From Crocinitomicaceae bacterium (lineage in GTDB: Bacteria > Bacteroidota > Bacteroidia > Flavobacteriales_D > Crocinitomicaceae), in contig JAQWHI010000019.1 of NCBI GenBank assembly GCA_029249445.1, positions 62,001 to 126,000 on the forward strand: DNA of 64,000 bases. The letters run 5' to 3'. Shown one piece after another: positions 1-64,000 of this stretch (position 1 is the first letter of the stretch; each line of letters begins with the position of its first letter). The position numbers and the translations under genes were made by a program. The notes beneath the pieces were generated by a model. The model worked only from the letters and a program-made list of their open reading frames with translations. It was not told the origin of the DNA and made no database searches.

Positions 1-82
1 CAGCATTAAGAATTGCAGCAAGCAGAAGAACTAAAACAACCCATCTTAGACCTGAATGTGCATGAACTAATCCGTTGTACAT
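1..82 (-). CDS. Partial: small membrane protein, N-terminal 27 residues
   Basis: Reverse-strand ATG at 82 opens a frame that runs off the left edge of the window. The visible 27 residues begin MYNGLVHAHSGLRW and continue into a hydrophobic stretch, so this is the first membrane segment of an integral membrane protein. The short N-terminus with a His-Ser-Gly-Leu-Arg-Trp motif resembles small cytochrome-b-like membrane proteins common in Bacteroidota (recollection of the family, not tested). A -7 promoter box lies 12 bp upstream, which supports the start. It is divergent from the amidohydrolase gene at 180. Confidence 0.6.
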   Translation of the reverse strand, partial: MYNGLVHAHSGLRWVVLVLLLAAILNA

Positions 83-94
83 AATTTTTATTTG

Positions 95-102
95 CAAAAA
101 TA
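95..102 (-). promoter_or_regulatory. Bacteroidota -7 box for the leftmost gene
   Basis: The minus strand reads TATTTTTG, an exact match to TAnnTTTG, ending 12 bp before the ATG at 82. No clear -33 TTG element is seen at the usual distance. Confidence 0.45.
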
Positions 103-179
103 CGAAAATGCATCATTCCACAGTCGACGCAATGTCCTTACATTTTTTTAATTTCACGTTTTAACAAAAGTTAATTGTA

Positions 180-3100
180 ATGAGATCACTTTTATTTATC
201 GGGTTTTTGTGTCTATGGAACTTCGTAATTGCGCAATCAGCGCCTAGCAACGGAATGAAAGATTCAAAACCAACATATTATGCATTAAAAGATGCGACGG
301 TCTATGTTTCACCAACGGTCAAGCTTTCAAATGCAGTGCTTATCATTAAAGGAAATAAAATTGAACGCGTTGGGAAAACAGGATTGACAAAAATTCCAAG
401 TGGAGCTGTTATTATCGACTGCAAGGATAAAATAATTTTACCGGCTTTTATTGACTTACATTCAAGTAATGGAATATCCAAAAAAGAGGGAAAAACGAGT
501 AAAAGCGATGGTGTTTACTACTGGAATCAGGCCATACATCCTGAAGTAGATGCATCCAAACTATACAGCTTCAGTGAAAATGCAGCCAAAGAAATGATTA
601 AGAAAGGATTTGGATTTGCACTAACCCACAAAGAAGACGGTATCTCGCGAGGGAAAGGGGCACTGATCTCACTCAATCCTGAGGCTCAATCAAACATTTC
701 TTCTTTGATCAATACAAGCTATTTTTCTTTTGAAAAAGGAAGCTCAAAACAAAGATATCCGTCATCTCAAATGGGAGCCATTGCACTTTTGAGGCAAGCA
801 TTCTATGATGCTCAATGGCACGATGAAACTAATAATTATTTGAACCTTTCGCTCGATGCGTTAAACCGTCAGAGAAATTCAACAATGTTCTTCAAAACAC
901 GAGATAAACTTGAAATTCTGCGGGCCCAAAAAATTGCAGATGAATTTGAACTTCGTTTCAACTACTTGGGGTCTGGAAACGAGTATGAAATTTTGGAGAC
1001 GCTTTCTGAATTAAATTCAACTGTTATTCTCCCATTGAATTTTCCAAAAGCATACGACGTTAAAAACCCATATATCTCAAGACAAATACCTTTAAGCGAA
1101 CTCAAACATTGGGAATTGGCTCCAATGAATCCCTCCATCTTGCACAAAAATGGCATTAATATTTGCCTAACGGGAAAAGATGTTTCCTCAAAAGACTTTT
1201 GGTCAAACTTGAGAAAAAGTATTGCCCATGGATTATCAATGGAAGATGCACTGAATGCATTGACCCTTGAACCTGCGAAAACGATACATGCACAAAATCT
1301 GCTCGGCTCACTCGAAGAGGGCAAATATGCCAGCTTCATGATTTATGATTTAAATCCACTTGTAGAAAACGCTGTGATTTTGGAATCATGGCTCCTAGGA
1401 AATAGAACTATACACGACGAACTTTCAACAGAAAACAAAATTCTTGGCAAATACAATATTTCACTCAATGGAACAACCTACCCAATTGAAATTAAAAGCG
1501 GGAATGGAAAAAAGACTCTGAAAGGCACACTTCGATACAAATTAAAAAGCGGAATTACCGCAGATACAACTGTTAATTTATATGTTTTTCATAACAAGAA
1601 TGACATTACTCTACAATTCAACATTAACAACTCTGAGCTCAACGGAAGTGTTGCACTTCGCGGAAAAGTTTCTTCGCGAATGGGAGTTTTTGAAGGAGAA
1701 GGCTTATTGCCCAACGGCGATTGGGTAAAATGGACTGCGATTCGAAGCAACTCTGCAAAATCAAAGGAAAAGAAAACAGGGTTCATCGTTCCAGCAGATA
1801 CTGCGGTCGAAACATGGTACCCAAACTTGGCATATGGATTCTCAGAATTGCCTGAAAAAGAACCTTTGATCATAAAGAATGCCACTGTCTGGACAAATGA
1901 AGCGGATGGCATAATTGAAAATGCCACTGTCGTTGCTGAAGATGGTATAATTATCTTTGTGGGTACTGGAAATTATCCTAAACCATTGGGAGCAAAAATT
2001 ATTGATGCCAATGGCAAACATGTCACATCTGGAATTATTGATGAACATTCGCACATTGCGATCTCAAAAGGAGTAAATGAGGGTGGACAAGCAATCTCCT
2101 CTGAAGTGAGTATATCTGATGTGGTAAATCCAAAGGACATCAATATTTACCGTCAACTTTCGGGCGGAGTAACAACGGCTCAATTACTTCATGGTTCAGC
2201 AAACCCCATAGGAGGTCAATCGGCATTAATTAAACTAAAATGGGGGTTTTCTGCTGAAGAAATGCTCATTGATCAAGCACCTGGCTTTATTAAATTTGCC
2301 CTTGGCGAAAATGTAAAACAGTCCAGCTCAAATTACTCCAGACGGTTTCCTCGAACACGCATGGGCGTCGAACAAGTATACTACGACGCATTTGCTCGAG
2401 CTTTAGCATACGAAAAAGAATGGCAACAATGGAATGAAGGTACTGCTGATGAAAAACCAAGAGTTGATCTAGAACTTAATGTTCTACTTGAAATATTGCA
2501 CCGCAAGCGCTTCGTAACTTGTCATTCCTACATTCAATCTGAAATCAATATGCTCATGCATGTAGCCGACTCAATGGGCTTCAATATCAATACATTCACA
2601 CACATTCTTGAAGGATATAAACTTGCTGATAAAATGGTCAAACACGGCGTTGGTGGATCAACATTCTCGGATTGGTGGGCATATAAATATGAAGTAAATG
2701 ATGCCATACCCTATAACGCTGCCATGATGAACGCACAAGGAGTCGTTGTTGCAATCAATTCTGATGATGCTGAAATGGGTCGAAGACTGAATCAAGAGGC
2801 GGCAAAAGGAGTAAAATACGGAGGCATGGATGAGCAAGAGGCATGGAAGATGGTCACTCTAAACCCTGCAAAACTTTTGCACCTCGACGATCAAATGGGG
2901 AGTTTAAAAGTTGGAAAAGATGCAGATATTGTCGTATGGTCGGATCATCCACTTTCAATTACAGCAAAAGTAGAATGTACTGTCGTCGATGGAATGGTAC
3001 TTTTCGATAAAAAACGAGATGCAGCATTGCGAAAAATAAATCAACAGGAGAAAGCACGAATCGTTTCAAAAATGCTACAAGACAATAATGCCGGTGGAAG

Positions 3101-3188
3101 GAAACGTCCATTTTACAAAAAGAAAAAAGGACATTACCACTGTAACACGATTGGGGAAGAAAAATCAACTGAAGAAAATCATCATTAA
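180..3188 (+). CDS. Exported double-domain amidohydrolase-like protein
   Basis: 1002 residues with an N-terminal signal peptide (hydrophobic residues 3-17, AQS near 18-20). Two amidohydrolase-superfamily halves are visible. The second (about 560-960) has a complete metal site pattern: His623-Ser-His625, His782, His808 and Asp862/863. The first (about 40-400) is degenerate: the HxH position reads D92-L-H-S-S, so only one His remains. The C-terminal domain looks like a metal-dependent hydrolase of the imidazolonepropionase/dipeptidase type; the substrate cannot be told. The tail ends in a Lys-rich segment with HYHC. The next gene, an amidohydrolase-like paralogue, starts 2 bp after the stop, so the two are an operon and may form a heteromer (inference). 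Confidence 0.85.
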   Translation: MRSLLFIGFLCLWNFVIAQSAPSNGMKDSKPTYYALKDATVYVSPTVKLSNAVLIIKGNKIERVGKTGLTKIPSGAVIIDCKDKIILPAFIDLHSSNGISKKEGKTSKSDGVYYWNQAIHPEVDASKLYSFSENAAKEMIKKGFGFALTHKEDGISRGKGALISLNPEAQSNISSLINTSYFSFEKGSSKQRYPSSQMGAIALLRQAFYDAQWHDETNNYLNLSLDALNRQRNSTMFFKTRDKLEILRAQKIADEFELRFNYLGSGNEYEILETLSELNSTVILPLNFPKAYDVKNPYISRQIPLSELKHWELAPMNPSILHKNGINICLTGKDVSSKDFWSNLRKSIAHGLSMEDALNALTLEPAKTIHAQNLLGSLEEGKYASFMIYDLNPLVENAVILESWLLGNRTIHDELSTENKILGKYNISLNGTTYPIEIKSGNGKKTLKGTLRYKLKSGITADTTVNLYVFHNKNDITLQFNINNSELNGSVALRGKVSSRMGVFEGEGLLPNGDWVKWTAIRSNSAKSKEKKTGFIVPADTAVETWYPNLAYGFSELPEKEPLIIKNATVWTNEADGIIENATVVAEDGIIIFVGTGNYPKPLGAKIIDANGKHVTSGIIDEHSHIAISKGVNEGGQAISSEVSISDVVNPKDINIYRQLSGGVTTAQLLHGSANPIGGQSALIKLKWGFSAEEMLIDQAPGFIKFALGENVKQSSSNYSRRFPRTRMGVEQVYYDAFARALAYEKEWQQWNEGTADEKPRVDLELNVLLEILHRKRFVTCHSYIQSEINMLMHVADSMGFNINTFTHILEGYKLADKMVKHGVGGSTFSDWWAYKYEVNDAIPYNAAMMNAQGVVVAINSDDAEMGRRLNQEAAKGVKYGGMDEQEAWKMVTLNPAKLLHLDDQMGSLKVGKDADIVVWSDHPLSITAKVECTVVDGMVLFDKKRDAALRKINQQEKARIVSKMLQDNNAGGRKRPFYKKKKGHYHCNTIGEEKSTEENHH

Positions 3189-3189
3189 T

Positions 3190-4473
3190 ATGAAAAAGAG
3201 TTTACTATCACTATTACTTGTCTTTTTGTGCTCCAATGGGTATGGACAAGCACCATCAAAAATTCTACTGGTAGATGGATTTCTACACATCGGAAATGGT
3301 GAGACAATAGAGAGAGCTCTAATTGGGATTGAAAATGGAGAAATTCGCCTAATTAAAAATGCATTGGCTCACTCCTTTAATGAAAAAGATTGGGATACAA
3401 TTATTCCACTCAAAGGTGCACATATTTATCCTGGATTTGTTGCTCCAAATACAACTTTGGGTATTACCGAGATAGATCAAGTTCGTGCATCGCATGATTT
3501 CCGGGAGGTCGGTGTTTATAACCCGCACATTCGAACTCAAATTGCATTTAATGTTGAATCAAAAATAATAAGTACAGTGCGAACAAATGGCGTATTAATT
3601 GCACAACCTACGCCGCGCGGAGGAAGTATTTCGGGGTCATCGTCCGTAATGAAGCTCGATGGATGGAATTGGGAAGATGCTACCATTTCAAAAGATGATG
3701 GAATCCACATAAATTGGCCTTCTTCGATGAACAGTAATGGTTGGTGGGCTGAACCAGCACCCAAATCGGCGAATAAAAAATATGGAGATCAAGTGAAGGA
3801 ATTGGAGCACTTTTTTACCATGGCCTCAGCATATGCAGCAGGGAAAAAAATAGAGCAACAAGATGGTCGTCTTGAAGCATTGCGATCCTGCTTCAAAGGA
3901 AACAAGCGCGTTTATTTTCATGCAAATGAATTGCAAGAACTTCAAGATGTCATCTCTTTTTCTGAAACCTATAAGATCAAACACCCTGTTATTGTAGGAG
4001 GATATGATGCCCATTTAATTACACGAAAATTGTCAGATGCCAAAATTCCAGTAATGGTTGTTCGACCTCATAGTTTGCCGGAAAATGAGGAAGATGATAT
4101 TGATCTTCCCTATAAACTTCCTGCACTTCTTCAAACAGGGGGAGTGAAATTCTGCATTCAAAATGCAGGAGATATGGAGGCAATGAATAGTCGAAACATT
4201 CCTTTCCTTGCAGGAACCGCAATGGCCTACGGATTGACAGAGGAGGAAGCTGTACGAGCAGTTAGCTTATCTAGCTGCGAAATCCTTGGGATTGATGAAA
4301 AATATGGAAGTATTGAAAAAGGAAAGTCTGCCACTCTCTTTGTATCCAAAGGAAATGCATTGGATATGCGCACAAATGACGTTATAATCGCCCTGATTGA
4401 TGGCGCATTCGTAGAACTAAGTAACATGCAAAAAGAACTCTATAATAAATACAGTAAGAAGTATAAGAACTAA
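3190..4473 (+). CDS. Exported amidohydrolase-like protein lacking the HxH metal motif
   Basis: 427 residues from the ATG at 3190, chosen because it gives a clean signal peptide (MKKSLLSLLLVFLCSNGYGQ) and follows the upstream stop by 1 bp; the frame is open upstream to 3088 but that would bury the signal peptide. It keeps the amidohydrolase frame: N-terminal beta sandwich, PGF strand, and a C-terminal segment (GLTEEEAVRAVSLS... IEKGKSATLFV) typical of the superfamily. At the place of GFIDxHxH it reads PGFVAPNTTLG, so the metal-binding His pair is absent. Family knowledge suggests this clade accompanies the longer double-domain partner. It may be a non-catalytic partner or use another site (inference). 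Confidence 0.8.
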   Translation: MKKSLLSLLLVFLCSNGYGQAPSKILLVDGFLHIGNGETIERALIGIENGEIRLIKNALAHSFNEKDWDTIIPLKGAHIYPGFVAPNTTLGITEIDQVRASHDFREVGVYNPHIRTQIAFNVESKIISTVRTNGVLIAQPTPRGGSISGSSSVMKLDGWNWEDATISKDDGIHINWPSSMNSNGWWAEPAPKSANKKYGDQVKELEHFFTMASAYAAGKKIEQQDGRLEALRSCFKGNKRVYFHANELQELQDVISFSETYKIKHPVIVGGYDAHLITRKLSDAKIPVMVVRPHSLPENEEDDIDLPYKLPALLQTGGVKFCIQNAGDMEAMNSRNIPFLAGTAMAYGLTEEEAVRAVSLSSCEILGIDEKYGSIEKGKSATLFVSKGNALDMRTNDVIIALIDGAFVELSNMQKELYNKYSKKYKN

Positions 4474-4504
4474 TACTTCAAAATGAAAATTGCAGCGACG
4501 AACG

Positions 4505-7500
4505 TTAGTTTTTTCGGACAATTCGTAATGTTCGATTTACGTTATTTGAACGAATTTCAACAAGGTATATCGCTGGAACACCCTTTATTTCAAGCTGTAT
4601 TTTTGATTTCTTTTCAAAATTCAAAACTTCTACAACTTGACCAATTAAACTGCGAACAGTAACAGAAACTTCGGACTGGACCTTTCCAAAATCAATTGTC
4701 AATTCTCCCGATGTTGGATTGGGATAAAACACAAGTGATTCCAATTCATTTTCATCCAACCCATTCAATTCAAAAACAAAACATTCAGAGGTGTCCTTAC
4801 ATCCATTCTCTATCACCTCCACAGCATATTCGCCATCCATCAATGGTACGAATATCTGATCTGTTGCTCCTAAAATTATGGAGTTGTTATTTTCACAATC
4901 AATCCATTGATAAATGGCTCCGTTAGCAATTGCACTTAATTGAATGTCATTTTGAGTTACTCCGACTTCAACATCAACAAGTTCAAAAATGATTGAATCG
5001 GAATAGAGTGTACAGCCGGAATTCAAATGATACGCTACATGAATCGTATCTCCCTCTGAAATATTTTGATAATTGTAACTCGGAGCATTACTTGAATTCA
5101 CAATTGAATCATTTAAATAATAATCTACTGACTGCGCATTGTTGTTACTGAAAATGAGAACTGAATCGTATTCACAAAAAGCGGATGTCGGGCTTAATGA
5201 AGGTACTTCTTCCCAAACATGAATGTAATCTGTAAACAATAGAGTATCAGTTCCAATTGAATTTGTTGCAATTAATTGAATCGAATAATAACCAGACGAA
5301 TCAAAGCTAAGTTGAGGATTTATCGAATTGGTATTGGTTCCATTTTGGAAAGTAACCGTATTTGGCTGAATACTCCATTCGTAAGAATCTCCATATACAG
5401 TGAAGTTGTTTAGTGTCACGACATCTGAATTACAAAGTTCTGTATTCAAACTGAAAAAATTTGCAAGAGGAGATGTCACAATTTCTATATCATCAATGGC
5501 CAAATCAGAATAAAAACCTCCACCAGTAGAACCTCTTATAACAACCACTAGCTTGCTTCCTGTAAATTGTGACAAATCAATAATTTGATTGATCCATTCA
5601 TCGCCTTGAGCTCCTATTACTGGAACCATAATGTCTTCATATAATTCTCCATCAGCGATTGCATCGACGTGTAATTCTCCGATTGATGTTCCATAAGCAT
5701 GATACCAAAATGAGAGTTCTGCTTGGTTGACTCCTGTCATGTCCAAACATGGAGAATACAATCTCGCTGTGCTATTTACACATGGCCCAGACGCTTCCAG
5801 ATACAAATACTTTCCTGTCCCAGTTGTATGATCTCCTGATGGTCCCGTGGAAGCTGTGCCTGTGCCATTACTATCCGTTCTCCAATCAATATCATCACCG
5901 GATCCATTTGGAACATTGTACCATCCATCTTGCAAGGTACAATTCACAAGTTCACAATCCCATGAAGTGCTGCAATTCGTAAAATTGTCAAAATCTTGAG
6001 TAAGCGTTGCACTGCTGCTTGAACTCGGATACACTTCAATAAGTGAACTAATCGTATCGTTTGATGAAATCATATCCCCCGGAAGCTCTGTCCAAACCTG
6101 AATAAGATTGGTCCCTAGGCCCAAATAGGGAGTCGCTGAAATCGTATGTGAATAACTTCCTCCAGTAGAAATAGAACCATAAATAGTATCGTGATAAACC
6201 ATTCCGTTATTCACCCTCAGAGCAATAGGAATCGAATCTATTGCATTGACACCCCAATTTCGAAATAAAACTTCAATATTCTGAGTTAATCCCGCCATAC
6301 ATGAGGGGATATTTTCTATTCCAGGACTCACAAATTGTAATGGTCCAATATCATTGAAATTACAATTTAAATCATTTGGAGACCGCTCAATTGCAATAGC
6401 TCTCCTACTTATGATTCCATTTTGAACAACTGCAATTGACACATATTCCATCTCTGTGGTAGAAAGGCCATTCAAAACAAAAGAATTCACTGATGAATAT
6501 CCCACAGAATCCATATAATCCCCTACAATACGATAAACAACATAACCATCTGCATTTTGGAATTCATCCCAAACAAACAGCGAAGAGTCAGAACAACTCC
6601 ATACAAGATCCAATCCTGAGGGCTGTGCCAAAATCGTAAAGACGGTATCGCTTATTCCAACAACAGTTCCTCTTTCGAGTTTTATCCGTGCCTGATTCGT
6701 AAATGTTTCAGGAACTGTCCAATCGTAATAACGGTCGTTTTCATTAATTCCTGACGCTATTAAATTCCATGTTGAACCGTTGTCCGAACTGAAAGAAAGA
6801 TCAAAAGTCAAATTGCTATCGCAGGCATCCCAACGAATTCTCTCCGTTTCATTTGGCACCCACTTTTCTCCACCATGAGGATGTGTTACAACGATATCAT
6901 CATATACAAACTCGTACGTTATGAAATATTCTTGCGGCCCCTGAGGCACCATCGTACCTACTACTGATAATGAATAATTTCCTGCTATTGGATCCTTCAG
7001 AGTCACTTGTTCGACATTGTTCAAGCTATCTGTTGAACGAACGGCATAATCATCAAGAGTAACCGTGCTAAAATTTGGATTGAGTACCCAAGGCTGGTAG
7101 CTGATTGCATTCGGGTCCTGTAAAACAATGTCTAGGTCATTCACAATAGCACGCGAAACAATTCCAGGTGTCGCTTCCCAATCAACCCAATAAACGAGTA
7201 CTTTTAATTCTTTCAAATTTTGAGGTACTGCAATTGTATGCGTATTACTGGCTCCTTGAGCAATTGCTGATACACTGTGCTGTCCCTGACGAATCACCTC
7301 ATATGCTCTACGCGCATTCACGTGACCAAAACCTGTCTTAAAATCCGGACCTGGATTTAGCATATCATCCGCCGTATTTAAAATTACTGCTTTCAGCAAT
7401 CCCGAATTTGGTATTACTCCTCCGTTATGGAAGCGATATGCCTGATTCAATTGTCCGTATACACCTGCCAAATTAGGAGATGCGTGAGAAGTTCCTCCAG

Positions 7501-8758
7501 CACCTGGAGCAACAATATTGGGCAGTATGCGACCGTCTTTTGCAGGCCCCCGACTACTAAATCCTGCCAGTGTTCCGTCATTCCCAGACGAACCGACCAC
7601 AAAAATATTCTTCGCCATCTTTGGCAACCCTGTAATATTTCCCCATCCTGCAGCCCCAGCATAGCAATTGGATCCGCCAATATTACCCGCCGAATGCGTA
7701 ATCATAAAGGATGGATAGGTGCGGACCAAATTGTCGTAATTCTGAGATGACGAATTGTATGTTTCAGAGCCTGAGGGACACCCCCATCCAACAGACCTAT
7801 TAATTATAGTTACTTGATTTAGGGCTGCATTTGCAAAATCAAACCCTCCCGAATGAACCTCTGCTCCGAACGCTGTACCTCGATCTTTAGGGTTGACATT
7901 CCCTGCACTCCCCATTCTCATGGCAACTCCAGTTTTATGACCACTTATATTTGTGCTTGTTTCATTTGATCGGTCAATACGGCTTCGAAAATTTGGATCT
8001 TGAATAGGATCTACAATCCCACCTTCCTCTACACCAATTTTAACACCAGATCCATCAAAATAAAAGCCTTTGCCTGGATTATCGGAGATGTAAGTACTTA
8101 TGATCCGTTCGGACTCATCCAAAATACCGTCTGCAACAATAGGAGGTGCAATGAATTCAATACATTGTACAATCGGGTGCTCGGCGATTTCATACAGAAG
8201 TTCTAATGGACATTCAATTGAAATTCTGCCTTTCTCGATATTTATCTCGTTTACTTTTGAACCAAATTCACTCGCAATTATAGAAATGTCAATAGTACTG
8301 CCATAGTTCCAGAACAACACCTTAACTTTTACATTCTCTTTTCTCCCTGCATACTGAGGTATATCTCCAGATTTAATCTCATCAGGAACTTTCCAATCAG
8401 ACAGTACTTTCGTGATATTTAGAATATTTGCCTGTATCAAATCATCAAGATCAATATCAGGACTGATAGACGAAACCCATGCATAATTGGGGATATAATT
8501 TAATAAATCAATTCCTAAGCTTCGCAAACGAATTTTCTCATCGGCCGATGGAATGTCATTAAATTGAATCAGTGCATAAGTCAAATCGTTAAAACGTGCT
8601 GAGGCATCGAATTTTATTTGATTCCAGTTGCTGGACAAATCGGCTTGAATCGTTATTGGTGCATCAGAAAGGTATACGGTATGACTCGGAGTCCTAAATT
8701 GAGTTAAGGCACTGAAAGAAGTAAAATACAGAGATAAAATAAGGATGTAGCGACACAT
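4505..8758 (-). CDS. S8 subtilase-like T9SS-secreted multidomain protein
   Basis: 1417 residues. Signal peptide at 1-20, a propeptide-like region to about 230, then a subtilase domain (about 235-490). The catalytic His is His274 (HKTGVA), the oxyanion Asn is Asn359 (SAGN) and the nucleophile is Ser424 (GTSHASP). The catalytic Asp position reads Glu: IGV-E244-E245-GG where DTG or DDG is expected. After this come a beta-sandwich (HPHGGEKW), a fibronectin-like segment, a CARDB-like part, a MAM/choice-of-anchor-like domain (DWRTDSNGTG... LYLEASG), a PKD-like domain and a C-terminal T9SS sorting domain (YPNPTSGELTIDFG ... VRKN). It should be exported by T9SS to the surface. Convergent with the amidohydrolase pair and divergent from the superoxide dismutase gene. 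Whether it is proteolytically active is uncertain because of the Glu. Confidence 0.9.
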   Translation of the reverse strand: MCRYILILSLYFTSFSALTQFRTPSHTVYLSDAPITIQADLSSNWNQIKFDASARFNDLTYALIQFNDIPSADEKIRLRSLGIDLLNYIPNYAWVSSISPDIDLDDLIQANILNITKVLSDWKVPDEIKSGDIPQYAGRKENVKVKVLFWNYGSTIDISIIASEFGSKVNEINIEKGRISIECPLELLYEIAEHPIVQCIEFIAPPIVADGILDESERIISTYISDNPGKGFYFDGSGVKIGVEEGGIVDPIQDPNFRSRIDRSNETSTNISGHKTGVAMRMGSAGNVNPKDRGTAFGAEVHSGGFDFANAALNQVTIINRSVGWGCPSGSETYNSSSQNYDNLVRTYPSFMITHSAGNIGGSNCYAGAAGWGNITGLPKMAKNIFVVGSSGNDGTLAGFSSRGPAKDGRILPNIVAPGAGGTSHASPNLAGVYGQLNQAYRFHNGGVIPNSGLLKAVILNTADDMLNPGPDFKTGFGHVNARRAYEVIRQGQHSVSAIAQGASNTHTIAVPQNLKELKVLVYWVDWEATPGIVSRAIVNDLDIVLQDPNAISYQPWVLNPNFSTVTLDDYAVRSTDSLNNVEQVTLKDPIAGNYSLSVVGTMVPQGPQEYFITYEFVYDDIVVTHPHGGEKWVPNETERIRWDACDSNLTFDLSFSSDNGSTWNLIASGINENDRYYDWTVPETFTNQARIKLERGTVVGISDTVFTILAQPSGLDLVWSCSDSSLFVWDEFQNADGYVVYRIVGDYMDSVGYSSVNSFVLNGLSTTEMEYVSIAVVQNGIISRRAIAIERSPNDLNCNFNDIGPLQFVSPGIENIPSCMAGLTQNIEVLFRNWGVNAIDSIPIALRVNNGMVYHDTIYGSISTGGSYSHTISATPYLGLGTNLIQVWTELPGDMISSNDTISSLIEVYPSSSSSATLTQDFDNFTNCSTSWDCELVNCTLQDGWYNVPNGSGDDIDWRTDSNGTGTASTGPSGDHTTGTGKYLYLEASGPCVNSTARLYSPCLDMTGVNQAELSFWYHAYGTSIGELHVDAIADGELYEDIMVPVIGAQGDEWINQIIDLSQFTGSKLVVVIRGSTGGGFYSDLAIDDIEIVTSPLANFFSLNTELCNSDVVTLNNFTVYGDSYEWSIQPNTVTFQNGTNTNSINPQLSFDSSGYYSIQLIATNSIGTDTLLFTDYIHVWEEVPSLSPTSAFCEYDSVLIFSNNNAQSVDYYLNDSIVNSSNAPSYNYQNISEGDTIHVAYHLNSGCTLYSDSIIFELVDVEVGVTQNDIQLSAIANGAIYQWIDCENNNSIILGATDQIFVPLMDGEYAVEVIENGCKDTSECFVFELNGLDENELESLVFYPNPTSGELTIDFGKVQSEVSVTVRSLIGQVVEVLNFEKKSKIQLEIKGVPAIYLVEIRSNNVNRTLRIVRKN

Positions 8759-8929
8759 ATTTTGCTAAGGTACAACTATTTCCTATTTTTCAGAAGACAT
8801 CAATCTCTTTTGTTTTGACATCTAAAAAACAGCACTCTCCCAAGACCAAAAGAGAACAACTTCGGACGATATTCAAAAGATTCTGCAAAATAAATGAAAA
8901 ACACCAGATGGTTTTCGAGTCTGATTTAT

Positions 8930-8937
8930 TAAATTTG
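8930..8937 (+). promoter_or_regulatory. -7 box for the superoxide dismutase gene
   Basis: TAAATTTG matches TAnnTTTG exactly, 26 bp before the ATG at 8964. The -33 region is T-rich without a clear TTTG. The box lies only 2 bp before an alternative upstream ATG at 8940, which argues for the downstream start. Confidence 0.5.
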
Positions 8938-8963
8938 GAATGAATCTAAATAATAATAGAATT

Positions 8964-9563
8964 ATGTCATTTGAATTACCCCAATTACCATATGCATACG
9001 ATGCTTTGGAACCACATATTGATGCCAGAACAATGGAAATACACCATTCTAAACATCACAATGGATATACAAACAACTTAAACAATGCAATTGCAGGAAC
9101 AGCATTTGAAGGAAAGTCAATCGAAGAAATTTTAAAAGGATGTGCTGACAGTCCAGCAGTTCGTAATAACGGTGGTGGCTTCTGGAATCATAGCTTATTC
9201 TGGGAAGTTATGTCACCAAATGGCGGAGGAGAGCCAACAGGGGATATCGCTTCAGCGATCAATAGTACATTTGGATCTTTCGCCGAATTTAAGGATGCTT
9301 TTGCAAAAGCTGCAGCCACACGTTTCGGCTCAGGATGGGCTTGGTTGTGTGTAACTGACGGTAAATTAGAAGTGTGCTCAACGCCAAATCAAGACAACCC
9401 GATTATGGGACACGGATGTGAAGGAACGCCAATTCTTGGATTGGATGTTTGGGAGCATGCTTATTATTTAAATTATCAAAACAGAAGACCTGATTACATC
9501 AATGCCTTTTTTAATGTAATCAATTGGGACAAGGTAAGCGCAAACTATGCAGCAGCCCTTTAG
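8964..9563 (+). CDS. Superoxide dismutase, Fe/Mn family
   Basis: 199 residues, full length for the family, cytoplasmic (no signal peptide). Metal ligands are His27, His76 (WNHSLFW), Asp161 and His165 (LDVWEHAYY). The active-site glutamine of Mn-type enzymes appears in NQDNP (Gln142), while the Fe-type Gln before WNH is replaced by Gly, so a Mn or cambialistic enzyme is favoured (inference). It converts superoxide to oxygen and peroxide. The start [17 protein letters not shown] is the canonical family N-terminus; an ATG 24 bp upstream at 8940 is too close to the promoter box. Followed by a strong terminator at 9606. Confidence 0.96.
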
Positions 9564-9605
9564 ATCTTAATGTGACCTTTACTGGTAGATCAAACAAAAA
9601 TACGA

Positions 9606-9639
9606 AGCCGTTTCTATATCCAGAAACGGCTTATTTTTT
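9606..9639 (+). terminator. Intrinsic terminator after the superoxide dismutase gene
   Basis: Perfect 10-bp stem AGCCGTTTCT / AGAAACGGCT with a 6-nt loop, followed by TATTTTTTA. It lies 42 bp after the stop codon and also faces the end of the minus-strand gene at 9675. Confidence 0.85.
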
Positions 9640-9674
9640 ATCCATTAATCGAATGTGTTAATTTGAGTAGGCAA

Positions 9675-11096
9675 TCATGTATTTTTGTTTTTACTCATTT
9701 TCATCAGAGCGTTGATAAACCAGATGAATGCAATAAATGCAATTGGTAAAATAGGTGTTAAGTAGCGCTCTTCATTCAGGCGCTGTTCAAAAATCAAATA
9801 AAGAATTGTAATTACTGAACCCATACAAATCAGCCACAATTCAATTGGAACATTCTTCGATAAAAATGAAATTATAAATACCGTTATAATTGAACATAAC
9901 ACCAGTAATAAACTTGTCCATCGCAATGCCTCCATCCAAAAATCACCGCGATATTTTGTCTGAAATAGTGTTAAATGCAAGTGTGAATTGATAAACAATT
10001 CGCTCGCACTATTGAATGGGGTGTAAACATAAGCGTCCATGAGATTCGAACGAATCAAACCGTCCTGCAGATTCATAACTTTCTTGGAAAAATAGCGTTC
10101 TTTTTTGATAAGTTTTGAAAAATCATTTTGAGCCATCGCTTTCCGCTGATAGGAGCAAATCTGCTGATAATCTGATAGTATATCAATAACCTTATTTTGA
10201 TAGGAAAGCGGAACATTGCCGATTGCTTTATCTAAATTCTCTTTGCTTTCATTTTCTTGCAACAATGACATCGTTTCGTGAAAACGATCACTTTTAAACT
10301 CCCAAATCTTGAATAACTCGCCCATTCTATGATGAGGAGACCTGTAATACGAATAGTTGTTTTCTGAATATATTGGATGCAGCGAAAATGATCCTGTATG
10401 AATATACGTTCGTAACATCCAAAGTGCAAAAGGTATCAAAATAATACTCGAAATTAGCGCTAGTTTGAATTGCTTTTTAACAAGTAGGTATCCCATAAAT
10501 AACACAATCAGAATCAGTAATTGTGGTCGAACTAAAATCAAAAAAGCATTTGTACCAATCCACCGATAAACATTCCCTTTACTCCGAAGGATCAGTACCC
10601 ATTCATAAAACGACCACAGCAATAAAAATGGAGAAATTCCTTCGGTAATTACGTGATATAAAAAACTGCTAAATATTGGAGAAAAAGCAAATATAGCTGT
10701 GCCCAAATAAGCCCATTTACGACTCAATTCAAACAATATCAGTAACTTAAAAACAATTATAATAGAGAAGAAACAACCAATAATTTGAATCCATTTTAAA
10801 AAGAAATAGGGATTTGAAGGAAAACAAAAGTTCCCCACCAAGAATAGTATTCCGTATCCGGGTGGTCTTTGAACAAATGAACTGTTGCCGCGCGAACCAT
10901 CTTTCCAAGTTCCTTTGGTCACCCAATTGATTGGAGGTTCCAAATAACTTGCGTCATCAGCTGTTAGAATCCGTCCATATGCTTCACGATGTGCGTGATT
11001 TTTCTTTACGTAAGAAAGGTTTGATTCCTGCAGCATTACAGCAAGTAATGTGCCCAGGAAAGCCAGTGCAATAAGATAGGTATATTTGGTTCTCAA
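9675..11096 (-). CDS. Polytopic GT-C type glycosyltransferase (GT39/ArnT-like)
   Basis: 473 residues, about ten hydrophobic membrane segments starting at residues 7-22. The first extracytoplasmic loop has an acidic pair (ADDASYLEP) and a later RPPGYG motif, as in GT-C enzymes that move sugars from polyprenyl-phosphate donors (family knowledge; mannosyl/arabinosyl transferase relatives). Donor and acceptor cannot be assigned. It starts 9 bp after the NifU-like gene stop, so it is probably the last gene of the mrp-nifU transcription unit, but the function seems unrelated. Confidence 0.7.
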   Translation of the reverse strand: MRTKYTYLIALAFLGTLLAVMLQESNLSYVKKNHAHREAYGRILTADDASYLEPPINWVTKGTWKDGSRGNSSFVQRPPGYGILFLVGNFCFPSNPYFFLKWIQIIGCFFSIIIVFKLLILFELSRKWAYLGTAIFAFSPIFSSFLYHVITEGISPFLLLWSFYEWVLILRSKGNVYRWIGTNAFLILVRPQLLILIVLFMGYLLVKKQFKLALISSIILIPFALWMLRTYIHTGSFSLHPIYSENNYSYYRSPHHRMGELFKIWEFKSDRFHETMSLLQENESKENLDKAIGNVPLSYQNKVIDILSDYQQICSYQRKAMAQNDFSKLIKKERYFSKKVMNLQDGLIRSNLMDAYVYTPFNSASELFINSHLHLTLFQTKYRGDFWMEALRWTSLLLVLCSIITVFIISFLSKNVPIELWLICMGSVITILYLIFEQRLNEERYLTPILPIAFIAFIWFINALMKMSKNKNT

Positions 11097-11105
11097 TAGA
11101 GTTGT

Positions 11106-11366
11106 TTAGGCGAACTCTGTCATGTTGACTGCCACAACTTGTGTAACTTCTGGAGCAACTTTTTTGACCTGCTCCTCAAGCCCAGCTTTCAATGTCATCA
11201 TAGACATTGAGCAATCTTTGCAAGCCCCCATTAACCGGACAGCAACTGTTCCATCTTCTCTCACCTCAACGAGTTCCATATCACCCCCATCTGCAAGCAA
11301 AAAGGGACGAAGCTGTTCCATTGCTTCCAATACTTTCGCCTCTATAGCTTTCGTGTTTACTGACAT
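11106..11366 (-). CDS. NifU C-terminal domain Fe-S scaffold protein
   Basis: 86 residues, a free-standing NifU C-terminal (Nfu) domain. The hallmark CxxC is Cys49-Lys-Asp-Cys52 within MGACKDCSMS, preceded by FLLADGGDMELV, the family signature. Nfu domains carry a [4Fe-4S] cluster between two subunits and hand it to target enzymes. Its start overlaps the stop of the upstream Mrp gene (TAATG), which implies translational coupling and a joint role in cluster delivery. Confidence 0.93.
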   Translation of the reverse strand: MSVNTKAIEAKVLEAMEQLRPFLLADGGDMELVEVREDGTVAVRLMGACKDCSMSMMTLKAGLEEQVKKVAPEVTQVVAVNMTEFA

Positions 11367-12439
11367 TAGTTCTCTTTCAATGCGTTTACTTGCTCTACAA
11401 ATTTACGAACTAATTCCTCAAATGCCTCAGAAATCGGCGTGTTTTCTTGAAACACCGCCGGACGACCAACATCTCCAGCTTCTCTCACTCCTTGTACAAG
11501 GGGAATTTGACCTAAAAATGGAACTCCCATTCCAGAAGCTAAGTTTTTTGCACCATCACGCCCAAAAATATAGTACTTGTTTTCGGGAAGTTCTGCTGGG
11601 GTAAACCAAGCCATATTTTCAATCATTCCAATTACTGGAACTTTAATTGTATCTAACTTGAACATATTTACTCCTTTTCGTGCGTCTGCTAGAGCCACCT
11701 CTTGGGGTGTACTTACTACAATAGCACCATCTAAAGGGACCGTCTGAACCAATGACAGGTGAATATCACCTGTTCCAGGCGGTAAATCAATTAACAAATA
11801 ATCCAATTCACCCCAATACGCATCTGTAAACATTTGTGTTAAGGCCTTTGAGGCCATCGGACCTCTCCAAACAACAGCATTGTCCTGCTCGGTAAAAAAT
11901 CCAATCGAAAGTAATTTTATTCCATAACTTACTACGGGGTTAATCATTGGCTTACCTTCAACATCAAGCATCGTTGGTCGCTCTTTAACAACATCGAACA
12001 TTGTCGGCATAGAGGGCCCATAAATATCGGCATCGACAACCCCCACTCTATAACCCGCCTTTGCAAGCCCTCCGGCCAAATTTGCAGTAACAGTTGACTT
12101 CCCAACACCGCCTTTACCTGAAGCAATAGCAACTATATTTTTTACTTCTGGAAGGATTTTACGTTGCACCTGCTCCGCTTTTGCCTCAGCAGGCATTGCC
12201 ATTACTTCACAGATTACAATCAATTCCTTACCAAATTTCTTCTTGAGGTTAAACTCAACGGCTTCTTGCATTCGCCGACGCGCATGAAGTGCTGGATTGG
12301 TAACCAAGACCTTTAGAGAGACTGAGCCCTCTTCAATCTTTTGAAGTTCAACTAAATTTGCTGTGACAATATCTTTTTTCAGATCAGGTTCCATAACCGC
12401 ACCCAATACATCTAAAATGTTTTCTCGTAGTAATTCCAT
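11366..12439 (-). CDS. mrp: Mrp/ApbC family P-loop Fe-S carrier ATPase
   Basis: 357 residues. An N-terminal MIP18/DUF59-type domain (about 1-90) is followed by a ParA-like ATPase with the deviant Walker A motif (G108-KGGVGKST-116) and the switch region IDLPPGTGD. Mrp proteins load or carry [4Fe-4S] clusters. The CxxC usually found after MIENM in ApbC is missing: the protein reads MAWFTPAELPENKYYIFG there. The Nfu gene immediately downstream, coupled by TAATG, has a CxxC and may supply the cluster ligands (inference). Confidence 0.93.
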   Translation of the reverse strand: MELLRENILDVLGAVMEPDLKKDIVTANLVELQKIEEGSVSLKVLVTNPALHARRRMQEAVEFNLKKKFGKELIVICEVMAMPAEAKAEQVQRKILPEVKNIVAIASGKGGVGKSTVTANLAGGLAKAGYRVGVVDADIYGPSMPTMFDVVKERPTMLDVEGKPMINPVVSYGIKLLSIGFFTEQDNAVVWRGPMASKALTQMFTDAYWGELDYLLIDLPPGTGDIHLSLVQTVPLDGAIVVSTPQEVALADARKGVNMFKLDTIKVPVIGMIENMAWFTPAELPENKYYIFGRDGAKNLASGMGVPFLGQIPLVQGVREAGDVGRPAVFQENTPISEAFEELVRKFVEQVNALKEN

Positions 12440-12471
12440 GATTTGTTTTAGAGACCTGTGGAAAAATTCAT

Positions 12472-13062
12472 TTATTTCTCTTTGAAAGAACGAATTGATT
12501 TGGCCATTAATTCAATAATTTTTTTTTTATCGCCTTCTTCACGTGACTTGAATGCGTATGTAATCCCATTGACCGTGCGAAGCCCATATACATGATAAGA
12601 TCGATGTTCTTGTCCGACCGCCTCTGAAGCATCATCTGCTCCGGAAACAATCAGCTCTCGCTCGTAAACAATAAGTTCTGGCTCATTGACTAAATAGTTT
12701 ACCTTGAAGAACTTCTTACTCTCGATAGCTCGTTTTTCCGAAAGAATCAAATCTGAGATATTGGCCATATCTTCAATTTTCATTATGAAATTCAATCCGA
12801 TGGTAATTCGCCAAAGATGATCTTCATAACGCGTCACTTCTGGTTTTGTTGATGCTCCAATATTCGCCGTTTCGTCGGGTAAAAAAATAGTGGCAGCGAT
12901 TCCGTAATCACTCATGTCAAAAGATTGAAATCCAAAATAATCATCGTCGATTGAACTGTTGGAATTGGGAGCGGATTTTTCTTCGTCAGAACATGATGAG
13001 CAAAGGAATAACAAACCCAAAGCACCAATAAAAATAAAATCTTTTGAAAGAATTCGTCTCAT
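12472..13062 (-). CDS. Uncharacterised lipoprotein
   Basis: 196 residues. An N-terminal positively charged then hydrophobic segment ends in LCSSC, a lipobox with Cys24 as likely lipidation site, followed by an acidic SDEE linker. The start was chosen at the second of two adjacent ATGs because AGG lies 5 bp upstream and the signal peptide is then of normal length; an open frame extends 14 codons further up. The rest has no motif I recognise. It lies between an unknown gene and mrp on the same strand, with 32 bp to mrp. Confidence 0.65.
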   Translation of the reverse strand: MRRILSKDFIFIGALGLLFLCSSCSDEEKSAPNSNSSIDDDYFGFQSFDMSDYGIAATIFLPDETANIGASTKPEVTRYEDHLWRITIGLNFIMKIEDMANISDLILSEKRAIESKKFFKVNYLVNEPELIVYERELIVSGADDASEAVGQEHRSYHVYGLRTVNGITYAFKSREEGDKKKIIELMAKSIRSFKEK

Positions 13063-13137
13063 CATAACCTTCAATTTGCTACACCTAATTGCAAGTCGAT
13101 ACACAAATATACAAAATGCTTTCGATGCAGCAGAAAC

Positions 13138-13548
13138 TTAGAGAATCATTACTCCTTTTACACCAATTATGGGAATATTTTTCATATTTTCTTCCGTAAT
13201 TGAATCCGGTACAAAAATAAACTTCTTGTCATACATTTTGTCATGCTCCCAGAAGCTGACCCAGTATTCATTCGTCAAGCCAAAAACATCTACCATTATC
13301 GGTTCTATTTTAGCTGCCTCATTAGGAAGTAAAACATCTATTTTATGTCTTAAGATAGATGTACTTATTTTTTCTCCAGTTGTCATATCAACGCCATAAC
13401 CTTTGCTTGTAATAAGAATCTCATCAATGATATCCGGACGAAAGTTGATCAAATAAACAGTGTGAATTTTCTCCTGAAGATCATTCAACTCCTGAACGAT
13501 CGCTACTCCAACATTTTCCATCTTCGGCCCCAAAAGCTCTTTCCGCAT
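13138..13548 (-). CDS. Uncharacterised conserved-looking protein
   Basis: 136 residues, no signal peptide or membrane segment, balanced composition with many Ile, Asp and Glu. The frame contains internal Met codons (for example MENVG at residue 10), so the start is uncertain. I do not recognise the family. It lies 57 bp downstream of lipB on the same strand and 75 bp before the lipoprotein gene. Codon use resembles its neighbours, and the frame fills the space between two real genes, so it is probably genuine. Confidence 0.6.
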   Translation of the reverse strand: MRKELLGPKMENVGVAIVQELNDLQEKIHTVYLINFRPDIIDEILITSKGYGVDMTTGEKISTSILRHKIDVLLPNEAAKIEPIMVDVFGLTNEYWVSFWEHDKMYDKKFIFVPDSITEENMKNIPIIGVKGVMIL

Positions 13549-13605
13549 TTATTTTTTGATTTGTGACACTTATCAAATACCTGAAAGTATAAAGTATCTC
13601 GGTTC

Positions 13606-14304
13606 TTATTTATTGTTATACGTATATCCAAATTGTTGAGCCAATTTGGTTTTTAGAATAGATGACACCTCATTGAAATCAATCTCTCTTCCCAATTCCT
13701 CCTTAATTGAAGTTACTGCTTTGTCATTTATTCCACAAGGAACGATATGGGAAAAATACGACAGATCAGAATTAACGTTGAATCCTATGCCATGCATCGT
13801 TACCCATCTCGAACTTTTCACTCCCAATGCACATATCTTTCTTGCTGTTGGTTTATCACTGTCAATCCAAACGCCGGTCAATCCGTCAACTCGACCAGAT
13901 ACAATATCATATTCTGCAAGAGTTTGAATCACCGCTTCCTCTAAAAATCGGAGGTACTTATGTATGTCCGTGAAAAAATGATCTAAATCAAATATTGGAT
14001 AGACTACCAACTGACCTGGGCCGTGATACGTGATATCTCCACCCCGATTAATTTCATAATATCGGGCATTCATCTCTTCAAGTTTCTGTTCATTCAGAAG
14101 CAAGTGTTCTTTTTTGCCACTTTTCCCCAAGGTAAAAACATGTGGGTGTTGACAGAAAAGAATATGATTCATAGTGGGTTCATTACTCTCTCCATTCCGG
14201 ATACGTATCTTTTGATCGACTGTTGCCTTGAAGATTTTCTCCTGAAAATCCCACGCTTCCTTATAATCGATTAAGCCCAGGTTGTGATAATGAACTTCAG
14301 ACAT
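13606..14304 (-). CDS. lipB: Octanoyl-[acyl carrier protein]:protein octanoyltransferase LipB
   Basis: 232 residues. Family motifs are RGGDITYHGPGQ (87-98), the catalytic lysine Lys163 in LGVKSSRWVTMHG and the acyl-thioester cysteine Cys190 in VPCGI. LipB moves octanoate from acyl carrier protein onto lipoyl domains in the cytoplasm, the first step of endogenous lipoylation. A likely client, the SucB lipoyl domain, is encoded in this window at 45706. No lipA is present here. Confidence 0.96.
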   Translation of the reverse strand: MSEVHYHNLGLIDYKEAWDFQEKIFKATVDQKIRIRNGESNEPTMNHILFCQHPHVFTLGKSGKKEHLLLNEQKLEEMNARYYEINRGGDITYHGPGQLVVYPIFDLDHFFTDIHKYLRFLEEAVIQTLAEYDIVSGRVDGLTGVWIDSDKPTARKICALGVKSSRWVTMHGIGFNVNSDLSYFSHIVPCGINDKAVTSIKEELGREIDFNEVSSILKTKLAQQFGYTYNNK

Positions 14305-14342
14305 GAAATGTAACGTTATAAATAAATGCTTAAAAGCAATAG

Positions 14343-15332
14343 TTAGAAACGAGATAGCTCTCCTTTCAAAAAGTCAATCACTGCAATGTCTACAGGGTCA
14401 ACCTCTTTTAATTCAGACAAATAAAGGGAGGCCCAATCAACAATATTTACAATATAAAGTGACTGCTCAATTTTACTTTGTCCTTTGGCTTTGATTGTAT
14501 GAATCGTTGACTTTTCTTTAATTTTTGACTTCGTAATTTCAATTCTTTTGTTGTTACGGGGATGGTTGCCAACAGTATCAAAAAACACAGTCGCAAAACG
14601 CGAATCACCTCCACCCCAACCAACAAGTTCGTTGTGATTCATTTCAGGCAATACATGATGCCAACTCAAAGCCTTACTATTTTCATTAAACTGTTGACGC
14701 GCTCGCACCAATACAGGTTCAAAATCTGATGTTCCATATAGGATTCCTACTTTCCCGTTCAAATAATTGGCGAGTTCAACTGCCAATTCTTTTATCAATG
14801 ATTCTTCTTTGATAATGCGCTCTTGAGCAATCATCAACTCATTCAAACGTTGTGAATCTGCCATTCCCAATTTCACGAAAATATTTACCAGCTGAAAGAT
14901 GGAATATGCCAAAGCGGTTCGTGGCGGATTTCCTCCAGGAACAATAATCGTATCAAAACCATGCGATTCGCACAAGGCTTTCATCTTCCCTCCCGAAGTA
15001 ATTCCTATCACATGAGCCCCTTTACCTATCGCTTGCTCGACAGCACTCAAAGTTTCTTCCGTATTTCCAGAATAGGAGGACCCAATGACCAATGAGTTCT
15101 TTGATACAAATGCAGGAATCGCATAATCTTTTATGATTTTGATTGGAACCATTATTTCATCTTCCAACCATTTGGAAACAAAATCTCCACCAATTCCAGA
15201 ACCTCCCATACCGCAGATAATAACGTTCTGGATTTCGTTATTTGGTGTTTGAATTTTTGTTCCTAAAGCAATTGCTTTTGCCTCGTCAAAATTGTTTGGG
15301 AACTCACTAATTAATTTTTTCATTTCACTCAT
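14343..15332 (-). CDS. Bifunctional phosphoglucose/phosphomannose isomerase (SIS domain)
   Basis: 329 residues from the ATG at 15332 (MSEMKKLI); an 8-codon upstream extension exists but is less likely. Two SIS folds are present: the glycine-rich ICGMGGSGIGGD (39-50) and SSYSGNTEET (85-94) bind the sugar phosphate. The segment PGGNPPRTALAYS and LPEMNHNELVGW match the bifunctional PGI/PMI family rather than classic Pgi. It interconverts glucose-6-P, fructose-6-P and mannose-6-P. It ends 38 bp before lipB on the same strand and is divergent from the thioesterase gene. Confidence 0.88.
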   Translation of the reverse strand: MSEMKKLISEFPNNFDEAKAIALGTKIQTPNNEIQNVIICGMGGSGIGGDFVSKWLEDEIMVPIKIIKDYAIPAFVSKNSLVIGSSYSGNTEETLSAVEQAIGKGAHVIGITSGGKMKALCESHGFDTIIVPGGNPPRTALAYSIFQLVNIFVKLGMADSQRLNELMIAQERIIKEESLIKELAVELANYLNGKVGILYGTSDFEPVLVRARQQFNENSKALSWHHVLPEMNHNELVGWGGGDSRFATVFFDTVGNHPRNNKRIEITKSKIKEKSTIHTIKAKGQSKIEQSLYIVNIVDWASLYLSELKEVDPVDIAVIDFLKGELSRF

Positions 15333-15426
15333 AGGTCGTAAAATTACAATTACCAAGAATATAATGATGTATTGATCGCACTATTGTTCGATAAAAACGT
15401 TAAAAAGTTTCAAAAAAACAAGTGTA

Positions 15427-15460
15427 TTTGGGATTCAACAGACATAGAATCGTAATTTTG
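15427..15460 (+). promoter_or_regulatory. Bacteroidota promoter of the thioesterase gene
   Basis: TTTG at 15427-15430, a 22-bp spacer, then TAATTTTG at 15453-15460 (exact TAnnTTTG). The ATG follows 14 bp later, so the leader would be very short. Confidence 0.6.
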
Positions 15461-15474
15461 CACAAACTACGCAC

Positions 15475-15990
15475 ATGAAAGCACGAACAGCCAAAGAAAC
15501 ATTATCGATAACGACAAAAGTTGTTCTTCCAAATGACACAAATACCTTAGGAAACCTATTTGGTGGCGAACTTCTCGCATGGATGGATGTAATTTCAAGC
15601 GTTGCGGCACACAGACACTGCAAACGTGTTGTTGTTACAGCTTCGGTAAACAATGTTTCATTTCAGCAACCCATTCCCCACGCATCAATTGTGACCTTAG
15701 AAGCAAAAGTTTCAAGAGCATTCACCTCATCAATGGAGATTTTTGTAGATGTTTTTGTTGAAGATCACGTAACGGGAAAACGTATTAAGTGCAACGAGGC
15801 GATCTACACATTCGTTGCAGTAGATCAAAATGGAGGACCGATTCAAGTTCCTGAGCTAATCCCTGAGACTGAAGAGGAAAAAATTCGATTTGAAGGCGCT
15901 CTGAGGAGAAAACAACTTTCTCTAATTTTAGCGGGAAAAATGAAAGCTTCAGATGCTACAGAACTCAAAAAACTATTTTCTCAAGATTGA
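15475..15990 (+). CDS. Hotdog-fold acyl-CoA thioesterase
   Basis: 171 residues. The N-terminal half carries GNLFGGELLAWMDVISSVAA, the active-site signature of YciA/BFIT-type acyl-CoA thioesterases (Asn-Gly-Gly and the helix with Asp), and VNNVSFQQPI as the next strand. The C-terminal 40 residues form a charged tail. It should hydrolyse acyl-CoA in the cytoplasm; chain length is unknown. Its last 18 bp overlap the end of the convergent glycosyltransferase gene. Confidence 0.9.
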   Translation: MKARTAKETLSITTKVVLPNDTNTLGNLFGGELLAWMDVISSVAAHRHCKRVVVTASVNNVSFQQPIPHASIVTLEAKVSRAFTSSMEIFVDVFVEDHVTGKRIKCNEAIYTFVAVDQNGGPIQVPELIPETEEEKIRFEGALRRKQLSLILAGKMKASDATELKKLFSQD

Positions 15991-16950
15991 CTCTGCTATC
16001 ACATTTGAATCTTGCATTTGCATGCATTTAAAATGACCTTTCGGACATTTTTGATATCCGATTTTCGAACAAGGCCTGCATGAAATCGTATCTACCTGAT
16101 GGTATTTTACTTTTTTCTTTGCTGAGGGTAAATAAGGATGCATTCCAAAATCAGGAACTGTATTTCCCCACACAACAGACATTGAAACATCAAAACAAGA
16201 GGCGATGTGCATCATTCCAGTATCGTGCGTTAAGAGATGAACACTTTGTTTTACGACGCTTGCACTTTGCTGCAAATTGAGGACCCCACATACCGATACT
16301 ACAGTCTTTGTTTGTTCCGATGTACAAATTTTATTTGCAACTTCACGATCTGAGGTCCCTCCAATAAGAACAACAGGTAGATCAATCTGCGATAAAATCT
16401 CAATCAATTTATCCGTTGAAAGCCGCTTTGTAGCATACTGAGCACCTATTGCAACACTAACGTAGTGTTCAAAACCAAATTGATTCATCGGATCAATCTC
16501 ATTTTCACGTGAAATATAAAATTCAGGTTCTTTATTGTCATTCCGGACCCCAAGATGCTCAATCGTCTCAACATAGCGGTTAACAACATGTTTATTGGGC
16601 ATTCTATTAATTTTCAAATTGACAAAAAGCCACTTCTTCCAATTTAATTTTCGAATAGTTTTTGAAGGCTTCTGAAGCTTGCTCTTTAATGAGCGCGTTC
16701 GAATATTATTGTGAAGATCAATTACCCAATCGTACTGCTCTTTTTTCAGATCAAAAATAACCTCATCGACCGATTTTTCAATTGTAAAGACCTTATCAAT
16801 TCTTGGATTGGACCTCACAATTGATGCGTATGCTTTTTTCGTAAGAAAATGCAATTCAACACCACTCAATTGCTCATTAAGGATACGAACAACAGGTGAG
16901 GTCAGGACAATATCCCCGATAGAACTGAATCGAACGATGAGAATTTTCAC
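15973..16950 (-). CDS. Glycosyltransferase family 9 (heptosyltransferase-like)
   Basis: 325 residues from the GTG at 16950, giving the typical family N-terminus (M/V)KILIVRFSSIGDIVLTSP. The C-terminal half has IGGTSDREVANKI and LLTHDTGMMHIAS, the nucleotide-sugar binding site of heptosyltransferase-type GT9 enzymes, which act on lipopolysaccharide core. In-frame ATGs at 16974 and 17001 would add 8 or 17 residues, but those overlap a separate small ORF whose stop lies 1 bp before the GTG. A CRPCSKIGYQKCPKGHFKC segment near the C-terminus has four cysteines and is seen in Bacteroidota GT9 proteins. Confidence 0.85.
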   Translation of the reverse strand: MKILIVRFSSIGDIVLTSPVVRILNEQLSGVELHFLTKKAYASIVRSNPRIDKVFTIEKSVDEVIFDLKKEQYDWVIDLHNNIRTRSLKSKLQKPSKTIRKLNWKKWLFVNLKINRMPNKHVVNRYVETIEHLGVRNDNKEPEFYISRENEIDPMNQFGFEHYVSVAIGAQYATKRLSTDKLIEILSQIDLPVVLIGGTSDREVANKICTSEQTKTVVSVCGVLNLQQSASVVKQSVHLLTHDTGMMHIASCFDVSMSVVWGNTVPDFGMHPYLPSAKKKVKYHQVDTISCRPCSKIGYQKCPKGHFKCMQMQDSNVIAESILRK

Positions 16951-16951
16951 G

Positions 16952-17161
16952 CTATAAAAGTACTTGTTTTTCATCAGTATTTCTATTGAAGCTCGTAACA
17001 TGAGCTAGAAAACTCAAAAAATGAGAAGAAATAGCAGAATAGAGCCAGAAATAGAACGCAACTGCTTTCAAAAGGAAAAATCCAATGACCATATTCACAT
17101 CAAAAATAGGTTGCTCAGTCGTTTTCAATCCCCTATATCGGTCTCTTTCCTCATCAAACAA
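16952..17161 (-). CDS. Small single-span membrane protein, unknown
   Basis: 69 residues: a charged N-terminus (MFDEERDRYRGLK), one hydrophobic segment at about residues 24-45 and a polar C-terminus. Its TAG ends 1 bp before the GTG start of the family 9 glycosyltransferase, an arrangement typical of coupled genes. Codon choice looks like that of neighbouring genes and it fills space otherwise empty between the glycosyltransferase and hppA. No function is recognised. The alternative is that it is chance and the glycosyltransferase starts further upstream. Confidence 0.45.
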   Translation of the reverse strand: MFDEERDRYRGLKTTEQPIFDVNMVIGFFLLKAVAFYFWLYSAISSHFLSFLAHVTSFNRNTDEKQVLL

Positions 17162-17180
17162 TGATTATTTATGCTTTATG

Positions 17181-17212
17181 TTTGCAGTTGAAGCGTTAAA
17201 ATTTTAATTTCG
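17181..17212 (+). promoter_or_regulatory. Probable hppA promoter
   Basis: TTTG at 17181-17184, a 20-bp spacer and TAATTTCG at 17205-17212 (one mismatch to TAnnTTTG). The ATG is 27 bp downstream. TATGTTTG at 17177-17184 is an exact -7 match too, so the start of transcription is ambiguous. Confidence 0.45.
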
Positions 17213-17239
17213 CACCCTCAAATTACAAGAACAAAAATT

Positions 17240-19735
17240 ATGGAACAAAATCTAATTTATATATTGCCTGCTTTTGGTATTATCGGATTGGTCTACATGC
17301 TTTTCCTATCATCATGGGTAAAGAAGCAATCGTCTGGTAGTGATAAAATGAAGAAATTGTCAGGATACATTGCAGATGGTGCTTTGGCATTCCTTAAAGC
17401 AGAATATCGAATGCTTGCTGTATTCGTTGTGATTGCTGGAGGTGCTCTTGCAGCTTTATCTGCACTTGAACTAATCCCTGCAGGAATGTTCATTGTCGCG
17501 GCTTTCGTAATAGGTGCTGTTTTTTCAGCTGTCGCTGGTAACATTGGTATGCGCATCGCAACAAAAGCAAACGTTAGAACTGCTGAAGCAGCAAAAACAA
17601 GTTTACCTAATGCGATGAAAGTTGCCTTCCGTGGAGGTACCGTAATGGGACTTGGTGTTGCAGGATTGGCCATTTTTGGATTGTCTACAATTTTCATTTT
17701 TCTCCTTTTTAACGCTGGAGGTGCTGAAACATTAGATAGCGCGGGAATGAGTGTTGTTCTTGAAACATTAGCAGGGTTTTCTTTAGGTGCTGAATGTATC
17801 GCTCTTTTCGCAAGAGTTGGTGGAGGTATCTACACAAAAGCTGCCGATGTTGGAGCTGATTTAGTAGGTAAAGTAGAGGCTGGAATCCCAGAAGATGATC
17901 CACGTAATCCAGCAACTATTGCTGATAACGTAGGTGACAATGTTGGTGATGTTGCGGGAATGGGAGCGGATTTGTTCGGCTCATACGTAGCAACAATGTT
18001 GGCGGCAATGGTTTTAGGAAACTACCTCATTGAAGGGATGCCAGGATACACTGACAACTTCGGAAATATGGGCCCAATCTTAATGCCCGTTTTAATTGCA
18101 GGTGTAGGACTGATCTTTTCTATTGTTGGAACATGGGTGATCCGAATCAAAAACAACGACGCCAAAGAAAAGCAAGTACAAGGAGCATTTAACCTAGGAA
18201 ACTGGGGGTCTCTTCTTTTGACAGCTGTTGCTTCTTTCTTCATCATTCAATGGATGCTTCCTGCCAAAATGGAAATGGAATTTTTTGGAGAAGGAACTAA
18301 GGAAATCGGATACAATCGTGTATTTTATGCCGTGCTTATTGGTCTTGCTGTCGGAGGATTAATTTCCATGTTAACCGAATATTACACGGCAATGGGCAAG
18401 CGTCCTGTTATGGGCATTATCAAAAACTCCTCGACGGGTGCCGCGACAAATATTATCTCTGGTCTATCACTAGGTATGATGTCGACTGCCGCTCCAATTA
18501 TCCTTTTCGCTGGTGCGATCTGGGGAGCTTATGAATGTGCTGGTTTCTACGGAGTTGCGATTGGCGCTTCTGCGATGATGGCTACAACTGCACTTCAATT
18601 GGCTATTGACGCCTTCGGACCGATAGCTGACAATGCAGGTGGTATTGCCGAAATGTCTGAACTGGCTCCTGAAGTGCGTGAGCGCACAGACATCCTTGAT
18701 GCTGTTGGTAATACAACTGCAGCTGTAGGTAAAGGATTTGCAATCGCATCTGCTGCATTGACTGCATTGGCATTGTTTGCTGCTTATGTAACATTCACAG
18801 GAATCGAAGGAATTAACATCTTTAAAGCAGACGTATTGGCTGCACTATTTATTGGTGGCATGATACCGGTTGTTTTCTCTGCAATGGCTATGAGCTCAGT
18901 GGGTAAAGCAGCTATGGCTATGGTAAAAGAAGTCCGTCGTCAATTCAAAGACATCCCTGGAATTATGGAAGGGGAGGCCGAACCAGAATACGAGAAGTGT
19001 GTTGATATTTCAACAAAAGCTGCATTAAAAGAAATGATGCTGCCTGGTATAATTACAATTGTTACTCCAATTATTGTAGGTTTTTTAATGGGAGCAGAAG
19101 CACTCGGATCTTACATGGCTGGTGTGACTGTGTCTGGAGTTCTTTGGGCCATCTTCCAAAACAATGCTGGTGGCGCGTGGGACAACGCTAAAAAATCATT
19201 TGAAGCAGGAGTTATGATTGATGGAGAAATGACATACAAAGGTTCAGAAGCTCATAAAGCAGCAGTTACCGGAGATACAGTTGGAGATCCATTCAAAGAT
19301 ACGTCTGGTCCTTCAATGAACATCTTGATCAAATTAACGTGTCTTATTGGACTTGTTATTGCTCCTATCTTAGGAAATGGTCATGGTGGCCAAGATGAAT
19401 CAGCAGCAGCATGTGCAGGAGACAAAATAGAGTGCTCTTCAAAAAAAGACCGTTGTAGCGACGCATCTGAGTGCTCTTCAAAAAAGAGTTCTTGCAATGA
19501 AAAAAACATGAAATGTGATATGTCACAATGTGCTGAAATGACATTCGATGAATGTATGGCACACTGTGATGCTAAAGGATGTTCTCAAGAAGAAAAAGAA
19601 ATGTGTGCAAAACACTATGACTCCGAAGGGAACTGGACAGGAAAAAAACAAAAAGAATGCTGTAGTAGTGAAAAATCATCTTGTAAAGATGGTGCTTCCA
19701 AAAAAGATTGCTCGTCTCAAGGCAAAGCCTGTTAG
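17240..19735 (+). CDS. hppA: Membrane-bound ion-translocating pyrophosphatase with Cys-rich tail
   Basis: 831 residues, longer than usual. Residues 1-712 form the pyrophosphatase with about 16 membrane helices; the catalytic loops carry YTKAADVGADLVGK, EDDPRNPATIADNVGDNVGD and the C-terminal TVGDPFKDTSGPS. GNTTAAVGKGFAI (Ala after NTT, Gly before KGF) fits the K+-dependent subclass; proton versus sodium pumping cannot be decided. It couples pyrophosphate hydrolysis to outward ion pumping at the inner membrane. Residues 713-831 are a hydrophilic tail with 16 cysteines, arranged in part as repeated ECSSKK units and an MTFDECMAHCDAKGCSQEE segment, probably metal- or redox-active (inference). Strong terminator downstream. 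Confidence 0.97.
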   Translation: MEQNLIYILPAFGIIGLVYMLFLSSWVKKQSSGSDKMKKLSGYIADGALAFLKAEYRMLAVFVVIAGGALAALSALELIPAGMFIVAAFVIGAVFSAVAGNIGMRIATKANVRTAEAAKTSLPNAMKVAFRGGTVMGLGVAGLAIFGLSTIFIFLLFNAGGAETLDSAGMSVVLETLAGFSLGAECIALFARVGGGIYTKAADVGADLVGKVEAGIPEDDPRNPATIADNVGDNVGDVAGMGADLFGSYVATMLAAMVLGNYLIEGMPGYTDNFGNMGPILMPVLIAGVGLIFSIVGTWVIRIKNNDAKEKQVQGAFNLGNWGSLLLTAVASFFIIQWMLPAKMEMEFFGEGTKEIGYNRVFYAVLIGLAVGGLISMLTEYYTAMGKRPVMGIIKNSSTGAATNIISGLSLGMMSTAAPIILFAGAIWGAYECAGFYGVAIGASAMMATTALQLAIDAFGPIADNAGGIAEMSELAPEVRERTDILDAVGNTTAAVGKGFAIASAALTALALFAAYVTFTGIEGINIFKADVLAALFIGGMIPVVFSAMAMSSVGKAAMAMVKEVRRQFKDIPGIMEGEAEPEYEKCVDISTKAALKEMMLPGIITIVTPIIVGFLMGAEALGSYMAGVTVSGVLWAIFQNNAGGAWDNAKKSFEAGVMIDGEMTYKGSEAHKAAVTGDTVGDPFKDTSGPSMNILIKLTCLIGLVIAPILGNGHGGQDESAAACAGDKIECSSKKDRCSDASECSSKKSSCNEKNMKCDMSQCAEMTFDECMAHCDAKGCSQEEKEMCAKHYDSEGNWTGKKQKECCSSEKSSCKDGASKKDCSSQGKAC
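19430..19485 (+). repeat. 17-nt direct repeat inside the hppA tail
   Basis: GAGTGCTCTTCAAAAAA occurs at 19430-19446 and again at 19469-19485, encoding ECSSKK twice in the cysteine-rich tail. A third, diverged copy of the peptide (ECCSSEK) occurs further on. This points to growth of the tail by local duplication. Confidence 0.7.
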
Positions 19736-19768
19736 GTCATGTAATCTAGAACATTCTAAATAATTAAA

Positions 19769-19797
19769 AGCTCCAACGATGTGTTGGGGCTTTTTTT
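19769..19797 (+). terminator. Intrinsic terminator after hppA
   Basis: Nine-bp stem AGCTCCAAC / GTTGGGGCT (one G-U pair), 5-nt loop, then a run of seven T. It lies 33 bp after the hppA stop. Confidence 0.85.
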
Positions 19798-19862
19798 ATG
19801 GATTGAAAGGTTATTCACTATATTGTAATTCCTTTGAGTTTTGAATAAAACCACATTTCAAC

Positions 19863-20486
19863 ATGAAGATTGTATCAACAAATATTGGAAGGCAAAGAAT
19901 TGTTGTTTGGAAGAATGAAACAATAAAGACAGGGATATTTAAATACCCAGTTCATGAAAGAATCTACCTAGGGAGAACAGACGTTCAAGGCGATGCTGTA
20001 ATTGAGCGCAAATATCACGGAGGGATAGATAAAGCGTGTTACATGTTTTCAGAAGATCATTATTTGGCTTGGAAAGCAAAATTCCCACAATTGGAATGGA
20101 ATTATGGTATGTTTGGAGAAAACTTAACTGTGAGGGGGCTAAATGAGAAAATGATTCGAATAGGAGATGTTTTCAAAATAGGAGGTGCAAAAGTTCAAGT
20201 ATCAGAACCAAGGCAGCCGTGCTTCAAACTAAACATTCGATTTAATTCAAAAACAGCAGTCAAAGAGTTCGTTAACTTCAATTACAGTGGCTGCTATTTG
20301 AGAATCCTCAATGAAGGATTTGTTGAAACCGGTGATAGAGTCGAACGCATCGAATCAAACCCTCAAAGTTTGACCGTATTCGAAACTTTCAATCTGATAT
20401 ACGCAAGAAAAAAAGATCCCAAATTGATTGAACGCGCGCTAAAAGATCCATTCTTGGGGATTTCAACGAAAAAGTCGTTTAAATAA
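19863..20486 (+). CDS. MOSC domain protein (YiiM-like)
   Basis: 207 residues. The MOSC core shows KYHGGIDKACY, FGENLTV and the conserved cysteine in EPRQPCFKL (about residue 120), which in this family binds the molybdenum cofactor or sulfur. The C-terminal part matches the 3-alpha extension of YiiM-like proteins. Related proteins take part in molybdoenzyme-linked detoxification of N-hydroxylated compounds; no partner gene is nearby, so the role here is open. A terminator separates it from hppA. Confidence 0.9.
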   Translation: MKIVSTNIGRQRIVVWKNETIKTGIFKYPVHERIYLGRTDVQGDAVIERKYHGGIDKACYMFSEDHYLAWKAKFPQLEWNYGMFGENLTVRGLNEKMIRIGDVFKIGGAKVQVSEPRQPCFKLNIRFNSKTAVKEFVNFNYSGCYLRILNEGFVETGDRVERIESNPQSLTVFETFNLIYARKKDPKLIERALKDPFLGISTKKSFK

Positions 20487-20584
20487 AATCAAATAGTTAG
20501 AAGGAAGAGCATTTACTTGGGCTAAAAAAGTGTTCAAAAATTACTTCACTTTTACTACCTTTAAATACCAATTTTATCATGCTT

Positions 20585-22492
20585 ATGAAAACGTATTTTT
20601 TAGTTTCATTTCTTCTCCTTTCGGGAACTTCTTTTGGACAAAGCTATATGACTCCTGAAAAACTAATTGAATCAAATCGCGTCTCTGGTGTTGGAATCAC
20701 AAAAGATAAAAAAATTGTTTTTCGCGTTTCTAAAGTTGATATCATTTCAAACAAAAGAACAAGTCAGTCTTATACAATGGACTTGGATGGAAGCAATGTC
20801 GAACAAGTTCCTTATGCATCTAATTTAATTCGAGATAAAAAAGAGTCTCCTGATGGAGCCCATAAGATTGGAATTGAAGAGGTAAAAATTCGTGACGTAA
20901 AAGGAAATGACTTTTACCCTGAATTGAAAGAATCAAATATGATGGTGTACAACGAATTAAATTACCGTCATTGGGACACCTGGGAAGACGGGATGTACAG
21001 TCACATAATGGTCTCAAAAGCTGATGGATCAGGTAAGATGGACATTATGGCAAATGAACCTTTCGACTGTCCGCAAAAACCATTTGGTGGAGCTGAAGAT
21101 TATGTTTGGGCTCCTGATGGAAAGAGCCTTTTGTATGTGACAAAAAAATTGTTTGGAACACAATATACACTGAGTACGAATACTGACATCTATCAATACG
21201 ACCTTGCTACCAGTCAAACAACCAACCTTACAGAAGCAAATAAAGGGTATGATACCCAACCAGCCTATTCCTCCTCAGGGATACTGGCATATTGCCAAAT
21301 GAAACGAGATGGATACGAATCAGACAAAAACGATATTATCGTACTCCTAAACGGAATAAAAATAAATCTCACAAACCACTGGGATGGGACAGTAAATGGA
21401 TTTCACTGGAGCAATGATGGCAAAAAGATTTATTTTACTGCTCCGGTAATGGGTACAGTACATTTATTTCAAATTGACCTTCCGAAATCAGCCAATAAGT
21501 TTGCACTGATGCAACCCCAACCAAAACAAATTACCAAAGGTCAATTTGATATTCGTGGAATTGTGGGCGATGTAGACCAAACAATGATTGTAGCGCGAGG
21601 AGACATGAATCATGCAACTGAATTGTATTCTGTCGAATTGAGTTCAGGAAAAATGAAACAATTGACACATGCCAATGATGATTTATACGAAAGTATAACT
21701 CTTGGAAATATTGAACGTAGGATTACAACTGCCACAGATGGCGCTGATTTGCATTCCTGGGTGATCTACCCTCCTGATTTCGATCCAAACAAAAAATATC
21801 CAACACTACTCTACTGTCAAGGAGGGCCACAAGGTGCATTAAGTCAATTTTACTCATACCGTTGGAACTTCCAATTGATGGCAGCGAACGGTTATATTAT
21901 TATCGCTCCTAATAGAAGAGGAATGCCGGGCTATGGTGTTGATTGGAATGAACAAATTAGTAAAAACTATGGTGGCCAAAACATGGACGATTACCTCACG
22001 GCAATCGATGACCTTGCTAAAGAATCTTATGTTGATGCTGAGCGACTTGGATGTATTGGGGCAAGTTATGGAGGCTATTCAGCATTTTATCTGGCAGCCA
22101 CCCACAATGAACGCTTCAAGACATTTCTGGCTCATGACGGAATCTTTAATTGGAAGAGTATGTACGGTACTACTGAGGAACTCTTCTTCTTAAATTGGGA
22201 CCTTGGTGGCGCATACTGGGACAAGACAAACAAAGATGCACATGCCAGTCATAGCCTTTTCAACCCTTCAGAACGGGTTCAAGATTGGGACACCCCTATC
22301 TTAATTATTCAAGGAGGACGGGATTTTCGTGTTCCAATTGGCCAGGGATTAGAGGCCTTTCAAGCAGCGCAACTTCAAGGCATTAAAAGCCGATTACTTT
22401 TTTTTCCAGAGGAGAACCATTGGGTATTAGACTACCAGAACAGTTTGATTTGGCACAAAGAATTCTACAAGTGGCTGGGAGAAACCCTTTAA
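20585..22492 (+). CDS. Exported S9 family (prolyl oligopeptidase-like) peptidase
   Basis: 635 residues from the ATG at 20585 (an ATG two codons upstream is possible). Signal peptide MKTYFLVSFLLLSGTSFGQ. A beta-propeller region (about 30-380, with SPDG/APDGKSLLY repeats) precedes an alpha/beta hydrolase domain with the triad Ser494 (GASYGG), Asp580 (GGRDFRVP) and His612 (ENHWV). It resembles dipeptidyl aminopeptidase/acylaminoacyl peptidases that degrade peptides in the periplasm. Followed 70 bp later by fhs on the same strand, apparently unrelated. Confidence 0.94.
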   Translation: MKTYFLVSFLLLSGTSFGQSYMTPEKLIESNRVSGVGITKDKKIVFRVSKVDIISNKRTSQSYTMDLDGSNVEQVPYASNLIRDKKESPDGAHKIGIEEVKIRDVKGNDFYPELKESNMMVYNELNYRHWDTWEDGMYSHIMVSKADGSGKMDIMANEPFDCPQKPFGGAEDYVWAPDGKSLLYVTKKLFGTQYTLSTNTDIYQYDLATSQTTNLTEANKGYDTQPAYSSSGILAYCQMKRDGYESDKNDIIVLLNGIKINLTNHWDGTVNGFHWSNDGKKIYFTAPVMGTVHLFQIDLPKSANKFALMQPQPKQITKGQFDIRGIVGDVDQTMIVARGDMNHATELYSVELSSGKMKQLTHANDDLYESITLGNIERRITTATDGADLHSWVIYPPDFDPNKKYPTLLYCQGGPQGALSQFYSYRWNFQLMAANGYIIIAPNRRGMPGYGVDWNEQISKNYGGQNMDDYLTAIDDLAKESYVDAERLGCIGASYGGYSAFYLAATHNERFKTFLAHDGIFNWKSMYGTTEELFFLNWDLGGAYWDKTNKDAHASHSLFNPSERVQDWDTPILIIQGGRDFRVPIGQGLEAFQAAQLQGIKSRLLFFPEENHWVLDYQNSLIWHKEFYKWLGETL

Positions 22493-22562
22493 TAAAAGAT
22501 AAGGAAATACAAATCAATTTGTTGTTTACACCGTATATTTAAGAAATAAATAAAAAAGAAGA

Positions 22563-24245
22563 ATGAGCAAGAAGGTACTATCGGATATTGAAATTGCGCA
22601 GCAATGCGAAATGAAGCACATTGAGGAAATTGCTGCAAAAATAAATTTATCTCCAGATGATCTTGAATTGTACGGGAAATATAAGGCGAAAATACCATTA
22701 AGACTTATCGATGAAGATAAAATCAAAAATAGTCACCTCGTCCTAGTTACAGCAATGACACCAACCCCAGCAGGTGAAGGTAAAACAACAACTTCGATAG
22801 GACTCACCGAAGGAATGAACAAAATTGGAAAACGAACAACTGTTGTTTTGCGCGAACCTTCTCTTGGTCCCGTATTCGGAATTAAAGGAGGTGCCGCAGG
22901 TGGTGGATACTCACAAGTAGTACCAATGGAAGACATAAACTTACACTTCACTGGTGACTTCTCAGCTGTTGAAAAGGCAAACAATCTACTCTCAGCGCTG
23001 ATCGACAATAACATTCAAAGTAAAACAAGAAACTTAGGAATTGATCCAAGAACCATTGGCTGGAAACGTGTGATGGATATGAACGACCGGGCTCTTCGTG
23101 ACATCACAATTGGTCTTGGTGGAACTGCAAATGGGATACCACGTCAAGATGGTTTTAATATCACACCGGCATCTGAAGTCATGGCCATCTTATGCATGGC
23201 GGAAAATTTTGAAGACCTAAAAACACGACTGGGAAGTATCTATGTTGGACTGACCTTCGATAAAAAACCAATCTATGCTCGAGATTTGAATGCCGAAAAT
23301 GCAATGGCGATCCTCTTAAAAGATGCTATTATGCCCAACTTAGTACAAACAATGGAAGGAAATCCAGCAATTATTCATGGTGGTCCATTTGCAAACATTG
23401 CACAGGGAACAAATACAATTATTGCAACGAAAGCAGGTCTGTCTCTTTCCGATTTTGTAGTTACTGAAGCTGGATTTGGTGCAGACCTCGGTGCAGAAAA
23501 ATTCTTGGATATAAAATGTGTTTCTGCTGGATTAAAGCCTGAAGCTGTTGTTTTAGTCGCTACAATAAGAGCACTTAGACACCACGGAGGAGCACCAAAG
23601 GAAGAGTACAATACCGCTTCAATCGAACGGGTCGAGGCTGGTTTCCCGAACCTCCAAAAACACATTGAAAATATTAAGAAATTTGGATTGAATCCTGTTG
23701 TTGCAATCAATGCCTTCCCTACTGATACAGAAGAAGAAATTGAATTGATTCAATCAAAATGTATAGAGATGGGTGTGAATGCTATAGTTGCAGAAGGCTG
23801 GGCAAATGGAGGAAATGGCATGGAAGAACTTGCTCGAGCAGTAGTAAATGAAGTAGAATCAGGTAAAAATAATTTTACACAACTCTACAATTGGGAGCTT
23901 CCAATTAAAGATAAAATTGAAACAATTGCTCAAGAAATATATGGAGCCGTTGGAGTTGATTATTCAAAGCAAGCATTAACCGATCTTGCCAAAATAAACA
24001 ACCTTGGATTAAATGCGCTTCCCATATGTATGGCAAAAACACAAAAATCATTCTCTGACAATGATAAAATGTTGGCGCGACCTGCCAACTTCAGAATCAC
24101 AGTACGTGAATTTGAATTTGCTGCCGGCGCAGGTTTCATCATACCAATTCTCGGGAAAATGATGCGAATGCCAGGCTTGCCTGCTACTCCGGCATCTGAG
24201 GGAATGTCTATAGATAAGAATGGTAAAATCTCCGGACTGTCCTAA
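22563..24245 (+). CDS. fhs: Formate-tetrahydrofolate ligase
   Basis: 560 residues, full length. The nucleotide-binding loop is TPTPAGEGKTTT (about 66-77), and the family signatures EPSLGPVFGIKGGAAGGGYSQV and HGGPFANIAQGTN are intact. It forms 10-formyl-tetrahydrofolate from formate and ATP in the cytoplasm, feeding purine and one-carbon metabolism. Start ATG at 22563 agrees with the usual N-terminus. The GT2 gene follows 32 bp later, probably co-transcribed by position only. Confidence 0.98.
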   Translation: MSKKVLSDIEIAQQCEMKHIEEIAAKINLSPDDLELYGKYKAKIPLRLIDEDKIKNSHLVLVTAMTPTPAGEGKTTTSIGLTEGMNKIGKRTTVVLREPSLGPVFGIKGGAAGGGYSQVVPMEDINLHFTGDFSAVEKANNLLSALIDNNIQSKTRNLGIDPRTIGWKRVMDMNDRALRDITIGLGGTANGIPRQDGFNITPASEVMAILCMAENFEDLKTRLGSIYVGLTFDKKPIYARDLNAENAMAILLKDAIMPNLVQTMEGNPAIIHGGPFANIAQGTNTIIATKAGLSLSDFVVTEAGFGADLGAEKFLDIKCVSAGLKPEAVVLVATIRALRHHGGAPKEEYNTASIERVEAGFPNLQKHIENIKKFGLNPVVAINAFPTDTEEEIELIQSKCIEMGVNAIVAEGWANGGNGMEELARAVVNEVESGKNNFTQLYNWELPIKDKIETIAQEIYGAVGVDYSKQALTDLAKINNLGLNALPICMAKTQKSFSDNDKMLARPANFRITVREFEFAAGAGFIIPILGKMMRMPGLPATPASEGMSIDKNGKISGLS

Positions 24246-24277
24246 TCATTTAAAATTTTCGAACAACTTTTAATACA

Positions 24278-25273
24278 ATGACTGAGAATCAACATCTCAT
24301 TTCTATCATTATGCCTGTTCGAGACACGGAAAACTATGTTGGTGAAACACTGGATTCAATCGTAAATCAGTCCTTCCAAAATTGGGAATTAATTGCCGTT
24401 AATGATAACTCCTCAGACAATTCATTGGGCGTAATGCTACCTTACACCAGTGACAAACGCATTAAAATCGTATCAAATCCAAATCCCGGACTGCTTAATG
24501 CATTGCGATATGGTTATTCAAAAGCCTCAGGTACTATTATTCACCGAATGGACTCTGACGATTTAATGCCTAAAAATAAATTAGAGCGGATGATGGAGGC
24601 TTGGAAGATCCATGGAAAGGGATGCGTCATCACCGGTGGTGTTGAATATTTTATCGACCAAGGAGAGCTAGGTGACGGTTTCATACGCTATGCAAAATGG
24701 TTAACTGATGTGTCAGCTCAAAATACACATGCAGAAAACATCTATAGAGAAAGTGTTATCGCTTCCAATTGTTGGTTGGTACATCGAGAGGATTTTGACC
24801 GTATCGGAGGGTTCAATCCTAATACATTTCCTGAAGACTATGACTTGTGTTTTCGCTTTTATTGCGGTGGGATCAAAATCGTTGGGCTGGATGCGATACT
24901 GCACAAATGGAGAGACCGTCCAGATCGAATTTCACGTAATTGGGAGGTGTACAAGGACAATCGATTTTTTGCGCTTAAAGTGAATTATTTCTACATCAAA
25001 GACCGTGAACGTGAACGTCCTCTTGTCCTCTGGGGCGGAGGGAAAAATGGAAAAGACTTGGCACAACTTCTACTTAAAAAAGAGGCGAATTTTCATTGGG
25101 TGTGTGACAATCAAAACAAAATTGGAAAGGAGATCTATGGCATGCGAATGCATCACTACGATTCAATCAATTCACTGCACAACCCCCAAATAATTATTGC
25201 TGTTGCAGGTCCAAATGATCAGATGACAATTGCTGCCTCGCTTAAGAATAAAGACTATTGGTTTTTTCAGTAA
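24278..25273 (+). CDS. GT2 glycosyltransferase with extra C-terminal Rossmann-like domain
   Basis: 331 residues. The first 230 are a GT-A family 2 transferase: SIIMPVRDTENYVGETLDSI, VNDNSSDNS and the metal-binding HRMDSDD, then an ED motif in FPEDYDLCFR. The last 85 residues are an additional domain starting PLVLWGGGKNGKDLAQLLL, a glycine-rich nucleotide-binding-like start, with IIIAVAG later, like the N-terminal domain of sugar O-acyltransferases such as PglD or a C-methyltransferase tail domain. It probably works in cell-surface polysaccharide synthesis. Substrates are unknown. Confidence 0.88.
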   Translation: MTENQHLISIIMPVRDTENYVGETLDSIVNQSFQNWELIAVNDNSSDNSLGVMLPYTSDKRIKIVSNPNPGLLNALRYGYSKASGTIIHRMDSDDLMPKNKLERMMEAWKIHGKGCVITGGVEYFIDQGELGDGFIRYAKWLTDVSAQNTHAENIYRESVIASNCWLVHREDFDRIGGFNPNTFPEDYDLCFRFYCGGIKIVGLDAILHKWRDRPDRISRNWEVYKDNRFFALKVNYFYIKDRERERPLVLWGGGKNGKDLAQLLLKKEANFHWVCDNQNKIGKEIYGMRMHHYDSINSLHNPQIIIAVAGPNDQMTIAASLKNKDYWFFQ

Positions 25274-25339
25274 AATCTGTATCTCACCTCTAAAATCACC
25301 GTAAAAGAATTAAAACAAAATATTAGTATCTTGTTCGTT

Positions 25340-27229
25340 ATGAAAAACAACTTATTACTCCTATTTACACTCGCTCTATTGAATAGCGGTGCACAAACAC
25401 TATACGACCCTCAAATACTATATGATGCTCCTGGCGGAGTTATGGATCCATCGATTTTACGTTCCATGGAAATCACGTTTTACGATTCCCAATACAACAA
25501 TATTCTCGATGCCAGTTGGCAATCAAATCTTGGCATACGACTGCCAGCTACAGTTCAACTTGACGGTGGAGAATTATATCCCAACGTAATGGTTCGCTAC
25601 AAAGGAAACTCAACCTATGCTATCCCAAGAGATCAAGGAAATCCTAAAGTTCCATACAACCTCGATTTCAATGACTCTGTTGAAGGGCAACAATTAATGG
25701 GTTACAATAAAATAAAACTGGCAAACGCTATATTCGACCCTACATTTGCAAAAGAAATAACAGCCTATAATATCTATAAACGTTACCTGCCAACTCCAGA
25801 GGCCAATTTAATGCAGTTAACAGTTCAGGGCAACTACCTCGGACTGTACGTAAATACCGAATCTGTTGATCGTAAATTTTTGAAAAAGCATTTTGGAGAA
25901 AATAAGGGCGTTTTATTTAAATGCGACCCAATTCAACAATTTGGGCAAAATAACGGACCAATCGGGAATTCAGACCTCACATGGTATGGCACAGATTCGA
26001 CCCAATATTACAATCATTACGATTGTAAAACAGACCATGGCTGGAAAGAGCTTGTCAACTTTATTAATGTCCTCAATAACTCTCCGTCCCACCTTGACAC
26101 AGTTCTAAATATTGATAGAGTCCTATGGGCATTTGCGGTCAATCAAGCAATTTTAAACCTCGACACGTACAATGGACTGTATCAACACAACTATTATCTT
26201 TATCAGACCGGAGATGGATTGTTTCAAATGATCCCGTGGGATGCCTCAGAAAGTTTTTTAGGTGCACTGTTGGGTGCGAACATGAATTCAATGGCATTGT
26301 TTCAATACGACCCATACAATGGCTATAACTCCTGGTGGTATCCTTTGTCAATAGAATTGACATCAAATCCATATTCGAAATATGGTAAAATTTACTCTGC
26401 ACATCTTAGAACTGTCATCAATGAAAGCTTGAATTCTTCAACAATTGAGAATTTTGTAGATGACATTCAAGTAATTGGAGCGGCAGCAGCAAGTTCAGAC
26501 CCAAATATGTTTTTTGGAATGACGGAATATTATAATAACGTAAACAGCGATTTAGTTATCCCTTTTGTTTTTAGCTGTGGTGGAATTACTTCAAGCGTGG
26601 ATATCCGAAAGCCTTACCTAGAATCACTTGCGCCAATTAGTGCGCTTCCGCCAACAATAGGAAATCCAATTGTACTAAACCAAGGTAGTTCAGGTGAAAA
26701 CTTCGTAACTGCTCAAGTTTCAAACGCCACAAGTGTTGAACTAATGGCAACAACAAGTGTATACAATTCAAAATTCAAGTCGGTATCGATGTATGATGAT
26801 GGCACGAATGGCGACCTTATTGCAAATGATGGAAATTATACCGGGGCATTCCCGTGGTACATGGGAGGCAAAACTGCCAAATTCTATATTCGAGCAACAA
26901 ATACAAATGCAACAATGTTGAATCCTGAAAGAGCAGAATATGAATTTTGGATGTACGATCTCCCCCTGTCATTAGAGCCTTTGGAGAACACATTAACGAT
27001 CTCGATCTATCCAAATCCAACATCTGATTTCATCTTTATAAGCAAATCAAACGAAACCAAATTAAATTACACTGTTCTCGATGCTGCAGGAATACAAATG
27101 GCAAAAGAAGAATTGGTGTCAAACTATTTTGACGTTTCTAACTATGCAAACGGAGTTTATTTTGTTCAGTTTGCTGATGAAAATGGTCGCAGTACCACAA
27201 AGAAATTTGTCGTTTGTAAGTCACTTTAA
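25340..27229 (+). CDS. CotH kinase-like T9SS-secreted protein
   Basis: 629 residues from ATG 25340; the frame opens at a TTG three codons earlier, which is not a sensible start. Signal peptide MKNNLLLLFTLALLNSGAQ. The CotH domain (about 40-400) shows YKGNSTY, GLYVNTESVD, the NLDTYNG-HNYYLY pattern and MIPWDAS, the active-site segments of the CotH atypical kinase family. A bacterial Ig-like part follows, then a C-terminal T9SS sorting domain (ISIYPNPTSDFIFIS ... KKFVVCKSL). It is expected outside the cell. Its last 4 bp overlap the end of the convergent transporter gene. Confidence 0.9.
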   Translation: MKNNLLLLFTLALLNSGAQTLYDPQILYDAPGGVMDPSILRSMEITFYDSQYNNILDASWQSNLGIRLPATVQLDGGELYPNVMVRYKGNSTYAIPRDQGNPKVPYNLDFNDSVEGQQLMGYNKIKLANAIFDPTFAKEITAYNIYKRYLPTPEANLMQLTVQGNYLGLYVNTESVDRKFLKKHFGENKGVLFKCDPIQQFGQNNGPIGNSDLTWYGTDSTQYYNHYDCKTDHGWKELVNFINVLNNSPSHLDTVLNIDRVLWAFAVNQAILNLDTYNGLYQHNYYLYQTGDGLFQMIPWDASESFLGALLGANMNSMALFQYDPYNGYNSWWYPLSIELTSNPYSKYGKIYSAHLRTVINESLNSSTIENFVDDIQVIGAAAASSDPNMFFGMTEYYNNVNSDLVIPFVFSCGGITSSVDIRKPYLESLAPISALPPTIGNPIVLNQGSSGENFVTAQVSNATSVELMATTSVYNSKFKSVSMYDDGTNGDLIANDGNYTGAFPWYMGGKTAKFYIRATNTNATMLNPERAEYEFWMYDLPLSLEPLENTLTISIYPNPTSDFIFISKSNETKLNYTVLDAAGIQMAKEELVSNYFDVSNYANGVYFVQFADENGRSTTKKFVVCKSL

Positions 27230-27957
27230 ACAACAAATAATTTAATACTTGCTAAAAGCAGGACGAAAGCAAGCAGATACCGAAGTGTACGATTGTTCAT
27301 CATGCTGCTACCGACCAAACCTCCCAAATAACCTCCAAGAGTGGCTATTCCAACAAAAATCCATGCATTTGTACTAAATTGAATGTCCGTTGATAACTGA
27401 CCCAACATTCCCGACGCCGAATTAACCCATATAAAGAGAGCTGATACTGCAGCAGCTTCTTTCATCGTTCCCCATTTAAACAATAAAATAATTGGACTCA
27501 ATATCACTCCACCACCTATACCAATAAGGCCCGAAAAAAAACCAATTGCACCTCCAGTAATCGTTCCTTTGATCCAGTTTACTTTACTCATCTTATTTGA
27601 CTCTCGCCCGAAAATACCAAGCATTTTGAGCAATGCAAAAATCAGAAGTACACCAAGAATAATTTTGTAAGTCGTGACATCAAGGATTAAGGTTCCTCCA
27701 ATGTAAGACATCGGAATGGAACCAATGGCAAAATAGAAAAACAATTTTCTATTGAAAAAGCCTTGCTTCCAGAAATGATAAAATGAAATCGCCGCCACAA
27801 ATAAATTCAGAAGAAGTCCTGTTGGTTTCATCACATCAGGTGAAAATGAAAATAATGCCATCAATGCAAGATATCCGGATGCCCCTCCGTGTCCAACTGC
27901 AGCATACAAAAAAGCAACCAAGGGCAAGATTAAAAGAAAAATCCAATGTACTTCCAC
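27226..27957 (-). CDS. TauE/SafE (TSUP) family membrane transporter
   Basis: 243 residues, about eight hydrophobic segments; GHGGASGYLALMAL near the N-terminus and GLIGIGGGVILSPI in the middle are the two family repeats. These permeases are linked with export or uptake of sulfite, sulfoacetate or other small organic anions. The start codon is GTG at 27957; no ATG is near, and TAACTTTA (one mismatch to the -7 box) lies about 20 bp upstream. Substrate not assignable. Confidence 0.9.
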   Translation of the reverse strand: MEVHWIFLLILPLVAFLYAAVGHGGASGYLALMALFSFSPDVMKPTGLLLNLFVAAISFYHFWKQGFFNRKLFFYFAIGSIPMSYIGGTLILDVTTYKIILGVLLIFALLKMLGIFGRESNKMSKVNWIKGTITGGAIGFFSGLIGIGGGVILSPIILLFKWGTMKEAAAVSALFIWVNSASGMLGQLSTDIQFSTNAWIFVGIATLGGYLGGLVGSSMMNNRTLRYLLAFVLLLASIKLFVV

Positions 27958-28070
27958 AAGCTATAATTGATCTAAAGTTAATGGAATATTCTTTGTAACT
28001 AGACGTGTTTGTCGCGGTAAACCCAAGTTCAATTTTGAAAAAGGAAAAGCTTAAAACAACTAATTGGTGT

Positions 28071-28103
28071 AAAAAAAAGTCCTGACACAGTGTCCAGGAC
28101 TTT
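28071..28103 (-). terminator. Terminator of the ATP synthase operon
   Basis: On the minus strand AAAGTCCTG and CAGGACTTT form a 9-bp stem around a 10-nt loop and are followed by TTTTT. It starts 22 bp after the atpG stop. Confidence 0.85.
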
Positions 28104-28124
28104 GTAGTATAATTTTGTTCTTAA

Positions 28125-29000
28125 TTATCCATTCAATGCTTCAGCACCACCAACAATTTCAAGAATTTCATTTGTAATCGCTGCTTGTCGTGCTTTATTG
28201 TATTGTAACGTTAAGTCACGTTTCAACTCCCCGGCATTATCCGTTGCCTTGTGCATCGCGGTCATTCGAGCGCCGTGTTCGGAAGCATGGGAGTCCAAAA
28301 GGGCTTTAAATAATTGAATTTTCAATGATTTTGGCAATAGATCCTCAACAATTTCAGACTTTGAAGGCTCAAAAATATAGTCTCCGGCAGCAGCTCCTCC
28401 CTCTTCATCGTTCGCTACAATTGGTAAAAACTGTTCTTCCATTACCTCTTGTAATGCCGCATTTTTAAACTTGTTATAAATCACTACAACCTTATCGACA
28501 CTACCAGCCGCGAATACATCCATTAAATACTGTGCAACCTCTGAAGATCGTTCGAACGTTAGATCATTGAACATATCCTCTGCTGCACCTATGCCCTCAG
28601 GACGCACATTCAATGCGTCTTTTCCAAAAACATCATTTGCTTTCTTACCAATCGAAATTATTTTCGTGTTGTATTGGGCATATTCCCCTGCCTTTAAAGC
28701 ATTTACTTTTTTAATGACGTTATTGTTAAACCCACCACACAAACCACGATTGGACGTAACTGCGATAATGTACGCATTCTTTACTTCGCGTTGCTCTGAA
28801 TATGCATTTTCAGACAGGTCCAACGTAGCGCTAAGATTGCCGAGAATCTCCTGTAATTTTTCCGCATATGGCCGCATTTGCGTGATTGCATCTTGCGCCC
28901 GTTTCAATTTCGCAGCAGAAACCATTTTCATCGCAGAAGTAATCTGCATTGTTGATGAAATCGAGGTAATTCTGTTTTTTATTTCTTTAAGATTCGCCAT
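28125..29000 (-). CDS. atpG: ATP synthase F1 subunit gamma
   Basis: 291 residues. The N-terminal helix (MANLKEIKNRITSISSTMQITSAMKMVSAAKL) and the C-terminal helix (ARQAAITNEILEIVGGAEAL) that form the rotating central stalk are both intact; SNRGLCGGFN is the family signature. It is the last gene of the operon, followed by a terminator. atpD and atpC are absent, as expected in Bacteroidota where they lie elsewhere. Confidence 0.98.
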   Translation of the reverse strand: MANLKEIKNRITSISSTMQITSAMKMVSAAKLKRAQDAITQMRPYAEKLQEILGNLSATLDLSENAYSEQREVKNAYIIAVTSNRGLCGGFNNNVIKKVNALKAGEYAQYNTKIISIGKKANDVFGKDALNVRPEGIGAAEDMFNDLTFERSSEVAQYLMDVFAAGSVDKVVVIYNKFKNAALQEVMEEQFLPIVANDEEGGAAAGDYIFEPSKSEIVEDLLPKSLKIQLFKALLDSHASEHGARMTAMHKATDNAGELKRDLTLQYNKARQAAITNEILEIVGGAEALNG

Positions 29001-29065
29001 CTTATATAATTATAAAGAACAAATGCCACTTCAAACAGTTGTTTGAAGTGTGCATTTATCATTTT

Positions 29066-30640
29066 CTAGTATTTCGCTGAAATCTCTTTGGCAACCTGCT
29101 CCAAAACATCTGTTTGTTCTGAGGCATACTTTCCTGACTTGAGGACGTCCAAGGTATCTCTATGTTTTGCATCTAAGTAATCCAAAAATTCAGTTTCGAA
29201 TTCTTTCACTTTTTCAACTGGAACATTTTGAATCAAACCTTTTGTTCCTACGTAGATGATTGCAATTTGCTTCTCTACTGGATAAGGATCACCTTCCATT
29301 TGTTTCAAAATCTCAACATTTCTTGCACCTTTGTCCAATACAGATTTTGTTGCTGCATCTAAATCAGATCCGAATTTGGCGAACGCTTCAAGTTCACGGT
29401 ATTGTGCCTGGTCCAATTTCAATGTTCCAGCTACTTTCTTCATTGATTTAATCTGTGCATTACCTCCAACACGTGATACCGAAATACCTACGTTAATCGC
29501 CGGACGAATACCCGCATTAAATAAATCTCCTTCAAGGAATATTTGTCCATCAGTAATCGAAATTACATTTGTTGGAATGTATGCCGATACATCTCCCGCT
29601 TGCGTCTCAATAATTGGAAGCGCCGTTAGAGATCCACCACCTTTCACTTTTCCTTTCAAAGAATCTGGAAGGTCATTCATCGTTGCTGCAATTGCATCAT
29701 CATTGATTACCTTTGCTGCACGTTCTAATAATCTTGAGTGAAGGTAGAATACGTCTCCTGGGTATGCTTCTCGACCTGGAGGACGACGAAGAAGAAGGGA
29801 CACCTCTCGGTAAGCTACTGCTTGTTTTGATAAATCATCATAAACGATTAATCCTGGTCGACCAGTATCTCTGAAATACTCTCCAATCGCTGCACCAGTC
29901 ATTGGAGCATAAAATTGCATTGGAGCTGCATCAGATGCATTTGCTGCAACAATAACTGTGTAAGCCATTGCTCCAGCTTCTTCTAATTTCTTAACTATAC
30001 CTGCAACCGTTGATCCTTTTTGACCAATTGCTACATAAATACAATATACTGGTTCACCAGCATCGTAAAATTCTTTTTGGTTGATGATTGTGTCAATACA
30101 AACAGTTGTTTTGCCTGTTTGACGGTCACCAATTACGAGCTCACGTTGACCACGACCAACAGGAATCATGGCATCAACAGCTTTCACTCCTGTTTGAAGC
30201 GGTTCTGTTACTGGCTCTCGGTAGATAACACCCGGTGCTTTGCGTTCGATAGGCATTTCAAACAACTCACCTTCTATTGGTCCTTTACCGTCGATTGGGT
30301 TACCCAAAGTATCAACAACACGTCCGACCATTCCTTCTCCAACCTTCACTGAAGCAATACGTCCAAGACGCTTTACCGTATCTCCTTCTTTTACTTCAGT
30401 AGATTTTCCAAGAAGTACAGCCCCTACGTTGTCCTCTTCTAGGTTCAAAGCGATTCCTCGGAGACCTTCGTCAAACTCAATTAATTCACCGTATTGAACT
30501 CCTTTCAATCCATAAATACGAGCAATACCATCTCCAATTTGAAGTACGGTTCCCACCTCTTGCAGTTCAGCTTCCGATCGGAATCCTGAAAGTTGCTCTC
30601 TTAATATTGCAGAAACTTCTGCTGGTTTTACATCTGCCAT
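29066..30640 (-). CDS. atpA: ATP synthase F1 subunit alpha
   Basis: 524 residues. The P-loop GDRQTGKTT, the segment [14 protein letters not shown] and the C-terminal domain are normal for the family. It forms the catalytic hexamer with beta, which is encoded outside this window. Spaced 65 bp before atpG and 12 bp after atpH. Confidence 0.98.
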
Positions 30641-30652
30641 CTTCTGTAAGTA

Positions 30653-31186
30653 TTAGCGTGTTAAACGTTGTTTTAAATTATTAAATTGGTTCAATACGGA
30701 AGCATCAATTTGAGTATCCCCCATTTTTACCACGAATCCACCAATTAAAGCTTCATCTATTTCCTCAGTAATTTCCAAAGTGCCTTTCACAGCGCCTTGA
30801 ACTTTCCGAATAATTGATTCCTTTGTTTCTTGCTCTAAAGGTACCGCTGATACGAGTGTCATCGGAACGATTCCTTTGTAACTTTTAACCTGTGCATCAA
30901 ACTCTTGAGCAATCGCAGGTAATAGTGCTTCGCGACCGTTCTTTGTTATCAACGCCACAAAAGACATTGTAACTTCTTCGAATTGTTCGAACACCAATTT
31001 GAAAACAGCTATTTTCTTCTCTGCATCAATAATTGGGCTTGCAATCAACAATTCAAACTCTCTTGCATCATTATTGGTTTGAAGCAAAAAGTGCATGTCA
31101 CCAAGAACTGAATCAACCTTCTTTTGTTCGACGGCTAAATCCAGTAATGCTTTCGCGTATCTTGAAGCTACTTTTGTTCCTTTCAT
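30653..31186 (-). CDS. atpH: ATP synthase F1 subunit delta
   Basis: 177 residues. N-terminal helical part (ASRYAKALLDLAVEQ) and the C-terminal DALIGGFVVKMGDTQIDASV segment match the family. It links the peripheral stalk to the alpha/beta hexamer. Ten bp separate it from atpF. Confidence 0.96.
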   Translation of the reverse strand: MKGTKVASRYAKALLDLAVEQKKVDSVLGDMHFLLQTNNDAREFELLIASPIIDAEKKIAVFKLVFEQFEEVTMSFVALITKNGREALLPAIAQEFDAQVKSYKGIVPMTLVSAVPLEQETKESIIRKVQGAVKGTLEITEEIDEALIGGFVVKMGDTQIDASVLNQFNNLKQRLTR

Positions 31187-31196
31187 CTTTCAGCTC

Positions 31197-31697
31197 TTAG
31201 TTCATGTTAATGTCCTCAGCCATTTTATCTGCCATGGCTTTTTGCTTATCAGCAGATGACAATTCCGCGCGAACAATCTGCTCAGCGATCTCAATTGAGA
31301 ATGCTGCGACCTGAGTTTTCAATTCTGTGATTGCAGCAGCTTTCTCAGCATTAATCGACTCTTTTGCAGATGAAAGTAATTTACTGCCTTCTACTTTGGC
31401 CTTCTCTTTCGCTTCCTCGATCATTTTAGAAGCAGTCTCCTTTGCATCTTTAATCATTAAATCTCGCTCAGCTCTCGCTTCTTTAAGCAAGTCTTCATTT
31501 GATGCTTTCAAAGCGGCCATCTCGACCTTCATCTTTTCGGCTTCTTCCAAAGAACCTGAGATCTTGTCTTCACGCTCATTAACTGCATCTAAAATTGGCT
31601 TCCAAGCAAACTTTCTTAGCAAGAACAACAATGCCAAAAACAACACTGTTTGCCAAAAGAACAATCCAATCGAAAATTCTCCTAATAACTTATCCAT
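31197..31697 (-). CDS. atpF: ATP synthase F0 subunit b
   Basis: 166 residues. One N-terminal membrane helix (about 9-28, followed by RKFAWKPI) and a long charged, Ala/Glu/Lys-rich helix from about 35 to 140 that dimerises as the peripheral stalk. Separated from atpE by 79 bp that hold a stable hairpin. Confidence 0.96.
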   Translation of the reverse strand: MDKLLGEFSIGLFFWQTVLFLALLFLLRKFAWKPILDAVNEREDKISGSLEEAEKMKVEMAALKASNEDLLKEARAERDLMIKDAKETASKMIEEAKEKAKVEGSKLLSSAKESINAEKAAAITELKTQVAAFSIEIAEQIVRAELSSADKQKAMADKMAEDINMN

Positions 31698-31734
31698 TTC
31701 TCTCTGATTTTTTTCTTAACTCTAAAATCTCTTA

Positions 31735-31755
31735 GCCGCAACCAACCGTTGCGGC
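31735..31755 (-). promoter_or_regulatory. Intercistronic hairpin between atpE and atpF
   Basis: Perfect 8-bp GC-rich stem GCCGCAAC / GTTGCGGC with a 5-nt loop, starting 22 bp after the atpE stop. It is not followed by a T-run, so it is more likely an RNA-stability or processing element for the atpE message than a full terminator (inference). Confidence 0.6.
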
Positions 31756-31776
31756 ATTGAGATAATGTAATTGGTC

Positions 31777-31980
31777 TTATACTGCAAATAATGCCGCGAA
31801 ACCAATCCCTTCAATAAGCGCTGCTGCGATCAACATTGCTGTTTGAATTTTGTTCGTCGCCTCTGGCTGGCGTGCAATTGCATCCATTGCAGATCCACCG
31901 ATTCTTCCGATTCCTAGACCTACTCCGATTACTACTAATCCAGCTCCGATTAACTTTACTGCTGCTGCTGTTTCTACCAT
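31777..31980 (-). CDS. atpE: ATP synthase F0 subunit c
   Basis: 67 residues forming two membrane helices. The glycine-rich first helix (GVGLGIGRIGG), the polar loop ARQPE and the ion-binding Glu57 in ALIEGIGF are all present. The ligand pattern looks like a proton-type ring rather than a sodium-type one (inference). Many copies per complex are needed, which fits the hairpin just downstream. Confidence 0.97.
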   Translation of the reverse strand: MVETAAAVKLIGAGLVVIGVGLGIGRIGGSAMDAIARQPEATNKIQTAMLIAAALIEGIGFAALFAV

Positions 31981-32014
31981 CTTAAATTATATTTAGGGTT
32001 AAAAATATACGTGT

Positions 32015-33127
32015 TTAATGATGCCCTTCCGCTGCTGCTGCACCAAAGTACAACGCAGTAAGCATCGTAAAAATATATGCCTGTAACAAGGCAACTAATA
32101 ATTCAATAATATTCATAAAGAACGTCAATCCGATAAAAGCCCCTTTTGCTAAGAACGCATCAAAGAAAAAGACTGCGGCAATTAACGCTCCAAGTACAAT
32201 GTGTCCGGCCAGCATATTCGCATACAAACGAATCATCAAGGCAAATGGCTTTACAAACATTCCTATTACCTCAATTGGGAACAGCATGATTTTCATTGGG
32301 ACAGGAACGCCAGGCATCCAAACAATATGCATCCAATAATCTTTTTTAGCTGTAAATGTAGTAATCACAAACGTACACAATGCCAATGCTGCAGTTACTG
32401 CTAAATTCCCTGTAACGTTGATCCCTAACGGAGTCATCCCCGCTAAATTCAAAAACCAAATAAAAAAGAACACCGTCAACAAATAGACCATGTATTTTTT
32501 GTGTTGCTTCTCTCCTATATTTGGAATTGCAATATCATCACGGATAAAAAGAATAATCGGCTCAAAAAACTTTGCAGCTCCGGTTGGAGCTAAACCTGTT
32601 CTGTAGGACTTTGCGATTCCTCTGAACAAGAAAAACATTAATATAGACATCAAAAAGATGATAAATACATTTTTCGTAATTGACAAATCAAGTGGCATCA
32701 ACTCCTCCAAGCTCTCTTCCTTGGTATCTTCATCAATAACTACTTTTTTGAGTACGTGCCCATGCTCATCTGTCTTGTAGATCTTACCGTCATGTGCGTC
32801 AAGTTTGTAATACAAACCATTTGATTCAACCACCTTATGGCCGTGCTCAAATGCTGAAGACCAAAAAAAGTGAATCCCGTTGTCGTAAAGTATAACAGGA
32901 AGTGGAAAACCATAGTGCTTATCCTCTGACTCGTCAACTAGCACTCCAAAATCGTGAGAATCTTTTGTGTGATGTTTTACAAACTCATTATTTTTTTCTC
33001 TCTGCTTCTCTGGAGTGAGTTCTGTTTCAGGCCCACCTCCATGTCCCTCGTCTGCGTGAGTGTTTGCGTTTACAATCAACGGACTGGTGACTGCCAAGAC
33101 AAATAAAATTCTTAATAATCTATGCAT
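32015..33127 (-). CDS. atpB: ATP synthase F0 subunit a with periplasmic N-terminal extension
   Basis: 370 residues from ATG 33127, chosen because it gives a signal-peptide-like N-terminus (MHRLLRILFVLAVTSPLIVNA) and because the -7 box at 33160 lies inside the longer frame that opens at 33172. Residues 22-150 are an extracytoplasmic extension rich in His (12 residues) and acidic residues; the membrane core begins near 150. The essential Arg is in LMIRLYANMLAGH. Such an extension is usual for Bacteroidota AtpB. It forms the proton half-channels next to the c-ring. Confidence 0.96.
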   Translation of the reverse strand: MHRLLRILFVLAVTSPLIVNANTHADEGHGGGPETELTPEKQREKNNEFVKHHTKDSHDFGVLVDESEDKHYGFPLPVILYDNGIHFFWSSAFEHGHKVVESNGLYYKLDAHDGKIYKTDEHGHVLKKVVIDEDTKEESLEELMPLDLSITKNVFIIFLMSILMFFLFRGIAKSYRTGLAPTGAAKFFEPIILFIRDDIAIPNIGEKQHKKYMVYLLTVFFFIWFLNLAGMTPLGINVTGNLAVTAALALCTFVITTFTAKKDYWMHIVWMPGVPVPMKIMLFPIEVIGMFVKPFALMIRLYANMLAGHIVLGALIAAVFFFDAFLAKGAFIGLTFFMNIIELLVALLQAYIFTMLTALYFGAAAAEGHH

Positions 33128-33159
33128 ATAACACGATCTATTATTCACTAATTTCGGGG

Positions 33160-33167
33160 CAAAAGTA
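33160..33167 (-). promoter_or_regulatory. -7 box upstream of atpB
   Basis: TACTTTTG on the minus strand, an exact TAnnTTTG, 32 bp before the atpB ATG. No -33 TTG is seen. Together with the hairpin at 33243 it suggests atpB-G can be transcribed apart from the upstream genes. Confidence 0.4.
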
Positions 33168-33242
33168 AGCATAAATATAGAATAGGTAAAGCATATGTTG
33201 GTAAATCTTTACCACAAGTTGATAACTATCCAAAATAGGTCA

Positions 33243-33262
33243 TAAAAACAGGGGCTACCCCT
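33243..33262 (-). terminator. Weak terminator or attenuator before atpB
   Basis: Minus strand AGGGG-TAG-CCCCT, a 5-bp GC stem with a 3-nt loop, followed by GTTTTTAT. It lies 44 bp after the stop of the upstream membrane-protein gene. Confidence 0.4.
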
Positions 33263-33305
33263 CTGATTTACAGAATGATAATAGGACCCCGTTTTACTGG
33301 TAAAA

Positions 33306-33692
33306 TCAATATCGTTTTCCCAGCAATCGCACGAGATAAATTGTTTCTGTAACCACACAAATTCCATACGGAATGAAAAAGCTCATAAATTCCATCTCTT
33401 TTGATCCTTCAGACAAAGCTAGGTTTGGTTTGATAAAGATGAAAAACAATAGGAACTTGAACATTGAAGAATAGAGAAATACAAAACCCAACTTATTGGT
33501 GGTTCGACTATCGAAAAAAATCAACAGCATAGTAACTCCGCATGTAATTACAAAATTAAAAAGGTAGTTCAGAATGAGGTGAAATTCAAAAGACCCAATG
33601 TGCGTATAATGTTGAATACTTGAATGTATTACAAAGCTCACCCCCAATATTAATCCAATCAAAAGTGTAAAATGTAATGCCGCTTTACTCAT
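33306..33692 (-). CDS. Four-helix membrane protein at the atpI position
   Basis: 128 residues with four hydrophobic segments (about 7-23, 40-60, 66-90, 104-120). It overlaps the AtpZ gene upstream by 8 bp and precedes atpB, the place where other bacteria have atpI. Similar proteins occur at this position in Bacteroidota (DUF6168-like, from memory). It may help assemble the c-ring or carry Mg2+, by analogy to AtpI; no direct evidence. Confidence 0.65.
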   Translation of the reverse strand: MSKAALHFTLLIGLILGVSFVIHSSIQHYTHIGSFEFHLILNYLFNFVITCGVTMLLIFFDSRTTNKLGFVFLYSSMFKFLLFFIFIKPNLALSEGSKEMEFMSFFIPYGICVVTETIYLVRLLGKRY

Positions 33693-33912
33693 CTTCCGTG
33701 TTGATTTTATTCACTTGCCGCAATACATTGTACAAAGAGATTGCCACACCAAAGAGCGTCAAACCAATTGTCCACCATTTTTTACCAGTAGTGTCTTGAT
33801 CGAGATATTTCCCAAAAGACGCGAACAGAAAAATAGTGAGCCCCATTTGAAGCCCAATACCTGAAAGACGAGCAAACCTAGACGGTCCTTGAGGGCGCTT
33901 TTGTTCTGGCAT
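33685..33912 (-). CDS. AtpZ/AtpI family protein
   Basis: 75 residues, two membrane helices (about 22-36 and 46-63) with the family pattern GLQMGLTIFLFASFGKYLD and WWTIGLTLFGVAISLYNV. AtpZ/AtpI proteins accompany F0 genes and are implicated in c-ring assembly or Mg2+ transport. Its start abuts the end of the bactofilin gene and its end overlaps the next gene by 8 bp. Confidence 0.88.
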   Translation of the reverse strand: MPEQKRPQGPSRFARLSGIGLQMGLTIFLFASFGKYLDQDTTGKKWWTIGLTLFGVAISLYNVLRQVNKINTEDE

Positions 33913-34320
33913 TTAATACACCATATTGTCTTCTGAAGATTCTTCTTTGATTGGATCTATTACGGGCTTTCGATTGTTCATGCTGCAATTTCCTGAAAAC
34001 GAAGCGCCTTCTTCAATTTGAAGTTTCGAAGTTGATATTTCTCCATTGATTATTGCATTTGCCCGAAGAGACAATAGCCCTTCAACAACTAGTGTTCCAT
34101 CAATATTCCCCTCAATATCAGCTGATCCACAGGTTAAATTTCCTTTGATGTGACCCGTTTGTCCAATTACTACTTTTGCAGAAGTCGTAACGTTTCCTTC
34201 TACAACCCCATCAATCCGTAAATTGGATTCTGTAATCATATCACCAATCACTTTAGACCCCTGAACAATAACATTCAGTTTGTCTGGACTATCGTACGAT
34301 ATAGCTCCTTTCTTCTTCAT
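33913..34320 (-). CDS. Bactofilin (polymer-forming cytoskeletal protein)
   Basis: 135 residues. A central right-handed beta-helix of short repeats rich in Gly, Ile and Val (VIGDMITESNLRIDGVVEGNV to INGEISTSKLQ) is flanked by disordered tails, typical of bactofilins. These form nucleotide-independent filaments at the inner membrane that scaffold envelope machinery. Located directly between sprE (8 bp upstream) and atpZ, in one transcription unit. Confidence 0.93.
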   Translation of the reverse strand: MKKKGAISYDSPDKLNVIVQGSKVIGDMITESNLRIDGVVEGNVTTSAKVVIGQTGHIKGNLTCGSADIEGNIDGTLVVEGLLSLRANAIINGEISTSKLQIEEGASFSGNCSMNNRKPVIDPIKEESSEDNMVY

Positions 34321-34328
34321 AACTTTAT

Positions 34329-36989
34329 CTAATAATATTCTTTGTAAAATAGTTCGTAGTCTTCTTTGTTTTGCTTTGTCAAAAGAACCCTCAAATTATC
34401 TTTCGTAATCATTACGATTTGAGCGTTTCGCATTTCAAGCAAATGTTTTTTGGTTGTTTTGTACGCTCGAATGTAATTTGACGCAGCCATTTCATCGCTA
34501 AAGTTACTGATTAAAAGAATGCCTTGGTCTTTTCCGTAGATCTTTGAGACAACTTTCAGTTTTTCACGGCTAAAATATTCTCGGTTAAAATTAGAAACTC
34601 GCGTTTTTGCACTCGTCACACTCGTTTTCTCACCAAGAAAAACAACAATTGTCATTTTCACTTGATCGTTATAAACAAACGGATATTTATTCGAAAAATC
34701 TGCAGGTATATTTTCAGAATATCCATTTTGGATTATATCTATCATTTCTTTTGCTCGAGGGACCTCATCTGCCTCAGGATATTCTGCAATCAATTGCTCT
34801 AAAACAGGTAATAATCTCGATTTATTGTTCTCCGTTTGCCCAAGACACATGGCCTTTAAAAGCATATATTTTGAGCGATAAATATTTTCTTTTTCATTTT
34901 CAATAACATCATTTGCTTTCAGAATCACAGGATAATAAAGTCCCCGAGAGTAGCGATTCAGAAACTTTACATAATCCTTTACGGCCAATGCATCACGCTC
35001 CTTCTTTTTCACGAAATAATCAGAATCTCTCAAGAAATTGGCGTAATCACTATTGGGATAATTGTTCATGATATACTCTTTTTGCTCATTCGCAACAGCA
35101 CTGTTTGAGTTCTCTGCAAGTTTGTAGAGTTGAAAGGCACTCATCAAATCATGTGGATCACTTTTCAAATCTTTACTCAATGCTGCTAAAAATTGATCTT
35201 CCGCCATTTGTGGCTCACTCAACTGCTCCTTATAGATTATACCCGCCGCGTAATACCCCTCCATCAAACGTTCATTTGAAAGCGCAAGCATTGAATCCGT
35301 TAGTGGAACAAATGTCATAAGATGCGCAACTGTAAGCGTATCTTCAGGCTCTTGGCGCAACGAATCGGATAAAGTCGCATCTTCAATACTAGTAAATGTC
35401 GCATCAGGGATTTTTCCTGACCGTCTCCAATCATCTTCATTTTCTCGCTGACCCCACAGACGTTTAAAATCTTCAAGCCCTTCCGTGCGAGATTTATCAT
35501 TGTTCCAATACCACTTAGAGCCGTTCCCAGTATTTGAAGCAAGCAATTGATTTTTTTGAAGTTCTCTCAAACGTTCAGCCTCCCTCTTTTTACGAGCGGC
35601 TTCTTCCTCTTTTATTTGCTTAATAACATCTTTTAAAAACTTTACTCTCGACTTCTCGTCCATTGACGCTATTCGCTGAAGACTGTCCTCTTTTTGAGAT
35701 GTTTCAACCGCACGCACAAGCGCCGCTAAGTTGTTTGCTTTATTTCGGATTGTTTCTGCATTTGGATATGCGTCCGTAATTACTTGAGCACAAGAGTCGT
35801 AATATTTCTGTGCGGGAACATAATTTCGTTTTAAAAAACTCAGATCTGCTAACCGTTCATAGGCCATCCCTTTCTGGCGCGTATTTGTTGTTGAGTAAAA
35901 AGCACTTTGATGCAGAAAATAAATAGCTTCTCTTTCGTCGTTTTCATTGAATTCAACCTCAGCCATCGCATAGTATATTTGATCTTTGTACTCGGCATTC
36001 TTGGCATCCTTAAGCATTTTGTTTAATTCCTTCTTGACCTTTTCTCCATTCCCTAAAAAAGCCCGCTTGAGTCTTGCATTGAAGCTCATTTCATACCTTG
36101 CTTTACCTGCAATTACTTTTGAATAATGAAACTTTGACTTCTCATAATTGGATACCTCCTGATACAATTGACCCAATATGAAATGAACACGACCTTTGTC
36201 ATCCCCCATGCGCGCCTGTTCTATTGATTGCTCGAGATAATTAATTGCATCAATGGTTTCTCCTTTCAGCAATGCGAGATCAGCTTTGGTCTTTTCAAGT
36301 TCGAACCGAATGTGCTTCGGAAATTTGGCAATTTCATCCTTCTTACTTTTCTTTTTTCTAGGTTTTTTTAAGTTGAATGATGGACGAAATCCTTTCTTCT
36401 TTTCATTGCGCAATTCCTCTTCTTCAATGGCGCGGTCTAAGTTGTCTAAATGTAACTTGGCCTCAGTCAATTTGCCCTGCGCAATGTTCGTTTTTGCCAT
36501 CCAAAGTTGCCCGACAAATAAAGAGGGATCATTTTTATAAAATTTACGAACATATTCGAAGCTTTTCATTGCCCCTTCGTAATCGCGTCGGTAAAAAGAA
36601 GCGATTCCAATTATTGTCCAGTTTTCATCAATCCATCGGTTGTGCTCTTCTTTCTTTTTGGCTGGACGGTCGTTACTAGGCATACTGTGATTACGAATCA
36701 CTTTTTTACATTTCGCGATTGCTGTATCTATCGCTGGGTAGATACTAACGACTTCAGAATCTCCGGGCACAGGGTCAATTGGAAGCCGCATGTAGTAATC
36801 TTCTAATCTTGAACCTTGATAACTTGACATTGCATTGTCAATCAACTCATTTGCGTTGTAGTAGCCATTGTAGTGCGCAGTAAGACTGTGAAAGTTTCGA
36901 TTAATAAACGTGTTTTTTTCTGTCGAACACGAGAAAACAATCATTACAATCAATGATCCAACTGCTACTATCTTTATACTTTTAAACAT
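34329..36989 (-). CDS. sprE: T9SS accessory TPR lipoprotein SprE/PorW
   Basis: 886 residues. A hydrophobic leader ending VFSCS places the lipidated cysteine at Cys21. Then FINRNFHSLTAHYNGYYNANELI, the family N-terminus, and many TPR-type helical repeats (about 130-460 and 570-760), a Lys/Glu-rich coiled part near 455-485 and a C-terminal domain (KYPFVYNDQVKMTIVVFLG). SprE/PorW is a periplasmic or outer-membrane-associated component needed for type IX secretion and gliding in Flavobacterium and Porphyromonas. The location just upstream of the atp genes matches the gene order I recall from Flavobacteriia. Several T9SS cargos are encoded in this window. Confidence 0.9.
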   Translation of the reverse strand: MFKSIKIVAVGSLIVMIVFSCSTEKNTFINRNFHSLTAHYNGYYNANELIDNAMSSYQGSRLEDYYMRLPIDPVPGDSEVVSIYPAIDTAIAKCKKVIRNHSMPSNDRPAKKKEEHNRWIDENWTIIGIASFYRRDYEGAMKSFEYVRKFYKNDPSLFVGQLWMAKTNIAQGKLTEAKLHLDNLDRAIEEEELRNEKKKGFRPSFNLKKPRKKKSKKDEIAKFPKHIRFELEKTKADLALLKGETIDAINYLEQSIEQARMGDDKGRVHFILGQLYQEVSNYEKSKFHYSKVIAGKARYEMSFNARLKRAFLGNGEKVKKELNKMLKDAKNAEYKDQIYYAMAEVEFNENDEREAIYFLHQSAFYSTTNTRQKGMAYERLADLSFLKRNYVPAQKYYDSCAQVITDAYPNAETIRNKANNLAALVRAVETSQKEDSLQRIASMDEKSRVKFLKDVIKQIKEEEAARKKREAERLRELQKNQLLASNTGNGSKWYWNNDKSRTEGLEDFKRLWGQRENEDDWRRSGKIPDATFTSIEDATLSDSLRQEPEDTLTVAHLMTFVPLTDSMLALSNERLMEGYYAAGIIYKEQLSEPQMAEDQFLAALSKDLKSDPHDLMSAFQLYKLAENSNSAVANEQKEYIMNNYPNSDYANFLRDSDYFVKKKERDALAVKDYVKFLNRYSRGLYYPVILKANDVIENEKENIYRSKYMLLKAMCLGQTENNKSRLLPVLEQLIAEYPEADEVPRAKEMIDIIQNGYSENIPADFSNKYPFVYNDQVKMTIVVFLGEKTSVTSAKTRVSNFNREYFSREKLKVVSKIYGKDQGILLISNFSDEMAASNYIRAYKTTKKHLLEMRNAQIVMITKDNLRVLLTKQNKEDYELFYKEYY

Positions 36990-37063
36990 TTCCCGTTGTG
37001 AATTTCATTCTTCTTCAGAAGAACTCCTAAAAATCGATTTTATTATACCGTACTTCTTTATTC

Positions 37064-37774
37064 TTACGCAATATTCGTGAAGACTTGCTGAATATCATCA
37101 TCATCTTCGATTTTATCCAACATTTTCTCAATATCAATCAATTGTTCTTCCGTGAATTCAACCGGCGATGTCGGGATACGCTGTAGGTTCGATTTTGTAA
37201 CATCAATATTCATTGCTTCCAATCCTGCCGATAGTGAACCAAATGCCGTGTATTCTCCATATACATATATCTTCCCTTCTGATTCCTCAATTTCTTCAAG
37301 TCCAGCATCAATCAATTCAAGTTCCAACTCCTCCAGATCAACTTCATCTAACGCATCAAACTCAAAAACTGATTTTCGGTTGAACATAAATTCTAGAGAC
37401 CCGTTAGCAACAACACTCCCACCCGCTTTGTTGAAGTAGGACTTCACATTCGCTACTGTACGCGTTGGATTGTCTGTCGCACATTCAACAAAAACCAATA
37501 CGCCATGTGGGCCTTTCCCTTCGTAATTCATCTCAGAATAAGCTTCAGCATCTTTTGATGTTGCACGTTTAATCGCAGCTTCTATGTTGTCTTTCGGCAT
37601 ATTTTGCCCCTTGGCATTCTTAATTGCCGTGCGTAATGTCGCATTCATATCAGGATCTGAGCCGCCTTCCTTTGCTGCCATTGTTATGGCCTTTCCTAGC
37701 TTTGGGAACAACTTGGACATTTTATCCCAACGCTTTTCTTTTGCTGCTCTTCGATATTCAAATGCTCTACCCAT
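37064..37774 (-). CDS. YebC/PmpR family transcription or translation regulator
   Basis: 236 residues from the ATG at 37774 ([19 protein letters not shown]), the usual family start. The frame is open up to 37819, but an exact -7 box sits at 37793, inside that extension. The conserved segment AIKRATSKD and [25 protein letters not shown] are present. Family members bind DNA or act on stalled ribosomes at proline-rich sequences; which role applies here is not visible. It lies 74 bp upstream of sprE. Confidence 0.95.
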
Positions 37775-37792
37775 GTTAACGATTGTTTGAGG

Positions 37793-37800
37793 CAAAATTA
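37793..37800 (-). promoter_or_regulatory. -7 box for yebC
   Basis: TAATTTTG on the minus strand, exact TAnnTTTG, 18 bp before the ATG. A TTG 16 bp further upstream is closer than usual. Confidence 0.5.
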
Positions 37801-38104
37801 AAAAATTCAGAGTGACCAAGCGAATTTGAAGATTTGAAATTGTAACAAATTCGAAGACGATAAGATTTTAATCATGACAATCCTGATAAAAAACAACAAA
37901 ATTGAAATGAAATGACGTTCTTTTCAAGAAAAAGAGACCAAAATTAAACTCATTTTGGAATCCAAACCTCGCCAAAATTCCTTTCAGAAATTTAACAGCT
38001 CGAGCACGAGCGGAGCAAAACGCATAAAGAGCTCATGATAAACGAAATAACAAAAGCAGAGATAATTTAACATTATTGGATTTTTAAAGTTTTTTATTTA
38101 ACAC
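37801..38104. other. Gene-free interval between yebC and the saccharopine dehydrogenase-like gene
   Basis: About 300 bp with stop codons in all frames. It is AT-rich except for a GC-rich patch at 37997-38034 with the imperfect inverted repeat GCTCGAGCACGAGC and a second GAGCTC copy. No terminator, tRNA or coding sequence is seen. The right end holds the promoter of the next gene. Confidence 0.6.
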
Positions 38105-38135
38105 TTTGAAACGGAAAATTCATTACATACATTTG
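38105..38135 (+). promoter_or_regulatory. Strong Bacteroidota-type promoter
   Basis: TTTG at 38105-38108, a 19-bp spacer and TACATTTG at 38128-38135, both exact, 16 bp before the ATG at 38152. Confidence 0.7.
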
Positions 38136-38151
38136 ACTTATACTCTTTGCT

Positions 38152-39492
38152 ATGAAAAACATTCTTGTTCTCGGTGCTGGCTTGTCTGCATCTTCACTTA
38201 TTCGATATCTATTAGAAAACTCAACCGAATACAACTGGAAAGTTCGAATTGTAGATCAAAATATTGAGACCGTAAAAGCAAAGATTAAAGGTCATGCCAA
38301 CGGAATAGCATTGTCTTTTGACGCATTAAACCCCGATGAACGCAGACCAGAAATTGAACAGTCCGATTTGGTCATTTCAATGCTTCCTGCTCGATTTCAC
38401 ATTGGTGTAGCACAAGATTGTATCTCGCTAAAAACAAACTTGATTACACCCTCCTACATCTCAGACGAAATGCGCGCATTAAATACTAAAGCAAAGGACG
38501 CTGGAATTGTCATTATGAACGAAATTGGCGTTGACCCTGGGATTGATCACATGAGCGCCATGAAAATTATTAACGAAATCAAAGAGCGTGGAGGCCAACT
38601 GACGAGCTTTAAATCATTCACTGGTGGATTGATTGCTCCGGAGAGTGACGACAACCCGTGGAATTATAAATTTACTTGGAATCCAAGAAACGTCATTTTG
38701 GCGGGTCAAGGTGGAGCAGCAAGTTTCCTGCGAAATGGACGTCATAAATACATCCCCTACAACCGTCTTTTTGGACGCTTGGATCACATGAGTGTGGATG
38801 GATATGGTGATTTTGTTGGATATGCAAATCGTGATTCTTTGTCTTACCGTGAAACATACGGAATTCAGGATATTCCAACCCTATTTAGAGGTACACTAAG
38901 ACGACCAGGATATTGCAAAGCATGGGATGTATTCATAGAGCTCGGAATGACAGACGACAGCTATCAAATGGCAAATACTGCCAATTTAACACCTCGAACT
39001 TTTCTCAACTCCTTTCTTCCTTACAATGCAAACGTATCAGTAGAAGAAAAATTCAAAGTGTTCTTGCGGGAAGACCGAATCGACACCTATGATCGTTTTG
39101 AATGGCTTGGCTTGTTTCAGGACGAGCCAATTATTGGGGTTGAAAATGCAAGTCCAGCTCAGGTGCTTCAGAAAATACTTGTGAATAAGCTTTCATTGAA
39201 AGATGGAGACAAGGACATGCTGGTTATGATTCACGAATTTAAATATGAGCTGAACGGTTCAAAAAATCAAATCACCTCATCGATGGTTAATATTGGAGAA
39301 GATCAAGTCTTTACCTCAATGTCAAATACAGTTGGGCTGCCGGTGGCAATCTGTGCCAAAATGATTCTTTTAGGCGAATTAAAAAGCAAAGGTGTAACGC
39401 TACCAGTTCAAAAGGAAGTCTACACACCAATTTTAAAGGAATTGGAGTCCTATGACATTCGGTTCCTCGAAAAGGAAATTAAACTTGGATAA
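38152..39492 (+). CDS. Saccharopine dehydrogenase family protein
   Basis: 446 residues. An N-terminal Rossmann fold (ILVLGAGLSASSLIRYLLE, 4-22) and the saccharopine reductase C-terminal domain with NEIGVDPGIDHMSAM and WNPRNVILAGQGGAAS. It probably oxidises saccharopine to glutamate and 2-aminoadipate semialdehyde (lysine catabolism), using NAD(P); the companion lysine-ketoglutarate reductase is not in the window. A clear promoter precedes it and metG follows on the same strand with its own -7 box. Confidence 0.88.
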   Translation: MKNILVLGAGLSASSLIRYLLENSTEYNWKVRIVDQNIETVKAKIKGHANGIALSFDALNPDERRPEIEQSDLVISMLPARFHIGVAQDCISLKTNLITPSYISDEMRALNTKAKDAGIVIMNEIGVDPGIDHMSAMKIINEIKERGGQLTSFKSFTGGLIAPESDDNPWNYKFTWNPRNVILAGQGGAASFLRNGRHKYIPYNRLFGRLDHMSVDGYGDFVGYANRDSLSYRETYGIQDIPTLFRGTLRRPGYCKAWDVFIELGMTDDSYQMANTANLTPRTFLNSFLPYNANVSVEEKFKVFLREDRIDTYDRFEWLGLFQDEPIIGVENASPAQVLQKILVNKLSLKDGDKDMLVMIHEFKYELNGSKNQITSSMVNIGEDQVFTSMSNTVGLPVAICAKMILLGELKSKGVTLPVQKEVYTPILKELESYDIRFLEKEIKLG

Positions 39493-39572
39493 AACTGCTG
39501 TTTTCACACCTGATTGAATCGCTTCAATCGTTATAGAGTCCAACAACGGATGTAAAATCCAACTTGGATTGC

Positions 39573-39580
39573 TATCTTTG
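39573..39580 (+). promoter_or_regulatory. -7 box for metG
   Basis: TATCTTTG, exact TAnnTTTG, 23 bp before the metG ATG; no -33 TTG at the usual distance. Confidence 0.45.
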
Positions 39581-39603
39581 AGGTCTAATTCTATCATTTC
39601 AGA

Positions 39604-41664
39604 ATGCAAAAAAATAAATACACCGTTACCGCGGCACTCCCATACGCAAACGGCCCCCTTCATTTAGGACATATAGCCGGCGTTTATTTACCTTCAGATA
39701 TTTTTACTCGATTTCTACGCATGAACAATCATGACGTTACTTTCATTTGCGGAAGCGACGAGCATGGAGCAGCAATTACGCTGCGCGCCAAAAAAGAAGG
39801 AACAACACCAAAGGAAATCGTTGACAAGTACAATAAAATCATTGGACAAGCTTTCAATGACTTCGATATCTCTTTTGATATCTTTCATCGGACCTCAGCG
39901 CAAATACATCATGAAACAGCTCAGGATTTCTTTAAGGTACTTGAAGAAAAGGACCATTTCACCAAAGAAACAAGCCAACAATATTATGACGAAGAGTTCC
40001 ATCAGTTTTTAGCAGATCGCTACATCTCTGGCACATGCCCAAATTGTGGAAACGAAGAAGCTTATGGAGATCAATGTGAAAAATGCGGCTCAGCGCTGAG
40101 CCCAACAGATTTGATCAATCCAAAGTCGACTCTAAGCGGGAAAACACCCATAATGAGGGAAACATCTCATTGGTATTTGCCAATGCAGCGACATGAAGAG
40201 TGGTTAAAAGATTGGATTAAAGAGGGCGAACTTGGCGGCGTTCAACAGCACGATGCTTCAAAATGGAGGAACCAAGTGATTGGACAATGCATGTCTTGGA
40301 TAGATAATGGTTTGCGACCAAGAGCAATGACACGTGACCTCGATTGGGGAATCAAAGTCCCTGTAAAAGGAGGAGATGGAAAAGTACTGTACGTCTGGAT
40401 GGATGCTCCAATTGGTTACATTTCTGCAACAAAACAATGGGCTATAGACAACAATAAAAATTGGGAAGATTATTGGACAGGCGACCGCAAACTGGTCCAC
40501 TTTATTGGCAAAGACAACATTGTTTTCCACGCAATTATATTTCCAATTTTACTGAAGTCATATGAAGGACTCATCCTCCCGGATAATGTTCCAGCATACG
40601 AGTTCTTAAATCTTGAGGGAGACAAATTCTCTACATCCAAAAATTGGGCCGTCTGGTTGCATGAATACTTGGAGTCATATCCAGAGAAAGTTGATGAATT
40701 AAAATACGTTCTAACAGCGATTGCACCAGAAACGAAAGACAGTGAATTTACCTGGAAAGAATATCAAACGCGCATCAATAGTGAGTTGGCTGATATCCTC
40801 GGCAATTTTGTGAATCGGGCATTGGTTCTTACACAAAAATACTACGATGGGGCTGTACCTGAGGTGGGTGAATTTTCAGATTACGATCAGGAAGTACTTG
40901 CAGAAATGGCTGCCATTCCAGATAGAATTTCAAAACTTATATACGCCTATAAATTGCGAGAGGCTCAGTCCGAAGCTATGAATTTGGCGCGACTTGGAAA
41001 CAAGTACCTGGCCGATATGGAACCTTGGAAATTAATAAAAGACGAGAAAAATACGAAACGTGTCCAGACCATAATGAATATCGCACTGCAAATTACAGCA
41101 AACTTGAGCATTGTTTTGCAGCCCTTCTTGCCTGCAACTGCTTCTAAAATCTCGACCTTCTTGAATTACTCAAACGACCAATGGAGTGCTGCAGGTCAAC
41201 ACAACTTATTAAGCGCGGGTCAACCAACGGCAAAGCCATCTATTTTGTTCCAAAAAATTGAAGATACAATGGTTGAAAAAGAAATCGAAAAACTGAATGC
41301 ATCAAAAACGAATGTGCCGCAATTTGAACCGCAAAAGGAAGAAGCGTCATTTGATGATTTTACGAAAATGGACATCCGAGTGGGTACTATCTTGGAGGCG
41401 GAAAAAATAAAGAAAGCAGATAAGTTATTAAAGCTTTTGGTTGATACGGGATTGGACAAACGAACAATCGTCTCAGGGATTGCAAAGTACTATACTCCAC
41501 AGGAGGTCATTGGTAAAAAAGTAACCGTTTTGCTGAATTTAGCACCACGGAAGATTCGAGGTGTGGAATCTCAAGGAATGATATTAATGGCTGAAAATGA
41601 CAAAGGTGAGTTGAGTTTTGTAGTTCCAGAAAAAGAATTTCATCCTGGTGCCGATATTCGATAA
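39604..41664 (+). CDS. metG: Methionine-tRNA ligase
   Basis: 686 residues. The HIGH motif is His20-LG-His23 (HLGH), the KMSKS loop is KFSTSK (341-346), and a zinc knuckle appears as CPNCGNEEAYGDQCEKCG (two CxxC pairs). The C-terminal 110 residues (FTKMDIRVGTILEAEKI ...) are the OB-fold tRNA-binding domain that makes the enzyme a dimer. It charges tRNA-Met in the cytoplasm. A 117-residue unknown gene follows after 22 bp. Confidence 0.98.
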   Translation: MQKNKYTVTAALPYANGPLHLGHIAGVYLPSDIFTRFLRMNNHDVTFICGSDEHGAAITLRAKKEGTTPKEIVDKYNKIIGQAFNDFDISFDIFHRTSAQIHHETAQDFFKVLEEKDHFTKETSQQYYDEEFHQFLADRYISGTCPNCGNEEAYGDQCEKCGSALSPTDLINPKSTLSGKTPIMRETSHWYLPMQRHEEWLKDWIKEGELGGVQQHDASKWRNQVIGQCMSWIDNGLRPRAMTRDLDWGIKVPVKGGDGKVLYVWMDAPIGYISATKQWAIDNNKNWEDYWTGDRKLVHFIGKDNIVFHAIIFPILLKSYEGLILPDNVPAYEFLNLEGDKFSTSKNWAVWLHEYLESYPEKVDELKYVLTAIAPETKDSEFTWKEYQTRINSELADILGNFVNRALVLTQKYYDGAVPEVGEFSDYDQEVLAEMAAIPDRISKLIYAYKLREAQSEAMNLARLGNKYLADMEPWKLIKDEKNTKRVQTIMNIALQITANLSIVLQPFLPATASKISTFLNYSNDQWSAAGQHNLLSAGQPTAKPSILFQKIEDTMVEKEIEKLNASKTNVPQFEPQKEEASFDDFTKMDIRVGTILEAEKIKKADKLLKLLVDTGLDKRTIVSGIAKYYTPQEVIGKKVTVLLNLAPRKIRGVESQGMILMAENDKGELSFVVPEKEFHPGADIR

Positions 41665-41686
41665 TTTAATCCGCTGTGAGTAACGT

Positions 41687-42040
41687 ATGAAATCGTACCT
41701 CGAAAAATCTATTTTATCCGTCCAGTTTCAATCTCCTGGCTTTGTTCTCAAAACACAGTGTCAAATAGCAAAAGACTTCATGCAAAGTGGAATTCATTTT
41801 GAGGAGATTTTCACAAATGAAGCGCTCTCATTGAATGAAATTATCCAACACATCTCGCAAAAGCTTGAAGAAATACTCAAAAGAGGGGAAGTTGCAACAC
41901 TTCAATTGCTCTATCAAATAGACATTCCACAGAATGACTTTTTAGCACTTACAACAAGTACCAATTTCATCCCAAAAATGTGCGAGTTAATTGTCCGAAG
42001 AACAGCCTATAAAGTGTACTTGAGAAATATGTTTTCTTAG
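41687..42040 (+). CDS. Uncharacterised small protein downstream of metG
   Basis: 117 residues, no signal peptide or membrane segment, helix-rich with many Glu, Lys and Gln. No recognised motif. The 22-bp spacing to metG suggests co-transcription. It ends before a long inverted repeat shared with the convergent T9SS gene. Composition and codon use match neighbours, so it is probably real. Confidence 0.6.
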   Translation: MKSYLEKSILSVQFQSPGFVLKTQCQIAKDFMQSGIHFEEIFTNEALSLNEIIQHISQKLEEILKRGEVATLQLLYQIDIPQNDFLALTTSTNFIPKMCELIVRRTAYKVYLRNMFS

Positions 42041-42055
42041 AAAACTAAGCGGATT

Positions 42056-42091
42056 TTAGAATCGAACTTAGTTACCTAAATTCGATTCTAA
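42056..42091. terminator. Long hairpin between convergent genes
   Basis: TTAGAATCGAA / TTCGATTCTAA (11 bp) with an inner TTAG / CTAA stem (4 bp) and a C-A mismatch between them. It lies between the ends of two convergent genes, so it can serve both as a transcription stop, although no strong T-run follows on either strand. Confidence 0.5.
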
Positions 42092-42101
42092 TAATGTCCC
42101 G

Positions 42102-42746
42102 TTATAGCTTTACAATGGTTTTTAATGTGCTAAATTGAGTTGGCGTCTCAACCTTTAAAAAATAGGTTCCCGCTTCAATTGAACCTAAATCCAATTCGAG
42201 AACATTTTCTCCTTCGAGAACCTGATGGGATGATACCGAGATCAATTCTCCAGAAACACTATAAATACTCAGTTCAGCATTTTCTGAATTGACCGCGTTA
42301 AATGCAACGTGCAGTTTATCTGTTAATGGATTTGGTGCAACAAACAATTCCAAAGCATGAGGAGTTTCCTCTACAGAATTAGATGAACACTGCGTAATTA
42401 CATCCTGAACCCAAGTTCTCATTTCTTGCAATGAACTCACACTAACCAAATTACACTTAATTTCTTTATCGCTCGGACAAATAACACTAACTGTTGGGTA
42501 TCCAGTACCATACTCTGATGGCAAAGAATTAGTACCATTAATTATGTTGTAAGATACGCCTGCAGTCCAATCACCGTATGTGTTTGGCCCTATACCATTG
42601 AGCGCATCCAATGTTGTACTGGGGTCATCTTCGTAGGCTATAATTACAACTTCATTCGTTCCATTTGGTCCGAACTCGGTGTTCAAATCTTCTAAATAAT
42701 GTTGAGAGTGAAACGACCAACATGGTGAACACCACGTGGTAAACAT
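42102..42746 (-). CDS. T9SS-sorted thioredoxin-like protein, 5' end apparently missing
   Basis: 214 residues from ATG 42746. It opens directly inside a thioredoxin fold (MFTTWCSPCW, redox pair Cys6/Cys9), which in full-length relatives is preceded by a signal peptide and about 50 residues. The frame continues upstream for 14 more codons (LFGIHIRKSDLFVD), still homologous in style, until a TGA at 42789, but has no start codon there and no leader. The C-terminus is a T9SS sorting domain (ELFVAPNPLTDKLHV ... TLKTIVKL). Without a leader it cannot reach the T9SS, so this is probably a 5'-truncated pseudogene, or a frameshift or sequencing error upstream (inference). Confidence 0.65.
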   Translation of the reverse strand: MFTTWCSPCWSFHSQHYLEDLNTEFGPNGTNEVVIIAYEDDPSTTLDALNGIGPNTYGDWTAGVSYNIINGTNSLPSEYGTGYPTVSVICPSDKEIKCNLVSVSSLQEMRTWVQDVITQCSSNSVEETPHALELFVAPNPLTDKLHVAFNAVNSENAELSIYSVSGELISVSSHQVLEGENVLELDLGSIEAGTYFLKVETPTQFSTLKTIVKL

Positions 42747-42925
42747 ATCAACAAATAAATCAGACTTTCTTATATGAATTCCAAACAGTCATTATTTATA
42801 TAAAATCAACGCTTTCAGGATAATCTCAGAAGCTCAAATCAAAAGTTATAAAACTAAAGTTTAAAATTCTAACACTTTTCCTTGATTTTTCCTTGTTCGA
42901 GCTGTGTTAAGTGCATGACTTTGTC

Positions 42926-42933
42926 TAAATTTG
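42926..42933 (+). promoter_or_regulatory. -7 box for sucA
   Basis: TAAATTTG, exact TAnnTTTG, 26 bp before the sucA ATG at 42960. Confidence 0.45.
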
Positions 42934-42959
42934 GGCTTCCATAATTGTGACAAAGAAGA

Positions 42960-45692
42960 ATGGATAAAGTATCATATGTTGGTAATGCGGATGTTAACGC
43001 AATAGACCACCTGTACAAATTGTACGTTCAAGACCCTGAAAGCGTTGATATCGGTTGGCAAAAGTTTTTTGAAGGCTTTGATTTTGCGCGAATTAATTTT
43101 GAAGATGGCGGAGAAATTCCGGAAAACTTCCAAAAAGAATTTAAAGTAATTAACCTTATCAACGGATACCGCGACCGCGGACATTTGTTTACAAAAACGA
43201 ACCCTGTTCGTGAGCGAAGAACATACGCTCCAACCTTAGCCATTGAGAATTTTGGTCTAACAGCAGCTGATTTGGATAGTGTATTCCAAGCGGGTGAGGA
43301 AATAGGAATTGGACCAGCTACCTTGCATACTATTGTCGCAGATTTAGAAGAAACGTACTGCCAATCAATAGGTATTGAGTACACCTATATGAGAGAACCC
43401 GATCATATTGCTTGGTTCAAAAATCATATTGAACTGCGCAATCGACCAAAATACGATGCAGAAAAAAAGAAAGAGATCTACAGAAAGCTCGCAATAACGG
43501 CTGGATTTGAATCATTTCTTGGCAAAAAATTTGTTGGTCAAAAACGGTTCTCCGTGGAAGGGTTGGAAGTGTTGGTCCCAGCATTGGATGCCTTAGTTCA
43601 AAAAGGAGCAGACAATGGAGTTGAACAGTTTGTTGTCGGTATGGCACACCGTGGGCGATTGAATACGCTCACAAATGTTTTTGAAAAACGACCACGCGAT
43701 ATATTTTCGGAATTTGCAGGCAAAGAATTTGAAAAAGACGAACGCTTCGATGGTGATGTAAAATACCATCAAGGATTTACATCATTTATAAAATCTGAAA
43801 GTGGTAAAGACATTACCCTTACCCTCTCTCCAAATCCATCCCACCTTGAAGCTGTCAACCCAGTAGTTGAAGGAATTTCACGTGCAAAATTAGACCATTC
43901 CCTCGATAATGATGTAAGAAAAGTATGCCCAGTACTTATCCACGGAGATGCAGCAATTGCAGGACAAGGAATTGTGTATGAGATTATACAAATGGCGCAA
44001 CTGGAAGGGTACAAAACTGGAGGGACAATTCATATTGTAACCAACAATCAAGTCGGTTTTACAACGAACTATTTGGACGGACGATCGTCCACATATTGTA
44101 CGGATGTTGCTAAAACAACACTTTGCCCTGTTTTTCATGTCAATGGAGATGATGTTGAAGCAGTTGTTCAAGTAATGGAAATGGCTGTAGAGTATCGACA
44201 GCATTTTAATAGCGATATATTCATTGATTTGCTAGGGTATAGAAAATATGGGCACAACGAGGGAGATGAACCAAAGTTTACCCAACCGCACCTTTACAAT
44301 TTGATTGCAAAGCACCCAAACCCCAGAGATATCTATTTCAAACAATTGGAATCTGAGGGAGTGATCAATCGTGAGGACGCAAAAAAAATCACAGACAATT
44401 ACAACAATTTTCTCGAGAAAGAATACGCAGAATCGCAGGAGCATGAGAAAGCATTGGTCTACGACTTCTTGAGTGATGCCTGGGAGGGATATCGACACGG
44501 AAAAGAAAAGGATTTTGAAGTTTCACCAAAAACTGGAGTTCCAAAGAAGAAATTAAATGAATTGGGTAAAAAACTATCGACACTTCCAGAAGGGAAAAAA
44601 TACTTTCGTAAAATCTCCAAAATCTTCCGGGATCGCCTCAAAGGCATTGAAGAAGACCAATTGGATTGGGGAGCAGCAGAAATGCTAGCCTATGCGACTC
44701 TTTTGGCAGAAGGCCACCCCGTAAGATTGACAGGTCAAGATGTTGAACGAGGAACATTTTCTCACAGACACGCTGTCATCAAAACAGAAGATACTGAAGA
44801 AGAGATTGTAACTTTAAACCTACTTTCAGAACAACAGGCGCCTTTCACGATTTACAACTCACTGCTATCGGAATATGGTGTTCTTGGTTATGAATATGGC
44901 TATTCATTGGCCTGTCCGAAAGGGTTAACGATTTGGGAAGCTCAATTTGGAGATTTCTACAATGGGGCTCAAATCATGGTCGATCAGTTCATTACAGCAG
45001 GTGAAGACAAGTGGTCCACACAAAGCGGATTGGTTATGCTTTTACCACACGGTTATGAAGGACAAGGCGCAGAGCATTCAAGTGGCAGAATGGAGCGTTT
45101 CTTGCAACAATGTGCAGACTTGAACATTCAAGTAGTAAACACCTCTACCCCAGCGAATCACTTCCATTTATTACGAAGACAGTTAAAACGTGAGTTCAGA
45201 AAGCCATTGGTTGTATTCTCACCAAAAATGATTTTGCGTCACCCAAGGGCGACATCATCCTTGGATGAAATGGCAAAGGGGAACTTTAAAGAACTAATTG
45301 ATGATCCAAATGCACAAGTTGCGTCTGCTGATACCGTTGTGTTTTGCACAGGGAAATACTACTACGAGGCAACTGAAAAAGCAAAAGAACTTGGAGTAGA
45401 AAACATGGCATTTGTTCGAATTGAGCAACTTTATCCGTTGCCTACTAAACAAATTGATGGAATCCTCAAGAAATATAAAAACGCAAAGCATATTCTTTGG
45501 TCGCAAGAAGAACCTGCTAATATGGGGGCATGGACACATGTCGCCATGGAGTTAAGGCACATAAATATTCAAGGAATATGCAGGAGGCCTTCTGCTGCTG
45601 CTGCAGAAGGATCGCATGACCTTCACAAACGCAGGTTGGAACGACTGTTTAGCGAACTGTTCCAATATGGAAAAACAAAAGTCAAAGCTTAA
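42960..45692 (+). CDS. sucA: 2-oxoglutarate dehydrogenase E1 component
   Basis: 910 residues. The N-terminal segment (NADVNAIDHLYKLYVQDPESVDIGWQKFFEGF) is typical of E1o and binds E2. The thiamine diphosphate domain carries HGDAAIAGQGIVYE and NNQVGFTT; the C-terminal half has the transketolase pyrimidine domain and PHGYEGQGAEHSSGR. It decarboxylates 2-oxoglutarate in the TCA cycle and transfers the succinyl group to lipoyl-SucB. sucB follows after 13 bp. Confidence 0.98.
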   Translation: MDKVSYVGNADVNAIDHLYKLYVQDPESVDIGWQKFFEGFDFARINFEDGGEIPENFQKEFKVINLINGYRDRGHLFTKTNPVRERRTYAPTLAIENFGLTAADLDSVFQAGEEIGIGPATLHTIVADLEETYCQSIGIEYTYMREPDHIAWFKNHIELRNRPKYDAEKKKEIYRKLAITAGFESFLGKKFVGQKRFSVEGLEVLVPALDALVQKGADNGVEQFVVGMAHRGRLNTLTNVFEKRPRDIFSEFAGKEFEKDERFDGDVKYHQGFTSFIKSESGKDITLTLSPNPSHLEAVNPVVEGISRAKLDHSLDNDVRKVCPVLIHGDAAIAGQGIVYEIIQMAQLEGYKTGGTIHIVTNNQVGFTTNYLDGRSSTYCTDVAKTTLCPVFHVNGDDVEAVVQVMEMAVEYRQHFNSDIFIDLLGYRKYGHNEGDEPKFTQPHLYNLIAKHPNPRDIYFKQLESEGVINREDAKKITDNYNNFLEKEYAESQEHEKALVYDFLSDAWEGYRHGKEKDFEVSPKTGVPKKKLNELGKKLSTLPEGKKYFRKISKIFRDRLKGIEEDQLDWGAAEMLAYATLLAEGHPVRLTGQDVERGTFSHRHAVIKTEDTEEEIVTLNLLSEQQAPFTIYNSLLSEYGVLGYEYGYSLACPKGLTIWEAQFGDFYNGAQIMVDQFITAGEDKWSTQSGLVMLLPHGYEGQGAEHSSGRMERFLQQCADLNIQVVNTSTPANHFHLLRRQLKREFRKPLVVFSPKMILRHPRATSSLDEMAKGNFKELIDDPNAQVASADTVVFCTGKYYYEATEKAKELGVENMAFVRIEQLYPLPTKQIDGILKKYKNAKHILWSQEEPANMGAWTHVAMELRHINIQGICRRPSAAAAEGSHDLHKRRLERLFSELFQYGKTKVKA

Positions 45693-45705
45693 TTAAATTA
45701 ATTAT

Positions 45706-46971
45706 ATGTCGGTATTAGAAATGAAAGTGCCAAGTCCGGGAGAGTCAATTTCAGAAGTAGAAATTGCACAATGGCTGGTATCTGATGGTGATTATGTTGA
45801 AAAAGACCAAGCCATTGCAGAAGTTGATTCTGACAAGGCAACATTAGAATTACCTGCTGAGGAAAGTGGAACAATAACGCTGAAAGCAGAGGAAGGTGAT
45901 GCCGTTGAAGTAGGCGCTATAGTATGCCTTATTGACACATCAGCAGAACGTCCCGCAGGATTTGAATCAACTGCAGATACAACAGAATCCGTAGCGGTTC
46001 CAGAGCCTGTTAAAGCGAAGGTTGCACCAGAAGAAAAGACGGTAAGCCCTGATCCAGTTGAGAAAAAATCATATGCCGCAGGAACACCCTCAATTGCAGC
46101 GGCTAAGATTATGGCTGAAAATGATATAAATCCAAATCAAGTCAATGGTACAGGAAAAGGAGGGCGTATCACAAAGCAAGATGTTGTATCGGCAATGGCA
46201 GCAGGATTTGACGCTGGAGCAACTCAAGGATGGGGAGGAACACGTGAACAAAATCGCGAGAAAATGTCTATGATGCGTCGTAAAATTGCAGAGCGTCTAG
46301 TTGCAGTTAAAAACGAGACGGCAATGCTCACGACGTTTAACGAGGTTGATATGAAGCCAATAATGGACCTTCGTGCAAAATATAAAAAAGCATTCTCAGA
46401 ACATCACGAAGTCAATCTTGGATTTATGTCGTTCTTTACCAAAGCGGTGACGGAAGCATTAAATTTATTCCCAGCAGTTAACGCTCAAATCGATGGTAAG
46501 GAAATGATCTTGCACGATTATGCTGATATAGGAATTGCAGTATCTTCTCCAAAAGGATTGATGGTTCCTGTAGTTCGAAATGCGGAGCAAATGTCATTGG
46601 CAGAAATTGAGCGCGAAATAAAACGTCTCGCAATAAAAGCACGAGACGGGAAAATCACTCCTGACGAAATGACTGGTGGCACCTTCACAATTACCAATGG
46701 TGGTGTTTTTGGATCAATGTTATCGACCCCGATCATTAATCCTCCACAATCTGCTATCCTCGGAATGCACAACATTGTACAGCGTCCAGTAGCTATTGAT
46801 GGAAAAGTAGAAATCCGACCAATTATGTATTTAGCACTCTCATACGACCACCGCATTATTGACGGTAAGGAAAGTGTGAGCTTCTTGGTGAAAGTAAAAG
46901 AAATGCTAGAAAATCCGGAACGAATGCTGTTCGGCGCAAAAAATCCATTAGAAGTATTGCTGGGACTTTAA
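45706..46971 (+). CDS. sucB: Dihydrolipoyllysine succinyltransferase, E2 of 2-oxoglutarate dehydrogenase
   Basis: 421 residues. One N-terminal lipoyl domain with the lipoylated Lys44 in [12 protein letters not shown], a linker rich in Ala/Glu/Pro, a peripheral-subunit-binding domain ([24 protein letters not shown]) and the catalytic acyltransferase domain with SYDHRIIDG near the C-terminus. It forms the complex core. The lipoyl group comes from LipB, encoded at 13606. A strong terminator follows, so sucAB is a two-gene operon. Confidence 0.98.
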
Positions 46972-46991
46972 GAATCCAAATTCATATCGAG

Positions 46992-47023
46992 ACGTCCTAC
47001 TTTGCAAGTAGGACGTTTTTTAT
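46992..47023 (+). terminator. Intrinsic terminator of sucAB
   Basis: Perfect 11-bp stem ACGTCCTACTT / AAGTAGGACGT with a 3-nt loop, then TTTTTTAT. It starts 20 bp after the sucB stop. Confidence 0.9.
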
Positions 47024-47178
47024 TTAGAATCGCTGACATTTCTTAGATTAAGGAGAAATGATAAATAAGCTGCCAATAAACCCGACGGATGAGAAAATCA
47101 ACACTTCATCCAATCTTTCACATCTTTTAAGAAATAAAATGGTCAAGAAATAGCTACATTAGTTTTTGATTTATACCC

Positions 47179-48948
47179 ATGACTCCAAACGATTTTTACA
47201 CTGAAAACATAAAGATATTTGAAACGCAAATTTCAGCATTGAAAAAACGCATTTTCGCGTTATCCATGCTGCGGCTTTTCGTATTTCTAGCAATGGCAGC
47301 CTCTGTCTACTTTTTCTTCAGAAATAGTCAACTAATCCTGATTGCATTATCTGTTGGATTTATCTTATTTCTACTGCTTGTTAATCAGTATTCTAATCTG
47401 AAAAACAAGTTGAAGTATTTAAATAAAATACATCAACTAAATCAGCTAGAAATTAAAGTCTCAAATGGGGATTTATCAGAATTAGAAAATGGAAACCAAT
47501 ATATTTTTGAAGGACATCACTTCAATCAGGATATCGATTTATTTGGCGAAGGATCATTGTTCCAAATTATAAACCGGACTGCCACTAAAAACGGACAGAA
47601 ACAATTGGCAGCGTGGCTGAACTCCAACAATATTGATCAAATCAAGGAAAAACAAAAAGCGACTCAAGAGATTGCGGAAAAAGCAAATTGGCGTCAAAAC
47701 TATACCACTATTGCTGCTCTAATTGAATCTGATGTTGAGTCTGACACAATAACGCAGTGGGTTCGTTCGTACAAAGCATTTACCCCGAATATCTTTAAGT
47801 GGGTTCCGATTTTATTTTCTATACTATCATTTATTGGAATCCTTTGTTATTGGGTGGGATTCATCAATGGATACATTCTTTTAACTTGGTTTTTATTCGG
47901 ACTTGGAATCACAGGAAGGTATTTAAAAAAGACAACCGATCTTTACAAAATCACAAGCAAAATTAACGACTTTTTTGCGCAATATGCCCAACTCCTTTTG
48001 TCCATAGAAAAAGAAGAGTTTGAATGTGAACTACTCCAAAACTGGGGAAATTCTATCAAAACGAGTGGCATAAATGCATCAGAACGACTCAATGAACTCG
48101 CAAAGGAGATCGACCTGCTATCCAATAGAAACAATATGATATTTGCTCCATTGGCAAATGGTTTTTTGTTATGGGACTTACGATACACCTATCGTATCGA
48201 AAAATGGATCAAAAAATTTGATAATGCAATGATCGATTGGTTCTCTATTGTTGAAATGTTTGATGCAATGAACTCCTTTGGTAATTTTGGTTTCAATCAG
48301 AAAAATTACGTCTACCCCACTGTTCAATCAGACCACAAAATCCAACTTGAGGTGAAAGACATAGGGCACCCATTGCTTGACGCAACGAAAATGGTGAAAA
48401 ACTCCATTAAAGTTCACAATGATGACTTTTTTATTGTCACGGGTGCCAATATGGCGGGGAAAAGCACCTTCCTTAGAACAATCGCAATAAATCTGGTTCT
48501 AGCTAACTGTGGTCTACCAGTCTGCGCTGAATCTTTTGCATATCGCCCAATAAAGTTAATCTCTAGTATGCGTACTTCAGATTCATTATTGAACGATGAA
48601 TCCTACTTCTTTTCGGAACTTAAGCGATTAAAGTTCATTATTGAAGCCATCAAAAAAGAAAGCTATTTCATTATTCTTGATGAGATTTTAAAAGGAACAA
48701 ATAGCAAAGACAAAGCGGAAGGCTCACAGAAGTTCATCGAAAAACTAGTGAATTCATCTGCCACGGGATTACTTGCCACTCACGACTTGAGTATTTGTGC
48801 CATGGAAAAGAAACTCCCTCAAATAAGAAACTACTATTTCGAGGCATCCATTATAAAAAATGAATTGCATTTCGATTACAAAATAAAAAAAGGAGTTTGT
48901 CAAAATATGAATGCATCGTTTTTACTTCACAAAATGAAAATCATTTGA
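47179..48948 (+). CDS. Membrane-anchored MutS-like ATPase
   Basis: 589 residues. Two hydrophobic pairs are visible: one near residues 31-70 and one near 212-250, so the N-terminal half is membrane-embedded. The C-terminal MutS ABC-type ATPase has the Walker A motif GANMAGKSTFLR, the signature region SSMRTSDSLLNDESYFFSEL, Walker B FIILDEILKGTNS and the switch ATHDLS. The mismatch-recognition and connector domains of canonical MutS are absent. Such proteins are common in Bacteroidota but their job is unknown; the membrane helices make a role in classical mismatch repair unlikely (inference). Independent unit between two terminators. Confidence 0.9.
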   Translation: MTPNDFYTENIKIFETQISALKKRIFALSMLRLFVFLAMAASVYFFFRNSQLILIALSVGFILFLLLVNQYSNLKNKLKYLNKIHQLNQLEIKVSNGDLSELENGNQYIFEGHHFNQDIDLFGEGSLFQIINRTATKNGQKQLAAWLNSNNIDQIKEKQKATQEIAEKANWRQNYTTIAALIESDVESDTITQWVRSYKAFTPNIFKWVPILFSILSFIGILCYWVGFINGYILLTWFLFGLGITGRYLKKTTDLYKITSKINDFFAQYAQLLLSIEKEEFECELLQNWGNSIKTSGINASERLNELAKEIDLLSNRNNMIFAPLANGFLLWDLRYTYRIEKWIKKFDNAMIDWFSIVEMFDAMNSFGNFGFNQKNYVYPTVQSDHKIQLEVKDIGHPLLDATKMVKNSIKVHNDDFFIVTGANMAGKSTFLRTIAINLVLANCGLPVCAESFAYRPIKLISSMRTSDSLLNDESYFFSELKRLKFIIEAIKKESYFIILDEILKGTNSKDKAEGSQKFIEKLVNSSATGLLATHDLSICAMEKKLPQIRNYYFEASIIKNELHFDYKIKKGVCQNMNASFLLHKMKII

Positions 48949-48964
48949 TCTTAACGGTGATCTC

Positions 48965-48996
48965 TTTGCAGTAAAGGAATATATCTATTATCTTCG
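48965..48996 (+). promoter_or_regulatory. Promoter of the T9SS cargo gene
   Basis: TTTG at 48965-48968, a 20-bp spacer and TATCTTCG at 48989-48996 (one mismatch to TAnnTTTG), 15 bp before the ATG. Confidence 0.55.
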
Positions 48997-49011
48997 TGAA
49001 AAATCAACACT

Positions 49012-50796
49012 ATGAAAAAAATAACTTTGAGTATTGTTTCACTTTCTATTGCTAGTGCAGTTTCTGCGCAAACAAACACTGATCAAGTGATAGGGAAAAC
49101 ACTACAAACACCAATTATTAAATCAGGAATTAAAGCACCAGAGGTTGTTTCGGAAAAAGCCATTTTATGGGGCCCAAATAGTTTCAGTACACCAAGTGAA
49201 TGGTCATTTACAGACAATGCAGCATCAGGTGACAACTGGGTTATTGGCACCGGAGTGCCATCAGGCGCATTTGCTATCGACGGGATTACTTCAACTACCG
49301 CAGCAGATGGTTTTGCTTTGTATGATTCCGACTTAATGTGTTCAGGAAACCAAAACGCAGATGTCTACTTCAACACACCTATCGACCTATCTGCAAATAC
49401 TGCTGTCGCAGTTGAATTCGAATCTTTCTACAGACAATATCAAGGTAATTGTTACGTAATTGCAAGTACAGACGGTGTTACATGGACAGAAATTCCTGTT
49501 CACGATGACCTTTCTGTTAATGCCTCAAGCCCAAACCCTGATATCGTAACAGCAAATGTATCTGCTGTTGTAGGTGGATCATCTACAGCTTACATCGGGT
49601 TCCGTTACATCGGAGGATGCGACTACGCATGGATGGTTGATGATGTTTCCATTGTTACCCTTCCAGATAATGACATCGGGTTAATTCGTGGATGGCACGG
49701 AGATATTTTAAACGATTGGGAATATTCAATGACTCCATTAACGCAAGTACGTGAGATGATTGCGGGTGTTGTTGTTGAAAACCAAGGAGGATTGGATCAA
49801 ACATTTGATTTAACATGTGATGTTTATGACGCGTCAGGAATTGTTTCAACATCAATGCAAACAATTACGCTTGCTGTATCTGATGATGACACCATCTGGT
49901 TCAACACTGGATTCACTCCATCTGCAAATGGAGATTACTGGGCAGAGTTCAGTATTCCTGCTGACCAAGACCCTTCTGATGATACATACATGACAAGTAC
50001 GCTGAACGTAAATGATAACTTGATGGCCCACGATTATGGTGCGGTCGGTTCTTACGGTTGGAACCCAGCAGCTGCAGACCCAACAAATGCGCAAGCTCCT
50101 CATTCATGGGGGAACATTTACTACCCTGAAGTAGACCAACAAATTTGGGGAGTCGATGTTAACTTTGCAACTGGAACAACACCTGACCTCTACGTTACAG
50201 TGCGTGTTCAAGAAATGGATGCATCAGGATCAATTCAGGATCCATTGACATTTAACAATGAAACAGGGCACACAATTGCACAAAGCGAAGTTGGTTCGGC
50301 AATTACCACAATCATATTCCCAAGCCCTTCTATGCTTGAAGCAGGAAAAGGATATATGGTCGATGTATATAAAGTTGATGGAACAAGTGGAAGTGAAGAA
50401 TTAAGACTGGGAGGATCTGATTCCTCAACTGAAGATGATGACTTCTCAACCTTTGGATACGGTCCTTATGGAACTGGAGGCGCTGTAAACTATTATAATA
50501 GTTGGGAATTTGCTCCTTATATCCGAGCGAATTTTGATGCTTCTTTAGCAGTAGAGACGATTGCCCTCGAAGGTGTTAGTGTGTATCCAAACCCATCAGA
50601 AGGTCTCATCACAATCTCAAATGCCAACAATGAAAAAAATACAATCGTGATTTCAAATGCGACAGGAAAAGTAGTTTACAATCAATCGGTATCAATGGAT
50701 ACTTCAATTGATTTGTCATCATTTGGATCAGGGCTTTACGTAGTGAACGTTTCAAATGAAAACGGCTCTCACATTGAGAAAGTTGTTATCAAGTAA
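49012..50796 (+). CDS. T9SS-secreted protein with choice-of-anchor J-like domain
   Basis: 594 residues. Signal peptide MKKITLSIVSLSIASAVSAQ. Residues about 50-215 form a jelly-roll of the MAM/choice-of-anchor type (WSFTDNAASGDNWVIGTG ... YAWMVDDVSI). A CARDB-like beta domain follows (GVVVENQGGLDQTFDLTC), then a region with many Asp residues (EDDDFSTFGYG) and the T9SS sorting domain (VSVYPNPSEGLITISNAN ... IEKVVIK). No catalytic motif is seen; adhesion or surface-layer function is possible. It has its own promoter and terminator, typical of a highly expressed monocistron. Confidence 0.9.
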   Translation: MKKITLSIVSLSIASAVSAQTNTDQVIGKTLQTPIIKSGIKAPEVVSEKAILWGPNSFSTPSEWSFTDNAASGDNWVIGTGVPSGAFAIDGITSTTAADGFALYDSDLMCSGNQNADVYFNTPIDLSANTAVAVEFESFYRQYQGNCYVIASTDGVTWTEIPVHDDLSVNASSPNPDIVTANVSAVVGGSSTAYIGFRYIGGCDYAWMVDDVSIVTLPDNDIGLIRGWHGDILNDWEYSMTPLTQVREMIAGVVVENQGGLDQTFDLTCDVYDASGIVSTSMQTITLAVSDDDTIWFNTGFTPSANGDYWAEFSIPADQDPSDDTYMTSTLNVNDNLMAHDYGAVGSYGWNPAAADPTNAQAPHSWGNIYYPEVDQQIWGVDVNFATGTTPDLYVTVRVQEMDASGSIQDPLTFNNETGHTIAQSEVGSAITTIIFPSPSMLEAGKGYMVDVYKVDGTSGSEELRLGGSDSSTEDDDFSTFGYGPYGTGGAVNYYNSWEFAPYIRANFDASLAVETIALEGVSVYPNPSEGLITISNANNEKNTIVISNATGKVVYNQSVSMDTSIDLSSFGSGLYVVNVSNENGSHIEKVVIK

Positions 50797-50849
50797 AAAA
50801 ATGTTCTTTTTTGGTTTGCTTTAGTGAACCCAATAAAGTAAGGAATATT

Positions 50850-50878
50850 AGCGCCTCAGTAATCTGAGGCGCTTTTTT
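50850..50878 (+). terminator. Intrinsic terminator of the T9SS cargo gene
   Basis: Perfect 10-bp stem AGCGCCTCAG / CTGAGGCGCT with loop TAAT, then TTTTT. Confidence 0.92.
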
Positions 50879-50992
50879 ATTCACATCAAGTTTGATTCAT
50901 TGAAGAAATAATGTTTGATAACTTATGTTAAAAAAACCGCCAGACACAATATTTTAACAATCAAATCGTAACTAATATATGCTTAAGTTGAC

Positions 50993-51107
50993 AAGCAGTG
51001 AAAATTGGCACGCAATTTGGAACTGCTTAGTTAATTACCAAAATTAAGTTTTCATAAATAGTAGTAGTTTAGGTTTTGAAAAGGAAAGATACCCATCTTT
51101 CCTTTTC
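50993..51107 (+). ncRNA. Candidate small RNA ending in an orphan terminator
   Basis: Between two strong terminators (50850 and 51078) there is no ORF. The interval holds a two-tier hairpin: outer AAGCAGT / ACTGCTT at 50993-50999 and 51022-51028, inner AAATTG / CAATTT at 51002-51007 and 51013-51018. Its centre also reads TTGGCACGCAATTTGG, close to a sigma-54 promoter (-24 GG kept, -12 GC changed to GG). A strong stem-loop with T-rich tail follows. A terminator with no gene in front of it implies a short transcript. The 5' end is not defined. Confidence 0.35.
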
Positions 51108-51112
51108 TTTTA
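51078..51112 (+). terminator. Orphan intrinsic terminator
   Basis: Perfect 13-bp stem GAAAAGGAAAGAT / ATCTTTCCTTTTC with loop ACCC, then TTTTATTT. No coding sequence lies between it and the previous terminator 200 bp upstream. Confidence 0.85.
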
Positions 51113-51204
51113 TTTAAGCCGCAGAATTATGAACTAGAAATTGAATCAAAGAAACTTCAAGAAATAAACACATTCTTCTGACTTTAAATTCCATTATTTT
51201 GCCG

Positions 51205-51212
51205 TATTTTTG
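51205..51212 (+). promoter_or_regulatory. -7 box for lepA
   Basis: TATTTTTG, exact TAnnTTTG, 36 bp before the ATG at 51249. It overlaps a TTG at 51210 that opens a longer frame, so that longer start is unlikely. Confidence 0.5.
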
Positions 51213-51248
51213 GGCGCGCTAAGTGCAATCACGAGGCACACTGGAACT

Positions 51249-53045
51249 ATGAGGAATATTCGAAATTTTTGCATTATCGCACACATTGATCACGGGAAAA
51301 GTACTCTCGCGGATCGTTTACTGCAAACTACAGGAACGATCTCGGATCGTGAAATGCAAAACCAAGCACTCGATGATATGGACTTGGAACGTGAACGTGG
51401 TATCACCATTAAGAGTCACGCTATTCAGATGAACCATTCACATGAAGGTGAAGAATATATCCTGAATTTAATTGATACCCCGGGACATGTTGATTTCTCT
51501 TATGAAGTTTCCCGTTCTATCGCAGCCTGCGAGGGAGCACTTTTGATCGTTGATGCTGCGCAAGGAATAGAAGCCCAAACAATTTCGAACCTTTATTTGG
51601 CCTTAGAACACGATCTTGAGATCATTCCAATTCTCAATAAAATGGATCTTCCTGGTGCGATGCCTGAAGAGGTAACGGATCAAATTGTTGACTTAATTGG
51701 TTGCGATCCAACAGATGTGATCCCAGCCTCAGGAAAAACTGGATTGGGAGTTGATCAAATTCTCGATGCGGTAATCAACCGTATACCTGCACCAACTGGT
51801 AATGAAGATGCTCCTTTGGAAGCAATGATATTTGACTCTGTGTTCAATTCATTTCGTGGAATTATCGCCTACTATCGTGTTAGAAATGGCGTCATCCGTA
51901 AAGGTGATCGTGTCAAATTTTTCAATACTGGGAAAAGTTATGGGGCTGAAGAAATCGGAGTTCTTAAAATGGATCTAAGCCCTCAAAAAGAGGTGAAAGC
52001 GGGAGATGTTGGATACATTATTTCCGGAATTAAAAAAGCAGCAGAAGTCAAAGTTGGAGATACAATAACTACAGAAGAAAGCCCTTGTAGTGGAGCCATC
52101 CAAGGATTTGAGGATGTAAAACCAATGGTCTTCTCAGGAATATACCCTGTTGATACAGAAGACTACGAGGAGTTACGTTACTCTATGGAAAAGCTTCAAC
52201 TGAACGACTCTTCCTTAGTTTTTGAACCAGAATCATCTGCCGCTCTTGGTTTTGGATTTAGATGTGGCTTCTTGGGAATGCTTCACATGGAAATAATTCA
52301 GGAACGCCTTGAGCGTGAATTTAATATGACGGTGATTACCACGGTACCCAACGTATCGTACAAAGCATACATGAAAAAGAATCTAGATCATGCGCTCATA
52401 GTAAATAATCCATCAGAACTTCCAGATCCATCGGGAATGGAAATGATCGAAGAACCATACATTAAAGCACAAGTCATTACAAAAGCTGAATATGTGGGAC
52501 AAATAATGAATTTGTGTATCGAAAAACGAGGTGAACTAACCAATCAGATCTATTTAACGCAGGATCGAGTTGAATTGAGTTTTGAAATGCCAATGGGAGA
52601 AATTGTTTTTGACTTTTATGACCGTCTAAAAACAGTATCTCGTGGATACGCATCATTCGATTACCATCCAATAGGTTACAAGAAATCTGATCTAATTAAA
52701 ATGGACTTATTACTAAATGGGGAGCAAGTTGATGCACTTTCTGCATTGGTACACCGAAGCAATGCCTTCGATCTCGGCAAGAAAATCTGTCTGAAATTAA
52801 AGGACCTTATTCCACGACAACAATTTGAAATTCCTATTCAAGCGGCCATTGGGGCAAAAATTATCGCAAGAGAAACAATAAAAGCACTACGGAAAGACGT
52901 TACAGCAAAATGTTATGGAGGTGATATCACGCGGAAACGAAAACTGTTGGAAAAACAAAAAGCAGGGAAAAAGCGTATGCGCCAGGTTGGAAGAGTAGAA
53001 ATTCCACAAGAGGCGTTCTTGGCTGTACTGAAACTGAACGATTAA
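51249..53045 (+). CDS. lepA: Elongation factor 4 (LepA) ribosomal GTPase
   Basis: 598 residues from ATG 51249 ([18 protein letters not shown]). G1 [10 protein letters not shown]3 DTPGH and G4 NKMD are intact, as is the LepA-specific C-terminal domain ([24 protein letters not shown]). It acts on ribosomes, promoting back-translocation or initiation-related steps. Convergent with the DUF3108 gene 42 bp away. Confidence 0.98.
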
Positions 53046-53087
53046 AATAGTGCCAATAAAACTTCTTTCGCAACAGATTCTATAAAA

Positions 53088-53879
53088 TTACCGCTCGATT
53101 TTACTCGTTAATGGATTTTTCAATCCCTCCCATTCAACCAGATGCATTTTTACCGTTCCAACAGGAATTTTAGCTTTAACCAAAATGGGGATTCTATTCT
53201 TATCTGCTGTCACCCAAAATTTTACATCTTCTTCATTGTTAAAGTACCGACCTGTTTGAACGACGGGAACAAACGTGAAACATTTAAATTTTCCTTTACG
53301 AATTTTCACTTCTTCAGTTCCAACGTATTTGATCTTTAAAGTATAGACTTCATCGTCCATGAAGCAATCAAAAGAAAAAGTCTTTCCTTTTTTGATGCCA
53401 TCCAGATTTAGAGTTCTTGCCTTATAGAAAGAGGAAATCATATCTTGAATTCCGATGGAGACCTTGAAATCTTTGCTCCCGTTGTAAACTCGATTTAAGT
53501 TTTGCTTAAAAGTATAGGATTGATTTATTTTATATCCGCCCTCGTTCACATTTCGAATAAAATACCAAGGCATCATTGACTTCTTATCGATATAACTTTC
53601 ATAGATGTCATAGACACTATAAAACGCATTAAATCCCCCAAGGGTTCTACCAGTTCCTTTCACATGATGTAAGGCTCTGTTGTTCCCTTTTTTTGATGTC
53701 GACTTAACCTCCATTATTGCTTCTCCAGCATCCATAAAGCCATAAGTGACGCGATACCTTAGTTTTTCACCTGTCGTGAATGCGCTATTCGAAACAGAAG
53801 GATAAGTGACTGCTTTTTGAGAGCTTATAATTAACAGGGCAAGGATCAATACAGAAAAAATATAAGTGAGATTTCTCAT
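53088..53879 (-). CDS. DUF3108 domain exported protein
   Basis: 263 residues. An N-terminal hydrophobic segment (MRNLTYIFSVLILALLIISS) is a signal peptide or anchor. The rest is a beta-rich domain with GEKLRYRVTYGFMDAGEA and IPVGTVKMHLVEWEGLKNP, matching the DUF3108 family of periplasmic proteins. Function unknown. It lies 116 bp downstream of leuS on the same strand. Confidence 0.85.
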   Translation of the reverse strand: MRNLTYIFSVLILALLIISSQKAVTYPSVSNSAFTTGEKLRYRVTYGFMDAGEAIMEVKSTSKKGNNRALHHVKGTGRTLGGFNAFYSVYDIYESYIDKKSMMPWYFIRNVNEGGYKINQSYTFKQNLNRVYNGSKDFKVSIGIQDMISSFYKARTLNLDGIKKGKTFSFDCFMDDEVYTLKIKYVGTEEVKIRKGKFKCFTFVPVVQTGRYFNNEEDVKFWVTADKNRIPILVKAKIPVGTVKMHLVEWEGLKNPLTSKIER

Positions 53880-53995
53880 AGCGACAGAATTTGAAGTTAT
53901 AAGACAAGTACAAAGGATGTGCCAGAAAAATTCTATTCAACTTTATGAGATTGAACTTTTTATTTGGTATCAGAATGGGTTTTCTCTAGAAATTC

Positions 53996-56776
53996 TTAAA
54001 CGACTACATTTACAATCTTCCCAGGAACTACAATCACTTTCTTTGGCGGTTTGCCCTCCAACCATTTTACAGCCGTTTCATGCGCTAAAACTTCTTTCTC
54101 AACATCTTCTTTTGACATTGCTGTAGGGAGTTCAATTTTGAATCGCATTTTTCCATTAAACGAAACCGGATATGTGTGATTTGCTTCAACCATAAATGCC
54201 TCATTGAATACTGGGAATTTTGCGAAACTGATCGTCCCCGGTTGATTTCCGAGTTTTACCCACAATTCTTCACATATGTGAGGGGCGTATGGAGAGAGTA
54301 GGATTGTTAGCTGTTGCAAAATTGTCTTGTTGTTACACTTCTGATCACTCAACTCATTGACGCAAATCATAAAGTTCGAAACTCCTGTATTGAAAGAAAA
54401 CCGCTCTAAATCATCTCCAACTTTCTTGATTGTTTTATGTAACGATTTTAATGCTTTAGAATTCGGATCTTCGTCGGTCAAAACGACATTATTCTCCTGA
54501 TCGTGAAATAAACGCCAAAGTTTTCTCAAAAAATTGTTTACCCCATTTATCCCTTTAGTATCCCATGGTTTGCTCTGTTCTAATGGACCGAGAAACATTT
54601 CATACATGCGCAAGGTGTCCGCTCCAAAGGTATCCACCAATTCATCAGGTGTTTGCACATTGTATTTTGATTTTGACATTTTTTCAACCTCATAACCGCA
54701 CTGGTAGGTTCCATCTTCTTCGAATATAAATTCTGCGCCAAGAAGAAAATTAGATATAGGATCCTTTGATGCTGACTCAATATCCAAAATATCATTGTTT
54801 ACATATTTAATATCAATATGTAGTGACACAACATCAAATTGGTCTTTTTGAGAAGCCGTTACAAATGTATTGGTGTCTTTGATGCGGTAAACAAAATTAC
54901 TTCGCCCCAAAATCATTCCCTGATTAATCATCTTTTGAAACGGTTCATCGAACGGAATCAAATCGAGATCATATAAGAATTTTGTCCAAAAGCGTGCATA
55001 CAACAAGTGACCCGTAGCATGTTCTGAACCACCAATATATAAATCAACATTCTTCCAATATTCAACCTTGTCTTTCGAAACGAACTCATTGTCGTTCTTT
55101 GGGTCCATATACCTCAAGAAATACCAAGAACTACCTGCCCAACCTGGCATTGTATTGTATTCCATGCGATCTCCCTGCGCATATTCCCAAGCATCTTTTT
55201 TCGCTCGTGCTAAAGGCGGTTCTCCATCTTCAGTCGGGAGGTACTTATCGACGTCTGGAAGTGTTATTGGCAAATTGGTATCATCAATCAAATGTGGGAT
55301 TTCATCCTTGTAATAAACAGGAAATGGTTCTCCCCAGTAGCGCTGTCGGGAAAACACCGCATCTCGAAGGCGGTATTGTGTTTTTCCTTTGCCTATTCCC
55401 CGCTTTTCAATTTCATAAATTGCTGCCTTGATTGCTTTTTTTACTGGAAGACCATCTAAAAAGTCAGAATTGGCAATCACCGCATCTTTCTCCGTATATG
55501 CACCCTCACTAATGTCTTTTTCGTCAAAAATAGTTTTGATGGTTATGCCAAAGTGTTTGGCAAAATCATAATCCCTTTGATCTCCGCATGGAACAGCCAT
55601 TACGGCTCCTGTTCCATAAGAAGCTAAAACGTAGTCGCCAATCCAAATCTCAACCTTGTTGCCTGAGAATGGATGTATGGCAAATGCACCTGTATTTTGT
55701 CCTGATATATTTTTCACATCTGCCTGACGATCACGTTCCGATTTAAGTGATGCTTGCTTTTTATATTCTGCAACCTCCGAAGCAAACTCTTCAGTTGTGA
55801 TTTGATCTACCAATGGATGTTCAGGCGCTAAAACCATAAATGACACACCATAAATTGTATCTGGACGTGTGGTAAAGACTTCAATTGTATCAGAAGAATT
55901 TTCAAGTTTAAAATGGACAGAGGCTCCCTGTGATTTTCCAATCCAATTGCGTTGTTGATCTTTAATGGAATCGGACCAATCGAGTGTATCCAAGCCCTTC
56001 AATAAGCGTTCTGCATATGCTTTAATTCGCATTGACCATTGGCGCATTAACTTTTGCTCAACAGGATGCCCTCCTCGCTCCGACAAACCATTTACAACCT
56101 CATCATTTGCCAGGACAGTACCTAAAGCTGGACACCAATTCACCCATGAGTCGGCAAGATATGTCAATCGGTAACTCATCAACGTTGCACTTTTCTGTGC
56201 GTCACTCATCGCTAACCATTCCTCGGCGGAGAATACCCCTTCAAAGTCGTGCTCAGCTTCCACCGTAACATTGCCCTCTTTTTCAAAAATTGAAATCAAC
56301 TCAGAAATACGCAAAGCTGAATTTTCCTTTTTGCAATACCAGCAGTCAAAGAGTTGCTTGAAAATCCACTGTGTCCATTTGTAATAATCAGGAGATGATG
56401 TTCGAACTTCTCGATCCCAATCAAATGAAAATCCAATCCGATCCAATTGGTCTCTGTACCTGGCAACATTATTTTCCGTAGTAATTCTTGGATGTTGTCC
56501 GGTCTGAATAGCATACTGTTCTGCTGGCAGCCCAAACGAGTCATAACCCATTGGATGCAATACGTTGAATCCTTTCAAGCGCTTGTAGCGCGCAAAAATA
56601 TCTGATGCAATATATCCCAAAGGGTGGCCAACATGCAAGCCAGCACCAGATGGGTAAGGAAACATATCAAGGATATAATATTTTTCTTTCTCAGATTGAT
56701 CCTCAGCACGAAACGTTTTGTTCTCAGCCCAAAAAGCTCTCCACTTCGCCTCTATATCTCTAAAATTGTATTCCAT
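53996..56776 (-). CDS. leuS: Leucine-tRNA ligase
   Basis: 926 residues from ATG 56776 (MEYNFRDIEAKW); the frame opens at 56800 but the exact -7 box at 56798-56805 overlaps that start. HIGH motif His48-VG-His51 (GLHVGHPLGY), KMSKS as EKMSKSKYN, and the large CP1 editing domain (about 230-430) are present. A cysteine pair in CWYCKKENSALR marks the bacterial insert. It charges tRNA-Leu. Confidence 0.98.
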   Translation of the reverse strand: MEYNFRDIEAKWRAFWAENKTFRAEDQSEKEKYYILDMFPYPSGAGLHVGHPLGYIASDIFARYKRLKGFNVLHPMGYDSFGLPAEQYAIQTGQHPRITTENNVARYRDQLDRIGFSFDWDREVRTSSPDYYKWTQWIFKQLFDCWYCKKENSALRISELISIFEKEGNVTVEAEHDFEGVFSAEEWLAMSDAQKSATLMSYRLTYLADSWVNWCPALGTVLANDEVVNGLSERGGHPVEQKLMRQWSMRIKAYAERLLKGLDTLDWSDSIKDQQRNWIGKSQGASVHFKLENSSDTIEVFTTRPDTIYGVSFMVLAPEHPLVDQITTEEFASEVAEYKKQASLKSERDRQADVKNISGQNTGAFAIHPFSGNKVEIWIGDYVLASYGTGAVMAVPCGDQRDYDFAKHFGITIKTIFDEKDISEGAYTEKDAVIANSDFLDGLPVKKAIKAAIYEIEKRGIGKGKTQYRLRDAVFSRQRYWGEPFPVYYKDEIPHLIDDTNLPITLPDVDKYLPTEDGEPPLARAKKDAWEYAQGDRMEYNTMPGWAGSSWYFLRYMDPKNDNEFVSKDKVEYWKNVDLYIGGSEHATGHLLYARFWTKFLYDLDLIPFDEPFQKMINQGMILGRSNFVYRIKDTNTFVTASQKDQFDVVSLHIDIKYVNNDILDIESASKDPISNFLLGAEFIFEEDGTYQCGYEVEKMSKSKYNVQTPDELVDTFGADTLRMYEMFLGPLEQSKPWDTKGINGVNNFLRKLWRLFHDQENNVVLTDEDPNSKALKSLHKTIKKVGDDLERFSFNTGVSNFMICVNELSDQKCNNKTILQQLTILLSPYAPHICEELWVKLGNQPGTISFAKFPVFNEAFMVEANHTYPVSFNGKMRFKIELPTAMSKEDVEKEVLAHETAVKWLEGKPPKKVIVVPGKIVNVVV

Positions 56777-56797
56777 ACTACTGTTGACTTGAAAGTG

Positions 56798-56805
56798 CAA
56801 AGTTA
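56798..56805 (-). promoter_or_regulatory. -7 box for leuS
   Basis: TAACTTTG on the minus strand, exact TAnnTTTG, 21 bp before the ATG; no -33 TTG at standard spacing. Confidence 0.5.
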
Positions 56806-56942
56806 CGAGTTACTGCTTACTTTATGGACTCTCAAGAGGTTAAAATTTTAATTTCATTCGATGAATCGGCTCGAAGTTGATAAAATTCAAGTTCTCTAAC
56901 GCCTCAGCTTATCAGTGATAAAATGTTACTTTTACTAAAGCA

Positions 56943-59156
56943 ATGAAACAAAAACTCCTCAACATATTCACTTCCTGTGTTCTTCTTATGCTTTGGACTG
57001 TTCCAAGTTTGCATGCTCAAAATGACACAGAACAGAAAATGATTAAGTCCATTAATCAGAAAAGTGATGTCAATGAGCGGTTTCAAGCAACTTTGAAGTT
57101 GGCAAACTTCTACAAAGAAAATAACATCCAAAAGGCGGACTCTATTCGAAAAGTAATCATCGAAAAAAGTAGAAGTCTTGAAGATTCTTTGCGATTCAAA
57201 GCTCTTTTCTACAATGCTGAAGTTTCATTAATCCTCGGAGATCTTGACGATTACAATGAATATATTCTTGCTTGTCAGCCTTTTCTGAATAAATTAACTG
57301 ACCCAAACATTCAATTCAGTGTGTTTCGTCATTTGGGCTACTACCACAGTAACATGCAAAAATACGACGTCGCCGAAAATTACCTTCGCTTGTCCTTAGA
57401 ACAATCAAAAGCGATTCGAGACTTCGAAAAGCAATCGGAATCTTATCGGTATTTGGCCTTGAATTTTATGCAAACGAATCAAAAAGACTCAGCCATGTTC
57501 TACTCAACGCGTGCCATTAATACAGCGCGAAGAAGTGGCAGCAAGTCGACGCTTTCACTAGCATTCAATAATCAAGCCTTGATTTATGAATTCTTCGGAC
57601 AAATAGAGTTAAGTGTGGCCAAGAACTTTGTCAGCTTGAAACTTGCTGAAGAAGTCAGGAATAACATGCTGCTCGCAAAATACTCAAGAGAAATTGGGTA
57701 TTCTCAGAAACTGATCTTGAACTTAAGTGATGCCGAGCGCTACTTCAGAAACTCATTCGAATATTCAAGAAGAATAAGTGACCGCCGACAAATGGCTCTT
57801 GCCCTGACCAATCTTGCAAATGTACAATTAGATAAAAAGCAATTTGAAAAAGCAATTAAAAACTCAGAAAAATCAATAACTTATTTGACTGAGCTCAATG
57901 ACTTAAATGGTCTTGGCGAAACCTTCAATTTACTAGGACTAATTTACAAACAGCAGATGAAATATCCTGCGGCAGTAAGTCAATTTAATCAAGCATTGGT
58001 CTATTTCGAATCAACGAGTAACAAAGAAAAAATTGCAAACGTTTACCACAATGTTGGAACAGTATTTAAGGAGCAAAAAAAAAATTCCATCGCACTGAAT
58101 TACCTCAATCGTTCCATTGATATTCGAAAGCAATTCGGGGCAAAAAATCAAATCTACAGGACCTATCGCATTATTTCAGAAGTCTACAAAGACATTCATG
58201 ATGTCAAAAATGCCCTTTTTTACATGGAGCTTTATCTAGATTATGTGGACAGCAATACAACCGTTCAGGCGGCAACTAAAATCGCAGAATTGAGTGAGTC
58301 CTACCGAGCAGAACAGAGAGAGCGACTCATTACTTCTCAATCAGATTCGATTGAAAGACAGCAGCAAGAGCGTGTGATGACGGCAACACGTCTTGAGAAT
58401 AGTCAACTTAGAAATAATTTTCAGATGTACATCATCGTTGGCTTTATCATCATAATTGTAATGGCTGGCTTGATTTTATTTTACCGATGGAATCAAACAA
58501 AAATAAAACAACGCCAGAAAGAGGCTGAGATGTCTCAGACACTTCTTCGAACTCAGATGAATCCTCATTTTGTTTTTAATGCTATGTCGGTAATTCAAAG
58601 TTACATTTATGAGAATGACACCGAAAACTCGTCAAAATTCTTAGTGAATTTTTCTCGACTTGTGCGTTTAATTTTGGAAAATTCTCCCAAAGAACATATT
58701 CCTATTCGCATAGAACTAGAAATATTAGAAAAATACTTAGCAATGCAAAAACTGCGCTTTCAAGAACGGTTTGAGTTCAATATTGAGGCGGATGAAGAAT
58801 TGTTTCTTGAAGGGGCTAAGATTCCACCTATGATTACGCAGCCATTTATTGAAAATGCAATCGAACATGGTCAATTGCATACAATTGAGGGAGGCTTCAT
58901 TAATATTTCACTCTCCAAAGCAGGCAGAATGCTCAAAATAAAAATTGAAGACAATGGCATTGGCCGAAAAGGATCAGAAGCAACCAAAAAAAGTTCTGCT
59001 CATAAAAGTATGGCGATGAATATTACGCGGGATCGAATTGAGAATTTGAATAAAAAATATAAAACTGATGGAACAATGATTGTTTCAGACTACAATATAA
59101 AACAAGAAACTGGCACAAAAGTTTTAATTTCACTACCTTACATTGTAGACGCCTAA
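56943..59156 (+). CDS. TPR sensor histidine kinase, LytS/PF06580 type
   Basis: 737 residues. Signal peptide MKQKLLNIFTSCVLLMLWTVPSLHAQ, a periplasmic sensor of TPR-like repeats (about 40-440, for example SRRISDRRQMALALTNLANVQLDKKQFEKA), a coiled coil and one membrane helix at about 495-516. The cytoplasmic kinase core has the phosphoacceptor His542 in QMNPHFVFNA and an ATPase domain with PPMITQPFIENAIEHG and DNGIGR. The partner regulator is encoded 26 bp downstream. The signal sensed is unknown. Confidence 0.94.
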   Translation: MKQKLLNIFTSCVLLMLWTVPSLHAQNDTEQKMIKSINQKSDVNERFQATLKLANFYKENNIQKADSIRKVIIEKSRSLEDSLRFKALFYNAEVSLILGDLDDYNEYILACQPFLNKLTDPNIQFSVFRHLGYYHSNMQKYDVAENYLRLSLEQSKAIRDFEKQSESYRYLALNFMQTNQKDSAMFYSTRAINTARRSGSKSTLSLAFNNQALIYEFFGQIELSVAKNFVSLKLAEEVRNNMLLAKYSREIGYSQKLILNLSDAERYFRNSFEYSRRISDRRQMALALTNLANVQLDKKQFEKAIKNSEKSITYLTELNDLNGLGETFNLLGLIYKQQMKYPAAVSQFNQALVYFESTSNKEKIANVYHNVGTVFKEQKKNSIALNYLNRSIDIRKQFGAKNQIYRTYRIISEVYKDIHDVKNALFYMELYLDYVDSNTTVQAATKIAELSESYRAEQRERLITSQSDSIERQQQERVMTATRLENSQLRNNFQMYIIVGFIIIIVMAGLILFYRWNQTKIKQRQKEAEMSQTLLRTQMNPHFVFNAMSVIQSYIYENDTENSSKFLVNFSRLVRLILENSPKEHIPIRIELEILEKYLAMQKLRFQERFEFNIEADEELFLEGAKIPPMITQPFIENAIEHGQLHTIEGGFINISLSKAGRMLKIKIEDNGIGRKGSEATKKSSAHKSMAMNITRDRIENLNKKYKTDGTMIVSDYNIKQETGTKVLISLPYIVDA

Positions 59157-59182
59157 CCAATGCCTAAACAGAAAATATTGTT

Positions 59183-59926
59183 ATGAGAAAAGTCTTAATT
59201 ATAGACGATGAAAATCGAACAAGAGAATTGATTGCAAAAATGATTGATTCTTTCGGGCTTGATGTAAAAGCCATCCCAGAAGGGGAAAATGTACAATCCG
59301 GTATAGAGGCCATTCAAAAACATCAACCTGATATTGTATTCATTGACATTCAAATGCCCGATGGCACGGGCTTTGACGTTCTTCGATCCATCGAAAACAA
59401 GAACTTTGAAGTTATTTTCATAACTGCGCATGAAGAATTCGCGATCAAAGCAATCAAATTTAGTGCACTGGATTACTTGCTTAAACCCGTAGATACCAAT
59501 GAATTGCGTTCGGCCTTAGAAAAAGCTTTGGTAAGGTTAGCTGATAACGCTGAACCTCATCAATTTGAAGCCCTTCAAAAGAATATTCTTCCAAATGAAA
59601 AAAGAAGGCTCGTTTTGAAAACACAAGAAAGTGTTCATGTCGTTGAATTGGATCAGATTATCCGTTGTGAAGCAGACCGCAACTACACCTCTTTCTTCTT
59701 ACAAGATGATAAAAAGATACTGGTATCAAAAACCTTGAAGGAATATGAAATCCTACTTACAGGATATAACTTTCTAAGAGTACAACAATCTCACTTAATC
59801 AATATTAATTATGTGGACCGCTACGATAAGAAAAATGGCGGAGCTGTTGTAATGAAAAATGGAGCTGAAGTTCCTTTATCTCCTGCAAAACGAGAACTGT
59901 TCTTCAAGAAACTAGAAAATCTGTAA
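59183..59926 (+). CDS. LytTR family response regulator
   Basis: 247 residues. A receiver domain (1-120) with the acidic pocket DDE (8-10), phosphoacceptor Asp55 (FIDIQMPDG) and the Lys in LLKPVD, then a LytTR DNA-binding domain (about 145-245, YNFLRVQQSHLININYVDRYDKK). It pairs with the upstream histidine kinase and should bind DNA repeats near its target genes, which cannot be identified here. Confidence 0.95.
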   Translation: MRKVLIIDDENRTRELIAKMIDSFGLDVKAIPEGENVQSGIEAIQKHQPDIVFIDIQMPDGTGFDVLRSIENKNFEVIFITAHEEFAIKAIKFSALDYLLKPVDTNELRSALEKALVRLADNAEPHQFEALQKNILPNEKRRLVLKTQESVHVVELDQIIRCEADRNYTSFFLQDDKKILVSKTLKEYEILLTGYNFLRVQQSHLININYVDRYDKKNGGAVVMKNGAEVPLSPAKRELFFKKLENL

Positions 59927-60278
59927 CTCAAATTTCGATGAAACAAGCAGTTTATTCAATTTTTCCCATTCAATATTCATTGCTTTGAGGACAATTGAAA
60001 TTAACTCAGTATACTTAATCAAGAAATAAGGAGAAATGTCAGGATATTTTCTTTTGGTTTCGCTTTGAAATAGAAGTTATGCTGCTTGGAGAGGCAGTTT
60101 CATTTTCTAGTTTGATTAAAGAGTATAACAGTTCTTAAGATTTCTAATTTCAAAGTCGTGCTTTTGCACAGCTTAAAGAAAATTCCTGATTTTTTATTCC
60201 TAGTTTTAAAAGTTTTTTCTTCTCGCTACAGAAGAATTAGTTGTTACGCTATGGCAACTGAATAACTAACTACTACTG
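59927..60278. other. Gene-free interval after the LytTR regulator
   Basis: About 350 bp with no plausible ORF in any frame, AT-rich. Near 60228-60270 the sequence can fold (AGTTG / CAACT within TTAGTTG...AACTAA). It ends at the 38-bp palindrome at 60279. It could be a long 3' untranslated region or encode a small RNA; no promoter is clear. Confidence 0.5.
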
Positions 60279-60316
60279 AAAGAAGAGCGTTAATCATATG
60301 ATTAACGCTCTTCTTT
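60279..60316. terminator. 38-bp perfect palindrome between convergent genes
   Basis: AAAGAAGAGCGTTAATCAT followed immediately by its exact complement (19 + 19 bp), then ATTTATG on the plus strand. It lies between the LytTR regulator gene and the cyclase gene, which converge. Most likely a bidirectional terminator; a perfectly symmetric site could also bind a dimeric protein. Confidence 0.7.
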
Positions 60317-60353
60317 ATTTATGAACTATGTTCGATTCTAAACTACGCTCAGA

Positions 60354-61109
60354 TCATCGCATTTTTATGTCATAAAGCACGGGGCGGCTTGGGGCAGCAT
60401 CGTTATTGAATGGCGCAATATGAAAACTCAAAATATATGCTCCGTCTTTAATACTGTTGTCAGCGTATATCAATTCCGTAATTGTTCGCTTGTAATTGGG
60501 AGAATGAGGCACCTGCCAAAAGGCATGATGGAAGGCTAAAACTCCACCATCGCTCTCTCGGTCGACTGATGGCAAGTCAATAAGCAAGTGCTCAATTCCA
60601 TTTTCAATGACAATCCCTGCACATGCAGCATCCAGATAAGGAGGATTCGATGAGGAATAATTTCTACTCGTCTTGGTAGCATCGTTTGGCATTGTTCGAA
60701 TAATGAGGGCCTCTGAATCCGAAATATCCAATGCGCTAATTTGTTCAGGTGTAATCACAAAATCAATATCACCATTTTCTCGTTCAATCCGTTTTGGCAA
60801 TATCGATACTAACTTTGCACGATAAAAATAATTGTGCATCGTTTCATTGACTGAATGAATTTCCTCGGTAATATGACCCAAACACTCTGTGTGCGTCCCA
60901 TGTCCATGCGGATTAAAGTAAATATCTCGAAAATTAACGTCTCCACCCTCTTTAACCGAGCCAATATAACATTCAGTGCGAACTGGTTCAAATCTCGGAG
61001 GCTCAACATACCAAGCACGAGGATTACGGATATCATCGGATAGCACAATCGACAGATCCAATGGTGAGTTGGTATCAATGAAGTGATCGTTGTCCAGAAA
61101 TAATTTCAT
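60354..61109 (-). CDS. Cyclase family protein (kynurenine formamidase-like)
   Basis: 251 residues from ATG 61109 (MKLFLDNDHFIDTNSPLDLSIVL), which matches the usual family N-terminus and follows a good promoter; ATGs at 61178 and 61337 open longer frames that would overlap the divergent YceI gene. The metal site HGHGTHTECLGH replaces the usual HxGTHxDxPxH, with Glu-Cys-Leu in place of Asp-x-Pro. Others such as EALIIRTMPN and VFAFHHAFW-like FHHAFW follow. Such enzymes hydrolyse amides or lactones, including N-formylkynurenine. Substrate unknown. Confidence 0.88.
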   Translation of the reverse strand: MKLFLDNDHFIDTNSPLDLSIVLSDDIRNPRAWYVEPPRFEPVRTECYIGSVKEGGDVNFRDIYFNPHGHGTHTECLGHITEEIHSVNETMHNYFYRAKLVSILPKRIERENGDIDFVITPEQISALDISDSEALIIRTMPNDATKTSRNYSSSNPPYLDAACAGIVIENGIEHLLIDLPSVDRESDGGVLAFHHAFWQVPHSPNYKRTITELIYADNSIKDGAYILSFHIAPFNNDAAPSRPVLYDIKMR

Positions 61110-61114
61110 AAAGT

Positions 61115-61145
61115 CGAAGATACTGAATTCAGAATGTCTAACAAT
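61115..61145 (-). promoter_or_regulatory. Promoter of the cyclase gene
   Basis: On the minus strand ATTG at 61145-61142, a 19-bp spacer and TATCTTCG at 61122-61115 (one mismatch to TAnnTTTG), 5 bp before the ATG at 61109. The same box sequence, TATCTTCG, is used by the promoter at 48989. Confidence 0.4.
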
Positions 61146-61200
61146 AAAAATTTTATCCTGATTTATTTTATTTACCATGGTAAATATATATATTTGCTCC

Positions 61201-61821
61201 ATGAAAAGAACAACAATACTATTAATCGGATTAATCGGACTCGCAATTACTTCTTGCTCGTCTGAACAACAATCGGTATCAGATACCGACAACAAAAAAT
61301 TAACATACACAATCGATTTAGAGAATTCTTCGATCAAATGGAAAGGACAAATGAGTCCCGAATATGGTCACGCAGGAACTCTAAACTTCTCAGAAGGTGT
61401 TCTCAATATAAGCGGAGAGACCGTGGTTGATGGCCAGTTTACTGTGGATATGACTACATTAAAAAATACGGACTTAAACCCTCAAAAAGGAGAGGTATTG
61501 GTTGGACATCTCACTGGAAATTTGGTAGATGAAAATCATCCAGCCGATATGTTTTTTAATGTAGTGAAATTCCCCAACATCTCTGTATCTATTAATGGGT
61601 ACAAAAACAACACCCTCGACTTAACATTGCTAATTTTAGGTAAAGAATTGAAGCAATCTGTAGCTGCAACAGTCACTACAGATCCCAATAGAGCGAGTAT
61701 CACTGGAGATTTCACCCTTGATCTAACGTCAATTAACATTCCTGGTTTACAACCAAATCCTGACGGATCTCAAATTTCTCCTGTAATTGAATTTGAAGTC
61801 GCTATATCACTTGAAAAATAA
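61201..61821 (+). CDS. YceI-like lipoprotein
   Basis: 206 residues from ATG 61201 (an earlier ATG at 61177 adds 8 residues without improving the leader). Lipobox ITSC places the lipidated cysteine at Cys19. The YceI fold, a lipocalin-like barrel, shows SSIKWKGQMSPEYGHAGTLNFSEG and VDMTTLKNTDL. YceI proteins bind isoprenoid-like hydrophobic molecules in the periplasm. TATATTTG at 61189 is an exact -7 match but lies only 4 bp before the start, so a leaderless message is possible. Confidence 0.92.
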   Translation: MKRTTILLIGLIGLAITSCSSEQQSVSDTDNKKLTYTIDLENSSIKWKGQMSPEYGHAGTLNFSEGVLNISGETVVDGQFTVDMTTLKNTDLNPQKGEVLVGHLTGNLVDENHPADMFFNVVKFPNISVSINGYKNNTLDLTLLILGKELKQSVAATVTTDPNRASITGDFTLDLTSINIPGLQPNPDGSQISPVIEFEVAISLEK

Positions 61822-61847
61822 ATTAATCTCACACTAAAAATTAAAAG

Positions 61848-61879
61848 GAGTGAATCTGAGTAAAGATTCGCTCTTTTTT
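61848..61879 (+). terminator. Intrinsic terminator after the YceI gene
   Basis: Ten-bp stem GAGTGAATCT / AGATTCGCTC (one G-U pair) with a 6-nt loop, then TTTTTT. It ends 14 bp before the HAD gene start. Confidence 0.88.
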
Positions 61880-61892
61880 GTTTCTTTGAAGC

Positions 61893-62510
61893 ATGATCGA
61901 AAAAAACGTTGAGGCAATCATCTTTGATTTTGGTGGTGTAATAATTAATCTTGACTACAATGCGACCATCGATGCATTTAAAAAACTTGGTTTGGATAAT
62001 TTTGATCATTTATATTCCCAAGCGACACAATCCAATTTATTTGATTCCATTGAAACGGGAAAAATTTCTCCACAACATTTTATAAACAGTCTTCTGCGAC
62101 TTCTTCCAAAAGAAACGACGCCAAAGCAAGTTATTAATGCCTGGAATGCGATGCTACTCGATATCCCAATCGAACGCATTGAACTTCTTCAAGAACTGTC
62201 AAAACGTTACAAGATTTACCTTTTAAGCAACACAAATAAAATTCACATTGATACGGCATTGCAAACATGGAATAGAACAACCAATAAACCAATAGAATAC
62301 ATCTTTGAAAAGGTATATTTTTCACACGAAGTGCACATGCGGAAACCACACGTGGAAATCTTCAATCTTGTAACAACGAATGAAGGATTAAATCCAGCAA
62401 AAACACTTTTTATCGATGACTCAATACAGCATATACAAGGCGCTATAACGGCTGGGCTTCAGACCCATCACCTGCGTCCCGAAGAGTCACTTCATGAACT
62501 TTTTTCTTGA
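61893..62510 (+). CDS. HAD family hydrolase (subfamily IA)
   Basis: 205 residues. Motif I is Asp12-FGGV, motif II LLSNTN, the conserved Lys is in HMRKPH and motif III is LFIDDS, as in YihX/epoxide-hydrolase-like HAD-IA phosphatases. A helical cap lies between motifs I and II. Substrate not assignable. Its last 19 bp overlap the end of the convergent epimerase gene. Confidence 0.93.
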   Translation: MIEKNVEAIIFDFGGVIINLDYNATIDAFKKLGLDNFDHLYSQATQSNLFDSIETGKISPQHFINSLLRLLPKETTPKQVINAWNAMLLDIPIERIELLQELSKRYKIYLLSNTNKIHIDTALQTWNRTTNKPIEYIFEKVYFSHEVHMRKPHVEIFNLVTTNEGLNPAKTLFIDDSIQHIQGAITAGLQTHHLRPEESLHELFS

Positions 62511-62899
62511 CACAACTCAACCAATAGCCCCTGAGTAGATTTTGGATGAAGAAATGCAATCCGTTTATTATCTGCTCCCGACTTGGGTGTTTTATGAATC
62601 AATTGAAACCCCCCTTTCTCAAGACGAATTAACTCGGCATCAATATCATCTGTTTCAAAAGCTACATGATGAAACCCTCCTTTGTTTTTACTGAGAAACT
62701 TTGCTATTGCAGACTGTTCATTTGTTGCTTCTAACAATTCAATTTTCGAATCCCCAACTCGAAGAAAAACAGTTCGCACGCCTTCCGACTCAACAATCTC
62801 TTCTTTATAACAAGATGTTCCCAATAAAGTCTCAAAAACAGGTAAGGATGAAGCAATACTATCAACTGCGATTCCCAAATGCTCAATACGCTTAATCAT
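62492..62899 (-). CDS. mce: Methylmalonyl-CoA epimerase
   Basis: 135 residues, a two-module VOC/glyoxalase fold. Metal ligands fit His7 (RIEHLGIAV), Glu54/55 (KIELLEA), His78 (GGFHHVAFE) and Glu128 (LLVELC). It interconverts R- and S-methylmalonyl-CoA in propionate metabolism; the mutase genes are not in this window. Confidence 0.94.
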   Translation of the reverse strand: MIKRIEHLGIAVDSIASSLPVFETLLGTSCYKEEIVESEGVRTVFLRVGDSKIELLEATNEQSAIAKFLSKNKGGFHHVAFETDDIDAELIRLEKGGFQLIHKTPKSGADNKRIAFLHPKSTQGLLVELCQEKSS

Positions 62900-62964
62900 A
62901 AAAACAAATATTACCGTTACACCAATTCCGTAGAGTGCACGAGGTTGTGCTGATAATCAGCCGA

Positions 62965-63765
62965 CTAATTTTTAATGAACTTTTCGTTGACGTTATCAAA
63001 ATTAATATAATAAACGCCTCGCAATAAATTAGAACAATCTACAGATGAACCCACACCTTTTTTGACAATATTTCCATAGGCATCATATACTTCATATCGT
63101 GTTTCAACTGGTGTTAAACCATTTGCAAGGAATCGAATTTCATCCCTAACTTTGGCCGGTGTCTTGGTGATTTTCGGAGCTCCAGAATTAAACGTGACAG
63201 CACGGGAAGGATTCTTAGTTCCGGAGTGGTCGGTTTGCGATATTCTTACTCTATTTTCACCATGATGAGGAGCAACAGAAAATTCATACGTATTCTTCCC
63301 ATTTGAACCTGCACCCATTACTTCACCAACTTGCACCCATCTGTTCCATCGGTATTGCTCAATAACGAATGGCAGTTTGCCCCGCTCTCCTGTAGTCGTC
63401 CATGAAAGCACTCCCGCATCAGAGACCGATATATCAACTACTTCATATGTTGATCTTGGAAGAAGAACTTCGGGGTTCAAAATTTTTGGCTGACATCCAT
63501 CGTTGTGCTCAATGACAATAAATACAGGCTCACCAATTTCGATATTAAAAAACAAGAAATCAATTTCAAATGCACCTACACTCGTTCCACCAGGCATAAT
63601 GTCCCCATTCACGGTCACTTTCGTTGCACAGTAACCAAAACCTTCATCATCAATTGGATTTTGGACATACAAATTCTTCCCTTGATAGGTTCCCTCTAGC
63701 GACAACGAAGCTTCCACAGAAACAGATAAAAAAATGAATGTCAGTAAAATTAAAACCCTCTTCAT
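62965..63765 (-). CDS. Secreted protein with short T9SS-like C-terminal domain
   Basis: 266 residues. Signal peptide MKRVLILLTFIFLSVSVEAS. A beta-rich region (30-120; SLEGTYQGKNLYVQNP) is followed by a fibronectin-like part (120-190) and a C-terminal segment (RYEVYDAYGNIVKKGVG ... GVYYINFDNVNEKFIKN) that resembles a T9SS sorting domain without the usual YPNP start. I do not recognise the full family. The gene is isolated, with 65 bp to the epimerase gene. Confidence 0.75.
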   Translation of the reverse strand: MKRVLILLTFIFLSVSVEASLSLEGTYQGKNLYVQNPIDDEGFGYCATKVTVNGDIMPGGTSVGAFEIDFLFFNIEIGEPVFIVIEHNDGCQPKILNPEVLLPRSTYEVVDISVSDAGVLSWTTTGERGKLPFVIEQYRWNRWVQVGEVMGAGSNGKNTYEFSVAPHHGENRVRISQTDHSGTKNPSRAVTFNSGAPKITKTPAKVRDEIRFLANGLTPVETRYEVYDAYGNIVKKGVGSSVDCSNLLRGVYYINFDNVNEKFIKN

Positions 63766-64000
63766 GTCTCTTTTTAGTATTCGCCCTTTAGCCCCCTAAT
63801 GATCAATACAAATAGGTGGTGGTCGCAAACAAATATACTACCTTTTTATGTTAATCCACAGCAATTAAATTAAAAAAACTGCTTGAAAATGGATGCTAAA
63901 TCACAAGTGATTCATAGGTTTTTACAACCTATTTCTATCTAATAAAACAACACTAAAATGCCATTTCAACATCTACTTGTTCAATTGTACGAGATAAGCT
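63766..64000. other. Right edge: intergenic, possible partial gene ends
   Basis: Mostly AT-rich non-coding. A 7-bp inverted repeat ATAGGTT / AACCTAT lies at 63914-63932. At the very end two short frames run off the window: plus strand from ATG 63958 (MPFQHLLVQLYEIS) and minus strand ending with TAG at 63953 (SLSRTIEQVDVEMAF). At most one is real; the minus frame has a hairpin just after its stop, which mildly favours it. Confidence 0.4.

Follow-up and report, generated by a model that had tools for sequence, protein, structure and literature searches.

The hppA gene and its C-terminal tail

The window, that is, the whole stretch of 64,000 nucleotides analysed here, carries a gene for a membrane pyrophosphatase, HppA, whose product extends beyond its last membrane helix into a cysteine-rich tail. 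The features of the locus, all on the plus strand, are as follows.

17240..19735, plus strand: hppA, membrane pyrophosphatase with a C-terminal cysteine tail, 831 aa (PF03030, NF001955)
17240..19375, plus strand: 16-helix pump core, residues 1-712 (predicted helices; Foldseek to solved membrane pyrophosphatases)
19376..19732, plus strand: cysteine-rich C-terminal tail, residues 713-831, 16 Cys; putatively periplasmic (helix parity; envelope-type domains at the equivalent place in relatives)
19376..19510, plus strand: N-side linker, predicted disordered, two ECSSKK units (pLDDT 25-50; Cys-spacing statistics over relatives)
19430..19446, plus strand: 17-nt repeat, copy 1, exact
19469..19485, plus strand: 17-nt repeat, copy 2, exact
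19511..19642, plus strand: conserved 44-aa module, residues 758-801, with Cys 759, 764, 772, 776, 781 and 789 (alignment, pLDDT 84-89)
19643..19732, plus strand: C-side linker with a CC motif and a terminal Cys, predicted disordered (pLDDT 28-40)

HppA is encoded in a single unbroken reading frame, and the Pfam family PF03030 matches its residues 14-707 over the complete profile (1-645 of 645; E 4.7e-259; 861.9 bits against a cut-off of 29.7). The NCBIfam model NF001955 (sodium-translocating pyrophosphatase) scored 1183.6 bits against a cut-off of 1059, which suggests that HppA belongs to the sodium-translocating group, with pyrophosphate hydrolysis and transport as its predicted activities. 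The full-length AlphaFold2 model contains 16 helices of at least 21 residues, counted by hand, and its comparison by Foldseek with solved membrane pyrophosphatases gave a best E of 4.2e-47 and a TM-score of 0.88 (target-normalised) to 4a01_A. The window protein is a membrane pyrophosphatase with an uncatalogued C-terminal module. The genes around it encode, by Pfam, a lipoyl ligase, a SIS-domain phosphosugar isomerase-like protein, a thioesterase, a glycosyltransferase 9, a MOSC protein, an S9 peptidase and a formate-THF ligase; neither a metal gene nor a functional clue was found among these neighbours.

The original prediction had described a tail of about 119 residues with 16 cysteines, rich in Lys, Glu and Ser, and this tail is indeed present, intact and in frame. 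The rest of the protein (residues 1-711) contains 4 Cys in total, and when the Cys rate of this core is itself taken as the baseline, at least 16 Cys per 120 residues have a probability of 1.8e-17. The 17-nt DNA repeat GAGTGCTCTTCAAAAAA that accompanies the ECSSKK units is exact, but it occurs in two copies only. The segment MTFDECMAHCDAKGCSQEE, noted as a possible small folded unit, is real and lies inside a conserved block with a confidently predicted mini-fold. A frameshift or a mis-assembly can be ruled out, because relatives from many independent assemblies bear homologous tails in frame (107 distinct module-bearing HppA tails). The statement that typical family members end soon after the last helix fails for the Bacteroidota examined: 52 distinct low-Cys HppA tails from named relatives, a set recruited with the window's own protein and biased accordingly, have a median length of 106.5 aa (range 30-219).

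A conserved module between variable linkers

The tails of relatives share a gap-free block of 44 residues despite linkers that are highly variable, repeat-like and of different length from tail to tail. Cysteines at module positions 15, 19, 24 and 32 were kept in 104, 106, 105 and 106 of 106 distinct modules, a count that excludes one doubtful hit (two loci). Position 7 is Cys in 87 of the 105 copies that reach it and position 2 in 90 of 91. The median dN/dS was 0.29, with values below 1 in all 154 close pairs, which share sequences and are not independent of each other. The module is under purifying selection. A random low-complexity run without conserved cysteine spacing, which the original prediction had named as the outcome that would count against it, is rejected for the module by these near-invariant cysteines and by the dN/dS. 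For the same reasons, and because the module is present on different pump cores, a neutral low-complexity extension spread by repeat slippage is a very improbable account of the tail. It draws on the linkers, whose length is variable and whose repeat-like sequence brings back a Cys after five or six residues, and on the 17-nt DNA repeat; parts of the linkers could have arisen in this way, and for the module it is strongly disfavoured.

Structure prediction separates the same parts. In the full-length AlphaFold2 model, residues 761-800 of the module reached pLDDT 84-89, against 25-50 for the linker before it (residues 711-760, in ten-residue blocks) and 28-40 for the linker on the C-side. Folded alone from an 11-row alignment, the module gave helices at 9-13, 17-27 and 31-39 and a less sure one at 49-54 (mean pLDDT 76, pTM 0.53). 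It is predicted to be a small helical domain between disordered linkers. The tail matched nothing in Pfam or NCBIfam up to E 5, and tail and module matched no known family in PHROGs (best 0.031) or in a profile search of the PDB (best 0.66). Foldseek of the module model against the PDB returned nothing convincing, the best match being an EF-hand at E 0.28; an EF-hand is a helix-loop-helix with a full 12-residue Ca loop. The module is an uncatalogued small domain. Two copies of it occur in a single tail at two loci (L007 of genome G023 and L111 of G167). A second tail element, with a FEGTEAEVKAKIDALK-like end, follows the Cys module in most tails of the genus labelled g42 (L120-L134, except L123) and in L174, and stands without the Cys module in L043 and L044.

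The cysteines of the linkers are arranged in a distinct way. Over the 90 tails in which the full module was recognised by pattern (17 of the 107 were left out), CC pairs were observed 117 times against 78.7 expected, with a maximum of 107 in 500 shuffles. Among the 732 linker cysteines of these tails, CxC occurred once and CxxC not at all, where about 75 of each were expected; Cys three or four residues apart were likewise rarer than expected (30 and 48, with about 70 expected), and those separated by five or six intervening residues were strongly enriched (190 and 184, with about 65 of each expected). Whole tails (n = 107) contain one CxC and two CxxC. This pattern partly reflects the repeat-like make-up of the linkers. 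Metallothioneins are characterised by dense CxC and CxxC motifs, and a metallothionein-like nature of the tail was rejected given the near absence of both. The His fraction beyond the first 15 tail residues was 0.033 in module tails and 0.013 in low-Cys tails, and dense His clusters were found in 5 of 107 module tails and 0 of 52 low-Cys tails; the window tail has none.

Distribution of the module on and off the pump

Of 200 genomes sampled from the window's family, 93 gave a module hit (E 0.01) and 114 have HppA. All 93 module genomes have HppA, so that the module occurs in 93 of 114 HppA-bearing and in 0 of 86 HppA-less genomes; the 21 genomes with HppA and no module hit include some whose HppA is cut by contig ends. 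In the order, 113 of 399 genomes match the module, in a sample that overlaps that of the family. The 395 genomes sampled from the phylum, identified as Bacteroidota by the named relatives, include 381 with HppA and 18 with a match to the module, namely the window's genome, 15 genomes of genus g42 (family f16) and two weak hits, G317 (L135/L138) and G245 (E 3.1e-4 and 0.0083, respectively), which look like chance and were not counted. In g42 the module is present in 15 of 22 HppA genomes; the seven others have HppA and gave no module hit. Fluviicola and Crocinitomicaceae assemblies are among the named carriers. Neither plasmids (72,556 records) nor phages (50,697 records) contained the tail at E 0.01 by tblastn, and a mobile or phage origin was set aside on this basis.

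Cysteine-rich tails also occur without the module, since 15 of 68 named HppA C-termini with a stop codon have at least seven Cys, 10 with the module and 5 without it. Module-less Cys-rich tails are those of L031, L034, L077, L085, L090, L144 (G188) and L147 (G060, 6 Cys in 47 aa); lying partly on other core lineages, they are possibly independent gains. Genome G144 has two HppA genes (L156 and L174), both with the module and with different tails. The HppA of L038, from a record titled Rickettsiales bacterium (PBTY01000071.1), branches among those of Marinoscillum, Ekhidna and Cyclobacteriaceae, and this metagenome assembly is probably mislabelled or mixed.

The relation between pump and tail was analysed in a tree of the HppA core (residues 261-711) with 76 rows, obtained from a first tree of 129 rows by removing 53 by hand (near-copies, long branches, thinning). 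Module bearers fall into three lineages: A, which includes the window (support 100/99), B (87/86, with nine rows that group at 100/92) and C (100/100). Module-less HppA of other families are joined to these lineages or placed between them. The module label changes 9 times on this tree, at least 7 of them forced by starred branches, and also 9 times on the 129-row tree. A single clade of all module bearers was rejected (p-AU 2e-6), as was a single clade of the window's genus (p-AU 5e-5), the groups for both tests having been chosen after the first tree was seen; the window's genus is represented in all three lineages. The module is found on three or more HppA core lineages, also inside a single genus. 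With the lineage groups set by hand, module identity was 0.58 within A and likewise 0.58 between A and B, with 0.60 between A and C and 0.65 within C; it shows no clear correspondence with the core. It seems that cores and tails are recombined or exchanged. The somewhat higher identity within C indicates that module and core may partly travel together. The core tree does not separate gain from loss and 44 residues are too few for a module tree, so three histories are possible: the core was replaced and the tail retained, the tail was transferred, or the tail is old and was lost many times, with paralogues that are hidden. As to a tail conserved and confined to one clade, the conservation stands, the module being found in many relatives, and the confinement does not, as the module occurs on at least three core lineages, as an HppA tail in a second family and off the pump in a third.

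Free-standing relatives of the tail, the search for which had been proposed originally, were found in three genomes of two genera. In G001, of the window's genus, the HppA tail is short and Cys-free (L141), and a separate protein of 119 aa combines a lipoprotein-like N-terminus, a Cys-rich linker and the module (L137:2868-3227). We take its N-terminus to be a lipobox. In G659 and G637, from another family of the order, a protein of 201 or 196 aa (L212, L213) has N-terminal hydrophobic segments (by eye), a linker rich in CC pairs, the module and an end rich in His and Asp; the HppA tails of these two genomes have no Cys (L217, L218). The genes around the free-standing module genes were also judged by eye. 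A membrane anchor is the feature common to the off-pump cases.

The module is not bound to the pump, since these three genomes carry it on separate proteins. The chief objection to a tail that regulates the pump is this finding, which comes from three genomes of two genera. The original prediction had suggested that the tail could couple pumping to metal or redox state, a proposal that is unsupported. A pump gated by metal or redox state, in which the tails of an HppA dimer would sense the metal or thiol state of the periplasm and change pumping, would agree with the fact that nearly all modules found sit on HppA (107 distinct tails). The C-termini of the dimer are also said to lie close together in the plant enzyme, as Liu and co-workers reportedly described in 2009. 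We nevertheless regard such gating as unlikely: besides the three genomes with module and linker on separate proteins, of which G001 has the module only off HppA, 21 of 114 family genomes with HppA lack a module hit (in some of them HppA is truncated at contig ends), module identity and core lineage do not clearly correspond, and the linker before the module is predicted to be disordered. The three off-pump genomes, in which module and pump are naturally apart, offer a way to ask whether the tail has a part in regulating pumping.

Membrane side, thiol state and proposed role

Loop 5-6 is described as closing the active site of membrane pyrophosphatases (PMC5150537), whose catalytic sites are stated to face the cytoplasm (PMC8657866); for the plant enzyme, a lumenal C-terminal loop is reported (PMC5601048). 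With loop 5-6 on the cytoplasmic side and eleven further crossings (helices 6-16), the C-terminus of HppA would be periplasmic. Other Bacteroidota HppA proteins carry at the same end a YceI domain (PF04264; L047:889-3678, E 2.6e-22, and L082:2995-5754, E 2.1e-19) or, in one genome of the window's family (G059, L143), a lipocalin-like domain (PF13648, Lipocalin_4, E 5.7e-10), and we take both to be envelope domains. Together, helix parity and these tails strongly suggest that the cysteine-rich tail lies in the periplasm, on the outer face of the inner membrane. The YceI and lipocalin-like tails resemble the window's in placing a soluble envelope-type domain at the HppA C-terminus, and differ from it in belonging to unrelated families and having no Cys. 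Another conserved HppA tail, of about 120 aa with 0-1 Cys, is present in Schleiferiaceae and Cryomorphaceae (L048, L049, L053, L054, L060 and others); one copy, that of L048, was scanned and matched no Pfam family over the cut-off.

The disulfide-generating enzymes DsbB (PF02600) and VKOR (PF07884), the only two covered by the search, were found in 0 of 9 genomes (the window's and eight relatives, two of them less than 90% complete), with DsbB detected in 6 and VKOR in 3 of 14 control genomes. In addition, Cys numbers in the 107 tails, which are related and not independent, split into 55 even and 52 odd. With neither DsbB nor VKOR found and no bias to even numbers, full pairing into disulfides seems unlikely, and for lack of DsbB or VKOR the thiols are, with moderate confidence, kept largely reduced. 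A Dsb-dependent disulfide-rich exported domain is not supported, as neither enzyme was found in any of the nine genomes. These data also bear on an interaction domain built on disulfides, that is, a disulfide-stabilised helical hairpin that would dock a partner or cross-link the HppA dimer. The predicted helical fold and the four near-invariant Cys are what such a domain would show, and Cys were lost together at positions 7 and 15 in 2 modules and at positions 2 and 24 in 1, too few to call. The evidence for pairing is weak, because position 7 is non-Cys far more often (18 of 105 modules) than position 15 (2 of 106); with the DsbB/VKOR result and the balance of even and odd tails, this makes the disulfide-built domain rather improbable.

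A further possibility is a periplasmic thiol sink or redox buffer without metal, which would shield the envelope from oxidants or electrophiles. Many Cys in linkers predicted to be disordered and rich in Lys and Glu would suit this role, as would the Cys-rich module-less tails in 5 of 68 named HppA and in G188. Sacrificial thiols, however, need no gap-free module under purifying selection with fixed Cys spacing, and we consider a pure sink distinctly improbable.

The reading we favour, at about even confidence, is an anchored periplasmic thiol tail that binds soft metal ions and for which the pump serves mainly as an anchor. The tail would be a portable periplasmic module: a small helical domain bearing four to six Cys sits within a disordered Cys/Lys/Glu-rich linker, and a fused anchor keeps it at the inner membrane. 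This anchor is usually the HppA C-terminus and, in three genomes, a small lipoprotein-like or membrane protein. The thiols of the tail would most likely bind soft metal ions such as Zn, Cu or Cd; candidate ligands are linker Cys, both paired as CC and spaced, the four module Cys that are near-invariant and, in some species, His-rich ends. Such a tail would act as a metal buffer or donor tethered to the membrane. Of the roles originally put forward, metal binding is the best candidate; a lipid-like anchoring role for the HppA tail is unsupported, because HppA is already a membrane protein with 16 helices. Several observations speak against metal binding: the motifs typical of tight metal sites, CxC and CxxC, hardly occur in the linkers, dense His clusters are confined to 5 of 107 tails and do not include the window's, the four near-invariant Cys fit two disulfides equally well, no metal gene lies next to the window hppA, and the tail of HMA4, the pump compared below, is cytosolic. 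Two further observations weigh against the favoured reading: free-standing forms in three genomes of two genera only and the somewhat higher module identity (0.65) within core lineage C.

A broader possibility, at somewhat less than even confidence, is that exchangeable envelope modules (the Cys module, YceI, lipocalin and others) generally dock at the periplasmic HppA C-terminus in Bacteroidota, with the Cys module as a new, swapped, membrane-tethered metal-binding domain that is kept while the pump is replaced. The findings add an uncatalogued domain and a recurring architecture to a well-studied family of ion pumps and suggest that HppA doubles as a carrier of periplasmic modules. Should the tail bind metal, bacteria with no DsbB or VKOR match would carry a thiol-based metal buffer on the periplasmic side of their inner membrane.

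Among the matches listed in the open-licence literature on pyrophosphatases and bufferins, no paper on a Cys-rich HppA tail was found. A similar architecture is that of a Paucibacter membrane pyrophosphatase with a C-terminal OmpA-like domain, cited in a 2024 review in which C-terminal extensions are considered as maybe regulatory (PMC11210485). It shares with the window HppA an extra domain after the last helix and differs in the domain and the phylum, and the passages of the review on this enzyme mention no Cys-rich linker. Bufferins, MerC-bufferin fusions and TIGR04222 proteins are reported to have Cys-rich segments that are predicted to lie at the periplasmic end of a membrane protein; bufferins sequester copper, and the Cys-rich ends are linked to MNIO enzymes (PMC12452194). 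The tail resembles bufferins and TIGR04222 proteins in the predicted periplasmic position of its Cys-rich segment. EGKCG repeats are absent from the window tail, and similar ones occur in a few relatives, for example L041. A bufferin or MNIO-modified RiPP was ruled out, as the MNIO family (PF05114) had 0 matches in the window's genome (94% complete) and was positive in 2 of 14 controls.

In terms of function, a parallel is found in plant metal pumps. Di-Cys motifs in the C-terminal extension of HMA4 are reported to give nanomolar Zn binding (PMC6255694), and the extensions of HMA2 and HMA4 are, like the window tail, C-terminal parts of a pump that are rich in CC pairs and acidic residues, with a His stretch in HMA4. 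Enrichment of CC pairs in the C-terminal extension of the pump, the HMA4-like feature, was likewise found in the module tails. Unlike the window protein, HMA2 and HMA4 are P1B ATPases with the extension on the cytosolic side, and the metal is the pump's own substrate. The comparison is one of working principle, homology not being expected, and a 44-aa module is not mentioned in the passages on these extensions. The spacing of the linker cysteines, unlike that of metallothioneins, comes closer to the di-Cys extensions of HMA2 and HMA4.
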